Assembly (NCBI GenBank): GCA_003116975.1
Contig: BGKB01000090.1
Coordinates: forward strand, 124,001 to 188,000
From: Aurantiochytrium sp. KH105
Taxonomy: Eukaryota > Sar > Bigyra > Thraustochytrida > Thraustochytriidae
Direction: 5' to 3'
DNA length: 64,000 bases
The first letter of the stretch is position 1; the number at the start of each line of letters is the position of its first letter. The notes below the pieces were generated by a model. The model did not search any database, had not been told where the DNA came from, and saw only the letters and a program-made list of their open reading frames with translations. A program made the position numbers and the translations under genes. Below, in pieces: positions 1-64,000 of the stretch.

Positions 1-1168
1 GGCCAGAAACGGCAGAGCCAAGCCTCCTGGCACGGGCCCGCAACGGACGCCGCGTCTGGGCGAGTACCGCGGCTTCCTCGACGGGTGGCTTGTCGGGGTT
101 CGTTGGTTGCAGTGCAGCCGCTCGACGGAGGGCGTTCGGCGTGCGAAGAAGATCGTCCACGCCGCGAGGCCTGCACTGCTTGCTCTAGCTTGCTTGCTCG
201 CTTACCAAAATACGGGGGAAAATGAAAACGCCTTCCGCGACCGCCCCGGGCCCACTGCCGCTGCTGCAGAGCACTTCGCGTCGCCTGAGGCGCTGAGCGC
301 CACGAATCGAAGTGGGTCGAGGTGGCGTGCGGCGTAGCTTGGCATGGGATGGGGTCGCAATTGCCTCGCCTCGCCTCGCCTCGCCTCGCCTCGCCTCGCT
401 CGCAAAAGGGTCAAGATGCGTGTGCCATAAGATGACCGTTAAAAAGGCAGCGTATAGTGAAGTAGGAACTTCCACCTTTGGCAGCTCGAGCCCTGAAAGA
501 CACTCACTGTCACTCTGGTGGCGGGCGCTGCGCGAATGACGCTTAGGCGAGCGAAGAGGTTTTCACTGCTGGCTGGTGTTCCCGTGAGCGACCTGTCTGC
601 ACTGCTGCCTGAAACCATCGCGGCGGCAGCTGCAGCTTCTGGCCCCCTCGGCAGCAGCAGGAACTGCCCAACTGCAGCTCAGAAGTTGTAAGCCCGTGAG
701 AAGCAGTCCAATCTGATCGAGGCGTTTCGTCTCGGTTGCAGGTAGTAAGTAGCCCGAGGGGAAGGGGGAGGGGGAGAGAAAGAATGGAGTACAAAGAGAG
801 GGGGTGGCCATGCACGCGACCACACAGATTTGACAATCGTCCCCCTCTCCGTCCCTCGCGACTGGCAACGGTGAAAATGAAGTCTTTCAGGCCAAGTATA
901 ACCGACACAGAATCAAGCCCACTGCAAAATTGCTTCTCCTCTCTTTTCCTGCACCAACAAGGGGAAAAAGAGGGAAGGAGGGTCGAAATTTGGGGACAAG
1001 AATGTTGTTCCCCATGCGCGCAAGTGCAAAGAGACGGGACCTAAATCTTGAGCTTTTTTCGTGGTTTCTTCGTAAAGGGTACTTTATAAGGGCATACCGA
1101 GCTCAGGCACGGCAGATGCCAGTCAACAAACAAAAACCAGGCTTGCGTACTTTCCGACAAGTCGTAAA
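1..1168. other. Intergenic, left edge
   Basis: No gene is supported here. It contains a pentanucleotide CCTCG array at 364-399 (about seven copies) and a GCTT-type stretch near 178-202. The right end probably carries the 3' untranslated region of the MATE gene. The open frames seen are short, overlap on both strands and are low-complexity. Confidence 0.6.
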
Positions 1169-2794
1169 TCAGGCGAGGGTGGCGAGGTTATTAGCCTCGT
1201 ACGAATCGTCGGTGTTGTCGAACTTGGCAGAAATCGAGCGCGAATACTCCCGCCAGTCCTTGCGAAGGACGCAAATCACCAGCAGCGAATCGAGCAAAAA
1301 GTAAATCACAGGCATGCTCTGCCAAATGCCTAGCACGCCACGATCGAGATACTTGAAAGTGAAGAGTACCAATGGCATCCCAAGCATCCACAGCGACAAG
1401 AGAACCGCATAAGACATTTGCGCTTGGAGTGCTAGCGCGCGGATAAGTCCCGTCGTGACGCCAAAGATGGCGTCACCCAGCAAAAAGACGCACACCCAGG
1501 GCCAAATAGCGTTTGCCTGCTCCTTGACCTGAGGATCATCCGTAAAGCTACTCACGATAGCGTCGCGGAATATGAAAATGCAGATACTAAAGGTGGCCGT
1601 CGTAAGGCAACACGCAATTGTACCAATGCGCGCCACTTTCTTCGCTAGTAACACCTTGCCAACCGCCAAAAGCTGGCCCACCTGCGAAGAAAGTCCAATG
1701 GCATAGCCGAGCGGAATCATAAAGGCCAGAGGAATGAGCGAGTACGCAATCGTGTGCGCCGCAAGGGAGGCGGTGCCAGCCTGACCCGTTATAAAGCATA
1801 CAACCTCCCAAAACCACCACTCTGAGTTCGACATGATCCCCGGAATACCAAGCTGAACGACGAGCCAGGCGCCCTTTTTGTCCAGCAGAGCTTTGCGCCA
1901 GAACTCCACATCGAAACTTGCCGGAAAGGTTTCTGGATGGTGCTGCTTGCCGAAGCGAAAGAGAATAAAAATGAGCAACGCCAAGGTGTTCATGGAAGCA
2001 ACGTGCGCCATTGGTGCGCCCTGAAATCCGAACTCGAAAACCTCCGCAAAAAGATGCACATAGACAGGGTGCATGCACAAAACAAAAACGTATAACCACA
2101 CAAAAGGGAGCGTGACGTTTTGCGCGCGGTAGAAACGAAGAGCACACTCGCAAAACACCAACGCAGGGTACGCAAAGGCGTAAATGTCTAAAAACTCCTT
2201 GGCCAGCGCTGCGGATTCCTCTGGCTGGCCGAGAAAGACCAAAATCTTGTCCATGTACATGAGAATGGGGCCCAACGGCGTGAGAAGGAAGAGACACAAG
2301 AAAAAGGATCGCGCGCAGATCTGGCCCACTTCCCGGTACTGCTTGAGGCTAAAGGCCTGCGGCGTCAACGTCTCCGCGGCGCTCAGCAAGCCCATCACCA
2401 ACGAAAGCACCACGAGATTACCGCTCAGGTTCGCGAGGGAGAATCCCGTCAGTGCCACCGTGCCAAAGTGTCGTCCCACGTAGGTTGACGTGTACGTGTT
2501 CTGCAGCGAGAAGGACAGCTGGATCAGCACCGCTGGCAGCGCAAGTTTGCCAAAGAGCTTGAACTCGGCCATGACGGCCGCAGCGCTCGGCTCCTCCTCT
2601 TCCTCGAAATCGGCCTTGACAATTCCTTTTCCAATCGCTACCTTCTTCCCTGCGCCCTCCTTGGCCAACAGGTCTGCATTCTCCACATCCTGCTCAGTGG
2701 CTGCCTCGGACCCGCGCGTCGTCGCTCCAAGGTCCGTCAGTGCCGCCATCTCGAGTTCCTCTTCATCCCTGCCCGAGCTTGACGTCAACATCAT
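1169..2794 (-). CDS. MATE family efflux transporter
   Basis: This 541-residue protein belongs to the multidrug and toxic compound extrusion (MATE) family, integral membrane antiporters that export organic cations or metabolites using a proton or sodium gradient. An acidic cytosolic N-terminus of about 75 residues is followed by about twelve hydrophobic segments in two similar halves. The first half shows the family pattern around SAAETLTPQAF and the following helix; the second repeats it around AHTIAYSLIPLAFMIPLGYA. The length is normal for eukaryotic MATE proteins. I start at the ATG at 2794, because the open frame further upstream begins only with GTG. It is single-exon. The compartment (plasma membrane or vacuole) and the substrate cannot be told from sequence. 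Confidence 0.9.
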   Translation of the reverse strand: MMLTSSSGRDEEELEMAALTDLGATTRGSEAATEQDVENADLLAKEGAGKKVAIGKGIVKADFEEEEEPSAAAVMAEFKLFGKLALPAVLIQLSFSLQNTYTSTYVGRHFGTVALTGFSLANLSGNLVVLSLVMGLLSAAETLTPQAFSLKQYREVGQICARSFFLCLFLLTPLGPILMYMDKILVFLGQPEESAALAKEFLDIYAFAYPALVFCECALRFYRAQNVTLPFVWLYVFVLCMHPVYVHLFAEVFEFGFQGAPMAHVASMNTLALLIFILFRFGKQHHPETFPASFDVEFWRKALLDKKGAWLVVQLGIPGIMSNSEWWFWEVVCFITGQAGTASLAAHTIAYSLIPLAFMIPLGYAIGLSSQVGQLLAVGKVLLAKKVARIGTIACCLTTATFSICIFIFRDAIVSSFTDDPQVKEQANAIWPWVCVFLLGDAIFGVTTGLIRALALQAQMSYAVLLSLWMLGMPLVLFTFKYLDRGVLGIWQSMPVIYFLLDSLLVICVLRKDWREYSRSISAKFDNTDDSYEANNLATLA

Positions 2795-3684
2795 CTTCTT
2801 CGCGCCGCTTGCCACTTGCCGCGCGCCGCCTTCTCCGGCCGAAACCCGCGCTCGCCGCGCTTGCCTCGCCGCTTCTCTGAAGCGCGTTTGCTAGCCCTCC
2901 GCCACCGGTCTGCGAAGGCGATACCAGCGTGCCGGGGCTGTCGCAAAGGCTGTCGTCGCACCTATTCAACATCCACCCTTGCTCCTGCCCTTGCCCCTGC
3001 CCTTGCTCCTGCTCCAGAAGTACTGGTTCTACTACTGCTTCTCCGCGCTCGAGACCGCCATCCTCTCCGGCGCGCTCCTGCTCCTCGCCTCGCACACCGT
3101 GTATACATATAACGCGCAGGAATCGCTCCTCGCGTCTCCGAGAGCGGCGGCGTCTTCTCCGACACCGGCGGCGAGGTCGGGGAACACGGCTTCCGTTGGC
3201 GGCGCAGGCTGCAGGAAGAAGGGCGACATGCCCGCGGGAAGGGCGCGGACGCGGAGAGAGAGCACGTGCGTCAATCAGTTCGAGGAAAGGCAACTTTGGA
3301 CGGAAAACTTGGGCTTGGCGTGCCGAGGCTTGCCTCGGTGACCACCCACCAAAATTGGAGTCGAAAAACTCCAACTCGTCGCCTTGGCTTGCTTGGGTGC
3401 GTGGGTTCACTGTCAGTCGGGAAAAGCATCCCGGCCGTGCAGTGGTAAAGTGTGATGCATGCATGCACGTGCAAGTATGCGACGCCGGCAAGGACTTTTG
3501 ATCCAACCTCGCGTGATACGAGGCCATAATGCGAACGGAAGCGGAGGAGGCGACCAAGGCTGCAGCAGCGCAGGGATAATTGCCCTAACTGTTGAAGATG
3601 GCAGGTTCAAGTCGGTTGGCGCGATTGGTTGCATGCGAAGAATACGGATGCCAAAAAAAAGGTTCTTTATCTAGCTATAGCTAA
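2795..3684. other. Intergenic between MATE and TANGO6-like genes
   Basis: This holds the presumed promoter and 5' leader of the MATE gene and the 3' end of the TANGO6-like gene. A short hexanucleotide-like array alternating CCTTGC and TCCTGC lies at about 2976-3015. A frame on the minus strand (2763-3557) is open but Arg/Ser-rich, starts without ATG and overlaps the MATE gene, so it is not called. Confidence 0.5.
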
Positions 3685-6600
3685 CTAGAGCTCCTCAATG
3701 CCGAGACTGACGCGAAGCACCTTGTCCTGCTGGTCCGGAAAGGCGAATCTGCGCATGAGGCCATCGAGCACACCGCGAGCACGGTCGCAATGAAACCGCA
3801 CCACGCGGTCCTCATCACGATCGCCCGTGTCATTGATGATGCGCATGGCCTCGCGAAGGTCCGCAGGGATTTCTTGCAAGCCCTGCGTTCCCTCGACGGC
3901 AGCAGCGCCTTCGACCACCTTGAGCAGCACATAGGCTGCGGCGCGTCGCGCAGAGACAGACTTGTCAAACGTCATGACGCCCTTGGCAAGCGCCACGGCG
4001 CCTTGCGCGTACTGAAAGGCAGCCCAGGGCGCCAAGGCGCAGAGATCCGCCAGATTCGAGAGACAGCTCGTGCGGTACATGTCGGCCAGCTCCGCAGGAG
4101 GCTTGGCGACAGGGCGTTCCCGCCTCGTTCCAGCCGACGAGGTCACATAACGTCCCTGAGCATCCACGTGCCCGGAACCTTGCGTCGAAGCAACCGCCGT
4201 TCGACCTGAGGCCCCGAGGCAAAAAGCACGAATCAGCCGAGGCGCGAACGCAGGGAGCATTTCGCCAGCGCGCTTTGCCGCGCTCGCCAAAGCTTCGCCC
4301 AGGCGTATTCGAACCGTGATTGGGACGCTGTTCTCGTCCAAAAAGAGATCGACAAGCTTGGGAAACAAGTCGCGCGGGTACCGCGTGCTCGCCGTCGCAA
4401 TGGCACGCACGCACGTCAGGTAAACGTACGAGTCATCATCTTGAAGCGTGGCGACCAAGGTATTGACAATGCCTTCAAAGTGCTGCTCACTCGGCCGCAA
4501 GGACCCTGTCATTATCGCCGAGAGCTTGTCGAGGCCCATGGCACGCACGGGCGGGTCTTTGCTACGGAGGTCGTTGTCTGCCTCGGCAATGCGACGACCG
4601 ATCGGATCAATCGTTTCAACTTCGTCCGATGCTTCGGCGCGTCGGTTCTGCGGGGTCCACCGCGATTCACCGTCGCCGCCATGACGCTGCGTCGGCGTTG
4701 TTAAAATAGCTACGCGAACTGCACCAGCAAGTTCGGCAATTTCCCCAGCCAGGGCGCGAACGGATGCTTGCGCGTTTTCTTGGGCATGCAAAGGGTCGAT
4801 CGATCCGACGATATTCTTGTCCACTCGCTGTTGTCCCCGCTGCTGATGCTGCTGCTGTCCGATGATTTGGTCGACCACGTCGGGTTCACCCATACGTCCA
4901 AGCGCCGACAGAGGCGCTAGCATTTCCTCAAGGACCCGGAATCGCGAGAACTGTGACGTTGGTGCCGCATCCGTCTTTGAGATGTCCTTTGACCGAGGGA
5001 CGTCCGGCCACAAGTCTGCGTTGGCATCCCCTGATGCCAGCGACGCAGCCATGGCCAGCGCCACCGGAGCAATCTCGAGCGCGAAACCGGCGCGACCGCC
5101 CGACCCCGCGTGGCGATTCTCCGTTTCCTGATAGGCTGCGTCTTCATGGCGCCAAAGACCGAGCGCGTGTGCACATGCACGAAGCAGACGTGCGATTCCG
5201 CGCGCGACAGATTCCACATCAACATGATCACGCGAAAGGGCAAAGGTTGACTGCACCTCGAGCAAGCCCTGCACCAGCGCCACATCAGCAGCAACTTGGG
5301 GATCAAGCTCGGCATCGCCCTGGTTTTGATCGTCAAGGATCCGCGCAATGCCTTCCAAAGACTGCGCAAAAAGACCATTTTGAAGCGCTGCGGCGCGTGA
5401 GTGTCGGCCGACAACTTGCAAGACGAGATGCGCACGCGAGGTGGGATCCAATCCCTCCGTATAGGCGACATCCTCATTGTCATCATGCTCTGGAAGAATC
5501 CCGTCACTGACAGAGATGGACGGCGCATGTCCTAGCAATGAGGCATCGTCCTCGCTTGTGGCCAAACTTTCGAGCAGCACGAGGCCACCCGAAGTCGATC
5601 GACGCAGCGCGAGCCGGCGGGTCTTGCCCTCTGTGTACCAGCCAGACGCACCCGAAATGGCAGCAAACTTGCGCACAAGGCGTACACCAGCATCTGCATC
5701 AACGTGGTCGAGCCAAAGTCGTACAAGTGCCTGTGCCTCACCTTCGCCGCGACAGTTCTTGATTGAAGCAAAGTGCATGATTTCCAATGCAGGCGTCAAA
5801 ACCACCTCGAGGATTTTGAGGAGGGCAGGGTCTGGTGGGGCAGCAGCCATGAGAATGCGGGCAAATTCGAGCGCCTGCAAGATGGCCGTCTCCTCGCTTG
5901 GCTGACCGAGCGCCTTAACCAGCGGCTGTAACACTTGCTCTGAAGCCAGGCCAGCATCAACGCGCGCGAGTTCGTTGACGGTCATGACTGCAGAGCGACG
6001 TACGAGTGCGCCGCGAGTCTTGTCTGTGTCTTGCAAACTGCCGCGAATGAGATCCACGAGCTGGCCGGCAACGGCTGGACGACTTTCGGGTTTTTGCACA
6101 AGAAGACCAGAAACTTGCTGGAAGGCTTGAATGTTGCCATGCGGAACGTTGGTAAGCATCGTGGTCATGACTGCGAGCACGCCCCCGCGCTTGGGCACCA
6201 AGGCCGAGAGTCGCCTACCTAGTGCGCCGCGCAAAGCACTTTGGCGCGGCGAAGATTTACCGGCAGTCAAAAGTGTCTGCGCATACTTGGCCTGCAGTTG
6301 CAACGCGCGTAAATAACCAGTGACGTGCAATCTTGTGCCTCGGATCTCCTCAAGCACGGGATGTCCGAGCGCCACTGCAATGAGGCATCTGTCCCCAAGA
6401 TATCGGTCTTGGAGAAATTGTGCATACATGGGTGTCTGACAAAATGCGTCAAGGACTTGAGCGGTGTCCTCGCACAAGCTGCGATTGCTAAAGTATTTTG
6501 CAAAACCTCGATTCCGGATCGTCTCATCGAGCCTGAGCGAGGACGGTGTGTCGCGCCCCGTTGACCACACCGTTGGGTCTGGTTCGAGGCCAAAGACGCC

Positions 6601-6891
6601 CTGGTCTGATGCTAGCGCTAAATATGGATATACTGTCCAGCACAGGAGTATTTCAAGCAACACCTGCACGCTGACCTGTTGTGCCACGCTAATCATGGCC
6701 TCCTTGGGCACCTGCGAAGGCGGCGGCGTTGGGCCGGTCGTCTTGTCGACATTGTTCATGGGCTCCGCCTCGCGTCGTGCCGCGAGCTCTGCGCGCAGGA
6801 GCTCCAGGCAGCGCTCGCAGTGCGCGCGGAGCTCGTCTGCGCTTGCTCCGCGCGCCGCTTCGGACCGAACGAAGGCCGTCGCATCCTCCAT
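3685..6891 (-). CDS. TANGO6: TANGO6/RTP1-like HEAT-repeat protein
   Basis: This 1068-residue, all-helical protein resembles TANGO6 (yeast Rtp1), a HEAT-repeat cytosolic factor linked to nuclear import of RNA polymerase II and, in flies, to Golgi organisation. The clearest signature is in the C-terminal third, where a run containing DPPVRAMGLDKLSAIM is followed by a HEAT pair around LQDDDSYVYLTCVRAIA. These match the C-terminal RTP1 domains. The length is close to human TANGO6. The open frame extends 60 residues upstream but begins with TTG and is low-complexity. The ATG at 6891 gives a sensible start and follows a GCTT-rich leader. Single exon. The family call rests on the C-terminal third; the N-terminal half is only recognisable as helical repeats. 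Confidence 0.75.
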   Translation of the reverse strand: MEDATAFVRSEAARGASADELRAHCERCLELLRAELAARREAEPMNNVDKTTGPTPPPSQVPKEAMISVAQQVSVQVLLEILLCWTVYPYLALASDQGVFGLEPDPTVWSTGRDTPSSLRLDETIRNRGFAKYFSNRSLCEDTAQVLDAFCQTPMYAQFLQDRYLGDRCLIAVALGHPVLEEIRGTRLHVTGYLRALQLQAKYAQTLLTAGKSSPRQSALRGALGRRLSALVPKRGGVLAVMTTMLTNVPHGNIQAFQQVSGLLVQKPESRPAVAGQLVDLIRGSLQDTDKTRGALVRRSAVMTVNELARVDAGLASEQVLQPLVKALGQPSEETAILQALEFARILMAAAPPDPALLKILEVVLTPALEIMHFASIKNCRGEGEAQALVRLWLDHVDADAGVRLVRKFAAISGASGWYTEGKTRRLALRRSTSGGLVLLESLATSEDDASLLGHAPSISVSDGILPEHDDNEDVAYTEGLDPTSRAHLVLQVVGRHSRAAALQNGLFAQSLEGIARILDDQNQGDAELDPQVAADVALVQGLLEVQSTFALSRDHVDVESVARGIARLLRACAHALGLWRHEDAAYQETENRHAGSGGRAGFALEIAPVALAMAASLASGDANADLWPDVPRSKDISKTDAAPTSQFSRFRVLEEMLAPLSALGRMGEPDVVDQIIGQQQHQQRGQQRVDKNIVGSIDPLHAQENAQASVRALAGEIAELAGAVRVAILTTPTQRHGGDGESRWTPQNRRAEASDEVETIDPIGRRIAEADNDLRSKDPPVRAMGLDKLSAIMTGSLRPSEQHFEGIVNTLVATLQDDDSYVYLTCVRAIATASTRYPRDLFPKLVDLFLDENSVPITVRIRLGEALASAAKRAGEMLPAFAPRLIRAFCLGASGRTAVASTQGSGHVDAQGRYVTSSAGTRRERPVAKPPAELADMYRTSCLSNLADLCALAPWAAFQYAQGAVALAKGVMTFDKSVSARRAAAYVLLKVVEGAAAVEGTQGLQEIPADLREAMRIINDTGDRDEDRVVRFHCDRARGVLDGLMRRFAFPDQQDKVLRVSLGIEEL

Positions 6892-7192
6892 AGTTTTCGA
6901 GAATTCGGGGTTTGCTTGCTTTTGCTTGCTTGCTTGCTCCCGCTTGCCAAAGGTTTGGCTCGGCTTGACCAAATAAACAAAAGGAGGACAAGGAAAACAA
7001 GGAGAAGCTTGAGGAGAGTGGTTTGGGGGGGGGGGGAAGTGGGGTAGTAAAGCGATTGCGCAAAATGCCAACCACTAGATCTTTAGACGAAAAGCGAAAA
7101 AACAAGGAAGAGGGTGTTTGGTTGTTGGCAAGCCTATGAAAAGGTTCAGGGAAAGTTAAGAAAAGGTTATACTTGGTTGTTTTGACGAATGA
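6892..7192. other. Short intergenic with GCTT repeat and G-run
   Basis: The 5' leader of the TANGO6-like gene contains a TTGCTTGC-type repeat (6909-6940, plus-strand reading) and a G-run at about 7023-7036. Neither a gene nor a clear core promoter is visible. Confidence 0.5.
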
Positions 7193-8536
7193 TCATGCGT
7201 AGGACTCGTTCCCTCGAACAGCTCGCTTTCGTTCGAGCCCGCCTTGAATCGTTGCTGCTAGGTGACCCTTGCGAGCTGCGTCACGAGGCTGTGGACCGCA
7301 AATGTCCTCAACCTGGAAAGTGTTGCGACCAAAGAACTTGCGCGTGGCGCGCGGCGTGTCGAGCGCATCAAGAGCTTCCCAGCTGGGAAACTCGTGCTGG
7401 AGAAAGGCAAAAGCCTTGCGGGAAATGATGTTTGCGTCCGTCCGGAACTCGAGAATGGAGTGTGTTGCAGCATCGACACGAAGCACTCGTTGGACTAATG
7501 CGTGGACAAAGCCGCAGTAGGCGTGCTCGTCGAGCTTGTTGACGAACATGTCGGCAAGCAAGAAAAAGGAAGCAGAGAGCTTGGCAAAGGTCAGCGTGTC
7601 TTTGCCCTGCGCATCGAGTGCCCAGTCTCGCTCGGCGAGCTCGTAGCCGTAGCCTGCGTCGTGGTAGCCGAGAATGGCAATCTGCAGTTTTCGACACAAA
7701 AGCAGATATCCTTCTCGCGAGAGCGTATTGTTTTCATCAATGTCGGCTGCAAGCCAAAAGAGCGTAACAAGAGCATTGAACTGCGGACTCTCGCGAAAGG
7801 ACTCCCGCATGAGCACTGCGCGGTCCGAGGCGAAAGACCGGCTCAACGCTGCGCGTTTTTCTTTGAGCACGGAATCATTGTTCTCGATAAAGTCTTGAAT
7901 GCGGCGACGGATATCGCGCACTTTGGGCCGGTGGCCAAAGAGAGCCAGAATGTCGGCGTCAAAGCTCGAGTCGTGCGATTTGAGGTCATCGAAAGAGAGA
8001 CGACGCTTTGCGGACCTGATGTAGTCGGCATTCATGTCTGCGAGCCAGCTTGGCGTGGGGTAGACTTCGGGCGCCTCGTCCTCCACCACACTCGCTTTGG
8101 AGCGGAATGGGTCGCTACTACGACGGGCCTGCGTCTGGGCGTTCTTGCGGACAAGCAAGTCGACGAACTCGAGACCAAGCACACTTCGACGCTGAAGAAA
8201 GGGCTCCCACTCGCTTTCGCCATTTTGCATGCGCGGAAGCGTTGGTTTGAGCTCAAAGAGTCCGCACAGACTTCCTTGTCGGAGCTGTTTCTCCATGTGT
8301 CTGCGTCTCGCTTCAGCAGCGCGTCGTGCGTTCTCTTCTTCTTGTTCTTTTGCAGCCTTGCTCGCCGCGACGACTGCCGCTTTGCGTGCAGTTGTGGTTC
8401 GCAAAAAGAGCGCCGTCGGCCCGAGTTCGCCATAAATCTCTTGCGGGCTCTTTTCCGACGCCTTAATCTCCTCCGAGGATCTCTCGTCGACGGCGTCCAT
8501 GCTCTGCAATTTGCTTTCGAGCTCAAGGTCGCCCAT
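7193..8536 (-). CDS. EF-hand-like protein of a protist family
   Basis: This 447-residue soluble protein has a charged helical stretch at about residues 55-90, an unclassified middle, and a degenerate EF-hand centred on DIDENNTLSREGY. That loop has acidic or polar ligands at positions 1, 3, 5, 7 and 9 but Gly at position 12, where Glu is usual, so calcium binding may be weak. Downstream, a segment containing FFLLADMFVNKLDEHAY resembles the FELADxW module that follows EF-hands in a protein family of oomycetes, ciliates and relatives. The ATG at 8536 is the first in frame. Function is unknown; a calcium-responsive or cytoskeletal role is only a guess. Confidence 0.7.
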   Translation of the reverse strand: MGDLELESKLQSMDAVDERSSEEIKASEKSPQEIYGELGPTALFLRTTTARKAAVVAASKAAKEQEEENARRAAEARRRHMEKQLRQGSLCGLFELKPTLPRMQNGESEWEPFLQRRSVLGLEFVDLLVRKNAQTQARRSSDPFRSKASVVEDEAPEVYPTPSWLADMNADYIRSAKRRLSFDDLKSHDSSFDADILALFGHRPKVRDIRRRIQDFIENNDSVLKEKRAALSRSFASDRAVLMRESFRESPQFNALVTLFWLAADIDENNTLSREGYLLLCRKLQIAILGYHDAGYGYELAERDWALDAQGKDTLTFAKLSASFFLLADMFVNKLDEHAYCGFVHALVQRVLRVDAATHSILEFRTDANIISRKAFAFLQHEFPSWEALDALDTPRATRKFFGRNTFQVEDICGPQPRDAARKGHLAATIQGGLERKRAVRGNESYA

Positions 8537-9151
8537 CCTGCTCTTCTTGACAGGCTAGTTTGCGCGCGCAGTGCCAAAACACGTCACCGATGTCTCTCCA
8601 CGACACACGATACCCGCTCGAGAAGCAGAGTAAAGCGAGCCTGACTCGCCCACCGAGCCGACCGTCTCCCGACACGCCCTCTCGCAACTCGCAAATTGCC
8701 TCGGCGCCTGCGCCACTTTCGAGCCTCCTTTTCCTCGCGCCAAAAGCCTCCGCGCGACGGCCCGCCCAGGCGCGCGTTCCCAACGAAGAGTCGAGCACGC
8801 GTGCACACCCCCTTTGGGGCGCGCGGCGCGAACGACCCATCCGCCCTCTATAATAAAAAAGGAAGGAAATAAAATAGAAAAGGGTTGCGCACTCTTTACG
8901 GAAAAAGGGTTGCGCACGCCGCGAGGTGACTGGGTGGGTGGTGGTGCAGCAGACTCGAGACGCCGTGCGCGTTGGCGGCGACCTGCGCGGGGAGAGCGGC
9001 GCCGCGTACCGCGTGAAGACGCAGCTGGGCGGAAGACGAGGACGCCCGCGTCAACCTTCGCTTCCCCCTTCCCGGCCGCGCGCCGCCGAGGGCGGGGAAA
9101 GAGGAAAGCGAGCAGCTCGCGGAACCGGCAGAGGAGAACGAGGCGAGGACC
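8537..9151. other. Divergent intergenic promoter region
   Basis: This spacer separates two genes transcribed away from each other, so it should hold both promoters. It is GC-rich at both ends with a short A-rich patch at about 8850-8885. No TATA-like element or conserved site could be assigned with confidence. Confidence 0.5.
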
Positions 9152-9982
9152 ATGGGCCGCGTGTCCAGGTACAAGCGCGCGAAGCAGACCTTTGACGTGG
9201 AGAATCTGTTCGGGAAGGTGAGCTCGCGGGACGATCCGATCTCGGAAAAGGCTGAAGCGCGGCCACGTGGAAAAGACGCGCGCGCGGCGCGAGGAAAGCT
9301 CTTGCTCAAATTTGATGCGAACGGCGAACCGCTCAGCGGCCCCAACCTCGAGGAACGCAAGAAAAGAAAGCTAGAGGCTGCCGCGCGACGTGGCAACAAG
9401 AAGACAAACGGCAAGAATAGCGACAATGCTGGAAGAATTGAAATGGACCCTGCAGGCTTCAAGATCGAAGGCAAGCGGAAGAACGAGTCGTTTCGTGAAT
9501 TTCATGCGCGCGTGAACCGAGCCACGCAAGAAGAGCTTACGCGTCAGCGCAAGGGCACAACGCGAGCTTCCGCCAAGGGCAAGGAGTATCTTCGACGCAA
9601 GAAGGAGAAGGAAAGGGAGCGCAAGTTGAATAAGCAACGTGAGCGCGAGGGCGACATGGATGAACGCGAGCGTCGCATTTATCAGCAGGAGGAGCGCAGC
9701 AAGCGTCGCCGCGTCAACGATGTGGCCGACGCGCCTCCCGAGTTTGAGGCCTCTCACATGCTACGGAAGCATGCATCGAATCCGTCGACGAATCGAGACC
9801 GTTTTGCAAAGCTGAGCTTCGCTGTACCTACGGGCGGAAGCAGCTCGAGCAGCTCGAGCAGCGGTGCGCAAGGCGGAAAGAAATCTGACTACGAAAAGCT
9901 GCAACTCGAGCAAATGCGCGAGCGTGTGCAAGCTCGCTATGCGGAGATTCGCAAGCGTCGTCGAGAACAGTCGACCCTGTGA
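9152..9982 (+). CDS. CCDC137-like basic nuclear/nucleolar protein
   Basis: This 276-residue, very basic protein is rich in Lys, Arg and Glu. The segment containing NESFREFHARVNRATQEEL resembles the core of the CCDC137 family, coiled-coil chromatin- and nucleolus-associated proteins. A charged helix (about residues 145-190) and an RRRVND stretch follow, then a poly-Ser linker (residues 231-238) and a final KLQLEQMRERVQARYAEI helix. Several short basic clusters could act as nuclear localisation signals. The ATG at 9152 has a purine at -3. Single exon. Low-complexity composition makes family assignment less secure than for enzymes; a ribosome-biogenesis factor is the main alternative. Confidence 0.65.
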   Translation: MGRVSRYKRAKQTFDVENLFGKVSSRDDPISEKAEARPRGKDARAARGKLLLKFDANGEPLSGPNLEERKKRKLEAAARRGNKKTNGKNSDNAGRIEMDPAGFKIEGKRKNESFREFHARVNRATQEELTRQRKGTTRASAKGKEYLRRKKEKERERKLNKQREREGDMDERERRIYQQEERSKRRRVNDVADAPPEFEASHMLRKHASNPSTNRDRFAKLSFAVPTGGSSSSSSSSGAQGGKKSDYEKLQLEQMRERVQARYAEIRKRRREQSTL

Positions 9983-11001
9983 GTCATGGTCTGCTGTGTC
10001 TTTTTGTTTTCTCCGATTGTCCGCCTGCAAGGTGACTTCCTTCTGTCAACTTTCTACTCGTTGGGTTGGTTCCTGCTATGTTTTGGGGCAGCATGACTCT
10101 CTTTTTCTTCTGCGCGCGCGATCTTTGATGTGGTGTGAACGTTGACGATGGCTCATCTCTCCTCGAAAATCGCTGCCTTTCGATTTCTTTCTTTCTTTCT
10201 TTCTTTCTTTCTTTCCGTGTTGTTTTTCTTCGTCGTATTGCACGCTACAAATCTCCCGCTCATCTAGCAGGATCAAACGCTCGATTTTCCTCTCCGCTCT
10301 CGCCTCGATTCGTTTGGATTCGTCTTCGCATCTTCTCTCTTTTCTCATCCGTTTGTTGTAGGAACAGGCTTGCGAGGACATCCTGCACAACTCTGTCACC
10401 TCTTCTCCTCTTCTTCTTCTTCTTCGTCCAGACCAAGTATATACACGCCGCGAAGACCGTCTTCCCCGCGCAAAGAGGAACCTGCCGGGCACCGCATGCC
10501 ACGTCCCTCATTCTCGAAAGCCACTCCTCATCGCCACCGGCTGCGGCTCCTCATCCAACCCGGTGCACTACTCAGCACCGCATCTCGCGAAACGCCACGA
10601 CGACCGGTCCCGCGCACGCGACCCGGCGGCATCCACCCTACACCGCCGCTTTCTCTCCCCCCGGGTCCGGTACGGGTCCGGCTGCGCTCTGGAGAGGCGG
10701 GCGAGCGAGTGGCCGCACCACATACTACATACCGCGTACCCGGAGCCAGACGCGCGCGGCGAGGCAGCTCGCCAGCTCGCGAGCGCTGCGCGGACGAGCG
10801 CGCCCGGCAGCGGCGGCCGCGCCTCGGCGCAGAACCCTTCGGCCGGTCGGCCCCTCGGCGGCGGTCGGTCGGCGGGGGTCTTCCCCGAAGGCCGCGCGAG
10901 GTGGCCATCATCGGGTGGCGCTCACGGCGCCGAGGCTGCCGACGGCTGGCCAGGGCCGCGGCGGACGCAGACGCGCGGCCGCGCGCGCAGGCGCAGGGAG
11001 G
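9983..11001. other. Long leader region of the OTU gene
   Basis: Downstream of the CCDC137-like gene lies a TTTC tandem array (10183-10215), a TTC array (about 10402-10425) and a GC-rich stretch. The frame of the OTU gene stays open back to 10135, but the added 289 residues are Arg/Pro/Ala-rich with no recognisable domain, so I treat them as untranslated or uncertain. Confidence 0.5.
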
Positions 11002-12849
11002 ATGAGCGCGGAGGAGCTGAGGTGCGCGAGGTGCGCCGTGGACTGCGCGAAGTCGAGCTTTAGCAAGTCGCAGCTGCGCAAGCGGGAGGCTCGGAAATGC
11101 AAACCTTGCGTGCAGGCTGCCCAGGTGGAGGCCGGCGAGGCGCCAACCACGGCGAAGAGCTCGGAGATGACGGGCAAGCCGACGCGCGAGGCGCATGGAG
11201 AGACGAAGAAGGGTCTTCGGCGAACTGAGGACGCAGCAGAGCACAGAATGAGCGCCAAAAAGAGCTTGTCTGCCGGCAAGTCTCCTGTGGAGTCCGAGGG
11301 CTCGCCAATTTCGGTGAGTCACACACAGGACTTTGACTCAGACTCTTCGCTTTCGGCAACGGAGACTGGCGCCGCCAAGATGCTGCCTCGTGAAAAGGAG
11401 GAAGCAACGGTAAGTCCGGCGGACGACCCTGCGAAAGCTTTGCGCGAAAAATACTTGAAGAAAATCGTCCAGGTCTACGGACCGAGTTGCAAGACCCAAG
11501 TGGAAGGTCTGTCGCTCGCAAAACTCAAGAAGCTGGCCCAAAGTGGAACAAACCAGACCGCAGAGCCTCGAACAAAGTCCAAGGCAACGTCCTTTGGACC
11601 CGCCGTCAAGTCTGCAGAGTCTGCAGCAACAGATGCAAAAGAGACCAAAGTCAGTAGTGACAAGGCGGAGCACCTCTCCCGAGCCAAGGAATTGCTCTGT
11701 GAACTTGACTATTTCACGCCGAAACTTGCTTCGTCCATTCTCCGGAAATTCGAAAACAGATATGAATTTCTCGTCAAGCATCTCGAAAAGGAGGTCGCCA
11801 AGAACAAAAAGGCAGAGAAGACTGCTGCTGAGCCAACCTTGAAAAAGGACGGGAAGAAACGGAAACGGGCGCGTTCATCAAGCGTGGATAGCAACGACAG
11901 CGAAGGCGGCGCGAAGGCCAAGATTGCGTCTTCATCCTCCCATTCTTCTACGTCGTCGATTTCGTCGGACGAGGAGGAAGAGACAAACCACGTAAAGAAG
12001 AAGAAGGCCGAGAAAAAGGCCAAGACGGTAAAGAAGAAAAAGAAAGAAGAAACGAAGGCCAACGCGAAACAGTCAGAGGGGCCGCTAGTGTGCGACAAGT
12101 GCGACGGCGCGCACGAGACGCAGCGTTGCCCGCACTACAAGAAATCACGCGAGAAACACCCCGACGCACAGCGACGCAAGGCTATTGCAGGCCTTGGTGG
12201 TGCGGGCGGAAATATGTTTGTCGCAGCCAAAGACGCACGCGTGTTTCCACAACCTGGTGACGGGAGTTGCTTGTACCACTCCATGTTCCGCGGGCTTCGT
12301 GGCGAAGGCCCATCGTCAACTCACGCGTTGCGCCAGGCCCTCGCACGCTGGGTGCGCAACAATGCCAACGTAAAGATCGCTGATACACCCGTCAATGAAT
12401 GGGTCCGGTGGGACGCACAATGTTCTGTAGAGACATACTGCAGACGAATGCAGAGCTACGCGTGGGGAGGCGGCATTGAGATGGCGGCGTTTTCGCGACT
12501 TTTCGGCATCCAGGTGGACGTGTATGAGCGTTCGCGTGGTGGCTTCAAGCGCATTTCCTGCTTTCTCGCGCCGCGTGAACCAAAACGTTGCATTAGTGTG
12601 CTCTACTGCGGAGGTATTCACTACGATGCGCTCGAGATCCATGGTGCCAAACAACGGATTTCGCCTTCTCTCTCTGTCGCGCGGGGGCCGAAAAAGGTGC
12701 TGCACAAGAAGAGCAAAAGCTTCAAGCTCGCCTCACTGTCGGCTTCGCGTGGGGCCAAGGGTCTCAAGGCTCAATCTTTCATCGCTCGGCGCGATCGCGA
12801 TAAGATGCGAGGCCTTTCCCGGGGCAAGCAGCGGAGGCGTGGCTGGTGA
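11002..12849 (+). CDS. OTU-family cysteine protease with two zinc modules
   Basis: This 615-residue protein ends in an OTU domain, the fold of many deubiquitinating cysteine proteases. Catalytic residues are visible: Asp420 and Cys423 in PGDGSCLYHSMF, and His540 in GGIHYDALE. Before the OTU domain is a zinc-knuckle-like CX2CX3HX4C motif (Cys364, Cys367, His371, Cys376), followed by the basic run KKSREKHPDAQRRK. This knuckle plus OTU pairing recurs in algal and protist proteins. The N-terminus carries a second Cys-rich module (four Cys between residues 7 and 36). The linker is acidic/Ser-rich with KKKK tracts, suggesting a nuclear location. The C-terminus is Lys/Arg-rich. Start at ATG 11002. 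Ubiquitin-chain preference is unknown. Confidence 0.85.
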   Translation: MSAEELRCARCAVDCAKSSFSKSQLRKREARKCKPCVQAAQVEAGEAPTTAKSSEMTGKPTREAHGETKKGLRRTEDAAEHRMSAKKSLSAGKSPVESEGSPISVSHTQDFDSDSSLSATETGAAKMLPREKEEATVSPADDPAKALREKYLKKIVQVYGPSCKTQVEGLSLAKLKKLAQSGTNQTAEPRTKSKATSFGPAVKSAESAATDAKETKVSSDKAEHLSRAKELLCELDYFTPKLASSILRKFENRYEFLVKHLEKEVAKNKKAEKTAAEPTLKKDGKKRKRARSSSVDSNDSEGGAKAKIASSSSHSSTSSISSDEEEETNHVKKKKAEKKAKTVKKKKKEETKANAKQSEGPLVCDKCDGAHETQRCPHYKKSREKHPDAQRRKAIAGLGGAGGNMFVAAKDARVFPQPGDGSCLYHSMFRGLRGEGPSSTHALRQALARWVRNNANVKIADTPVNEWVRWDAQCSVETYCRRMQSYAWGGGIEMAAFSRLFGIQVDVYERSRGGFKRISCFLAPREPKRCISVLYCGGIHYDALEIHGAKQRISPSLSVARGPKKVLHKKSKSFKLASLSASRGAKGLKAQSFIARRDRDKMRGLSRGKQRRRGW

Positions 12850-13480
12850 TCCTTGGGGACATCTGACGGGTTGGGCGTTGATAGAAGAAAAAGTGTAAAC
12901 ACGTGTAGTAGAGCATCATGCGTCTCTGTTTGTCCCATTATACCAAGATCCTCCCGATCGATCGATCGATCGATCGATCGATCATCCCCCACGATTTACG
13001 GTCGCGAGCACGGTCACCGTCGTCACGGGCCTCTCGCCAGCTCAGGGACTGTGCTCAGTCTGCTTGCGCACCTCCTTGGTGGCCCTTTTCGCCCTCTGCC
13101 TGCGTGCGAATTTTTACAAACTGTCCGCCGGCAGCCATGAACCACCCACACGCAGAGAGGACAGGGAGCTGCACGGAGAGGGAGGAGAGAAAAAGAAAGC
13201 AAGGAAAGCAAGGCAAGAAAGAAAGAAAGAAGGAAAGGAGGCGGAGGTGGAGAGAGGGACATTCGAGGAGGGTGTACGACCACTTTGTGAGAAGAGCCGC
13301 CCTGAGCATGCGTGATGTCAAGGTTGGGAAAGTCGTGTGAAGAAAAAAGAGATAAAGTCAATGCAGGGTCCGATTCCCGTCAACAAAGTAAGTGATTTCG
13401 AGAAGAGCTCTCTCGGGCCTGACGCGCAACGAGGGCAGAGCGCTATTATTTTACAAAAACAAAGAACATACGTCTATACC
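12850..13480. other. Intergenic with GATC and GAAA arrays
   Basis: This contains a GATC tetranucleotide array at 12956-12983 and a purine-rich GAAAG array at about 13190-13260. The seven-helix protein frame is open back to 13337 but its signal peptide begins at 13481. No other gene is supported. Confidence 0.5.
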
Positions 13481-14974
13481 ATGCTGCGAAGCGCCGCTCC
13501 GATAGCGGCGTGTCTAGTTCTGATCAACGCGAGCGGGGCGCATGCATCGCGCATCTTTGCGGCAGACGGCAACACTGTCGCGCTGGAAATCGAAACGACA
13601 AGATTGGAATTTAGCCCCGAGGTGTCAGACTTAAACGTGACGCTTGCAGCATTCGATCTGGCGTGGTGCGAGCAAGGCTGCCAAGGCCCATCTGACGATG
13701 ATCAAAACGATTACTCTGCGACTGAAAATATGGCCTTGGTGCTCTCTAGTTTCGATTCGTCTTGCTTCTTTTGCGGCTACGCACGGCTCGCGCTCATGGC
13801 CGAACAAGTGGGCGGCGTAGCGCTCTTGCGTATCTCCAACAATCAGATTGGACACGAGTTTCTCGTGGTGCAAAATTATGATGTTTGGGAAGAGGCCCGC
13901 GCAAGCGGTATGATTGCGCTCGAGTATTCGTCCACGGTGACTCCATTTCTTGAACCGGGGACCAAAGTATCGTTGACGAGCACACCCAGTACGTGGACTG
14001 CATATTACGCCTCGGGTCTCATCGCGTGTCAAATCATTGTAACGATTGCAAATGTAGCCGTCGCGGGCGCGGGTGCCTTGCGACTGCGCGGCCAGCGTTT
14101 GGCCTCCAATGCAACAGCTTGCATTTCGCTCGAAATCGTTGCTTCATTGCTGCGGGCAATCTACGCCGGGGTGGACCCTGTGTGGACACGCGGCGTCTTT
14201 ACATACTCGCAGGGCCGCTTCCTGCTCACTATAAGCATGCCACTGAGCTGGCTGGGCTCGACAGTCATGTTTTTGGCATGGGACGATTTGACCCGTGCCA
14301 CGCTCAAGCTACGAGCTAACGAGACGGCAACGCTTTCGCAACGAGGTCGAATTCTCTTTGTCGCTTTTGCCATTTGCTTCTTTGTGGTCGATGTGAGCCT
14401 GACGGGAGTCGCCGCGTTCCAGGGTGTCGTCTTGGCAGAGTTGGGACCTCTCATAATTTCTCTGGTCAACTTTGGCGTCGCCGTGCTTTTTGTTGCTGCA
14501 GGATGGCGTTTCACGCGGGTTCTCCGTGCTGTCCGGCGTCGACTGGCAGAAACTACAATTGTCAAGGACGAAACCTCAACAATGACATTTCGCGCTCGGG
14601 CGCTGGACCTCTGGCGATCCCAAGACGCCTCGCTACGCATGACGCGCAAACTACTCGGCTCCGCGCTCTTGATGGTTGTGTCATCCATCTCCATACTCTT
14701 GTCAGGGCATGATGTATCCTATTCGCCACCTGGCCGTGGATTTGTCTTTGTCACTACTTTTCTCACCCTGGCCGGCGAGTCTTACCTCAAGATTACTGCT
14801 TTTCGCTCCCCGCTTGCGCGAAAAAGTCAGCACAGGGCACGGCCGCGGCAAGAGCAGTCGACATGCTCAAGGGATGCATCTGCAGTGCGTTTCAATATGG
14901 CCCTTCCAAAGAGCAAGTCGCCGTCGGTGAACGTTGACGCCGACGATCACCTGCACGTGGTTTCAGTTGCCTAA
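13481..14974 (+). CDS. Seven-helix membrane protein with cysteine-containing ectodomain
   Basis: This 497-residue protein has an N-terminal signal peptide (residues 1-22), an ectodomain of about 150 residues and seven predicted membrane helices (about 175-200, 212-230, 246-266, 290-313, 318-340, 391-408 and 418-438). A basic/Ser-rich tail ends it. The ectodomain contains Cys63, Cys67, Cys95 and Cys98 and a segment around LALMAEQVGGVALLRISNN that looks like a protease-associated (PA) fold. The signal peptide, ectodomain and seven helices suggest a receptor-like topology with an extracellular N-terminus. I do not recognise a named family. The ATG at 13481 was chosen because it starts the signal peptide. 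Function unknown. Confidence 0.7.
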   Translation: MLRSAAPIAACLVLINASGAHASRIFAADGNTVALEIETTRLEFSPEVSDLNVTLAAFDLAWCEQGCQGPSDDDQNDYSATENMALVLSSFDSSCFFCGYARLALMAEQVGGVALLRISNNQIGHEFLVVQNYDVWEEARASGMIALEYSSTVTPFLEPGTKVSLTSTPSTWTAYYASGLIACQIIVTIANVAVAGAGALRLRGQRLASNATACISLEIVASLLRAIYAGVDPVWTRGVFTYSQGRFLLTISMPLSWLGSTVMFLAWDDLTRATLKLRANETATLSQRGRILFVAFAICFFVVDVSLTGVAAFQGVVLAELGPLIISLVNFGVAVLFVAAGWRFTRVLRAVRRRLAETTIVKDETSTMTFRARALDLWRSQDASLRMTRKLLGSALLMVVSSISILLSGHDVSYSPPGRGFVFVTTFLTLAGESYLKITAFRSPLARKSQHRARPRQEQSTCSRDASAVRFNMALPKSKSPSVNVDADDHLHVVSVA

Positions 14975-15130
14975 GTTAATGTAAATCGCTCTCAGCAAGT
15001 TGAAGCCTAAGTAAGTCACACAAAAAGGAAATATTACTGGCGACTTTTTATACTAGTCAACGTTCGGTGTGCAAGGTTTAGGCCTGATGAATGCTCACAC
15101 TCTTCTTTGGAGGGAAGAACAGGGAGTGCA
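14975..15130. other. Convergent 3' ends
   Basis: Short spacer between two genes converging on each other. It presumably holds both polyadenylation regions. No conserved element is visible. Confidence 0.4.
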
Positions 15131-15319
15131 TCAGGCTTCATCCTCCTCGGGCTCCTTTCCAGCCTTGCCTTCCATCTTGGAGGCGACCATCTGGGCAGCC
15201 TTTTGGGCGGCCTTTTGGGCGGCCTTGTCGGCAGCCTTCTCCGCGGCCTTCTCGGCGGCAGCCTGGGCGGCAGCCTCCGGGTCCTGGAGTTTCTCAATCA
15301 TGCTCTGAACGCAGCCCAT
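15131..15319 (-). CDS. Small Ala-rich protein with N-terminal acylation signal
   Basis: This 62-residue protein begins MGCVQS, which fits the N-myristoylation rule (Gly2 with Ser6) and puts a palmitoylatable Cys at position 3. The rest is a charged Ala/Lys/Glu helix built on a repeating KAAxKAA pattern (about residues 18-45) with an acidic tail. This predicts a small lipid-anchored helical protein on the cytosolic face of a membrane. The ATG is preceded by a purine-rich context. The repeat makes spurious openness possible, but the frame has a stop, a good start and a coherent acylation signal. No family is recognised. Confidence 0.6.
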   Translation of the reverse strand: MGCVQSMIEKLQDPEAAAQAAAEKAAEKAADKAAQKAAQKAAQMVASKMEGKAGKEPEEDEA

Positions 15320-16203
15320 TGTCCTTTGCTTTTAGAAATTAGCGGTTTGCTCTACTTGGTCTTGCTGATTCTTGAGGTTGTTGTTTTGCTTTTGGTTCTC
15401 GAGGTTTCGGTTTTGCTGCAGCCGGCATTGCCGCGCGCCCACGATGCGTCCCCGTCGCCACCACTCCATTCGCGAACGTGCCGCCGCGCAGATCCAAATC
15501 GCGGGCCAGCACGCGCGACTTGAAGCGACTCTCAAGATTGATGCATCGAAGCACCCGAGCCAGGCAAGCATGCAAGCAAGTATAAGCAAGGAAAAAAAGC
15601 AAAGTAAACCAAACACTGCCCGTGCAAGAGAAAACCAAGAAAAGCACGCACTCGCCTGCAGCACATGTGGCCGCCGCGGTCGCCTTGACTCGCGCCCCGG
15701 GTCGGAGAGTCGCGCGTCTAGGACACCGCGACTGTCCAATCCCACCAGACCAACCGACCTAGCAAGCGGCTCGCGTAGCGGCCTCTTCACTTTCAAGACG
15801 AGCTGGCCGCAGCCGCTTCAAGATGATTGAATACTCGGTGCGGCACTGCGGTCCCAACCAGAAACCCAGATTTCTCTGTCCCAGGCGTCCACCAATTCCA
15901 CCCCGCACACCCCCGGGCCGCGCGTGCGTGCACAATTTATCGCCGAAGCGACCGTCATTCCTGTCCGCACAGGCCGCGCGTCTCCGCGACGCCTTCTTCG
16001 CGCTCTTCGTCGCCGTCGCTGCCGGCACGTGCCGCGCCATGGACACTCGTCTCGCGTCCCTAGTGCTGTCGCTACCGCCTCCGTTAGGACCGAACAGCCA
16101 GGGATGCCCCTAAAGGGCGTGTGTGCCGAGGTGGTACTTACAGCAGCACTCTTCGAGCGACCAGCTGCAGCTGCAGCGCGCTGGACGCCGCAAGACGCGT
16201 CAG

Positions 16204-16261
16204 GCCAAGCCAAGCCAAGCCAAGCCAAGCCAAGTCAAGCCAAGTCAAGCCAAGTCAAGCC
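16204..16261 (+). repeat. CCAAG pentanucleotide array
   Basis: About eleven copies of a five-base unit (CCAAG, drifting to TCAAG in the right half). It is the reverse complement of the TTGGC array at 56717-56893. Confidence 0.95.
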
Positions 16262-16423
16262 ACTCGAAGCCAGGTCAAGCCACGGCGGTGGCCGCCGCGG
16301 CCGGCGAGGAGCACCTATCGGTGCCAAGACTGGCGGCTGGGCTGGTTGGCTGCGGCTTATTAGCGATGCCCTTTGGCACGCGACACGACGACCTTTCGGC
16401 AGGTTGATCCTTGCTGACTTGGA

Positions 16424-16485
16424 GCTGCGCTGTGCTGTGCTGTGCGGTGCTGTGCTGCGCTGCGCTGGGCTGGGCTGCGCTGGGT
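16424..16485 (+). repeat. TGTGC/TGCGC pentanucleotide array
   Basis: About twelve five-base units ending in GC (TGTGC, GGTGC, TGCGC, TGGGC). The period of five is kept while the second and third bases vary. Confidence 0.9.
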
Positions 16486-16675
16486 CTGACAATGGCCGAG
16501 CTGGTGACTGGCCCGGTCGGCCAAGCGGACGGACGATGCTCCGTCCAAGGGTCGGCGAGGGCCTGCGAGGACAAAACGGCGACAGGCGCGCGTGCGTGTC
16601 CGTCCGTGTGTGTACGGAGTGTGTGCGCACATGTGTCTGGACTAGTGGCCCCCGGGGCCACAAGGACTTGGCATC

Positions 16676-16698
16676 AGAGAGAGAGAGAGAGAGAGAGT
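16676..16698 (+). repeat. GA dinucleotide array
   Basis: About eleven GA units just downstream of the ROCO gene's end. Confidence 0.95.
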
Positions 16699-16789
16699 AT
16701 AGATCTTGCGTTATCATCCACACGTAGTACTACAGGCCAGAAAATACTTTATCAAAATACTTTACTTTTCCTTCTCGTCTGCGAGCTCA

Positions 16790-19700
16790 TTATCGAAAAC
16801 AGCGGCGGAGAAACTCATCGAAAAAGGCGTCCTCCTCGTACCACTTGCGGCGCACCGGCAGCGACTCCTCCTCGTTGAAAAGACCTGGGCAAAAGCTTGG
16901 AGTGGCATCAATGTATTCGCCAAAGTTTACGTAGCTCGAGCGGTGCGTATCCGGCTCGTGGACCACAACGATGCGCTTGTTGGCACGACAAGCGCACTCA
17001 AGCTCCGCCTTGACAGCGTCGCTGGCAAAGACCCCGGCCGTCAAAATCAGCACATAGGTGCGCGCGCGACGGACGCCGTCGAGCATGGCCTCCTGATTGA
17101 GCACAGCGCGATGCGCCTGGTCAAACCAGACTCGCAGACCGCGATTTTCCAGCTTGAGTCGCAACATGTCGGCCAAATCGCCCCCGGTTGACTGGATGTG
17201 ACTCAAAAACACGTGCGTGTCTTCGCCACGAGCCAGCGCAGGAACGTCCGCGAATGCAGGGACCGACGGGCCATCTTCATCGGTGTCGAGCGCGCCAATC
17301 TTCTCCGTGAAAAAGGGCTCGAACTCGCTCACGGCGGCAACTTTGCGATTCGGGCCGCGCAGACGTGCGTCCAAGCGACCTTCCTCGCGCTTCTCAAAGA
17401 TCTTAGCATACGCCACCGCGACCTGAGTCGTGGGGCTCACGAGCAACAAATCCCATGGAAGACCACCAAAGACCGTCTCTGCCTGTTCGCGAAGCATGGA
17501 GACCAGAACTTTGATGACCATGGCAGGCCGTTCAGCGTTCTTATCGACGCAGATCCGCACGACATCTCCATCTACCGTGAGCAAAAAGTCGTTGATGCCA
17601 AAAGACAGCATGGCCTGCCGGCGTCCCAGTGCTGGCTTCATGGGTTCATCGTCGCCCGTTACCTCTGGCCGGACCGCGTACTTGGCGCATTGCGCAATCA
17701 GTCGGTGAAAGACTCCATTGGGCAAAAAGAAGCCGGAAAAATCAAGTTCGCACGAGAGCCCTGGCTCAAAATGCTCCGTTTTGACGTCTTCCACAGCGTC
17801 CGACAGTAATCCAGAAATCAGGTATGCGTCCGTCTTCTTGCCATCATCATCGTCATCTTCTTTGTCTTCGTCTTCGTCATCAAAGTGCCAAGGGCACAGC
17901 AACATGTTGGCATCCATGAAACCAAGGAGATAATCGACTTCTTGGTCTTCCCAGAGCCATTCGAGAAGCCGCCGCGACGCAATCGCATGGTCATGCATTC
18001 GCTCAAAGGCTGGCATCAACTCAGCAGCTAAGAGCCTTTCATCGCGATAAAGACTTTGGGCATGCATGTCATCAGCAATGACGCGAGCGAGCTTGTCCAG
18101 AAGCCATTGTGGGTCAATTACCACCACACGTTTCAGCACCTCGGAACCTCCAAGATGTACAACCACGCCGAGGCCGTGAAAGTAAGCGAGCATCTTCTCA
18201 ATGGCTGCGCGAGACTGTCCATATGCGGCACCACGCGCGACAACATTCTCAAAGGTGACAAAAGGCGTATCACTGTGGAGCAAGTCTTCGTGGATTTTCA
18301 GCCAGGCCAAGGGGACTTGTTCATGTACGTAACTCTGCGCCGCGGCCGTTTTGGCAATGGCAGCACGCAACGCTGCGGCACGATGCGGATCTGGGCTTCG
18401 ATTGTTGATGGCAAAAAAGGAGCTCCCCGGAGGTCTGACCAAGGTGCCGTGTATGTTGATGACCTTGCGATTACCGAGAACACTTTGTACCGCATGCAAG
18501 TCGTGCACCTCGTCTTTGTGCGTCCCCACCAAGAGAACCGGGGCACGAGGGGCATGGAGCTTGATGCTGTTGAGCCAAAAGCGCAAGAACTCAATGGCTT
18601 CGTCTTGCGTCGCCAGCTTGGCGTACTCGTCGGGAGAAAGACCATCTTTGAATTGCTCCTTGCCAATGATCTCGCGCATGTCAAAGACAACCAGGTAGAG
18701 ACCCTTGTCCGTGAGAAAAATGTGATGAAGCGCGTAAAAGACCTGCTGGCCACCATAGTCCCATATTGTAAAGCTCGCGTTACGGTCTGCTGCCGAGTCC
18801 TGCAATAATAGTGTTTGCTCTTTTGCGCTGACGGAAAATCGACGCGCTACGTCCTTGGGTGCAAGCAGCGGCTCTGGCGATTCCGAGGCGCCGACACTCT
18901 TGGGGGAACCAGATGGCGACAAGGGACGGTCAGTCGCCTCATCTCCGGTACTTTGGCCCGACGTCGACGCGGAGAGCTCTTGTCCCTTGCGTGCTGCAGC
19001 CACGAGACGTTGTGTCGCTGCATACCGGACCTGCGCATCAAATTCGCCGTGATCTGATTCGAGAGGGTGCCAGTCTTGCGCGCGCGTGCGATGAATGTCA
19101 GCCACTTCGGTCGAGAGATGCTCGACACGTGACGCCTGTCCAAGAAGGGAGCGCACCGTCGAAGTCTTGCCAGCTGCACCCCGCCCAACCACCATTAGCT
19201 TGGCGCGTCCCCACGCGTGCGCATCACCCTGTGTAATGGCAGCGCTTACCGCTTCGAGCCATGCGGCGGGATCCACAGCGAGGCCTTCTTTATCTAGGTC
19301 TGAGACGGGTGCACTCGGTGGAGATGCCACTTCGTTGCGCTTAAGAGCGTCATGAATTCGAGAAAGAAGGCCTTGATCCTTGATATTGTTGTACCGGAGA
19401 CTGCATGCAGATGCAGAGCGTTATCATTCCGGTAGAAAAGCGCAAGGTCCAGTTCCAGCTCTTTCCCGTCAGTCGCGATGTCTGGATGCAACTCTTCAGA
19501 GTACGGATAGTAGACTTACTAGAGGACTTGAAGAGAGACATTTTGCCCAAGCGCCTTGGACAGAGCTTGTGCCCCTACATCTCCAATTTTGTTGTACTGG
19601 AGGCTACAGAATTCGTATTTCAGAGTGTGGCACAAAAAAAAAGTCGAAGTGAGCAATTCGTTGTTGTGGTGGTTGTTGTTGTTGTTGCATGCAGACAAAA

Positions 19701-20870
19701 TTCAGCATAACGTACTCAACCTCGTGTAGATTGGAGCTCTCTTCAACGAAATCTGCTAGCGCGCTCGCTCCCTCATCGCCAACGTTATTGTCGCCGAGAC
19801 TTTTCGTTTTCGATTGAGATTACAGGAAAATGAGAGCGTGTCAGAGGCTGAATACTATTTTTCTTTTCCGCGTGTTTGTAAAATGCAACATACTTGAGAG
19901 CCTGCAGAGAAGTGTTCTGCTTCAGCGCTGCTGCTAAGGCCTTTGTTCCCTCGTCGCCAAGGTTATTACTGTTGAGGCTATTTCCAGCACACAATGGCAC
20001 ACGACAATCATCGTTGCGTTAGCCGTGTTCAAGAGTGAATTCCTGCGAAAAGGGTGGCGTAACTTACGTGAGCACTTGAAGAGAACTCGAAGGTTGGCCG
20101 AGCGCCCTGGACAGCGCTACAGCACCTCTATCACCGATGTTATTGAGGCGCAGACTATCAATTCGAGGTCAGTATAAACAAGTGTTCCACGCCGTAATGC
20201 TGTCAGAAAAGACACACGTACTCGAGACTCTGTAATGAGGTGTTGTGTATGAGTGCGTCGGCTAGGGCCTTTGCGCCCTCTGGTCCAAGGCTGTTTTTCC
20301 AGAGACTGTGTCCTCGCGAGCGACATGAGTTAGCTGGAGGTTCACTTCACTCCAGATGAGCGATTAAAAATAGAAAGAAAGTAAGAAAGAAGCGTGCTCT
20401 CTTGTCCGACACCTACTTTAGGTCCAGCAAAGAGACGTTCAACTTTAAAGCCTCGGCGAGAGCCAAGGTCCCTTGGATGCCAATGTTGTTACCTCCAAGC
20501 CTGTACGCGTCAATACTTTGTGGTGAGCATGACTTTTTCAATCGCGAAACGAATGTGCGTGTGTGTGATAGAGAGAGACGATTTAACGTACGAAATCGCC
20601 TTGAGCTCTGATGTTTTTTTCAAGGCCAGGGCCAGCGTCTGGACACCTGCGTCGCCAAGACCTGCATTTTGAAGGCTGGTGAAGGTCTCCGTCAAAGTCA
20701 ACAAAATCACTCTTCTCGTGTTCCTCGTGTGCGATACCAAAAGTATACGCGCGCACAGCAGTGACAGGCGCGCAGGCCGCCCATCTCTCCTCGAAAACGT
20801 ACTCGACTCTGTCTGCGTTTCTCTCGACCTCCTGCAGCGCGGACGCCACGGCGTCTTCGCCTTCGGCCAT
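16790..20870 (-). CDS. LRR-ROC-COR-TIR (ROCO) protein, nine exons
   Basis: Exons on the minus strand, 5' to 3': 20870-20803, 20675-20592, 20500-20417, 20305-20222, 20154-20068, 19977-19894, 19799-19716, 19603-19520, 19400-16790. The join gives 1089 residues. Exon 1 encodes 22 residues from MAEGEDAVASALQE. Exons 2-8 each encode one ribonuclease-inhibitor-type LRR of 28 residues (29 in one), and a final repeat opens exon 9. Then comes the ROC GTPase: P-loop GRGAAGKT (residues 292-299), DYGGQ switch II, and THKDE as base-recognition motif. A COR region follows. The last about 145 residues are a TIR domain with HVFLSH, GLRVWFDQ and a KAELECA segment where NAD-cleaving TIRs carry their catalytic Glu. 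All eight introns are GT-AG and phase 2. Likely a cytosolic GTP-switched signalling or immune protein; the ligand is unknown. Confidence 0.88.
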
Positions 20871-21653
20871 CGTTTGTCGATCTCGCACGCACTCCTCGCG
20901 CAGCTACCGAGCGAGCTCGCGCTGCCGAGGCCAGGGCCGCGCGCGGACAACACGCTGTCGCACGCGCAGGCTCGCGAGCCGCGGGTTCCTCGCGCGCGGA
21001 GAGGATCTCTCTCGCGACGCTTCGTTTGCGAGCCTTGCGGCTTTGTCTGTGTGAGGTGAGACGAAAAAGACGTCTTGCCACACTGTCAGGTGCAACTATC
21101 CTCGTCCTCGAGCTCGTCGGTTTGCGACGTTCTACTACTTACTGGCAAGCAGCCTTGAGCCCGCCGACGGAGAGCGAGCCAGCTCGGGCGGCCCATCATC
21201 GTTCATCGAGGCCTGCGGCAGGCGCAAGATGATGCCGAGAAGAGATCGAACCTGTTTCGATACGAAGGCTTTTCAGCGTGATAGGAACCCGTCACAAGGT
21301 CGTGATGACATGCAGTATTTCGGACCTCGACAACAACCATTTCGAATTGCTCCACCCTCAAACCTCTGGGCTCGCCATTGCTTTGCGCAAAGACTTCGCC
21401 AGTGAAATTGAGCCGCGTGCTGGGAAGAGTGGTGAGAGTGTGCACACTTACAAGATTCGATGCGAAGCGAAGCAAAACAAAATGCACGCGCTCATCCCAT
21501 CGGCACAGAAAGCAAACACGCATCGCCGTGAAGTATCGGTGCGACGTGCCGTGGAGCGACGAGGTCGAGACAAGGGGAGCTCAGCAGGGCTCGTTCTTGC
21601 TGTGCCCTTGACGAGCTACGAGGACTCTTCAAGAGCAAACGAAAAGAATAACT
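20871..21653. other. Divergent promoter between ROCO and LRR receptor genes
   Basis: The two genes are transcribed away from each other across about 780 bases, so this segment should carry both promoters. It is GC-rich on the ROCO side and less so towards 21.3-21.6 kb. Open frames here (for example 21278-21781) run into the receptor's first exon in another frame and are not supported. Confidence 0.5.
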
Positions 21654-24402
21654 ATGGGACCGTGGCAGCTTCGAGTCGTCTTGGCGACGTTCCTGGCGGC
21701 GAGCTGGGCCTTTACCTTGTCGCAAGCGGCGTGCTCTTGCGCGCCGGCACCGTGCACTGCTGCGAGCACGACATATCTTGACTGCTCGGGCTCGGCGGCG
21801 ACCAGCCTCGATGATTTGTCTCCTCCCCTCGAGGAGCTGACCAACCTCCTCTACTTGTAAGCGGCAACATGCTTTTCTTCTTTTGAAACCTGCGCAAAAT
21901 TTTGGTCACTGATCATTGTGCCGACGTGCTCACAGACGTTTCGATTCTGCACAATTAAGTGACATCCCCGAAAGTGTCCTTGGCTTGTCATCGCTGCGAC
22001 TTTTGTACGTCTTTTTTTTTTTTAGAAGTATGGTATGACTCGGATGGATGTAAGAGTATCATCTGGAGAAAGAGCGCTGAAACTGACGCCTGTACATTAG
22101 GAGCCTCGCATCCAATCAGATTAGCTCCCTTTCTCCCGAGATTGGTAACCTTACCCTTCTCTCCAATCTGTAAGTTGAGCAAGCCGTATGGCTTTTGGTG
22201 CTGCGTGCAGCGCCTCGATTTTGCTAACGATTTGAAGCGGACGCAGAAACCTCGCTCACAATCAGCTCAGCTCGCTCCCCGCAGAAATTGGTAATCTCAC
22301 CAGCTTGCACTTTCTGTAAGTTTTGCAATGCATGGACCGTTTGCACAACGTTGTCTTGCTAACGTCCAGCACACAGCTATCTCAACGGCAACATCCTCAG
22401 CTCGATCCCTGAAAGCTTCACGGGGCTCACAGACCTATACTCTTTGTGCGTTTATTTGATCTATTTCGTGCAACGCTCAGCGTACTTGAAGACTAACAAA
22501 ACAACATCATGAACGCAGGCGGCTCAACTCTAACGAGTTCGAGACAGTGCCTGGCGAAGTTTTGGCGCTTTCTCGGCTGGATTCGCTGTAAGTTTTAGTG
22601 CTTGCAAAGCCAACCTCGTCAAGGACCGCGATTCGCGTCTCACACGAAGATACTTTTGCGTTGTGATGAAAGGCACATGAACGACAACAAGCTCGTTGCG
22701 CTGCCCGCCGACATCGGAGACTACCTCTACCTTTCGACGCTGTACGTTTGAGAGGAGCTAGCGGCGGAGCGGGTGCGTCCTCTGCGTACTATTCAGACCG
22801 CTGACGACTTTAGCAGGAGTCTCGAAGGAAACAAAATTGCTTCTTTGCCAGAGAGCATCAGCTCCTTTACGAATCTACGAACTTTGTAAGTGTTGGGTGG
22901 CTGGCTGATGGCGACCAAAACCTGGTACACAAAAGGCAACAATGCTAATGACGCGCTTTCTTCGCAGGGCACTCGCATCGAACCAGCTGCCTTCGATACC
23001 GAGTTCCGTCGCAACCTTTACGTGGCTTACTCACATGTACGTGTATGCTGACACGAGTCAGCTCAGCAATGTTCTTGTTTTCTAAAGAAATTATACTGAT
23101 TGTGGGAAATGCTGGACACAGGACTCTCGCATCGAATCAACTCACTGCGCTACCCGAGGGCATCGGCTATCTGTCACGGTTGACATCACTGTAAGTGGCT
23201 GAAACCTTTTACTGACTGACATGAAACCTGTCGTACTGATTGATGGTCCAGATCGTTGGAGTCAAATTCTCTTGGCTCCGTTCCCGAGTCGATAGGCAGC
23301 CTGTCACTTCTCACTTCGCTGTACGTTTGCTTTTTGTCGGCGTGACAGTAAGGTAAATCGAGCCTAACGAGAAGAATGCCTCTTTCTAGATCGCTTGCAT
23401 CAAATCAGTTGTCGGACCTTCCGAGCCGCTTTTACCGACTGTCTTCATTGCGTTTGCTGTAAGTTATCTTGACGGTGACGGTCTGAGCAATGCAGCAGCA
23501 ATAGCAGCAGCAGCAGCATCAACAACATTCACATATTGACAGACGGGAAAAATGAATGCTTTCCTACATGTTCAAGGTCGCTCAACGTGAATGAGTTCTC
23601 TGCGCTCCCCGATACATTGCCTAGCGCCCTGTACTACCTGTACGTTAGACTTGTTTCGAACGAACAAACGAAGGTCGTCCTTCTCACAACATAAAGACGC
23701 AGTTATTGCAGCTCGAATGAGATGACCTCCGTACCTGACAATTTGAGGTACCTCCGAGGGCTTTACCATCTGTACGTTTCAAGAAAGCGAATGAAAATTG
23801 AGTGCTTGTGATCCACCTGACCTCTTCTATCTGCGACAGCGATCTGTACAACAACTTGCTGAGTACACTTCCTGAATCAGTTACCTTTTTGACGAGGCTG
23901 CAAAGTCTCAATCTCGCTTCAAACCCAATCGAGACGCTTCCGTGCGCAGTGCAAAATATGACTCGTCTCACGAGCATGTAAGTTAGGTAGTTGGCGCCGT
24001 CGGAGAACCACCTTTCTTGTTCTTCTTGTCCTTCTTCTTCTCCTGACCCAGTATTCTGTTTCCGTGACACGACCCAGCAATGTGACAAGCGGAGACTTTG
24101 TGTACAACTGTACGAGCTCAAGCATAGAGGAAGAATCCGACGTTACGATTCCCTACGTGCTCGCCGGCACAGCTGGTGCCTTTGTTCTCTTTGCTGCGGT
24201 CCTTCTTTGGCGCTACCTGCTGCATAAGAAGCGCAAGGCGCAGTCTGGCGCAATGAGCACCCAAACAGGCAGTCCTCGACCCATGAGAAGCGGCCTGATG
24301 ACTCGAGCACAGGCACAGCAGCAAACTCCGGCGAAGGGCCTTCCTGTCGCCCTTCCGGTCGCCGAGCCCGTATCGGACGAGGAAGACCTTTTTTACTTGT
24401 AG
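21654..24402 (+). CDS. Single-pass LRR membrane receptor, 16 exons
   Basis: Exons: 21654-21856, 21936-22004, 22101-22169, 22247-22315, 22377-22445, 22519-22587, 22673-22741, 22817-22885, 22968-23036, 23122-23190, 23252-23320, 23390-23458, 23577-23639, 23703-23771, 23840-23977, 24078-24402. The join gives 518 residues in one frame. Exon 1 has a signal peptide and a Cys-rich LRR cap (CSCAPAPC then C). Exons 2-15 encode about 15 plant/bacterial-type LRRs of pattern LASNQLxxLPxxI. Exon 15 carries two repeats with no intron. The last exon has a short Cys cap, a membrane helix (VLAGTAGAFVLFAAVLLW), a KKRK stop and a cytosolic tail of about 60 residues without a kinase. All 15 introns are phase 2, 61-118 bases long. 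Probably a cell-surface recognition receptor or co-receptor. Confidence 0.88.
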
Positions 24403-24445
24403 TCTGAAGAGGGTTGTCAAATCCCATTCTTCGTCAAGCCGCAAT

Positions 24446-24478
<33 letters not shown>

Positions 24479-25930
24479 TTCATCGTGTCTCCCTGCTCGG
24501 ACCTTTTGTTCGCCAGCCAAATCGATAAGCATCATGTTTGTTTCCTTCGTCTTCTTAGAAAAAGCAACCAACCCGCCGTGGTCGCCGATGTGCAAGTCCT
24601 GCTTGTTGCGGCCGGCATGAATGCAGCTGCAGGCTGGGGCCTGGGCCATCCGCCACCGCTCGCGCGCGCCTGTGCGCCGGCGCGTGAAGGGAACAGAGGG
24701 CGTGTGTAGGAAACAGAGCTCGCAATTAAGTGCCTAGTAGTAACTTTGCCCTCTCCAAGCCGCTTCTCAAAGCCGGCGCGACTGCTTCTCTTGCGCCTGC
24801 CTTTTCGCACTTTTATACTTTCTCTTTTTCCAAATCGCCAGCCCTGGCCGTCGCATCACTTCCGACCCGTACAAGCAAGCGAGCAAGCAAGCTAGCTAGC
24901 AAGCTAGCTCCAGCTTCCTTCCGCGCGGGCCTGCGCGCAAGCTGGCTGCTCGCCTGCGCAAGCTACGGGCCTGCGGCCTCGCCTCGCCTCGCCTCGCGTC
25001 CCATCGCGTCCCGTTGCCTCGGGCCTCTCGCCTCTCGCCTCTCGCATCCTGCCACATCCCATCCCATCGCACCGCAGCGCGCGGTCCACGTCCGCCCGCA
25101 GAGGCCTCCCGAGCCCGCGGTGCAGCTGCAGGCAGCGCCGCTCGCGGCCGGAGCGACCCATCGCGGCCGCGCGAGGTCTCCCGTCCGTATCATGTGTCTG
25201 TGTCTGTGTCTCGTCGCGCACTGCGCTCGCGCCTCGCTCCCGCCCAAGAAAAAGCGCCGGTCTTTCTGCACGTGCCGCGCGGCCGCATCGCACGCCGCGG
25301 CCTCGCTCTGCGTCCCGCGCCGCGGCCGCCGCCGGCCGAACGCGCGGCCCGAGCGGGCCAGGCCTGGCCAGGACGCGCGCCCTGCGGACGGGCCGCGGCG
25401 CCGCGGTATGGGCGGCAAGCGGCGGCAAGCGGCGGCGGTGCTCGCCTTTGCGGCGAGCGAGCGTTGCTCGGCGAGCGGTCAGGGCGGCACGCGCTGCATC
25501 GGCACGCGCCGCGCCCGCTCTCTCGGCCTGCCATGCCTGCTGCCACTGCTGCGCGGTCGCTCGCCGCGGCTGCTCGAAGATGGCGCGGCGAGGGTGGGTG
25601 CGAAGGAGAAGCGCGGTGAATTTTGTCGAGTCTGAATCCTCCTTCGGGTCGAGGAGGAGGAGGAGCGAGGGCGGGTCGAAAGCACACGCGCGCTCACACT
25701 GTCAATCTCAACCTCGCGCAGCCGCATGAGAGGCTGGAATCTCGAATTCAACGCTGCTCTTTCTTTGCTGCTCGAGACAGACCTCGATCTCGGGAGGAGG
25801 AACGGGCTGCTCGCGAGCGGCGGCGCGGACGCGTGGGCGCTCGAGCTCTCGAACCTCGCCTCCATTCGATCCGGAGCGCGCTTCGGGCAGCCGCCGTACA
25901 GTTGGAGAGAGCTGGGCAGAGGTAGGGGCG
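24403..25930. other. Intergenic between the two LRR receptor genes
   Basis: The left end is the receptor's 3' region, with a GTC array at 24445-24479. Further right are GCAA/GCTA units (24868-24910) and CCTCG units (24980-25000), then a very GC-rich stretch. Long frames here (such as 24730-25635) are Ala/Arg/Pro-rich and open in several frames on both strands at once, as expected from composition. No gene is supported. Confidence 0.6.
24445..24479 (+). repeat. GTC trinucleotide array
   Basis: About eleven GTC units just after the LRR receptor's stop codon, so in its 3' untranslated region. Confidence 0.95.
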
Positions 25931-28900
25931 ATGAAGTCGCCGCAGGCGTGGCTCGGGCGATGGGCCGTGGCCGTGCTCGTCGTGACCGCTCTGCGGCTGG
26001 CGGACGCCGCCTGCGTCTGCAATACCTCGCCGTGCTCTGCGCAGGCGAAGACGCTCGAGTGCGCCTCGTCGGATGACCTTGCTGACCTCTCGCCCTCGCT
26101 GGAGAACTTGTCGGCCTTGCGAGTCATGTAAGTGGTCGTGTGCCGCCCTCTTACTTCACGAACAGAAGGGAAAGGAAGGGAAGGAAAGGAGGGAAATGCA
26201 AGCCGCTAACTTCTTTCGATCGACGATGAACGCAGTACGATCGGCGAAGGATCCCTTGTCACCTTTCCGGCGGCTATCTATGGCTTGACTCAGGTTACTT
26301 CGCTGTAAGTTGCCCACGTGAGATCTCACCGCTTCCGCTTTCGTACTCACAAGGTGACTGCGCGAAGACAAATAAACGGAAATCCATTTGACACGATCAC
26401 CGAGGATCTTTCGGAGCTCACTGGTCTGCGAACGCTGTACGTTATCGATCCATACAGAAGGTAAAGAACAGTCTTGGATCTGATTTCACTTACGGACACT
26501 CCTGTACCTTCTCGCAGAAATCTCGCATCTAATCAGCTCACTGCACTCCCGGATAGCCTCGGGTCCTTTACGTGGCTTGACACAATGTACGTCGTTTATC
26601 TTGCGTACTTGAGTGAACAAAGAGCATCTAACGTAACAAACATAGTGATTTGCACGGGAACGAGATACCCTCCATTCCCACTAGCATTTCCGGCCTCACA
26701 CAGTTGACTTCATTGTACGTAACTGTCACCAATCGAACTGGCCTGACGCACAGCTAACGGTTTATGCCTATTTGACGCGCAGGGACATGAGCGATAATGC
26801 ACTCGTCTCGATTCCAGAAAGTGTCTCGAGTATGACGGGTTTGCGAATTCTGTACGTTCCTCACAAAACAATTCAGTCACGGACGAAAGCATTGTCGAGA
26901 GTCATCTGACATCATTTTTCCTTTTGTTTTCGTAGATCTCTCGCCTACAATCAGCTCACAGCTCTTGATTCAGGGCTTGGAAGCGTCACGAATTTGCGAG
27001 AACTGTACGTTTTACACACGCAAATCTCTCTTTTGACACACGAGACGGGCGACTGTCTAACAACTGCAATGGAATCCATTTTAATCACTAAAATTGCTCC
27101 TGAAACAGGGATATCTCGGGCAATCAGCTTTCCTCGCTCCCAACAAGCATCAACGGCTTGAGATTTCTCAAAGAACTGTACGTGGTGACGGCCGCTGAGG
27201 AACGCCTAGTCCGTAGTGAGAGGACAACGTTGCATCGATTCTAACACCGCGCTCTATACATTCTCGAAATTAGGTCTCTCTCAAACAATACGTTTACCTC
27301 CTTCCCAACGGCTGCGGCCAGCATCTCGTCTCTATCTACTCTGTAAGTACTCTTGTGGCGTGCGTGCAGATATCTACGCCCAATGCTGACCTTACTGCTA
27401 CAGAGACTTGACTGCGAACGAGATCCCCACAGTTCCGAATGCCATCAGCACTCTGTCCCGTCTCACCTCGCTGTACGTTCTATCTAGTGTTTGCGGGGAA
27501 GGATTGGTTCATTGGTGCGCGTGAGACTCACGCCTGGTTTGATTCTTCATTCACAGGACTTTGGCTTCGAATCAGATCACCTCAATTTCGGGTAGCATTA
27601 GTAAACTTGGTGCACTCGAGCAATTGTACGTTTGTGAAGCTTCGTCATCGGATGTGGGACAAGTTGTTGACGACTCATGAAATTTGAAATTATTCCGCAG
27701 CGACCTCGCCGTGAATAGACTTACTTCGCTCCCGAACGCGATTGGCCAGCTTTCAAGTCTGGTGCTTTTGTAAGTTGGTTGTTCCTCGAGATGCTTTTGC
27801 TTTTGAGAGCAAGCGCACACACAACTAACATGGTCTCGAACTTCCGTAGTGATTTGTCGCGAAACCAGCTCGAGTCACTTCCTGCAGCCATTAGCGGGCT
27901 GACGGCTCTCACCTCACTGTAAGTGACCTATCCCGTTGCTGATCTGTGTTGGTCTTGACTCAAAAAGCTAACTACTCTGTTCCCTGTCTTTCTGTCTGCA
28001 TAAAGTTCTCTCGCCTCAAACCAACTTAGCGCGCTCCCGTCTTCTACCAGCGGCCTTGGTGGAGTTCTCGGTGGGCTCGGTGGTATTTTGGACAGCGGGG
28101 ACGAAGTGGATGCCACCGCTGAGAATGTGGGGAGTCTGAAAATTCTGTACGTGTGGACCTTTAGTTATTAGTTTCCTTGGACGAGGTGGATTGCTCGGCT
28201 CTTCACCAAGCTAACAGAACTCACTTGTGATGGCACAGCGACCTCAGCTCCAACAACTTTACTTCTTTTCCCGACGAACTCGTCAGTCTCATGGCTCTGA
28301 CCTCATTGTACGTTATCCTTGCAATCGCAAGATTTCGATTAGTGCGCCGTCGACTGACTTCGTTCTGCGTGCAATAGGTATTTCTCCGCGAATGAGTTTG
28401 ATCATGTTCCAGAAACGATTGGCAACTTGACGTTGCTGCGTGAAGCGTACGTTACTGCGCGTGGCCCCTTTCTATCTCACGTAAACCGAGTCAGTCCCTG
28501 GCACTGACCACATCTTCCGTTTTCTCCTTCACAATGTGCAGAGACTTTGCCTCAAACGAACTCACGCTTCTTCCGGAGGCGATTGGCACATTGACATGGC
28601 TCACCTCACTGTAAGTTGAATTGGCTTCGAGAAGATTTGACGTTTTCTGTACTAACCGTTCGAGGCCCGACGAATATACTTGTTAGAAACTTTGCGTCGA
28701 ATTTACTCGGCTCTATTCCCGATACGTTTTCGGCGTTGACAGTGTTGAGCACTCTGTAAGTGACTTTGAAGCAAAAGCGGACGTGCGTGCGTAACTTAAG
28801 CTGACGTTGAACTCGGGTGCTGCATGAAATGTCATAGTTCGATCGCCTCCAACGAACTGGTCACTCTTCCCACAGATTTTGGCGATCTCAGAAACCTGTA

Positions 28901-29789
28901 TGACCTGTACGTTAATACGCGCGTAAAGACCTGGAAAGGTGCGTTTGCGACTAACACGACCACAGAGACCTGCACGACAACCAGATCACTTCTCTTCCGG
29001 AGAGCTGCGGGGATCTTGTGGCTCTGACTCGACTGTACGTTTTGTTGCTCTTTGCATTTTTCCGTCAATGACGATCTATTTTTCGCTTGTTTACTCACTC
29101 GGTCGAGAGGAAACAGAGATCTTTCTGATAACCCGATCACCACGCTCCCTTGCTCTATGGAAGAGCTCACGTTTTCGCTGTACGTTTCTTCGTCCTCACA
29201 TTGCTCATTTTAATTTTCAGAGTGCTGACGCATTATCATTATTTTGTGGATCGACAGCGAGTCTGATGCCGCTTTGGAGTTTGATTGCACGGAGAGCGGC
29301 GATGGCGACGGCACCGATGGAGGTGACGGCAGTGATGGAGGCGATGGCGGCGATGATGGAGACGACAGTACGGGCGGCGAGGATAACGACAGTGGGGGTG
29401 ACGACAACAGTGGCACCGATGACAACGACAGCAGCAATGATGACGACGAGACTGTCGAATTTCCTCTCTATCCAGTTGTAGGCGGAGCTGCTGGAGGTGT
29501 TGCTCTTCTTGGTGTCAGTATTGCGGGCACGGTGTGGTTTCGGAGACGCCGACATGGTGCTGCTGCGTCGCGAGCAAGCGGTGATGCTGGATTCTATGGG
29601 CAAGAGGCCCAGCCCGTCAGTGGGACACTTTTGCTCCCGGCAAAGAATGTGGCCATTGCAGATGCGCAGCCTTGGTACCCTCCGGCGATCGCCGTGGCTT
29701 TGGCTCTCGACGACGAAGAGATGGAGGAAGAGGAGGACGACAACGATGCCGACGACCGCGTGGACGCAAATGCGGAAGACCGCAACTAA
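25931..29789 (+). CDS. Single-pass LRR membrane receptor, 22 exons (paralogue)
   Basis: Exons: 25931-26127, 26236-26304, 26368-26436, 26518-26586, 26646-26714, 26783-26851, 26936-27004, 27109-27177, 27274-27342, 27404-27472, 27557-27625, 27701-27769, 27850-27918, 28006-28146, 28239-28307, 28378-28446, 28542-28610, 28687-28755, 28838-28906, 28966-29034, 29117-29179, 29258-29789. The join gives 724 residues. The layout matches the upstream receptor: signal peptide, Cys cap (CVCNTSPC), 20 one-repeat exons, Cys cap, membrane helix, tail. Nineteen introns flank exons that encode single LRRs of 21-23 residues; exon 14 instead carries a Gly/acidic insertion. A stalk of about 50 residues rich in Asp, Gly and Ser precedes the membrane helix (PVVGGAAGGVALLGVSIAG), then RRRRHG and an acidic tail. 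All 21 introns are phase 2. Clearly a tandem paralogue of the 21.7 kb gene. Confidence 0.88.
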
Positions 29790-31168
29790 GTCCGTGTCAG
29801 AAAGACTGCGTTTCTACATTCCTTTTGTTGGGGGCGCCACTATTTCGTCCACCATTCTGTTTTTTACGATATCATTCTCTGGGCTCAATCCGAGTCACTC
29901 GATCGAGCTGAGCCACTCATTCTTTCATTCATGTTCTTCTTCTTCTTCTTCTCCTTTCTTCTTCTTTCCAGCCTTCGTAGATCTTGCTCTTAAGATCTAC
30001 CAGCGAAAAACGTCAACTCTTGGCTTATAGGCTACTACCACGTTTTGCACGCTGCGTCAGCCACAAGCGCTCACTTCCATCTATCTCTCTGCAGCTTCAC
30101 GACAAGACGAGCGACTGCAAGTCGTCACCATCAAACCATCCCTGCTCTGTCCTGCCCTTCCTACCGCACAGGCCAGGGTCGCAGTCGCAGTCGCAGTCGC
30201 AGTCGCACGCGCCTCGGTCTCCAACGTTGCAGAAAGGTCGAGGTGGAGACCGCTGGGAGCACACACGGTGGTGGTGGTGGTGGTGGAGGTGGTGCAACAA
30301 CAGCAGGTCGGAGACGCCGTCGCGACGACACCTCCGCGGAGGACGCGCCTTCCTTGACCTCCATCACCGCAATCATAACGACGGCGATGATGATGCGCTC
30401 AGGCTGCTCAGGATTGTCCAAGACGCACCCGGCGCCTCGAGGCGTGACCACCTTGGCAATCATCGTTGGGGGCCGCCCCGACTCCTACCGTACCGCCTAC
30501 CTGGCCCCTACGCTTGCCCTCGCGTGCACGCGCGTGTGCACGCGCTTGCTTGTCCAAGCGCTCTCTCTCGAGCCCCCCACCCCCCGTCTGTTCGCTCCAC
30601 GTGACGCCGGCAGCGACGCGGCCCCGTCCCGTCCGGACACGCCTGCCGCGCGGCCCCCGCGGCCGCTCCGGGACGCGGCGGCGGCCGCGCCGGACGGGCG
30701 GTGCAGCGGCGGCGGCGCGCAGCGCCAGGAGAAAGGAGCAACAGAGAAAGTAAAAAGCACGTGCACGCACGCTTCGCTCAGCCCTAGGAGCTCCTAGCGC
30801 GCGGCTACGCAGCTGGCTCCCGCGTGTGCACCGGGCCCGTGGCGTTCCTGCCGGTTCTGCCGGGCTGGAAGTAGGGCGACCGGCTTGCGCTTCTCAGGGA
30901 GGGTGATCGATTGATCGATCGATCGACGACTGATGTGCGCACGGACAAGCAGACCTGCAAGGCAAGGCAAGGCAAGGCGAGGCGAGGCAAGGCGAGGCAG
31001 CGACCACGCAGCCCGGGCGACGCACGCAGACCTGCTCCCCACGTGGACCGGCGCCGAGGTTGGCTGGCGAGCTGGCGTACGTGCGTTCGTTCGATTGTTC
31101 TCGCTGTGACAGGCGGATATCCAGTCAAAGACCGACCGGACGCGCAGCGCGCTCGATCTTGAGGAAAG
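29790..31168. other. Intergenic with short repeats
   Basis: Includes the 3' end of the second LRR receptor and the promoter side of the COPI-associated gene. Simple sequence includes a GTG run (30268-30295), a GATC-rich patch (30906-30926) and GGCAA/GGCGA units at 30956-30999. No gene is supported; long GC-rich frames are open in parallel on both strands. Confidence 0.55.
30956..30999 (+). repeat. GGCAA/GGCGA pentanucleotide array
   Basis: About nine five-base units about 170 bases upstream of the COPI-associated gene's start codon, in its presumed promoter or leader. Confidence 0.9.
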
Positions 31169-31687
31169 ATGGCCAACGATGACGACGGCGGCAAGCCCAA
31201 GTCGCTCTATGTGCTGACGGCGTTCTCGTACATTACGATTCTGGCGGCTATCCTGAATGGCGTGGGATACGGTCTCGGTCTCGCTGGCGCGGCGAGAATG
31301 TTCTCGTCGGACGCTGGCGAGGCCTGGTTCCTCTTCTTGCTCAACCTGTACGGCCTGCTGTTTGCGATCTCGCTCTTCTTTATCGAGATCCGCTTCAAGG
31401 ACTTCTACGTGCACTTCCCGGGCTTCAAGTTCTGGGTTGTCCGCGGGTTGTACATTGTCTTCATCGGCATTCTCAGTCTTGCTGTCTCCAGCAACACGAA
31501 CCCCTTTGATGCTGGAACGACCGGCTACGACTTTTGGGAAACCATGCGCAAGGCTTTTGCCTATGCCCTCGTCGTCATTGGTCTTCTGTACGTTCTTGGC
31601 GAGATCCTGTGCGTGCGCAAGCACATGCAAAAGGTCAAGTCCAAGTACGTCGAGGACGGCAAGCTCATCGAGTCCAGCCTGGTGTAA
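31169..31687 (+). CDS. COPI-associated four-helix membrane protein
   Basis: This 172-residue protein has four hydrophobic helices (about residues 18-40, 50-72, 85-105 and 128-150) with short loops and a basic/acidic cytosolic tail. The topology, length and the motif around FWVVRGLYIVFIGILSL fit the COPI-associated / TVP15 family of Golgi and vesicle membrane proteins. Such proteins are thought to act in secretory-pathway trafficking. The ATG at 31169 has an A at -3. Single exon. The family call rests on overall pattern rather than a catalytic motif. Confidence 0.7.
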   Translation: MANDDDGGKPKSLYVLTAFSYITILAAILNGVGYGLGLAGAARMFSSDAGEAWFLFLLNLYGLLFAISLFFIEIRFKDFYVHFPGFKFWVVRGLYIVFIGILSLAVSSNTNPFDAGTTGYDFWETMRKAFAYALVVIGLLYVLGEILCVRKHMQKVKSKYVEDGKLIESSLV

Positions 31688-32199
31688 GTCTTTGCCACGA
31701 TGCTTGGGGCAAGTCAGGGCTGAGCGACAACTGTCCTTTCGACTGCAGCAGCAGCATCTGTCCTCTACCGCAGCGCGGCATCTCTAGCCCACGTTTGCTC
31801 ACTTGCAAACGAGCTCACCTTCTCCTTTTCTGATGTCCAAGGTCGAATCAATTAAAATCTTTCTGTGTGCCATCTTGCTTGCTTGCTTGCTTTTATCTTG
31901 TCCAAGACAATCCCTGGCAAGCTCGGAGCCTTAATTTGTAGATATCTTACGCTGGCAGTCCATGGCGTAGTACTTGTAGAACGCACACGCGTGAAAGAAC
32001 CGACTCGGAACCAAGCTGCCATCGAGCAGCTTGTAAATCGACATTGACAACAATCACACGCCACCCACGTTAGGCTTCGGTGCGCCTCGAAGCCCCCCCC
32101 GAGGACGTCGCGCCAGGCGCCGATCCGTCTCGCAGAGCTTGCGGCAGAGAGGCGCAAGTCCTCTACGGTCGTCGACAGGGCGGGCCTTCAATCAGCACC
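31688..32199. other. Intergenic
   Basis: About 510 bases between two genes on the same strand. A GCTT array sits at 31877-31893. The tyrosine-phosphatase frame is open back to 32080 but begins there with GTG, so I start that gene at the ATG at 32200. No other gene is seen. Confidence 0.5.
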
Positions 32200-33126
32200 A
32201 TGTCAACGTCCCTTGGGAAGCTGCTCAAGGCGGCTTGCAAGGACCGCGACCCCGAGTGCGTGGAAGCAGAGTATGAGGCGCTCGGCGCAGGGTCGCCCTT
32301 CAAAGAGGACTTCTCGGGTCGTAGAAGCCACAAGATGATGATGCGCGAGGGTCTTTGCAGCGTTGCAGACGCTCACTCCAACGAGAACCGCTTTTGCAAT
32401 ATTTTACCCTTTGACGCGTGCCTTGCTCCTACGGGTGAAGAGGACTCCTTTGCGAACGCATCCTTGGTTTCACCCCTTATGAGTCGCTTCATCATTGCTC
32501 AAGGTCCTCTTGAGAGACCCGATACGCGACACGCGTTTTGGAAAGTTGCCATCGAGAATGGTGTTACCCTGATGGTCAACCTTGCGCCCATTCCACGTGA
32601 ATGTGCCGACTATGTGTCTCCAGGAACGTACAAAGACGTGAACGTCGAGGTTGTTGCCGAAGAAGTGGACCAGGAGTTTGGAGGAGATGTCGTTGTGCGG
32701 AAACTTTGCGTGACAAAAGCCGATGCGGAGCCTGCACTCATCTCGCACATTCAATTTAACGCGTGGCCCAATTATGGTACGCCAGAGTCCATGGCGCCCA
32801 CGACACGTGTCGTAGCACGCGCTCTGGAAGCGCCAGGCCTCGTTATGGTCAATTGTAGCGGTGGTGTTGGTCGGTCAGGCACATTCGTCTCTACGCTCGC
32901 AGTTCTTTCGCATTTACACAAGGAACAACAAGCGGGGAATCTTGACAGATTCATGTCTGAGGATGACGCCGCCAAGAACAATATTGCGTTTGGATCATAT
33001 CTTGTCTCCATTGTAAAGTCTGCGATCGAGACAATTCGTGAGCAGCGACATCCCTGGATGGTCGAGGGTGCGCACCAGTATGCCTTGATCTTTCAGATTT
33101 TGCATGCCGTTGCAGATGATCTTTAA
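32200..33126 (+). CDS. Protein tyrosine phosphatase-like protein with altered catalytic motifs
   Basis: This 308-residue protein has the classical PTP fold order: substrate loop NENRFCNILPFD, the QGPL segment, the WPD-loop position, the P-loop and a C-terminal helix. Three hallmark residues differ. The tyrosine of the NRY substrate loop is Phe. The WPD general-acid loop reads WPN (Asn191). The P-loop reads NCSGGVGRSG, with Asn218 in place of His before the nucleophile Cys219; Arg225 is kept, giving C(X)5R. Loss of the acid and the His is expected to reduce activity strongly, so this is probably a pseudophosphatase or a substrate-trapping regulator. The ATG at 32200 was chosen because the frame upstream starts with GTG. 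Confidence 0.85.
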   Translation: MSTSLGKLLKAACKDRDPECVEAEYEALGAGSPFKEDFSGRRSHKMMMREGLCSVADAHSNENRFCNILPFDACLAPTGEEDSFANASLVSPLMSRFIIAQGPLERPDTRHAFWKVAIENGVTLMVNLAPIPRECADYVSPGTYKDVNVEVVAEEVDQEFGGDVVVRKLCVTKADAEPALISHIQFNAWPNYGTPESMAPTTRVVARALEAPGLVMVNCSGGVGRSGTFVSTLAVLSHLHKEQQAGNLDRFMSEDDAAKNNIAFGSYLVSIVKSAIETIREQRHPWMVEGAHQYALIFQILHAVADDL

Positions 33127-33510
33127 TAATTCCTTTTGAGATGATAGCAGGAGTTTGTAGTTATCCAAGCGTACTTTGCGTTTCTTTTTTGGAGACACTT
33201 TCACCGCCTTGCGTTTGTCACAATCACTCCTCGGCGCGCCCGAGCGTCATTTTTTTTTTAATCAAGTTCTTTTCAAGAATAGTCACGACTCGAAGACCGT
33301 TCAGTTACGCTGTTCCTTGCTTTCGACGTCCCCCTCCACATATTTGCCTCGCCTTCCATTGTCACAAAGTCTCGCGGACCAAGGTCTCCTTGCGGGCCTT
33401 TGTCATGCATGCATCAATCTCATCTCATTTCACCATTGCCACCATTCGCCGTCATCACGGAAAAAATCGGAGAGAGAAAAACAAAGCAAAAGACCAAGAA
33501 AGCCTGCAAC
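33127..33510. other. Intergenic
   Basis: Same-strand spacer. The open frame of the next gene reaches back to 33400 but starts there with TTG. T-rich patches at 33180-33190 and 33247-33260 are seen; no separate gene. Confidence 0.5.
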
Positions 33511-33996
33511 ATGCTGCGCGCGGCGGACTTTCACGCCCGCGCCTGGGGGCGTGGCATCGCGCGGCGACTAGCGTCGAGCTCGACGCAGCGCGAGTCTAGC
33601 GGGCCCAAGCTGGAGTTGCCATGGGAGGCTAACCAGGGTTCGTGGTCGCTGCGCGACAAACTCCTCGCGCAAGCACCGGAGAGCGAGGGAGGCGCGCGGC
33701 TCACGGAAAGGAGACTTGAGGAGCTCGCAGACCTCGCGAACCTTGGTCTCCCTCGCGAGACGGTCCAGCGCGAGAAGCTATTGCACGACCTCGAGGCCGT
33801 TCTGCGTTTTGGCGACCTTGTCACCGAGGCCGAAGCTGCTCGGCGCAACGAGGGCACTCCTTTGGAGCAGCGGGACCTCGAGCTCACGCCCTTGCGCGAG
33901 GACCAGGTTTCCGAGGGCGACAACAAGGAAGCATTACTGTCGAATGCCGAGCGCTCTGAAGATGGCCATTTTGTGGTGTACCAAAAGAGACCATAG
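33511..33996 (+). CDS. GATC: Glutamyl-tRNA(Gln) amidotransferase subunit C, organellar
   Basis: This 161-residue protein resembles GatC, the small subunit of the GatCAB (glutaminyl-tRNA amidotransferase) complex that converts Glu-tRNA(Gln) into Gln-tRNA(Gln) in mitochondria. The helical core LTERRLEELADLANLGLP is a close match to GatC, as is the C-terminal stretch EDQVSEGDNKEALLSNA followed by DGHFVV. About 45 residues precede the core and are Arg/Ala/Ser-rich (MLRAADFHARAWGRGIARRL), a typical mitochondrial presequence. The ATG at 33511 gives this presequence; the open frame upstream starts with TTG. Single exon. No GatA or GatB gene lies in the window. Confidence 0.88.
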   Translation: MLRAADFHARAWGRGIARRLASSSTQRESSGPKLELPWEANQGSWSLRDKLLAQAPESEGGARLTERRLEELADLANLGLPRETVQREKLLHDLEAVLRFGDLVTEAEAARRNEGTPLEQRDLELTPLREDQVSEGDNKEALLSNAERSEDGHFVVYQKRP

Positions 33997-34512
33997 TCTC
34001 GCGCTTTCCAAAGCGTAACACTTGAGATTTATTCTGCAATGATCATACAACCTTTCTAAATTGTACAAGTGAATGTTAGGTATCAAGTTGGCTTGGTTAA
34101 AGACGGCGTCCTGTGATTTTGCAGAGCAAAACTTTGCTCGTCTTACTTTTTGAATGTTTGAGTTTTGGTCCAAGCATCACTTGGTGAGCATTTCACATTT
34201 CCACAATGCATCGTGTCAAGCTTGCGCACGTGAAACCTCATGACCGCTATGGACTGTTTGTAAAGGAAGCACTCGCAAAAGAAGTCCACATAAATTAAAT
34301 CTCTGTTCACGGGCGAGAAGTCATGCACGTCTGATCTTCCATCTACTATTCTCTTTGTCGAAAAATGTTCACGTATACAAAGGCGTTCACATCTTGTATC
34401 TTTTTCTATCATAATTAAAATCAGGTCGACTTCCAGCGCCCATGCCAGAAAGATCGACGCTTTGTTGAGTAGGGCGCGCAAGATCTTGGCGCCGTTCAAA
34501 AATTGTTCAGAC
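33997..34512. other. Convergent intergenic region
   Basis: The GatC gene and the YeeE/YedE gene converge here, so this holds both 3' ends. Base composition is lower in GC than the flanking genes. A minus-strand frame at 34143-34610 overlaps the end of the YeeE/YedE gene and is not supported. Confidence 0.5.
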
Positions 34513-35820
34513 TCACAACTGAATGGCGGGTCCAGGGTAAAATGATGGATCAACAGCACGAGCAATAAAGGCAACCGCAATGCCAGCTCCAAACATAAAG
34601 GGAACAGCAAGAAAGCTATGCAGCATCATCACAGCCATGCCTGAAAGTCCATGCCCAGATGTGCAGCCAGCGCCCATGCGGCTGCCCCAAACCATTAGAA
34701 AACCGCCACAAAAACCATAGCCAATCGGCACACCGGGCACCTTGCCGAGCAAACCCGAAGCATACTCGGTGAGAAAGGCCCCGAGAATGGCCATGCAGAC
34801 ATAGAAAAGCTGCCAATGTGTGTCGACCGTCGGGCGTGCAAATCGCTTCGCGTACGTAAAATAGCGGCTGATCGAGTCAGAGAGCAAAAGAACCCACGAG
34901 CTGCAGGTCGTCTGATAACTCGTGGATGAACCCAGAAATGTGCCAACAACGGCAAAAACTGGAATCTGTAGCGAGCCGATGAGCGCGCCACCAACCGAGG
35001 GTGGCCACGCATAGCACTTGAAAAAAGTTTGCAAAGAGCAGTCGTCTTCGAGTGGAAGACTGAGTTCGCTCTGCCACGGCACCAGATACTCGAGAAGGAA
35101 CACCACGAGGCCACAACCCAGAGCAAGCAAAGCCGAACACTGCGAAAATGAAAGTGGGACATACTCGTCCACATACGCAAACTTGCCACTCGGCCCACTG
35201 TACCTCCTCAGGAGTGGAGCCATGAGGGGCTCGAGCAAACCATATGCGAATGCTCCAATAATGCCACCCAAAAGCGTAAAGCCACTGTTCGTGACGCCTG
35301 CACCGACCTGGGGCAGGACCATGCCCGGGCAGGCGCCGGCAATGGCCATGCCGCTGCCCAGAATCATGCCGCCTAGTGCAGCGCTGCGCGGTCCCCTGCC
35401 ACAACGGCTCGAGTCCCAATCGAGTCGCGCCGCTTCGAACTTGGCGGGCGCTACAATCGCCGCCACTGCAAAAACAGCTGCGCTCGTGCCCGCGGCCGCG
35501 AGGAACATTTTCAACATGATCCACTTTTCAAAGAGGAACTGCGCGCGAATGACGTGCGGCTCGTACACGCGTGATTTCGCAAACGCAAAGCCAAAGATGA
35601 GGCCCATGATGCTCGTCGTGATGCCGACAATGAGCCATCGTCGAAGGCTGTCTCCTTGCCGCGTCTGGACCTGGCTTTCAAGGTCGCTCGCCTCGCTATC
35701 AGAGTCGCGGAGGTTCTCGCCCAAGTGCGCCGCGAGCGGGTTGACTGAGCTTCGCTCTACGGCTCCATCTTGTCCTAGCGCCAGCGACTCGTCCGCATTC
35801 AGGTTTCTGCCGAAGACCAT
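34513..35820 (-). CDS. YeeE/YedE family sulfur (thiosulfate-type) transporter
   Basis: This 435-residue protein has about nine to ten hydrophobic segments. Two characteristic Cys-containing signatures mark the YeeE/YedE (TsuA) family of sulfur-compound transporters: GMAIAGACPGMVLPQ in the first half and MGAGCTSGHGLSG near the end. In bacteria, members take up thiosulfate by passing it between conserved Cys residues. A charged N-terminal extension of about 80 residues precedes the first helix. The ATG at 35820 was chosen over an upstream TTG. The family is mainly bacterial, so gene transfer is possible, but I cannot tell how widespread it is in related eukaryotes. Confidence 0.85.
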   Translation of the reverse strand: MVFGRNLNADESLALGQDGAVERSSVNPLAAHLGENLRDSDSEASDLESQVQTRQGDSLRRWLIVGITTSIMGLIFGFAFAKSRVYEPHVIRAQFLFEKWIMLKMFLAAAGTSAAVFAVAAIVAPAKFEAARLDWDSSRCGRGPRSAALGGMILGSGMAIAGACPGMVLPQVGAGVTNSGFTLLGGIIGAFAYGLLEPLMAPLLRRYSGPSGKFAYVDEYVPLSFSQCSALLALGCGLVVFLLEYLVPWQSELSLPLEDDCSLQTFFKCYAWPPSVGGALIGSLQIPVFAVVGTFLGSSTSYQTTCSSWVLLLSDSISRYFTYAKRFARPTVDTHWQLFYVCMAILGAFLTEYASGLLGKVPGVPIGYGFCGGFLMVWGSRMGAGCTSGHGLSGMAVMMLHSFLAVPFMFGAGIAVAFIARAVDPSFYPGPAIQL

Positions 35821-38090
35821 CGTGTGAATGACGGGCGCTCTCGCCACCACGCCTCCTTTTTCAATTTGTCGCAAACGAAAAAGACCCTTGCTGAAGCTCG
35901 CCGCAACCGCTGTCTAGCCAGCCCCAGCTGCAGCCAGCAGCAGGCACGGGGTGCAGCTCTAGCTCTGGGCAGACAATCAATCGCGAGGTCGAAGCGAAGC
36001 GACTTTGCTTGTTTGCTCCATTCCTTTGCAAACCGACCCACGCCGGGACCACAAACGACGACCGTTGACGGGACCCCGACACCTTTCGCCGCGCCATCTA
36101 CCAACCGCATGTTGCCAGCCACACCACGCTTGTGCTGGCCGTGACGTCTTCCCCGAAGCGCAACCCCATTCGGAGTTTCTCCTTGTCGCAAACGTCACAT
36201 TGGGGTTCCCTTTTTCGAGGCCTTTTTACCACCGGCGCTCTCAGCCGCCTGCGCGGGCACTGCGCAACTCTTCGCCCCGCCTCGGCCAATCCCCTCCACC
36301 TTTTTCATACTCCGTACCTGTGCTGTGCCGGGAGATTGAGGTTATGGACTTTCGCCGGCGTCAAGCGTGCCCTCTATATTGAATTTAGCGGACCCAGAGA
36401 CATTGTATGTTTATAACGTATGAAAATGGTACTGGGTCCGATGCGGAGACGCGGACGCACTTTCCGGGCTATTCCCGAGCGGAAAATTCGCCCCGAGCCA
36501 ACCTTGGCGCGGCACCACGATGCGACGATCGGGACCGCGCAGAAGCTCTTGTTCTTGTTCTCGGTGCTGATCACGACGATGTTGTTGAAGTCGTTTTCGT
36601 CGTCGCTCTGGCTGGGCGTCAAGACCTTCGCAAGCCAGCCGGAAGTTTCGGCTTGAGAGCTTTTTGCAGCGCAGCGACGCGGGCGATGCCGAACGGCCTC
36701 GCACGTGCACCTGCGCCAAGCTTCGCCGGTAGGAATGGAATCAGGCGAAGGGAAAATTGAATGAATGGAGGAGAGACAATACACCAGGGATGTTTTCTTG
36801 ATTGGTGTCGGTCTGATTCGCAGTCAGGATGTTGTTGGTTGGTGCGGCGTCGAGGTGTTTGTGTGAGGCCACTTCACTTCACTTGATGGTCGCGCCAAGC
36901 GTGACGTTTTTCTGCAGAGAGCATGTCCGCCTCATCCATCCAGGCTCGCCTTGCGGCTGCGTCGTGCCTGTCATCTTGCCCAGACGATTATCGCCAGGCT
37001 CTTCAAGTTCGCGGCCCGGCTGGAGCGAGCCCTGATGAGTGTCGATGGCATTGACATGATGGTCCGGGGTCCGGTCAGGTGACAGTTTCTAGGTCAGGCT
37101 CGAGATGCAGTGGGAAAAGGATCACACACGGCCCGCGAGAGGACATTGAAAACGCCAAGTCTGGAGTGCGGCCTCGCCGGTGGCTTCGCTTTGAAGTACT
37201 GGGAGGCATTGACATTGTGCAGTTCACCAATCGACCAGTCCGCTGCGCACATCACGACCTGAAGACCGGTCCGCGGCAAAGTCATCGAATTGAAGTATGG
37301 AGAAAATGCGCAGCAGCAGCCAACGCTCAAATGGGTCGTGAGCCTTTTCCGACATGTGCTCAACAAGGCGACGCCAGATTTCTTTGCCGGCCGCATCGTG
37401 TACGCAAGGGCCGTGACCCTGACTTCATTTAGTAGGTAATGTTGGCGCCTGCGCTTGAGACAAAAGCCTGGTTCTTTGACCATCGGTACCTCGCGTGAAC
37501 TACTTATTTGCAAGGTAGTCGCGCATGCAAAGCACCTCGGGCGCGACGATGAGCACAAGGCAAAGATTTGCTGTTTGAAAGCGACCAGTTTCCACTGTGC
37601 ATTGCCTGCAAGGAAGAATCCACTTCCAGGCGACCGCGGAGGATGGCGCAGCATCAAGTCTGACACAGCATCAAGTCTACAGTTTTGGCTCTTTGACTTT
37701 GAAAACCCAACAGCAACAAATTCAAGATTATGCGGACAGCCGGAATTATGCTTCTTTCGCTTTTTCCTTCCAGAATCCTCCTCTTTGATGAGGCCACCGT
37801 TTTGGGACAACAAACAAAATACCCTGGCCGCGCGTGCACACGCCTTTCGATGATGCGCTGAATTAGCAAGAATCTTGCTCAAGACTGTTTTCCAAGCTCA
37901 AGAGCGGTCTCTCGGCACTGGGAAGCGTGTATGGCAGGGATTTTGTTGTTCACGACCTCCACTTCAACTTTGCGGTGCGAGAAATGCGCTCGTGGATGAC
38001 TACATTGTAAGTGGCACCTACGACAAAACGATTTGAGTCTGTGAGCGCGTAGCGGAGACCAAATGTGCATTTTGCATCAACACTCGGACG
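35821..38090. other. Gene-poor region with possible decayed coding fragments
   Basis: About 2.3 kb. Near 37285-37440 (plus strand) one frame reads sensibly for about 50 residues (VRGKVIELKYGEN then LKWVVSLFRHVLNKATPDFF) and ends in stops. On the minus strand at about 36400-36700 a run including DDENDFNNIVVISTENKNK looks coding-like. Neither has a start or a recognisable family. They may be fragments of decayed genes or of introns and exons that I cannot join. Confidence 0.4.
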
Positions 38091-39008
38091 ATGTGTCCTC
38101 GGCCTCTTTGTGGGGACTGGGACGTAAAGCTGAGTGTGCCTCAAAGCACGTGCTGGACGGCACACAGTGACCAAATGGCAGGAAACAAGGCCATCCTCCG
38201 CTTCGGTCTCTCCGTGTTTGCACTTGAGCAGATCGGCGACAAGATCTGGTTTCGCGTAAAGCGTGACTCGAGCAAGCCAGCGAGCGCGTTGAAGATGCTA
38301 CTGAGCATGTTTCAGGGCGCTCGCGAGGCGCTTTATCCGAACTTGCCCTGGGAGCTTCTCCTCCAATTTCCGACAGACGCGTCTGTTCTGGTCGCACACG
38401 ATGATCTGAAGGAGGCGCGCGCATCAGAAGTCAAGTCCTTCGAGTCCGTGGACGCAACACGTGTCAAAGTGGCGGACTTTGCATAGTTCTTTGAAGATGG
38501 TTCGCTACTCGAAGACATCCACAGCACGACCGGAATCGATGGGTTTGCAGACATGCCCCTGAACTCCAGACTTCAGTACCACGTTTTCTTGAGTCACAAG
38601 CAATACGAAGCCGGTGATGCGTGCGACCTCATGGCTGAGAAACTCAAGAACCGCGGAATCAAAGTGTGGGTCGACCAGCGAACGAAGGGCAATCTGTCGA
38701 CAAACGAGATGAAAGCTGGCATTCTGGCGTCGAAGTGCTATTTGCTCTTCTTGACAAAGACTGTCTTCAGCTCGAAGGCGGTGTGCATGGAGCTTGCTAC
38801 GGCCTTGGAAGCAGATAAATCAATTCTTCTTGTGCACGAGAGCGATCCGCATTGTGTGGGTTTTGCCAACTTCTCCAAGTACATTAAAACGGTGCCAAAG
38901 ACGGCGAAGCACATTTTCGATGCCCGCGAGTCGATGCCCTTTCAGCGTCGTCTGTACCTGGCAGAACCCTTTTACGACGAGCTCATTCGTCGCATTGACT
39001 CTAGCTGA
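38091..39008 (+). pseudogene. 5'-truncated COR-TIR relative of the ROCO gene, one in-frame TAG
   Basis: The first half (38091-38483) matches the end of the COR region of the ROCO protein at 16.8 kb. Shared features include LRFGLSVFALEQIGDKIWFRV beside LSFGINDFLL, and NLPWELLLQFP beside GLPWDLLLVSP. The second half is a TIR domain: YHVFLSHKQYEAGD, GIKVWVDQR, CYLLFLTK and SKAVCMELATALE. The two halves are in the same frame but separated by a single TAG at 38484-38486, followed by 22 further open codons. Aligned to the intact paralogue, the stop lies just after a VADFA/VSEFE position. No LRR or ROC sequence is found upstream. TAG ends other genes here, so it is probably a true stop. The TIR part alone could still be made from the ATG at 38553. 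Confidence 0.75.
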
Positions 39009-39129
39009 CGCTTATCGAATCACAATTGGTTTTTGTTTCGTGTTATACCCAGTTATACCCGTTGCTTCTGCTTCTGATCATTTTACTTTCCAGGCTCGCG
39101 CACCCGAATTAGGGACGACAAGAGAAAAA

Positions 39130-39922
39130 CTATTTGGTCTTTTTAGATTCCGGTATAGTGGCTTCCTTTTCGGCATTGACTTTGTCTTCTTTCTTCTTCG
39201 TCGCTGCTGTATCCCGCCTATCTTTCTGGGCAGCAGGCACCTCTGGAATGGTGTCGCGCGGCCTGAACACGGCATACACCGCTCCGGCGCCAACCAGAAC
39301 GCCTGCGAGGGCTGCCAGCGCGGCCTTGAGTGGCTCTTTGCGCAAGGTCACGATCATGCGCTCATATACAGCAGCATTTGCGTCAAGAAGAGAGGCTTCG
39401 GCAGGAACAGGAACACTGTCAACATCCTTGGGGCCTGTACGATGTTCGGCGATGTATCTGGCAAACTCGGCCATGGTCTCGACATTGCGTTTTCCTCGGA
39501 ACTTGTACATTGTGCCTTGATGAAAGTACAAGAGAGTCGGAAAGCCCTTGATCTTAAAGCGATGCGCCAAGGCTTTATTTTTCTCCGCATTTACCTCTGC
39601 TACGTTGATCTCACCCAGGAGTTCTTCGCCCAAGTTTTCCCATGCCGACGCCATACGCTTGCAATGGCCGCACCATGGCGCATAGAACTTGACAAACCTG
39701 CGCGTCGCAATCGTCCACGTAAGCGGTGCCACCTGCGCGGCCCCTCCTTTGCTCCCTCGTTACGTACCAGTCACCCGTCGTCGCACCCGTCGCAGCTTGC
39801 GTCAATTGCTCAAAGTTGTCTTCTCCGAGCTCGATCACGCGGCCCTCGGCGCCATCTTGCGCCACGAATAGCACGCAAAAGACAAGGGCCAGGAACACCG
39901 CACGCATGGCGCCGCCGAGCAT
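39130..39922 (-). CDS. Membrane-anchored ER thioredoxin/PDI with KKXX tail, two exons
   Basis: Exons 39922-39768 and 39697-39130 join across a 70-base GT-AG intron (donor GTACGT) to give 240 residues. A signal peptide (residues 1-26) is followed by a thioredoxin domain with the PDI active site WCGHC (Cys61 and Cys64) and cis-Pro in GFPTLLYF. Then come a membrane helix (PLKAALAALAGVLVGAGAVYAVF) and a Lys-rich cytosolic tail ending KKTK, a dilysine KKXX retrieval signal. This predicts a type I ER oxidoreductase like the TMX group, making or isomerising disulfides in the lumen. The splice restores the Trp-Phe-Val-Lys-Phe run directly before the active site, which supports the intron. Confidence 0.88.
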
Positions 39923-41502
39923 GCTTTGCGCCCGCGTCGTCGAGCTCTTTGTCGCGGATGATTGGCTGTCTGGGTAATACCTTCCCTCCTATGTGTTGGC
40001 GTCGTGGTGATCAAAGGTTATACATGTGCCATTCGGACATAGCGACTGTGCAGAGAGAGATACTGCCGTGAAAAAGTCGAATGCTGCACTGCAAACACTG
40101 CTGACAGGTTGGGATCAAGAGGGTTCTTTGTATGGCTGGCATGCCCTCAGATCGTGCCGAGTATCATTGTTGAGAACGCATCATCGCTGGCATTGAGCAG
40201 AGCAGAGCAGAGCATAGGATCTGCTTGACAATGAAAAGACCCCTTGGCGGGTGCCGCAAGCGCTAACTACAGATTCAGGTATAAATACGATTCATTAGCC
40301 GAGCAATCTCAGCTACGGTTTGACACATTGCTTGGCCATGAAACGGCGCAAGGTCGTGTCCGTGCGGAGAGGAGTCAATTTGATAGTTGCCATTCAGTCT
40401 GGCTACTCGCAAGCTCGCGTGGCACGAATCAATCAAGCAACCAACCAACAGCCAAGAGGGAAAAGTTGTCCCACCCACCCCCCCTGCACGTTGGTCGCGT
40501 CGAAAATCTTCTTCGACGCCTCTACCTCGCTTGTCACCCCAGCCGACCAAGCACCGTTCGGTGCAAAGTCCGCAACAATCTCGCCTCCAGCCCTTCGTCT
40601 TATGCAGACTGTCTTAGCCCCACGAGCATTTATCGTCGCCTAATTATGAGCGAAGATGGTCCGCCTCGCCGTGGGGCCTCGGCGCCGTTTCCCTCGTTCA
40701 TCCGATCCGAAGGGCCGTAAAGAACCACACAAACAGACGACAACAAACGTCTGCACCTGGCAGCGAGCTTAGCTTGGCGGCGAGGCGCGGCCCAGGGACT
40801 CGAGGCGGCGCGCGAGCAGGCCTCTGGCGCCGGGGGGACGACTTGCGCCTGCACCGGCCGGCAGCCGCGCCGGTGATCAACAGCGCAAGGGGTCTTTCCG
40901 AGTGAAATTTCGCGCGTCCCAAGGCCAGCGAGACTCTTCGAATGGGACGATTCGTGGTCGCAGCCCCCTTTCTGACTGAGAGCGCTCGGCCCATCCATCG
41001 ACGCACGCCTCGACGAGTGGGCCCACAGACTGAGACTGCCTTGAGGCAGGGCGAGGGGGCGAGCAAGCCTTTCGCCCGGCGGGCAAAGAAACAATGGCGA
41101 TTGGCCAGGCGGTGCGTCGAGCGCGGGTCACAACGAAAGAGGGAAGGAGCGGCCGCGCACGCCAAGCCCACGCGGCCTGCACGCGTGCAGGAAGGCAAAA
41201 CCCGTGTCGCTCTTTGAAGAGCGAGTGAGCAACTGCCTGCAGGCGTTGCGGCGACGCACGGCCTCGCACTGTGAGAGAGGCAGACCGTCTCGATTTCCTG
41301 GACTGCGCGCGGGTGCCGACGGAGATACCCGCGAAGCGGTTCGTGAGTCACGGAGAAGCCCTCGATTCCCTCGGGCGTCCCCGCCGCTGCAGCAGGCAGT
41401 GCCCTCGAGCGCAAAATTGTGTGGGCAAATCAGCTCGAACCCTTTGCTAACTTCCCGACCTGAAGAAGACGCAAGACGCCGTGCGGAGCATACGTGCGGT
41501 GC

Positions 41503-41561
41503 GAGCGAGCGAGCGAGCGAGCGGGCGTGCGTGCGGGCGTGCGTGCGGGCGTGCGGACGGC
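41503..41561 (+). repeat. GAGC/GCGT/GCGG tetranucleotide array
   Basis: Tetranucleotide units of GAGC then GCGT/GCGG. The array is followed about 35 bases later by a separate period-five array. Confidence 0.85.
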
Positions 41562-41595
41562 CTTGGCGATTTCCACTATTGCGATTCTTTCACGC

Positions 41596-41634
41596 GGTGC
41601 GGTGCAGTGCGGTGCGGCGCGGTGCGGTGCGGTA
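41596..41634 (+). repeat. GTGCG pentanucleotide array
   Basis: About seven to eight five-base units (GTGCG, GTGCA, GCGCG) just before a TATATGTATATAC stretch. Confidence 0.85.
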
Positions 41635-42027
41635 TATGTATATACTACACTTGAATTGTATCGCGTGCCCTCGTTTTCCCTCGCGCAAGGTCATTAGGGC
41701 GCAGCGTTGCCAACGAGTACATGGGCGTCAGGCGCGTGCGAGGCATCTGTCGTTGTTGCTGTGGTCATCTTCCATTTGCTCTTGCCCGCCTGCCTCAACA
41801 CGGCGGCGCTCAGGCCCCGTCCCCGTGACGACTCACTTCTTTTCTGAAAAGGAAAAGCCTGGACCACGAGTTCCGCCCAAGCTTCGAGGGAGCGTTTTCC
41901 AGTAGCCAGCGTCTCCACAGCGCAGGGCGACGTTGCAGCGAACGTCGCGTGGCCTCGCAGCCACGTTTCCAACGTCAAGTATCCTCGCACGCGAGGTCAG
42001 GTCATTCATCAACATTCATCGAGACTG

Positions 42028-42072
42028 AGCGAGATTGAGATTGAGATTGACATCGAGATTGAGATTGAGATT
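42028..42072 (+). repeat. GAGATT hexanucleotide array
   Basis: Six to seven units of GAGATT, in the leader of the Ser-rich gene about 270 bases before its ATG. Confidence 0.9.
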
Positions 42073-42344
42073 GGTCCTCGATCTCGATTTCAACGTCGAT
42101 ATCACAGCCGCGTGCTCGCCCTGCGCCGCGCGGCTGGCAGCGGCCAGCCACTTTCCCTCGCGCGCGCTCGCGCGCGCTCGCGCTTTCCCGGCGCGGGAAA
42201 CAGCTCTTACTCTGGAGGGGGAGCCAGCTCCTGCACGCGCCAGGCAGCTGTGGGGCCGTAGCAACGACGGACCGCCATCTTGCTCGGCCTTTTCTTTCTT
42301 CAAGCGTCCACTTATCAGGGCCGCCGGCGCTCGCGCACTCGGAA

Positions 42345-43850
42345 ATGGACGCATCCACTCTTGCGCTCGGGCACGGGCCCAGCCCGGCCGGAGGGCAGCC
42401 ACAGCACACTGGCCGCGGGTCGCCGGCACGGGCTCCCGCCAGCGGGGGATGTGCCTGGGCGCGGAGACGAGTGGCGCGCGCCCCCGGGAGCGGCGGCAAA
42501 TGCAGATCAGCTCCGGCCTCGGCCACGGCGGCGACCATGGCGGCCGGCCAGCGAGGCGACGACGGCGGCGACGGCAGCTCGCGGCGCAGCCGCAAGCGCA
42601 CGGAGCGCGCAAACTACAGCAGCTTCGAGGTGCAGGGAAGCACCAGCAGCGACTCGTGGAGCACGAGCAGCGTCAGCAGCTCGAGCAGCGCGGGCAGCTC
42701 GAACAGCGCAAGTAGCGCAAGCAGCACGAGTACGAGCACGATTGCAGACGCAGACTCTAGCGCGACGGAAAGGAGAAATAGCAGCAGCAGTGATAGTAGC
42801 AGTAGGAGGAGCTCCGGCGGCGATGGCAAGGTCAGAAACCTCGATCGGCTGCAGCGCAAATGGAGAGATACTGTGCAAAAGCAACAAGAAATGAGAAGGC
42901 GCGCTAGCGAGGTCGAGAAACGCTACAACCTCGATGACGACAGCGCAAGTGCCGCGGCCAAAGACTGGGAAGACGTGGAAGACCCCCGGAAAACCAACAG
43001 CATGCGCGCGCGCTCCCTGCGAATATCTGCCAAATTGCGACAAAGCCTCGCGCGACGACGAAGGCGCCCAACATCAGCGCCAGAAGGCAAGGAAAAACGC
43101 AAGCTCATGGTCCGTTTTGCAGACCAAGTGACCGTACGCAGCTACGAAGTGCCTCAGGAAGAAAATGAGGACGTAGAGGAGGAGCAGCAAGATGATGCGG
43201 CATCATACAGCCTAAACGGAGAGATGGTCTTGGGTGGACCGAAATCTCCGGGAATGTCGCGCGGGCATACGATGATGGCGCAGCAAGCAGGCGTCGTTGA
43301 TGGCGATGAATTTGGCTCTGTCGTTCCAGACGAGACATGTGCACTCTCCGATCGCGCACGGGATCTGAGCAAGAAACAACGCAGGCGCTCGAAGCGACGA
43401 AACAAAAATAGCAAGCGCGTGCGGAGCCCCGAGTACACGCGTGAGGCCGAGTTCTTCGACATGATTCAAGACTGGTGTCGTCGAGAACTCACAGACGTCT
43501 CCTACGAGGGCGCAAGCATCCAAGAATTCCTCCCGCGCAAGAGAGCCTCGGTGGCACGTGACCATCACATTGAAACGTACGCCGAGCTTGTGCGCAAGTG
43601 CAAGCGTTTTGTGGACAACGAAATATACGAGCCTTCCAGCTTGGAGCAGGACAGCTCGACATTTGCCATTCACACCGAAGAAATCATTGCCAGTCTCGTG
43701 CGCGACTGTCTCCAAAGCTTTCTTTCTTATCGCGTCGACAAAATACCAAGGGAGGCCGACGCGCTTTGCCACGACTGCTTTTACGTTGCCCGAGACCTCG
43801 TTCTCGCGCGCCGCGCCCTCCTTAACACTCTCACATCAACTCAAGCATAA
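42345..43850 (+). CDS. Ser-rich protein with conserved-looking helical C-terminus
   Basis: This 501-residue protein of unknown family has a Gly/Ser/Arg-rich N-terminal half with long Ser tracts (about residues 100-165) and a run containing RRSRKRTER, followed by a charged middle. The last 130 residues look folded and helical (FFDMIQDWCRRELTDVSYEG, then LVRKCKRFVDNEIYEPSS and IIASLVRDCLQSFLSYRVD). Basic clusters suggest a nuclear location. The ATG at 42345 is first; a second in-frame ATG at 42537 (MAAGQRGDDGGDG) is an equally plausible start. Single exon. I do not recognise a domain. Confidence 0.65.
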   Translation: MDASTLALGHGPSPAGGQPQHTGRGSPARAPASGGCAWARRRVARAPGSGGKCRSAPASATAATMAAGQRGDDGGDGSSRRSRKRTERANYSSFEVQGSTSSDSWSTSSVSSSSSAGSSNSASSASSTSTSTIADADSSATERRNSSSSDSSSRRSSGGDGKVRNLDRLQRKWRDTVQKQQEMRRRASEVEKRYNLDDDSASAAAKDWEDVEDPRKTNSMRARSLRISAKLRQSLARRRRRPTSAPEGKEKRKLMVRFADQVTVRSYEVPQEENEDVEEEQQDDAASYSLNGEMVLGGPKSPGMSRGHTMMAQQAGVVDGDEFGSVVPDETCALSDRARDLSKKQRRRSKRRNKNSKRVRSPEYTREAEFFDMIQDWCRRELTDVSYEGASIQEFLPRKRASVARDHHIETYAELVRKCKRFVDNEIYEPSSLEQDSSTFAIHTEEIIASLVRDCLQSFLSYRVDKIPREADALCHDCFYVARDLVLARRALLNTLTSTQA

Positions 43851-45405
43851 GGCTCTCCTTGACCGCATTGGCATCGACTGTGGGTCTACTGTGATGTAAG
43901 CGTTCAATCCATTTTTTTTTCCTATTGATCGCCTTTCCCCCTTAGACTTTTTCCCCAACCTCTGTGAAACTATCCGACCGAAGTCGCCTTGTACCTTAAA
44001 GTATAGGACCTCGGTTGGAAATATGCCCTCACATTCGCAAGTGCGGTAACTAGCTGTGGGAAACCTCGTAAGCTATTGGGCTACACAGCATTTATTCCTC
44101 CCCAAATGTGCCGATCCTACGTCCAAAGCGCGAGAATAACATTTAGACAGTGGAAATGAGAAACTTGTGCTGTGGCTCTTGAATCATTTCCGTCCTCAAA
44201 AGATAAAAGACAAGACAGCGTACAAGCTTTCAGCCTGGTTGTCTCCCTCTTTTCTCGCGCGAAGCCTTTTTTGTTGGAAAACATCGTCCACATTTTTATT
44301 GATCATTTTTTTTAAGGAAATTCTTGCGCTTGCTCTCAGGAAAAAGTATACTCCACTGGGCTGCACATGCCTGCATTTGCTATGGAATGTGCTGCCTGCA
44401 TTCTCGAGACCCCTTACGTTGTGCTGCACACGGACCACTATTTGTGCATGCATGCTTTCTGTGAAACAGGGTAACGACGTTAAAGCACAACTAACCTCTC
44501 TAGAGAGTCTCCTTTTGCCGGTTCATCGCGACCAGCGTTCGATCTTGAAACTTAGTAGCTCAGGACGATCACAACAAGGTAAGTCCAACGTCGTGTTCAA
44601 CATGCGGAAGCTCAGAGATCACAGTGCTGACCAATCAACAACTATGCAGAGCCGACCGGAGGTCTAGAGCAATCAATACTTTAACAAGAAAGTATCAGGT
44701 CAATAGCAAGCAACTCATCAGGAACAATCAGGCCAAAAGGTACTTCATTCCCGAGTGGACTCAAATTTATTTAAAAAGAGCCTTATCCGGTCGCATTCGT
44801 CCGTTCAAAATAGGTCAGAGCTAACATGCATTGGCATCGATGGAGACGCGATCAGTTTTTCCTTGTCTCCCCACGAAGACATTTTGCTTTCTGAAGATGT
44901 GCATTCTTTTCGCATGGATTTTTCCGTTTGTTGTTGGGAACTGTCGAGTCTGAGCGTTTTCTATCAAATCTCGCGCATGTTTGCAAGACAAACGTAGACG
45001 CTAAATTCCCGAGCAAAGATGGATCTGTATGTCCCTCTTTTCCTTTTCATCATTAGCCGCCGTCGATTCTGATGCTCCTGAACGGCTGGTCGGGTCGCCC
45101 GCCCGCCCGCCCTTTGTCATTCCCTCCATGATTCACTCATGCGAGATCGGAAATTGGTCGCTTTCGCTGCACGCCAAAAAGGCATCTCTACTTCTACTCC
45201 GCGCGCGCTATCTGCATTACCTGCTTCGATGGCGCGTTGCGCAGCGGGCACGTCGTCCGAGCGCTGTGCGTCGAATGAGCGAACAGAAAAAGAAGAAAGA
45301 AAAAAAGGGCATCAATCATCGTCGTCACGACGAAGGCTCAGCTTGCCAAAGCCGTAACGAGAGAAATCGAGAGACGAGACGCAGGCGCACGAAGGAGAGG
45401 ACACG
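43851..45405. other. Lower-GC intergenic region before the selenoprotein
   Basis: About 43.9-45.0 kb is visibly richer in A and T than its surroundings. Frames here, such as 44167-44667, start without ATG and have no family signal. The right end is GC-rich again and probably carries the leader of the selenoprotein W gene. Confidence 0.5.
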
Positions 45406-45841
45406 ATGGTGGCTACGATCAACGTGCAGTATTGCGGCGGCTGAGGTAGGTTACGCGCACGCACATACGCAGCGCGCGGGCGGCGCGGCCTGCGCGGCCC
45501 TGCGCGGTCTCAACGCGGGAGTGCAAGATGGCCGGCCTGAAGCAAAAGCTAACGCGTGAACGACGACGGCGACTGCCGACGACCACAACAAACGTGGCTG
45601 CACAGGGTACAGCAAGTACTTCCGGGCGCTCAAGCAGCAACTGGAAGAGGAATTCGGCGACGATGTCAAAGTCGTAGGCCAGGAGGACCCGGGCACGACG
45701 GGCAACTTTGAGGTGACGCTCACCGAGACAGGTGACCTGCTCCACTCCAAGTCAACGCGTGGCCAAGGCAAATGCCAGTCGGCTGCTGAGGTTCAGGCCA
45801 TCGTAGACAAAATCCAGGACTTCCTGGACAGCAAGGAGTAG
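45406..45841 (+). CDS. SELENOW: Selenoprotein W with in-frame UGA, two exons
   Basis: Exons 45406-45445 and 45606-45841 join across a 160-base GT-AG intron (donor GAGGTAGGT, a CTAAC branch-like site, acceptor GCACAG). They give a 91-residue protein if the TGA at 45442-45444 is read as selenocysteine. The active-site motif is CGGU (Cys10, Sec13) in VQYCGGUGYSKYF, followed by the Rdx-family core FEVTLTETGDLLHSK. Length and spacing match selenoprotein W, a small thioredoxin-fold redox protein. Reading TGA as stop would leave 12 residues and lose the conserved remainder. A SECIS-like hairpin lies about 110 bases past the TAG stop. A plain pseudogene is unlikely because the rest is intact. Confidence 0.88.
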
Positions 45842-46578
45842 ATCCTCGATTCCCCGCTCTGCGACATGTTTTGTTATCCAACAATTACGACATGGCGCGA
45901 GCAAATCGCTGCGGCATGCAGCGGTACGCTTTTGGCCCAAATAAGATCGAGCCTCTGATGACGAGCGCAGGTTCCCAAAGCTTTCATTGTGCCGCGTATG
46001 ACAGCCGGCACAGGGTCCTGCACTTCGACCAAGAAGAAAGATTATACTTTTCGCTTCATCTTTTTGCGCAAAGCGCACCACCGTAAATCCGCAAATACAA
46101 TATCATTCTTTTTTTTTTTCACGAACAAAACAATGTCTTGATCTTCCACAACAGACAACTGCAACACAATTTCATTCTTATTTTCCATGAAAACACCCCA
46201 TTTCGTTCTTAACTTTTTCCATGAACAGTAACAACTCACAACCGTTGACTTGAGTCTTCACCTTGCCCCAAAACACCAAAACGAACCAATGTCGTACAGA
46301 TTCATTATCGCAAATTTTTTTAAAGCTGTCTGAGAAGCAAGTAAAGATTGTAAAACCCCAACCAACAAGGCAAGAGATCTTGCAGAGCAAAACGACTTCA
46401 CGTGGTGAAACGAAACGTGTCGATCGACAATGCATTCCCAAAGAATCTCGTCCTCGTGATGGCGAAATACCGCAAGCAAACTCGTTCTTGCCGACGGATC
46501 GTGTTCGCAAAGGCGTTCTCAAGACACCCTCTGACATTAGCCGCCACATTGTTTCCATGACAACCTCGCCGTCACCCA
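45842..46578. other. 3' region of selenoprotein W and of cullin-4
   Basis: Convergent 3' ends. Apart from the SECIS-like hairpin nothing else is called. It has T-rich and A-rich patches (for example about 46110-46125) and a short GC-poor stretch at 46100-46330. Confidence 0.5.
45951..46009 (+). promoter_or_regulatory. Candidate SECIS element in the selenoprotein W 3' region
   Basis: The element needed to decode UGA as Sec appears here. Helix I pairs 45951-45953 with 46007-46009 and 45955-45957 with 46002-46004. The core quartet is formed by ATGA (45958-45961) and TGA (45999-46001). Helix II pairs 45962-45963 with 45995-45996 and 45965-45970 with 45987-45992, allowing G-U. The apical loop (45971-45986) contains AAA at 45977-45979, where SECIS hairpins carry conserved adenines. 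I paired this by hand; no folding program was run. Confidence 0.6.
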
Positions 46579-48840
46579 TTATGCCATATACTTGTAGGCA
46601 CCATTCGGGGGCGGCGCGGAGCGCTCAAGGTATTCGCGGTCAATTAGACTTGCGATGCGCTGTTTGATTAACTGCGCAGTGGCGGGAAAACGCAGCTGCT
46701 TGAAGATCTCCTCGAGCAGCTCCTGGTGGCCCAACGCCTTGCGTGCCTTCATGATGCGCACGATTGCGGCATCAATCTGATACTGGCGGTCCTGTTGCAC
46801 GCGCTCGTGCGTCTCTCGGTTCTCCGAGGTGGTTTCCTTGATTTGGATCGAGTTGATCTTGATACGAAAGCGGTCCGAACGAAAGGCACTGTTCATAACG
46901 AAACGGTCTGTAGGTTTGATCGGGTCCCGCACGCTGGCCTTGGGCTCGCGCAAAAGTAGGCGCGCCTGGGGACTTCCCAGTGAAAGCAGCGTGCGGTTTA
47001 GCTCGCCTTCTTCGAGACCCGTGCGCTCACGCAGTACGCTTGCAGTGAACTCCTGGCCCCCCGCCGGGAGCTCGTTGTACAAAAGAAGAACGATGGCCTG
47101 ATAAAAGGAAACCTCAAGCTCCTTGCGGCCTCCCGGTAGGTCCGCGCGAAGAATGCAATGACCAAGAGAATGCTGCCAGGTGAGACGGCGGCCCTCCTTA
47201 AATTTGCTCTTGTAGAATTTTTCAAAGGCGCTTTCGCAAGCCGACATTCGCTCCGGTAACTTGAGGTTTTTCATGACCGGGTAAGCTGGCCAATTGCTTG
47301 TGCTAAGCACGTTGACATGAATTTCCGTGTCAAAGCCGCGCTCCTGGTAGAGGGGATCCTTGGCGAACTGGGTCATGGTCTCTTTAGAAATGTCCATGTC
47401 CTTGAACATGCCCTCGAGGCGGTTCGTAAAGCGAGACCCGCACTCGGTCTTGAGCTTGGTGATCATCGAGCGCTCAAGGTCCGTGGAGGCCGACCGTCCA
47501 AGCAAGAGACGCTTGGCGAGGTCCTTCTTGTAAAAGGCCTCAAAGGTATCCTTAGCGCTGAGAAAGCGAAAGAGTACAACGACCTTTTCCAAGAGAGTTT
47601 CGACGGCGTCCTCGCCGCCCGCGCCCTTGACGCCGGAGCGCAGCTGGCGGTCAATGTACTTTGCAATGAGTTCTGCAGGCCGGTTGCCACGCGAGTTGAG
47701 AAAGGCCTCGAACGCATCGCGAATCGTGCGATCAAAGTCCTCGTTACCCTGCATGGCGGTACGCTGAAGCTCCATGAGGTCTTCCATGAGCTGCAGCAGC
47801 GTTGGCACCATTTCCTTGTCCTTGGATTCGTCCGTCTGTACAATTTGCGCGCCGCGGCGCTTGACGTGCGCCGACAGGGCTGCGCGCATCTGCGAAAGCG
47901 CGTCGACGCGCTTGAGCAGCGCAAACATGCGCCCGAGATCCTCGGCACGTTTCTCGCGAACCAGCGTGTCAAAGCCCTTTTCTAACAAGACGGACACATG
48001 CTCGCTGATGAGTTCCTTTTCGCAGGCGCGCACGAGCGGGATGCGCGTCTGCGGGTCGAGATAGCGCGCCACGCGCTGCTTTTCCTCTTGCAGACGGCGA
48101 TTCACGTGCTGCAGGTAGTCGGCCACGGGGCTCTGCTCGAGCATGCTGCTGGACTCGGCGCGATAGAACTCGCGTGTCTCTTCGAGAAGTTTAGGCTCAA
48201 ATTTTGACTCGTATAAATCAAGAGCCACGAGCATGCGCACCACGCACGTGCCCGTGGACTGGTTTACGGCCTCGCCGGCGCGTTCGCGTGCAATGAGGTC
48301 CAGGAAGCCGCGGATTACTTTACTTTCCACCTCGGGCGCCGCCTCCAGGTACTTGCGGAACATGCGGAGACCAATGTCCCAGATGGACCGCAGCGACGCC
48401 TCCGCAATGACGTACGAGCGGTCTAGGTAGAGAAAGATACTGCGAATCGAGTGCATTTGCTGGCAGTAATTTTGCCACATGTCCGTGACGAGCTCCAGAA
48501 AGGCGGCGTGGTCCGGGGTCTGGCCCACGAGTCTGCGCAGAGACGCCTCGATATGCTTTTCCAAGACACCCTCGAGCCGCGTGCACAGCGCCGCCGCCTG
48601 CTTGTGCATGCACAGGCCCTCCACCATGTGGTAGAGCTCCTCGCGGCTCTGCTCCACGGCGCGCTGCTCCTGGATCGCGCGCACCGCCGTCTCCAGGGCA
48701 TTCCAGCTCGACTCCAGGTAGTCTGCGGGCAGCGCAGGGCGAGCCTTGCGCAGCGTGATCTTCAGCCGCTTCGCGCCGGGCCCGCCCGCGCCGCCAGCGC
48801 CCGCGCCGCTCCCGCGGGCGCCTCCGCGGTGGCCAATCAT
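46579..48840 (-). CDS. CUL4: Cullin-4 type ubiquitin ligase scaffold
   Basis: This 753-residue protein is a cullin, the scaffold of a cullin-RING ubiquitin ligase. The best match is CUL4, which binds the DDB1 adaptor at its N-terminus and RBX1 at its C-terminus. N-terminal helical cullin repeats (residues about 30-350) are followed by the cullin homology domain (MDISKETMTQFAK, then NVLSTSNWPAYPV). The winged-helix end contains IVRIMKARKALGHQELL, where the Lys of VRIMK is the NEDD8 site. The length matches CUL4. The start ATG at 48840 gives MIGHRGGARGSG and KRLKITLRK; the frame upstream has no convincing domain and includes a repeat-coded poly-Cys run. Confidence 0.93.
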   Translation of the reverse strand: MIGHRGGARGSGAGAGGAGGPGAKRLKITLRKARPALPADYLESSWNALETAVRAIQEQRAVEQSREELYHMVEGLCMHKQAAALCTRLEGVLEKHIEASLRRLVGQTPDHAAFLELVTDMWQNYCQQMHSIRSIFLYLDRSYVIAEASLRSIWDIGLRMFRKYLEAAPEVESKVIRGFLDLIARERAGEAVNQSTGTCVVRMLVALDLYESKFEPKLLEETREFYRAESSSMLEQSPVADYLQHVNRRLQEEKQRVARYLDPQTRIPLVRACEKELISEHVSVLLEKGFDTLVREKRAEDLGRMFALLKRVDALSQMRAALSAHVKRRGAQIVQTDESKDKEMVPTLLQLMEDLMELQRTAMQGNEDFDRTIRDAFEAFLNSRGNRPAELIAKYIDRQLRSGVKGAGGEDAVETLLEKVVVLFRFLSAKDTFEAFYKKDLAKRLLLGRSASTDLERSMITKLKTECGSRFTNRLEGMFKDMDISKETMTQFAKDPLYQERGFDTEIHVNVLSTSNWPAYPVMKNLKLPERMSACESAFEKFYKSKFKEGRRLTWQHSLGHCILRADLPGGRKELEVSFYQAIVLLLYNELPAGGQEFTASVLRERTGLEEGELNRTLLSLGSPQARLLLREPKASVRDPIKPTDRFVMNSAFRSDRFRIKINSIQIKETTSENRETHERVQQDRQYQIDAAIVRIMKARKALGHQELLEEIFKQLRFPATAQLIKQRIASLIDREYLERSAPPPNGAYKYMA

Positions 48841-49747
48841 CTCTTCTTCCTCCTCCGCGACCACCTCGGACCGGCAGCAGCAGCAGCAGCAGCAGCAGCA
48901 GAGCACGGACCTTCTCTGGAGCCTTCTCCACTCGGCCGCCTCGCGCTGCCGCGCCTTCCCGCCGCCGTCGCTGCCGTCCTCGGCGTCGCCAACGTCGCCC
49001 TCGCGCTCGGCCTCGACGGCGATGATCCGCTCGCCGCGACCGCCGGCCGGGTCTGATCGAGAGCGGGGGCGTGGGCGAGGGCCGCGCGGGGGGGAGGGGC
49101 GGGCTCGGCTCTGCTCTTCGCGCGGGTCCTTCCTCGCGCGGGCGCCGGGCGCGCAGCCGGGGTCTGCGCGCGCGCCGCTCGCTCCTCCGCTCGGCTTTGC
49201 TCGCGTGGTTTTTCCTCTCTCGCGCGGCGCGGCTGCGCGGATTTGAATGACTGGGGCAACCACCGCCGCGCTTCCGCCTTAACGCCCCGCTTCGCGCCCC
49301 AGCTCCCGCGCCTCTGGTTTAAGGCGCCTCTGGACGCAGATTGCGAATACCGCGAATATTCTGCGTCTACCGTAAGATAACGGGTTTAAGAAGAGAGGAA
49401 ATCACGGGATACGATCGTTCCATATCTGTTTCTTGGCGTGGGAGAAGAACGGAAACCGGGGGCCAAGCAGGGCCGGTAGGCGAGGATATACTGTGTAGTC
49501 GAGGATAAGATGCGCGACGGGAGCTGCCGCGGCCACGGACGCGCGCGAGGCTTTTTGCAGAGACAGGCAAACACGAGTCGCCGAGACCTCGAGACCGAGA
49601 CCTCGAGACCTCGACCTCGACCGAGACCGCGGAGCGCGAGCCGGCGAGCGCGAAGCGGAAAGGCGCGCGCGTCGGAAACTCTGCCTTCGCGGCCTGCGCG
49701 CGGGTCTGGGACCCGAGGTTGGAGCGAGCAAGAGAAGCCCGAGCAGG
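48841..49747. other. Divergent promoter with CAG array
   Basis: The cullin and PTGES2-like genes are transcribed away from each other across about 900 bases. A CAG array at 48874-48902 lies just upstream of the cullin start and would read as poly-Cys if the cullin were translated from further 5'. The PTGES2 side has GAGACC/CGAGAC units (49575-49630). No gene is supported. Confidence 0.55.
48874..48902 (-). repeat. CAG/CTG trinucleotide array near cullin start
   Basis: About nine CAG units on the plus strand, equal to CTG on the cullin's sense strand, within its presumed 5' leader. Confidence 0.95.
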
Positions 49748-50707
49748 ATGCGGGCTGCGACCAAGGCGGCTGCGACGCGTCTGGCGTCGACGCTGGCGCC
49801 GCAGCAGCGTCGCGGGCTGGCGTCCGGGGCTCGCAATGCACGCGAGGCGAGCGGCAGCAGCAGCTCCAGAGGAAGGACGGCGAGTCTGGTGAGCGGTGCC
49901 GCCGTCATGGCGACGACGGCGGCCTGGATCGAGCACTCGAGCGCGGCGCGAACACTCGCCTCGGCGGCGATGCCGACGGCACGGGCCATCACCGCCGAGG
50001 AGCCGCTCAAGCTGTATCAGTATGACGTGTGCCCGTTTTGCAACAAGGCACAGACGTTTCTGGAGTTTCATGCTATCCCGCACGAGAGAATCGAGGTGAA
50101 TCCGCTCACCAAGGCCGAGATCAAGTTCTCCTCGTACAGAATGGTTCCCTTCGCCATGGTCGGCGACACCCAGATCAACGGATCCGGGGAGATCATCAAG
50201 ACAATGCTTGGTGAGGACAAGCCGCTGTCGGCGTCAGAGGAAAAATGGTTCCAATGGGTCGACGATCACCTTGTGCACGTGCTACCCGCGAACATTTATC
50301 GCTCGCCTGGCGAGGCGCTCCAGGCGTTCGATTACATTACGAACGAGAGCAATTTCTCGGCAGTGCAAAAGCTGAGCATTCGCTATGCGGGCGCATTGGC
50401 CATGTTCATGATCGCGAAGCGATCCAAGAAAAAGTACAATCTCAGTGACGACCCGCGCCAGGATCTCTTTGAAGCCGTCGACAAGTGGGCTGGGGAGGGT
50501 TTGGCAGGCAAGCGCTTCCACTCAGGCAGCGACGTTCCGGACACGGCTGATCTCGCCGTTTTTGGAGTCCTTCGTTCCATCGAGGGCAATTATGGAACTT
50601 GGAAAGATTTGTCCGAGAAGGACCTTGCGCACAAGGATGCCTTTTGGACATGGTACAAGTCTGTCAAGGAGCAGGTCGAGACTAATCGTGCCAAGATTGG
50701 TCTTTAA
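49748..50707 (+). CDS. PTGES2: PTGES2-like glutathione-binding protein, mitochondrial
   Basis: This 319-residue protein resembles prostaglandin E synthase 2, which has a glutaredoxin/thioredoxin-like domain followed by a GST-type C-terminal domain. The active-site motif CPFC sits in YDVCPFCNKAQTFLEFHAIP, and the next segment EVNPLTKAEIKFSSYRMVP is a strong match. The C-terminal helical domain ends at VKEQVETNRAKIGL. The first 90 residues are Ala/Arg/Ser-rich, consistent with a mitochondrial presequence and possible membrane anchor. Single exon. The physiological reaction in a protist is unknown; a glutathione-dependent redox role is likely. Confidence 0.88.
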   Translation: MRAATKAAATRLASTLAPQQRRGLASGARNAREASGSSSSRGRTASLVSGAAVMATTAAWIEHSSAARTLASAAMPTARAITAEEPLKLYQYDVCPFCNKAQTFLEFHAIPHERIEVNPLTKAEIKFSSYRMVPFAMVGDTQINGSGEIIKTMLGEDKPLSASEEKWFQWVDDHLVHVLPANIYRSPGEALQAFDYITNESNFSAVQKLSIRYAGALAMFMIAKRSKKKYNLSDDPRQDLFEAVDKWAGEGLAGKRFHSGSDVPDTADLAVFGVLRSIEGNYGTWKDLSEKDLAHKDAFWTWYKSVKEQVETNRAKIGL

Positions 50708-51239
50708 TGGAAACGAGGATTACGCGGCAATGACGGAAAGGATTGTGCAAGCTGTCGCCACATCGACTTTAACTTTTTCTTTTCATTTCTCGAGAAAATT
50801 GTCGCAAGTATTCAGGTTGGTGAGGGATGAGAAGCTTTGTACAGAGAGGGACGAGGGCCATTGTAGAATGCCGCCCCCTTTTTCCCTTTTTTCAATTTTT
50901 ACGTGTCATGCAAAGCTCTTTTCTTTCCTTACAGAACAACAAGCTCAAAAAAAATTGATGTCAAGTCTACGAACACGAACAACAACAAAAAAACACGATT
51001 ATCTTCTCAAAAAAAAAAGGCGGGGGAGAGTGGTGAGATATGTAGACTCGCCGCCGCAGCAATGTATAGTCCATGGTACACAGACAAGCTATGCACCATG
51101 CCGCCAAACAAGTCAGGACACGGCGCTCGTGCTTGCAGTGACTACGCGTAATCAATGCATCCACTTATCACGCTCTCCTCTTGTGACAGACAGCTTCGAC
51201 AACAAAAGAAAGAGAGAGAGAGAAAGAGAATGGAAGACG
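50708..51239. other. Convergent 3' ends
   Basis: The PTGES2-like and phosphatase-fusion genes converge here. It has A-rich patches near 50940-51020 and an AGAGAG stretch at 51211-51228. No gene is supported. Confidence 0.5.
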
Positions 51240-54200
51240 TTACGCCAAACCAGGGGAGCTGGTTTGGCGCTCCATCTTTTTGATGTTGCCGAGAACTTGA
51301 TCGTACTGCTTGATGAGCCAGCGCTCCTTGTTCTTGGCAGCAAAGACAAGGTAGTCCTCGAAACCGATTTGACCATCGCCGTCGGCATCGACGTACTCGA
51401 GACAGAGATCTGCCTCGGATCGCGGGACAGCGTAGCCATCCTCGGCTGACCATTGAACAAGATCATCGCGAGTGATAAAGCCCTTGTCACTGTGATCAAT
51501 CACAAGAAAGAGCATTTGCAATGCCACGAGCTCGTTGGCGCTAAAGGTGATGGCGTCATCATCGGGAGCAGGCTTCTTGGGCCCATCTTCAGAGCCAGAG
51601 CGCACATCGCGCGTGGATCCAGAGCGAATTAAACTGTCATGATGATTGCCGTCCTTGACACGGACCTTGCCGGGAAGGTGCAGGGCGTCCGGATCGAGTT
51701 TGGTTTGGGCCTGCTTCATCTTGTCCTGGACAACGAGAGGGTTCAGCTCGTTGATACCATCCTGCTGCGCGGCCTCGTCGAACTTCTTGTTCTTCTTCTT
51801 CTTTTGTTTTTTCATTTTCTTTGGCTGCGCGACACCTCCAGCAGGGGCGCCCGAGACACCGCCGGGATCATCAAAACCAAGAAGCGCGGCGGCCTTCCAG
51901 TTTTTGCGCTGATTGGTGGCAGGTTTTGCCTCTGCGTCAGGCTCGTCTTTGGCGGCCTTGCTACGTCTCCTGGACTCGCGTTTGGACTTTCGAGGCGGGG
52001 GCGGAGGTGGCAATTCGGTCATTCCCTTTTCATGTCGAATCTCTCGTGCATCCTTGAGCGAGCTGCGACCACGTTGCTTGAGCGTGTCGCCGCGTCGCTC
52101 CCTGAAGATGCTCCTGCGGGCAGCCTCCTCGCCGAGCTCGATGGCTTTGGTAACAAAGGCGTGGAATGTGGTGGGCATGTACGGGCAGGTGGTCTCGAGA
52201 CGCAGAACCTGCTTTTGCTGCTCGTTCTCGACAAAGATCGGATCCGGGTGCGGTACGGCCAGAAACTGCGTGGGCTCTAGGAGCTGCATGGGACGCACGC
52301 CTGTAAGACGATTGATGCGGCGGCCTGGAACCTTGTTTGTGAGGCGCAAGAAGGCAGCCTTGTTGCCGTAACGACCCGTGTAGTTGGGCGCGGAAAAGAC
52401 GGTAATGACGGGGGGCGTGGGCTGCGCCGAGCCCGCTTTGCCATCACCCTGGAAGTCGACATAGTGGTAAAAGTAGCCTTCCTCCTGAACCTCGTGCGCA
52501 CGGATAAGGCCAACGAGACCGTTGACGGCGAGAAAGGAGACGACGGCACGGAATCCGTAACGATAAGAGCAACCGCGCTGCGGGTTGGGGAGAAAGTCAA
52601 TAGAGAGGAAATCAGCGACCGTGGCGGTCTGGCCGTCCTCGTGCGTGTCCTTGACGGGGTCAGCCCATAGGACGTCGCAGAGGAAGCCGTTCATGGCGGG
52701 CTCGGCGAAGCGGTCAAACTCGATAAATTGATCAAGAGATTGGACATTGGGCGAAATGCCGCCGTGCAGGCAAAGCCACTTGCCCGCCGGGGTCTCGACC
52801 GTTGCAGCAATGGGCAAGGCCTGGAACATTTCTGTAAAGCGGTTGAAGACGGCAAGACCGTACTTGCGCTGGCACTCTTCCTTGAATCCAAAGTACGAAG
52901 ACACTGTTCGAGCTTCGTGATTGCCGCGAAGAAGCCAGACGTGGGCCGGGAATTTGACCTTGAGAGCCAAGAGATAAAGCATGACCTCGCAGCCCCAGTC
53001 ACCTCGGTCGATAAAGTCGCCGAGGAAAAGGTAAGTGGTCTTGCCCTTGCCCTTGCCGGGCTGGCCAGCCATCTTGATCATTTGGCGCATATCGTAGTAC
53101 TGGCCGTGAATGTCACCGACGACGGTGATGCTCGTGGAGTTGGCAGTTGTCAGCTGAATGAGGTTCGGTTCTTCGCGCAGCATGCTGTCGGCGCGCTTTA
53201 TAATGCCGAGCGCCTCGTCTCCAGAGAGGATCTCTTGCTCCTCGAAGCGGCGCGCGAGGGCCTCGGGATCGAGCTTGTTCGGGTTAACGACGGCCTGCTT
53301 GGCCTTCCACTGCTCTTTGAAGGCGCCGAGGTTGGCCTTGGAGACGACGGGGGGTTTCTTCGCCTCGCGGTCGGCAGCGTCAAAGCGTGACTTGGCGTAA
53401 AGGTATCCGCGATCGAGGGAGCGGCGACGGGGAAGCTTTTTCACAGCTCGGCCGGCTTCGGCAACGGAATCCGTTTCGTCGTCCGAGTCCTTGGGCCTAT
53501 TGAGAGCCGTGGGCAGCATCATGCTCCGAGGCCGCGCGCGTGCATCGCTCACGCCGCTGACCGATTTGGCTGAAGATGTTGCGCCATGCTGGTGCGGGAC
53601 ATCGCCGCTGGCCTGGAGAAAGGCTTGCAGCTTGTTGCGAGGGGGCGCCTTGGGCTTGTCAGTCTTGCTGCCGGCCTTTGCGGCGTCGCGCTTGGCACGA
53701 TCCTGCGGGGCCATACCGCCGCTGTCGGGTCCATCTGCTGGTGGGACGAAGCTGTCGTCGGTCTCATAGCCGTCCTCGTCCTCGATGCCGAGGTCGGGAA
53801 TGGTGGCCATGTCGAAAGGCTGAGAAGGCTTAAAGGGAAGTCGCCTATTGGAGGCGAGCGCGGTGGCCACCTCGCTGCGAGGCGGGTCGTTGCTGGACGC
53901 GCTCATTTCATCTTCGAGATCCATGAGCCACTCGATAACGTCGTCGGCCGTGGGGCGCGTGAGCCGCATGGGTGAGATGCACTGGATGCAAAGCTCTGTC
54001 AGAGATGTCGGGCATTCCGTGGCGGCATTGGCTAGAATGTAGCGAACCTCATCGTCGACAGCTTCGGCCAGGTCGTCTAGCTTTTCGTAGCGCCCCTTTT
54101 CCTCGTTCTTGACGGCGGACTTTAGCTTAGAGCAGGAGATTTGAGAAAAGGTTTTGCCGACGACGAGTTCGATAATGACAATGCCGAGGCCAAGAATGTC

Positions 54201-55241
54201 GAGTTGTTCGAAACTAACGCGCGCTTCACCGCGAAACTCTTGCTTAGTCATTTGGCGGATGCTTTTGATTGTCTTGACGTACACGGTGAGGTGCTCGTCG
54301 AGAAGAAAGGACTCTGAGCGAACGACGCCGTGCACGTATCCGCCCTGGTGCAGCTTGCCGACGTGCTTGGCCACGTCCAGGAGAAGCGCGACGCGTGTGG
54401 ACATGGCAAGGCCAATTTTGTTCGAGAGACCGACGAGGTCGGAAAGCGAGCACAGGGGCCTCGTGGACGCCCCGTTGCCGTCGTCGCCGGGAATTTCGTA
54501 GTAGCCCTTGACCTTGCGCTTCTTCGTGGTCTCGAGGAGCATGGAGCGGCGATTCCAAAACGATGGTGCCTCGCTTGGGGGCGCGGAGCGGTTGAGCTGC
54601 TCGAGGACGTAAAGCTTGCGAGCAATTTCCTCGGTGGATCCACCCTTGCTGAGAACGTCAAAGACGGCCTCCTTTTGCGCGCTGGCATCGCGCCAGCCGT
54701 TGGGGTTGGAGAACTCAAATTCCTCATCTTCCTCCTCGTCGTCAAAGACGCGTCGGCCGAAAACCTGTTCAAAGGAGGTTTGGCTCAGCGCGCCATTGGA
54801 GAGGCTGTCGGCGTCCTCGTCGCCGTCTTCGCCGTCGAAGTTGTCCCAGTCGGAGGAGTCCTCATCGTCGAGTTCCTGGCTGGCGGACTTTCTCGAGAAG
54901 CGTCCGGACTTTTTGCTGCTATTGGTGCCGCGTTTCTTGGTGGAGGATCCGCTTCCGAGCTTTCCGAATCTGCTTTTGCGGGTATGCGAGCCTGCCTTTT
55001 TGGTCGAGGGGCGCGCGGGTCCTTTTTTGGAGCTGCGCTTGGCGAGGTCGTCCTCGAAGGCGTCCCACTCGGCGTTGATGCCGCCGTCGTCGTCGTGGGC
55101 GAGTGACCCAAATACGTCGTCAAAGGAGGCAAAGCTTACGCCGGAGCCTTGAGACCTCCCCTCGCTGGCGTCGGGCTTGCCCTTGACGTCGGCGTACGGG
55201 TCGGCCTTGGACTCGCTGCGCGACTTGTTCAGGCGCCTCAT
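51240..55241 (-). CDS. Pseudokinase, calcineurin-like phosphatase and EF-hand fusion
   Basis: This 1333-residue single-exon protein joins several modules. A low-complexity Ser/Lys/Asp-rich N-terminus (about 1-190) precedes a protein-kinase-like domain (about 200-450). In that domain the HRD-K-N catalytic loop reads HGVVRSESFLLD and the DFG position is not recognisable, so it is a pseudokinase. After a linker comes a PPP-family Ser/Thr phosphatase with an intact metal site: GDIHGQ (about residue 709), GDFIDRG, RGNHE, HGGISP and the LIRAHE region. The end is charged, with a KKMKKQKKKKNKK stretch, and carries two EF-hands: a degenerate IDHSDKGFITRDD and a clean DADGDGQIGFED (about 1284). The phosphatase resembles calcineurin/PPEF types. 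It is probably a calcium-regulated phosphatase with a kinase-derived docking domain. Confidence 0.88.
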   Translation of the reverse strand: MRRLNKSRSESKADPYADVKGKPDASEGRSQGSGVSFASFDDVFGSLAHDDDGGINAEWDAFEDDLAKRSSKKGPARPSTKKAGSHTRKSRFGKLGSGSSTKKRGTNSSKKSGRFSRKSASQELDDEDSSDWDNFDGEDGDEDADSLSNGALSQTSFEQVFGRRVFDDEEEDEEFEFSNPNGWRDASAQKEAVFDVLSKGGSTEEIARKLYVLEQLNRSAPPSEAPSFWNRRSMLLETTKKRKVKGYYEIPGDDGNGASTRPLCSLSDLVGLSNKIGLAMSTRVALLLDVAKHVGKLHQGGYVHGVVRSESFLLDEHLTVYVKTIKSIRQMTKQEFRGEARVSFEQLDILGLGIVIIELVVGKTFSQISCSKLKSAVKNEEKGRYEKLDDLAEAVDDEVRYILANAATECPTSLTELCIQCISPMRLTRPTADDVIEWLMDLEDEMSASSNDPPRSEVATALASNRRLPFKPSQPFDMATIPDLGIEDEDGYETDDSFVPPADGPDSGGMAPQDRAKRDAAKAGSKTDKPKAPPRNKLQAFLQASGDVPHQHGATSSAKSVSGVSDARARPRSMMLPTALNRPKDSDDETDSVAEAGRAVKKLPRRRSLDRGYLYAKSRFDAADREAKKPPVVSKANLGAFKEQWKAKQAVVNPNKLDPEALARRFEEQEILSGDEALGIIKRADSMLREEPNLIQLTTANSTSITVVGDIHGQYYDMRQMIKMAGQPGKGKGKTTYLFLGDFIDRGDWGCEVMLYLLALKVKFPAHVWLLRGNHEARTVSSYFGFKEECQRKYGLAVFNRFTEMFQALPIAATVETPAGKWLCLHGGISPNVQSLDQFIEFDRFAEPAMNGFLCDVLWADPVKDTHEDGQTATVADFLSIDFLPNPQRGCSYRYGFRAVVSFLAVNGLVGLIRAHEVQEEGYFYHYVDFQGDGKAGSAQPTPPVITVFSAPNYTGRYGNKAAFLRLTNKVPGRRINRLTGVRPMQLLEPTQFLAVPHPDPIFVENEQQKQVLRLETTCPYMPTTFHAFVTKAIELGEEAARRSIFRERRGDTLKQRGRSSLKDAREIRHEKGMTELPPPPPPRKSKRESRRRSKAAKDEPDAEAKPATNQRKNWKAAALLGFDDPGGVSGAPAGGVAQPKKMKKQKKKKNKKFDEAAQQDGINELNPLVVQDKMKQAQTKLDPDALHLPGKVRVKDGNHHDSLIRSGSTRDVRSGSEDGPKKPAPDDDAITFSANELVALQMLFLVIDHSDKGFITRDDLVQWSAEDGYAVPRSEADLCLEYVDADGDGQIGFEDYLVFAAKNKERWLIKQYDQVLGNIKKMERQTSSPGLA

Positions 55242-55730
55242 CCTGAGCGAGCGAGCGCGCAGGCGCGCGCGTGTGCGTCCGTGTGTATGTGTCTACGTAC
55301 GTAAGGCCTCGCGCCTCGGGCCTCGCGCCGCTCAGAGGTCGCGCCCGCTTGCGTGCGTGCGTGCGTGCGTACCTGCGTGCAGACCGCTTCCGCTCCCGCC
55401 CTCCTCCGCGCTCGCCGGCAGCCCGAGCTGCCGCTCTGCGTGCCCTGCCCGCCGCCGGTGTGCGCGAGCGAGGGCGAGCTTGCTCTGCTGCTTTGCTGCC
55501 TCTGCTTGCTTGCTTACTTGCTTGCACGTGCACGTGCTCGCGGTCGGAGTCCACTTCTCCCGCGCGGGCCGCCCGAGCGATCGATCGGTCGACCGCTGCG
55601 ACGCCGCCTGCGCGCAGCCTGCCCGCCTGCTCTTCCTCGCCGCGCCGGGGCGGTCGGTCGGTCGGGCGCGGTCTCTGCGGCGCCGGCCTCGCGCCTGCTC
55701 TCCTCGCGCGCGTCTTTGTTTGCCGCGAGT

Positions 55731-55755
55731 GATCGATCGATCGATCGATCGATCG
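55731..55755 (+). repeat. GATC tetranucleotide array
   Basis: Six GATC units about 490 bases upstream of the phosphatase-fusion start. Similar arrays lie at 12956-12983 and in short form near 30906 and 62005-62042. Confidence 0.95.
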
Positions 55756-56716
55756 TAGGAGGAGGAGGAGAGCGGAGAGCGCGTGCACGCTTTTGCACAC
55801 CGCGCCTGCAAGTGGCGCTCCGGGGATAGTTCACTTGCCGCCGGTCGTTTGGCGCACTTATACTTACTTTTTACACACCAGTATAATGCATACGCAGGGG
55901 CTTCCTTCGCCCGCCTTGTGCAAGACAGCGAGCTAGGTGCAGCTGCCAGCTGCTGGCTGGCTGCCTGCCTGCCTGCCTCCACGACCACTGCTGCTGCTGG
56001 TCGGGATGCAAGGGCTGCTGCGAAGACTGCTATTCAAGCGGCGCTGGACGTGCAGTACGCGCGTCGGATCGAGCGCGGGCCGGCCGGTGGCTGGCTTTGG
56101 CTTTACATCAGCCAAGTTGGCTTGCAGCTGGCAGAAGAAAAGAAAACCAGCGTGGATTTCTAAAACACCCACCATACCCCTACCGATCTAAGGCCATACT
56201 ACGGTCGCGCGCGCCACGCCGCAGCCTACCCCTCTCGAAATTCTTGCTTGGCCGCAACCAGGGGTGCGCGGTCTAAATAATGGGTCTATTCTGAGCGCAC
56301 ACCATTGTCCCCGCACACACCTTTTGCGGTCCCACAAACACACAGACTTTGGACGGAGATCATCTTGAAGTTGATGACGTTTTTAGAAAGCTGGCTGGCT
56401 GGCGGGCCGCCTGGCTGGCTGGCTGGCGGTGTGAGCCCCTGTCCTGACGGCCGAGATTACTGGCACGCACCTGGAGCTTACTGGCCATCGCGGTTGGCTG
56501 GCTGGCTCGCTCGCTCGCTCGTTCGCTCGTTCGCTGACTGCCTGTCTTCTGCGGCTAATGTTCGCTATCACTTTGTGCCCGTCCCTGACTGCACTACCTT
56601 TCTCCTCTCACGCTCGCAAAGTCTACCACCTACAGCTCCTTCTTACCCTTTGCAGCCGAGCCGCCCCTGCACTGGACGTTCATTGTTACAACGAAACCTT
56701 GCAGCGCCTGGCTGCT

Positions 56717-56893
56717 GGCTCGGCTTGGCTCGGCTTGGCTTGGCTTGGCTTGGCTTGGCTTGGCTTGGCTTGGCTTGGCTTGGCTTGGCTTGGCTTGGCT
56801 TGGCTTGGCTTGGCTTGGCTTGGCTTGGCTTGGCTTGGCTTGGCTTGGCTTGGCTTGGCTTGGCTTGGCTTGGCTTGGCTTGGCTTGGCTTGG
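56717..56893 (+). repeat. TTGGC pentanucleotide array (about 35 copies)
   Basis: The longest simple repeat in the window: about 35 nearly perfect units of TTGGC, starting with TCGGC variants. Because five is not a multiple of three, all three frames stay open, giving long artefact reading frames of repeated LGLAW (plus) or KPSQA (minus). Confidence 0.97.
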
Positions 56894-59338
56894 CCGGCCC
56901 TCCCCTCTTGACTCGTTCTTGATGCAAAAATGTATTTACTCTCCCCTCCCGCTGCAGCCACACACCACCTTCTGGCAGCTGCAGCGGCTTTCCAGGCTTT
57001 TCAAAAACGAGTGCGCGCTGCAAGCCAATCCTGCGCACGCCCTAACCGTCCTGGCTGCAACAGCCGCAGCATGCACCCTTTTCGTCCCGCCGCTTGCTCC
57101 TGCTCCTACTCTTGCCCCGCCCCCCAAATCAAAACTCCGACGCCCGTTCGCCCGTCCGCGCGTCCGCTCTCCGCGCCGCGCCGCGCGAGGTTTGCGCCCG
57201 CTTTTGCTCGAACCAAAAGCTTCGCAGCGACGCAAGAACCAACCAACCGTCTTCGCCGTCAATCGTCTTCGCCTTGGCACGAAGCGGCGAGAAGAAGGCG
57301 CAGCCGCGACAGACTCTGCACGTGCCGCGCCGCGAGCTCATCTCGGCCTCCGCAACGACGTGCGGCGACTTCGAGTTCAAGTTCAAGTCCATGTTCATGT
57401 TCATGACCAAGTTATTGCGTATGAGTCCAAGCTCTAGCTCAAGTTCAAGGTCCCGGTCGCAGCTACGAGCGTAGCGTCCGACGCTTCTCCGATACGTCGC
57501 TCGCGGCCGGGCCAGCTCGCGGCCGCGGAGGCGCCGCCCGAGCCAGGGTCAGGGCATGCATTCAGTCATCGCGGGATGCATCATCGCGCACTCTGACACC
57601 GCACTGCACGGACGGCGTACTGCACGTACTGCGCAAACGGTCGCGTTTTTCTTTTTGCAAAGGAGAGGGAAGACTCCGACCACCCTGGCTGGCTGGCGAG
57701 GCGTCGTCGCTCGACGCGAAGCTCGTTCGATCGATTCGTAGATAGATGTGCGTAGGGCATGCTTGGTTCCTGATTCTCGGGAGCGAAGATCGCTCGAAGG
57801 AACTTGGGCTGCAGACGACCGCGAGCGGCTGGCGTGTGTACTGGCACTGGCAGTCTGCTGCATATGCATCTGCAGCGCCGCTGCGTGCGGCTCGGGCGTC
57901 TCGTTCTCCCGGTGCGAGCGGGATGCGAGCAGCGGCCCTTTCTTCAAAGTGCTGCGAGTCGGAATGAATGGAAGTGACAATCGACAGCGACAACGAAATG
58001 ATGTGAAAGAAATGAAATAACATGAAATGAAATGAAATCTCTCGCGGCACGCGCGGCGGCTCTAAGGCTGGCCCTCCCTCACTCCTCGCGCGTGCTCCTT
58101 TCCACGCTTCCATCCTCCAGGGCCTCTGCCCCTTTCAAAGTCCACGCGCAGAGGGCACACGCGCAGCGAGCGAGAGGGAGAGGGGGGGGGAGAGAGAGAG
58201 AGAAGCGATTGTTCCAGGTGCCAAGGCTGCTTCGTCTCGACACATGCGCTTGGTGCAGACGACTTCTCTTGTCCTGTCTCGTCTCGTTTTGAAGACTCTT
58301 ATTGTCTTGGCTTGGCTTGGCGCGGCTTGTGGTGTTCGTCCTTGTCTTGCCATGTATTAGCTTCGCGTGGCATGGTGTGGCGTGGCGTGGCGTGGCGTGG
58401 TTACAGCGTTCGCATCAGCAGCAGCAGCTGCATGCTGCAGCAGGAGCACGAACCATCGACGCCTCAAACCCGACGCACTGCCAGGGTTGATGCAGAACGA
58501 AGTGTGCCCGTCACGCGCCCCGCACCTGTCGTGCTGCGGGAAGACGGCCCGGATCGACCGCGCCCGTCCGTCCATCCATGAATCCATCCATCCATCAATC
58601 GGTCGGCAGATCGGTGCGTCTCGTCTCCGCTTCGGGGCGCTCTCTCTCTTCTCCCCCCTCCGCGTCCGCTCCGCGACTCGCGGCCCGGCCGCATCTCCGT
58701 AGTCGCGACGAGTCGCGTCGCGGCAGGACAGGTCGAAGCAAAAACAAAGAAGAAGGAGAGAGAGGAAGAAGAAATAGAAAGAAGCCCGGGAATGCCTTTC
58801 CCCGCACCTCCCTCTGCGGGAGCCTCCGCCTTCCGCGCACCGTCTCTCTCGCGAAACCCGCGCGTGGCGGACGCCGGACCCGGCGACATTCCTTTACTAT
58901 CTCACCTCTTCAAGCCTGGGTGGCAGCCCACAAGACCCGCACCATTCTCTCCCTCCCACAGCCTCAATTCCCAGTAGGGACGCGCGAAGGTCGTCGGAGT
59001 GCCTCTGACCGCGCTCGGAGTGCCTCTGACCGCGCTCTACGGCTTGGGGACCTCGCGCGTGCGCGCGTGCAGCCCCGCACTCCCCGCCCTCTGCGCCGCC
59101 CGCCACTACCAGTCGTGCCGGCGGCGGCCGCGCCAACCCCGCCCAGCTGCTGACGGACGCTCCGCCAGCTCGGCCGTCTGCGCTGCGACAGCGCGGTCGC
59201 AAGCACGCCCGCCTGCTTGCTGCGGCCGCTGCCTCCTGCAGGCTGGTGTGGTCCCTGCTCCCCTTCGACCTCCCCCCTCTCGGGCCGCACTGCAAGCAAG
59301 TAAGACAAGCCGCGGTTGGCCGAGGTGTGGGCGCTGCG

Positions 59339-59356
59339 GGGGGGGGGGGGGGGGGG
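59339..59356 (+). repeat. G homopolymer run
   Basis: A run of about 18 G bases, followed closely by the GACC array. Confidence 0.9.
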
Positions 59357-59424
59357 AGGGGCTGCAGATATGTAGTTTTTGTATGTGCGTATCGACCGAC
59401 CGACCGACCTGGCGACCGACACAG

Positions 59425-59464
59425 CTCGGGCGAGCGAGCGAGCGCGAGCGAGCGAGCGCGAGCG
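59425..59464 (+). repeat. GAGC/GCGA array
   Basis: Tetranucleotide GAGC units interrupted by GCGC steps. Confidence 0.85.
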
Positions 59465-60298
59465 AGACTTTTGCCGGTAGGCCGACCCTCCCTCTTTCCC
59501 ACCTCCAGACGCAGACGGAGACGCGGACCCGGGCTCGGACGCTGGCCGGCGAGCAGTAGCCGCAGCCAGCTGCAGCGAGCAAGCCATCGCCAGGAGTTTG
59601 GTCGCTCTGCTCTAACTGTCGCTCGAAAGAAAGAAAGAAAGGTGGAGGAAGAAAGGAAGGAAAGAAAGGGAAGGAGAAGAAAAGAAAGAGGAAACTTGTT
59701 TTCAAAAATCGACACGCGCGCTCCGCACGATCAAGTCCGCTTCGTCTCGCCCTCCCTGTCCAGCCTCGCCTTATCCCGCCCAGCTCAGCCTCGCCGCGGC
59801 CGGTTGTCACCCCTTTGCGGTGCCCGATCGATCGCTCGCTCGTCAAGCAGCTGCGGCTACGCAGCGCGGTGCGGGAGGCGGCTCGTGCACCCGGGACCGA
59901 CCGAGCTAGAAAGGACTAGAAAAATAAAGAAAAGAAAGGGGAAAAAAAGAAAAAGATCTGAAAGAGTGCAGGACAGAGGTCGCGAGCTCTTCCTCGCATT
60001 GATCGCTGCCAAACGCTGCCATCGCATTCCTGCGCAAGCCAGTCCGGTGCAGTCCAGGCACGCCTCGCCCCGCGCTCCCCCGCGCTCCTCTCCGCACTGC
60101 TCCGTTCTGCCGCGCACCGCGCACGCGCACGACGGTGACGCGAGCAGGGCGGCTCGAAGTGCGCAGGGGAACGCTTTGGGTCTTACACATGCCTGCCTCT
60201 TGTTACACCTCGTCTCGCTTCCTTCCTCCTCATCTGTCCGGGCGAAGGCGTAGAGCCGTCGCAAATGCAAACGACCAATTCCCAAACCTCCATCCCCC

Positions 60299-60352
60299 GC
60301 GCTGCACTGCACTGCACTGCTCTGCTCTGTGCTGCGCTGCACTGCGCTGCTC
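60299..60352 (+). repeat. CTGCA/CTGCG pentanucleotide array
   Basis: About ten five-base units (CTGCA, CTGCT, CTGCG) about 120-170 bases upstream of the AP2 gene's start, in its leader. Confidence 0.85.
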
Positions 60353-60467
60353 GGGCCGTCGTGCTCGCTTGCATTCGGACGGGGAGACCGGCGCGCCAGC
60401 GCAGCTGAGAACCGAGGCCGCGGCCGCGCGGATTGCCAGAGCCCACACGTCGTCGTCGTACGGAGAG

Positions 60468-60474
60468 ATGACCA

Positions 60475-60507
<33 letters not shown>

Positions 60508-61763
60508 AGCAACGGCGATATTCATACACGCCACGCCAACACAACCAGCAGCATATGCCGCTGCAGCCCCAGCAGCCCCAGCAGCAAGACTTCGACGATG
60601 CGCTCCAGTTTGAGTTCGAGCATCAGATGCACCACTACGAACACTTCCACACGCCCCGTAACGACAACATGATCAAGCAAGAGGCCCCGAGCTTCTTCGC
60701 CACGACAAACAACCAGCACGACCAAGAAGACGCTGAACGCAGTCATCTGCTCGGACGCGAGCACAGCAAGTCCACGACCACAACGACAACCACAATCAAC
60801 ACAAAAGAGGCCGCAAGACGCGCACGCCCTCAGACTCCACGAGGACCCGTGGCCACATCCTTGCGCCTCGAGACACTTCTCGGCGCCGAGCTAAAAGACC
60901 CCTACCACGTTGTTGTTATCCGCGTGCAGCACATCGTCAAGGACGGCGTCCTGCTCGAGGAGATCGTGCTCGGTGGCGGATCCCCTACGTCCACAGCTGG
61001 CGTCACACGCGCGCAGACAGGCCCGGTGCGCAGACTCTCGAGCCCATACCGGGGCGTCTCCTTTCACTCGTGTACACAGCGATGGCGCGGTCGCATCAAG
61101 CATGGCTCCAAGAGCGAACATCTCGGGTACTTTACCTCGGACCTCGAGGCCGCCGCTGCATACAACGTCGCTGCCCGCAAAATCCATGGATCCGGCGCCC
61201 AAGTCAACAAGCACGTTGAGGGCATCATGTCGCAGGCCATCGAGGTCTCGAGCCGCGTCGTGGAACGCAGCCGCCATCCCTACGCCTCACGACCTCTTCA
61301 GACTTCTGGTCTCTTTGTCAAATCCGAATCGTTCACTAGCACCACACCAAGCTCCTGTCCCTCCTCGCCGAGCTCCGTCAATACAACCGCCACAGCCATC
61401 TTGGGCCAACCCTACCCAGGTCACGCCACCCGGGACACTCTCCATGTTCACCAAGTTGGCAAGCAGGATTACGGGACAGAAATTGACGCCCCGGATGCCC
61501 GATACGAACCCCACTTCCTTCAGGCGTCGGAGCAGACGCGCAAGTCCCACGAGGCTGCTTCACCATCGATGTCTTGGGAGGACTGCTTCATGCAATTGTG
61601 GTTCGACGGAGAGCCCTATGCACCTGGTTCTGGGGGTCCGTCTGACGCAGACCCTAGCTTTGGTCCTTCGACTTTTGAGCTCGACGCTTCTCGTTGCCTC
61701 AAACGCCAAGACTACGACCCTGTTCCCGCGCTCGCAGTCGACTGCAAACGAATCCGCTGCTAG
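60468..61763 (+). CDS. AP2-domain transcription factor
   Basis: This 431-residue protein contains one AP2/ERF DNA-binding domain at about residues 192-246, with the core YRGVSFHSCTQRWRGRI then HLGYFTSDLEAAAAYNVAARK. This conserves the YRG and the AAYD-like (here AAYN) elements that contact and scaffold DNA binding. The N-terminus is glutamine- and histidine-rich, beginning with a poly-Gln tract coded by CAG (residues 5-13), typical of an activation region. The C-terminal half is Ser/Thr/Pro-rich. Start at ATG 60468 (a second ATG follows at 60474). It is single-exon and is preceded by an unusually long, repeat-rich upstream region. Target genes are unknown. Confidence 0.9.
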
Positions 61764-62199
61764 CTAGCTGGCCGGCAAGCTCTTTCGCTCGCTCCTCTGT
61801 ACCATGTTTTACCCCGTTACCCTATCCTACCTAGTCTTTCCTGAAACAAACAAACAAACAAACAAACAAACAAATGATACACCCCCCCTAACTCTGGCTG
61901 CTCACTTCTAGCCTTTCACGATGATCTTGCACAGTCACACTGAAGGGAAGGAAACCAGTTGCGAGCGGCGCATCATCTTTACAGTCGCAGACAGGCGGCC
62001 CGGCGGTCGATCGATCACCAGGCTGGGTCAATCGATCGATCGAAAATCAAACAAGCAGAGAGAAAGATTGCAATAAAAAAAATTAGTTTGCAGCGATTTG
62101 CAGCGAGCTAGCTGCAGCTGCCTGGCTGGTGGTGGCCCCCAAACGACGAGCCGAGACGGCCAGAGGCCAGCGCTTTCCTTCTGCCTTTCAAGTGGAAAC
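61764..62199. other. Short intergenic with CAAA and GATC repeats
   Basis: Between the AP2 and PDE12-like genes on the same strand. A CAAA array lies at 61847-61873 and GATC-type patches at 62005-62042. No gene. Confidence 0.55.
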
Positions 62200-64000
62200 A
62201 TGAGCGGCGCAACGGGGTCGGCAGCGCCGCTCTGGCGCGCAGCCTTTGTACGGAGGCTGCCGCGAGAAGGCAAGTTGAGCGTAAGCCTCGAAACACTCGA
62301 GGCAGGGGCCACATCGACAACCCTCCTTGGCAACCTACTTCGCGACCCGAGCGAGGAAGTTTCTCGCACGCTCGCGCGGCTCGGCAAGACGCTGGCCAAA
62401 CATCACCGGCGCAAACGTCCAGTACCGTGCTGCGAAGTCGAACTCCACGACTCGAGCAAGATCGATGGAGGCCTCACGGCACAACGCGCACTCACGGATC
62501 TAGGCGCGGCCATCCTCGTCAATGGCTCAGAACGTTTTCCAATTCGCGTTCACCATCCACGCGTCCACGAAGTTAACGTCCGAGGTTTTGCCATCGAGGG
62601 CTGCCCCATTGCGCCTTGGATCCAAGGTGATGATCTCGCAGATGCAACGCTTCATTGGACATGGTCCTATGCCGACGCCGAAAGCAGCACCAACGATGCC
62701 GCCAACGCCTCTGACACCAGCAAGAGCGATGATAACAAAGACCCCACGCCTCCTGCGCCACCGTCCGTAGACAATGGGATTGCGAGTGCTTCCGCGAACG
62801 TAATCGCACGTTCGCGCGTCTACACGCCCACGAAAGCTGACCGAGGGCGCAAACTCCGGGTCACGTGCACCGCGGATGGCGACTTTCCCGTCCCAGCGAC
62901 GTGCGATATTGATGGTCTCGTATTGGAAAGTCCACCCTGGGACGCCATGCGTGACCGCGTGCAAGCGCAACCACAAGGCACCGTTCGCGTTCTCAGCTAC
63001 AACGTCCTTGCTGACACCTACAGCCATACCTGGGACGAAATGTATCCGTACTGCGATCCTGCCCATCGGGATATTCGCTACCGCGCCCCTTTGCTAGCGC
63101 GCGAGGTCGGCCTTTGCGATCCGGACGTTATCTGTATGCAAGAAGTCGATGCGAAAATGGTAGACTTTTGGGGCGCTCTGCTTGAACCAGAGTTTGTCTG
63201 CCACTATACGCCCAAAGATGGCAGTGGAATGGAAGGCTGCTTCTTTGCAGCTCGGAAAACCCGTTATCGCGTCGCACACTTTGAGGCAGTGAGCTTTCGC
63301 GACCTCGTCAAACGCCGCCGCGACGACGCGCTCTGGCTCAACCATCTTTTGCAAAGCATTGAATCTCTCGAACACTCGATCTCCCGCGTCACGAGCATTG
63401 CGCAACTGGCCGTCCTCGAGCCCGTTCCCGGCACCGGTGATGCGAAGGTCCGCGAGGATGTGCCCCTCATTGTCACCAATACGCACTCCTTTTTCCATCC
63501 TGGTGCAGGAAACATTCGTTGCATTCAAGCCAAATTACTCGCAGATCTTGTCCAAGAGAAGCGACGCGCTCGAGGGCGCAAAGATGCGGTCATCATGTGC
63601 GGAGACTGGAACGCTCAGTCTTATGATCTTTCGCTACAGTTTTTGCTTCACGGGACGATTGGGGCCGACCACCCGGAGTGGGCTACAAGCAGCATCTTTC
63701 AGTTCGAGAGCAAGGCCAATCTTGCGCGCGACGTCATTTTCGAGGATGCTGGCAAGGATTCGCAGCGATACATGGACATCCTGTCGCAGACGACGGGAAG
63801 CGGACGCGCACGGCCCATTAGCGATCTGCGCAAGCAAGTCGAGGCCGTCGACGATGGGTACAGTCTCGTCGACAAGCTCAATGTTGTCGCAGAGCTCAAG
63901 AATGGCCTCGCTTGGCACGAGGACGCTGCTGACCGCGTTGCCATTGGTGACATGATTGCGCAAATGCAATCTCATTTAGTGGCGTCTCGAACTCAGCTCA
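62200..64000 (+). CDS. PDE12: PDE12-like endonuclease/exonuclease/phosphatase family protein, 3' cut off
   Basis: The frame is open from the ATG at 62200 to the window edge (600 codons so far), so the 3' end is missing. An N-terminal region of about 250 residues resembles the PDE12 accessory domain (ending near YTPTKADRGRKLRVTC). The EEP nuclease domain follows: VRVLSYNVLADTYSHTWDEM, then YPYCDP, DVICMQEVD with the catalytic Glu, NTHSFFHP and MCGDWNAQ with the catalytic Asp/Asn. PDE12 is a magnesium-dependent 2',5'- and 3',5'-phosphodiesterase that trims mitochondrial poly(A) and 2-5A in animals. The final catalytic His lies beyond the window. Confidence 0.9.
   Translation, partial: MSGATGSAAPLWRAAFVRRLPREGKLSVSLETLEAGATSTTLLGNLLRDPSEEVSRTLARLGKTLAKHHRRKRPVPCCEVELHDSSKIDGGLTAQRALTDLGAAILVNGSERFPIRVHHPRVHEVNVRGFAIEGCPIAPWIQGDDLADATLHWTWSYADAESSTNDAANASDTSKSDDNKDPTPPAPPSVDNGIASASANVIARSRVYTPTKADRGRKLRVTCTADGDFPVPATCDIDGLVLESPPWDAMRDRVQAQPQGTVRVLSYNVLADTYSHTWDEMYPYCDPAHRDIRYRAPLLAREVGLCDPDVICMQEVDAKMVDFWGALLEPEFVCHYTPKDGSGMEGCFFAARKTRYRVAHFEAVSFRDLVKRRRDDALWLNHLLQSIESLEHSISRVTSIAQLAVLEPVPGTGDAKVREDVPLIVTNTHSFFHPGAGNIRCIQAKLLADLVQEKRRARGRKDAVIMCGDWNAQSYDLSLQFLLHGTIGADHPEWATSSIFQFESKANLARDVIFEDAGKDSQRYMDILSQTTGSGRARPISDLRKQVEAVDDGYSLVDKLNVVAELKNGLAWHEDAADRVAIGDMIAQMQSHLVASRTQL

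Follow-up and report, generated by a model that had tools for sequence, protein, structure and literature searches.

The window, that is, the whole stretch of 64,000 nucleotides analysed here (G000:C90:124001-188000), carries on its forward strand a two-exon gene which by its sequence encodes a selenoprotein W (SelW), followed by a SECIS-like hairpin in the 3' region. The coding part of the gene is organised as follows:

45406 to 45445, forward strand: coding part of exon 1, with the ATG at 45406; it encodes MVATINVQYCGG-U plus the first base of the next codon, and 0 of 40 positions differ between haplotypes.
45442 to 45444, forward strand: TGA, the predicted selenocysteine codon, residue 13 of the protein and last residue of a CGGU motif; in the PF10262, TIGR02174 and 2npb matches this codon is part of the redox motif.
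45446 to 45605, forward strand: intron GTAGGT...TGCACAG, 160 nt long here and 159 nt in the partner haplotype, which retains the splice sites; the two copies disagree at 16 of 159 aligned positions, one gap aside.
45606 to 45841, forward strand: coding part of exon 2, with the TAG stop at 45839-45841; 5 of 236 positions differ between haplotypes, all of them synonymous.

A single G separates the TGA from the donor GTAGGT (from 45446), and the acceptor ends at 45605. When 45406-45445 and 45606-45841 are joined, a stretch of 276 nt is obtained, which translates as MVATINVQYCGG, a stop, GYSKYFRALKQQLEEEFGDDVKVVGQEDPGTTGNFEVTLTETGDLLHSKSTRGQGKCQSAAEVQAIVDKIQDFLDSKE and a second stop. The predicted spliced product has 91 residues, starting with MVATINVQYCGGU and continuing beyond the junction with GYSKYF. 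Its CGGU motif occupies residues 10-13, with the UGA in the CxxU position, as the second redox position.

With Cys typed for Sec, the spliced protein scores 52.9 bits against PF10262 (cut-off 22.6) and 55.1 bits against TIGR02174, the SelT/SelW/SelH family (cut-off 34.2). Exon 2 by itself gives 31.5 bits with PF10262, so that splicing adds 21 bits. The best match among solved structures is 2npb, the mouse selenoprotein W (E 6.7e-11); the next solved match has an E value of 0.12. The alignment with 2npb crosses the redox motif, where the chain of the structure reads SGAC. The protein stays under the cut-off of the Campylobacter equivalog NF041051 (28 against 88). In the genome, the spliced protein has six matches, namely two haplotype copies (E 1e-47) and four others with E 0.003 or weaker. 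Judged from these comparisons, the gene appears to be real and, among SelW, SelT and SelH, nearest to SelW, the SelT of this genome being a separate gene. Compared with known selenoprotein W (SELENOW, PF10262 Rdx, TIGR02174), it has the same CGGU at 10-13, 91 residues and a match over the whole domain; no substantive difference was seen, the intron being located here one base after the Sec codon. The original prediction had placed a TGA at the Sec position of the CXXU motif one base ahead of a strong donor, the rest of the family core in a second exon, and the junction at 45445/45606, and had assigned the gene to selenoprotein W; its reading of the gene agrees with the present one in all these respects. 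That this junction is used in vivo is suggested by homology across the splice site and by its conservation between haplotypes.

The assembly that was searched comprises 76 Mb in 367 contigs. Family searches mostly gave paired loci, and in the four pairs compared by BLAST the pieces were 89 to 95% identical; therefore, the assembly is taken to hold two haplotypes. The partner of the SelW gene of the window lies on contig C49 (locus L005), where the UGA is preserved along with the splice sites at either end of the intron. If the changes in exon 2 were placed at random, 5 of 5 synonymous differences would be expected with P 5e-4. Downstream, six differences fall in the first 63 nt past the stop, and 27 of 466 positions differ in 46111-46578. 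The two longest runs free of differences are 45591-45729 (139 nt, mostly exon 2) and 45906-46035 (130 nt, in the 3' region), and the SECIS-like element (45958-46029) lies within the latter. The 5' leader 45301-45405 (1 difference in 103 positions, plus 14 gap positions) and the segment 46037-46105 are well conserved too, and conservation alone therefore fails to single out the SECIS.

Several open frames flank the gene. The convergent one on the reverse strand (46579-49263, 894 residues) is cullin-like by eye, and its end bounds the 3' region of SelW. Also by eye, the frame at 39130-39732 on the reverse strand resembles a PDI/thioredoxin-like protein (FYAPWCGHCK), and that at 49748-50707 on the forward strand a glutaredoxin/GST-like protein (YDVCPFCNK). 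The flanks of SelW might form a redox neighbourhood.

Several genes for selenocysteine synthesis and insertion were found elsewhere in the genome. tRNA-Sec matches of 73.5 and 70.2 bits (gathering score 47) are located on contigs C170 and C78, and ARAGORN confirms them with anticodon TCA. A third match, below the gathering score, is tRNA-Ser according to ARAGORN. SepSecS (PF05889, E 8e-121), selenophosphate synthetase (TIGR00476, E 9e-81) and the eukaryotic SelB/eEFSec domain (PF21208, E 2e-27) were each found on two contigs. By its gene content, then, this genome would use selenocysteine. On both haplotypes (C78 and C170), tRNA-Sec and selenophosphate synthetase share a contig, the distances between them being some 66 and 63 kb. 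The synthetase is of the Cys form, RCGGCGAK (loci L020 and L021; G000:C78:197424-198374 and C170:105340-106290). Its open frame is long (1181 and 1070 residues, of which about 855 were inspected), and the N-terminal part resembles by eye a pyridine-nucleotide/NADH dehydrogenase. NADH-SPS fusions are reported from bacteria and scattered protists in a paper which explains those of protists by horizontal transfer (PMC4561486).

The SECIS-like element, whose first base lies 117 nt downstream of the SelW stop codon, has these parts:

45958 to 46029, forward strand: whole element, of type 2 layout (AUGA, helix II, AAA, mini-stem, GA), supported by scans and fold and lying inside the haplotype-invariant run.
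45958 to 45961, forward strand: 5' quartet AUGA; the elements of GPx, SelT and TrxR start likewise with RUGAC.
45963 to 45975, forward strand: 5' arm of helix II, 13 positions of which 11 are paired in fixed register; the unconstrained fold shifts pairs at both ends.
45977 to 45979, forward strand: apical AAA, from scan and fold.
45988 to 46012, forward strand: apical mini-stem (helix III), UGUGCCG / CGGCACA, whose loop holds AUGA 45998-46001.
46013 to 46025, forward strand: 3' arm of helix II, paired in fixed register.
46027 to 46028, forward strand: 3' quartet GA; its G pairs with C45962 in the unconstrained fold.

Three candidates were found when the 900 nt from the SelW stop were scanned, and 45958-46029 is the best of them. 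With a spacing of up to 85 nt allowed, AUGA 45958 closed with GA 46027-46028 gives -27.0 kcal/mol. The fold of 45958-46029 has a z-score of -2.80, 3 of 200 shuffles being equally good. Folded without constraint, the same piece forms the same helix and mini-stem, with the inner end shifted by one and the outer end closed by the pair C45962-G46027, and the same hairpin core is found when longer pieces are folded. The quartet bases outside helix II, the AA near the apex and the mini-stem fit a type 2 SECIS in sequence and fold; the non-Watson-Crick pairing of the quartet is predicted.

SECIS elements are usually drawn with a lower helix I. The candidate for this helix in SelW gives -4.9 kcal/mol, a value equalled by 88.9% of 2000 random pairs. 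When the eight copies of four genes were examined in this way, none was unusual (the best was GPx with 23.5%; SelW gave 89 and 93%), the power of the test being low. The 5' helix I arm of SelW pairs better with the 3' arms of GPx, SelT and TrxR than with its own. It seems that helix I is either short and interrupted, or little relied on in this lineage. In this respect the elements would differ from the usual form of type 2 SECIS. The Rfam model SECIS_1 (RF00031) gave no match in 45200-46600 (E up to 10), in loci L001-L006 (E up to 1) or genome-wide (E up to 1).

Other genes of the same genome offer a comparison for the SelW hairpin. One in-frame TGA is present in 2 of 6 Rdx matches, which are SelT (reading CTS-TGA; L003 and L004); in 2 of 8 glutathione peroxidase (GPx) matches (ATT-TGA in residues; L018 and L019); and in 2 of 16 matches of TGR/thioredoxin reductase (TrxR; L049 and L050), where the last codons are GC-TGA-G-stop in both copies. 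Within the matched stretch, which excludes for example the C-terminus of SelO, no TGA was found in MsrA (4 of 4 matches), SelO (2 of 2) or Sep15/SelM (1 of 1). The genome also contains a second Rdx gene without TGA (L001 and L002, YCCKCKWGLRAAW..., 88 bits with PF10262). Besides, the UGA-containing GPx match is about 3.5 kb from the SelO match in both haplotypes (G000:C24 and C13).

The scan that found the SelW element also finds one in GPx (AUGAC...AAAA...GAC, -25.6 kcal/mol) and one in SelT (GUGAC...AAAAA...GAU, -30.4 kcal/mol). In SelT, another candidate, ATGAC (p=2289 of the oriented locus), is without apical AA, and GTGAC (p=2213) was taken instead. Thus the SelT element begins with GUGA and that of SelW with AUGA. 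Pairs were counted by script in a fixed register, MAFFT alignments of the elements being misregistered. Over the 13 positions of helix II, 13 pairs form within GPx, 13 within SelT and 11 within SelW, which has the fewest among its sister genes (two mismatches), against 4 to 8 when arms are swapped between genes.

These common features were written as a descriptor: [AG]UGA with a single base behind it, 11 or more pairs out of 13, AA at 13-16 nt past the UGA, and a single base before GA, 45-80 nt apart. It was applied to 711 kb of single strand, made up of the window and the loci (L006, which duplicates the window, was left out, and some loci overlap). The eight sites found are two in SelT, two in GPx, two in SelW and two others. 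If two sites per 711 kb are taken as the chance rate, one expects about 0.002 sites over the approximately 740 nt from the SelW stop to the end of the open frame of the next gene. An energy-based descriptor (-25 kcal/mol, 11 pairs) returned 15 entries, six of them from SelT, GPx and SelW, and three in 400 kb of arbitrary loci. Since SelW, GPx and SelT were already known when the descriptor was framed, it was also tried on thioredoxin reductase, previously unexamined, for which its limits were relaxed to 10 pairs and a spacing of 40-85 nt. Exactly one site per 1-kb piece at the gene end was found in both copies, with 13/13 and 12/13 pairs and -28.6 and -22.8 kcal/mol. Between the copies one pair turns from A-U into U-A, another from U-G into U-A, and L050 has lost a third; the double change from A-U to U-A is as expected if pairing were under selection. 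The z-scores are -3.35 for GPx, -4.36 for SelT, and -4.84 and -4.34 for TrxR. Compared with SelT, GPx and TrxR of the same genome, SelW shows a common 3' hairpin layout and one in-frame TGA, the protein families being different.

The original prediction had included a hairpin with an ATGA/TGA quartet and an apical AAA in the 3' region. A SECIS-like element does lie downstream of the gene, in its predicted transcript region, where the absence of any SECIS would have told against the prediction, and its 5' half is the one proposed: ATGA 45958-45961 and AAA 45977-45979. The closing 3' half is not upheld, GA 46027-46028 fitting better. The pairs of that hairpin were unlisted, and its 3' quartet was taken as AUGA 45998-46001 from its end at 46009. 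That the gene is as described and its SECIS is this smaller hairpin, AUGA 45958 with AUGA 45998, is very improbable. It has the same 5' quartet, an upper helix of 7 pairs and a split lower helix of 10 pairs can be drawn (-17.8 kcal/mol summed), and it has a lower helix, which in the longer version is no better than random pairs. Nevertheless, the upper helix accounts for only -8.0 kcal/mol, whereas closure at GA 46027 gives its -27.0 kcal/mol for the upper part alone and agrees with three other genes. The surrounding 81 nt (45940-46020) prefer another fold (z -0.64). In the 128 kb of single strand formed by both strands of the window, 28 ATGA entries score at least as well (itself included, a few sites appearing twice), and with any base before TGA they are 119; the scan behind these counts allowed AA or CC at the apex and a spacing of up to 62 nt. 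Scans with a spacing of up to 60-62 nt ranked AUGA 45998 first in the 3' region, and 85 nt gave GA 46027. In the better fold AUGA 45998-46001 falls in the loop of the mini-stem, and GA 46027-46028 lies beyond the end at 46009.

Two further explanations concern the gene and its 3' block, and both have very little probability. If the UGA were a true stop, a peptide of 12 residues would be produced, or the locus would be a decaying pseudogene; this is the least probable reading of all, as exon 2 beyond the UGA has only synonymous differences (5 of 5), the UGA, splice sites and 3' element are retained on both haplotypes, and the machinery genes are present in the genome. The 3' block might also be conserved for some other cause, for instance as a regulatory RNA or because the convergent reverse-strand gene has its 3' end there, with the SECIS located elsewhere. 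The run 45906-46035, which continues to 46105 after one difference, indeed exceeds the SECIS in length, but 45958-46029 is the best of the three candidates in the 900 nt from the stop and its layout is the one seen in SelT, GPx and TrxR. Hence this explanation, too, is regarded as very improbable, on a par with the smaller hairpin.

It is thus very probable that the locus is a functional two-exon SelW gene, with the hairpin 45958-46029 as its SECIS and selenocysteine as residue 13. Homology and conservation establish the gene structure, and the machinery genes and a hairpin layout common to the UGA genes, all read from the DNA, accompany it. Splicing in vivo would join exon 1, which ends one base past the UGA, to exon 2; the hairpin in the mRNA would serve as the SECIS; Sec-tRNA would be delivered to the UGA by eEFSec together with a binding protein; and selenocysteine would be placed at residue 13, in the redox motif CGGU of a protein with a thioredoxin-like fold and a presumed redox function.

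Type 2 SECIS elements with a long apical mini-stem have been described for Ostreococcus and Chlamydomonas (PMC2375036). The elements seen here share with them the AUGA/GA quartet bases, a stretch of unpaired A residues at the 5' flank of the apex and a long mini-stem. They differ in being without a match to Rfam SECIS_1, in a helix II of 13 positions and in the C after the UGA in four genes. It is possible, and suggested here only tentatively, that the lineage has its own strict SECIS format (RUGAC, 13-position helix II, A run, mini-stem, GA) with little or no helix I. If this were so, standard SECIS models would miss the whole selenoproteome of the lineage. Among the selenoprotein papers listed for stramenopiles, thraustochytrids and Labyrinthulomycetes, and among the first 15 of 606 for oomycetes, none could be tied to this genome.

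The gene described here is a new addition to a known family, and its mechanism is the standard one. It adds a SelW gene in which a single base separates the UGA from an exon junction, in a genome whose gene content points to the use of selenocysteine. From the methodological point of view, manual pairing of a hairpin can succeed for one half and fail for the other, and comparison with sister genes from the genome itself is a good control. The four genes in two haplotypes also provide a working description of the SECIS, which could help to list the other selenoproteins of this genome.
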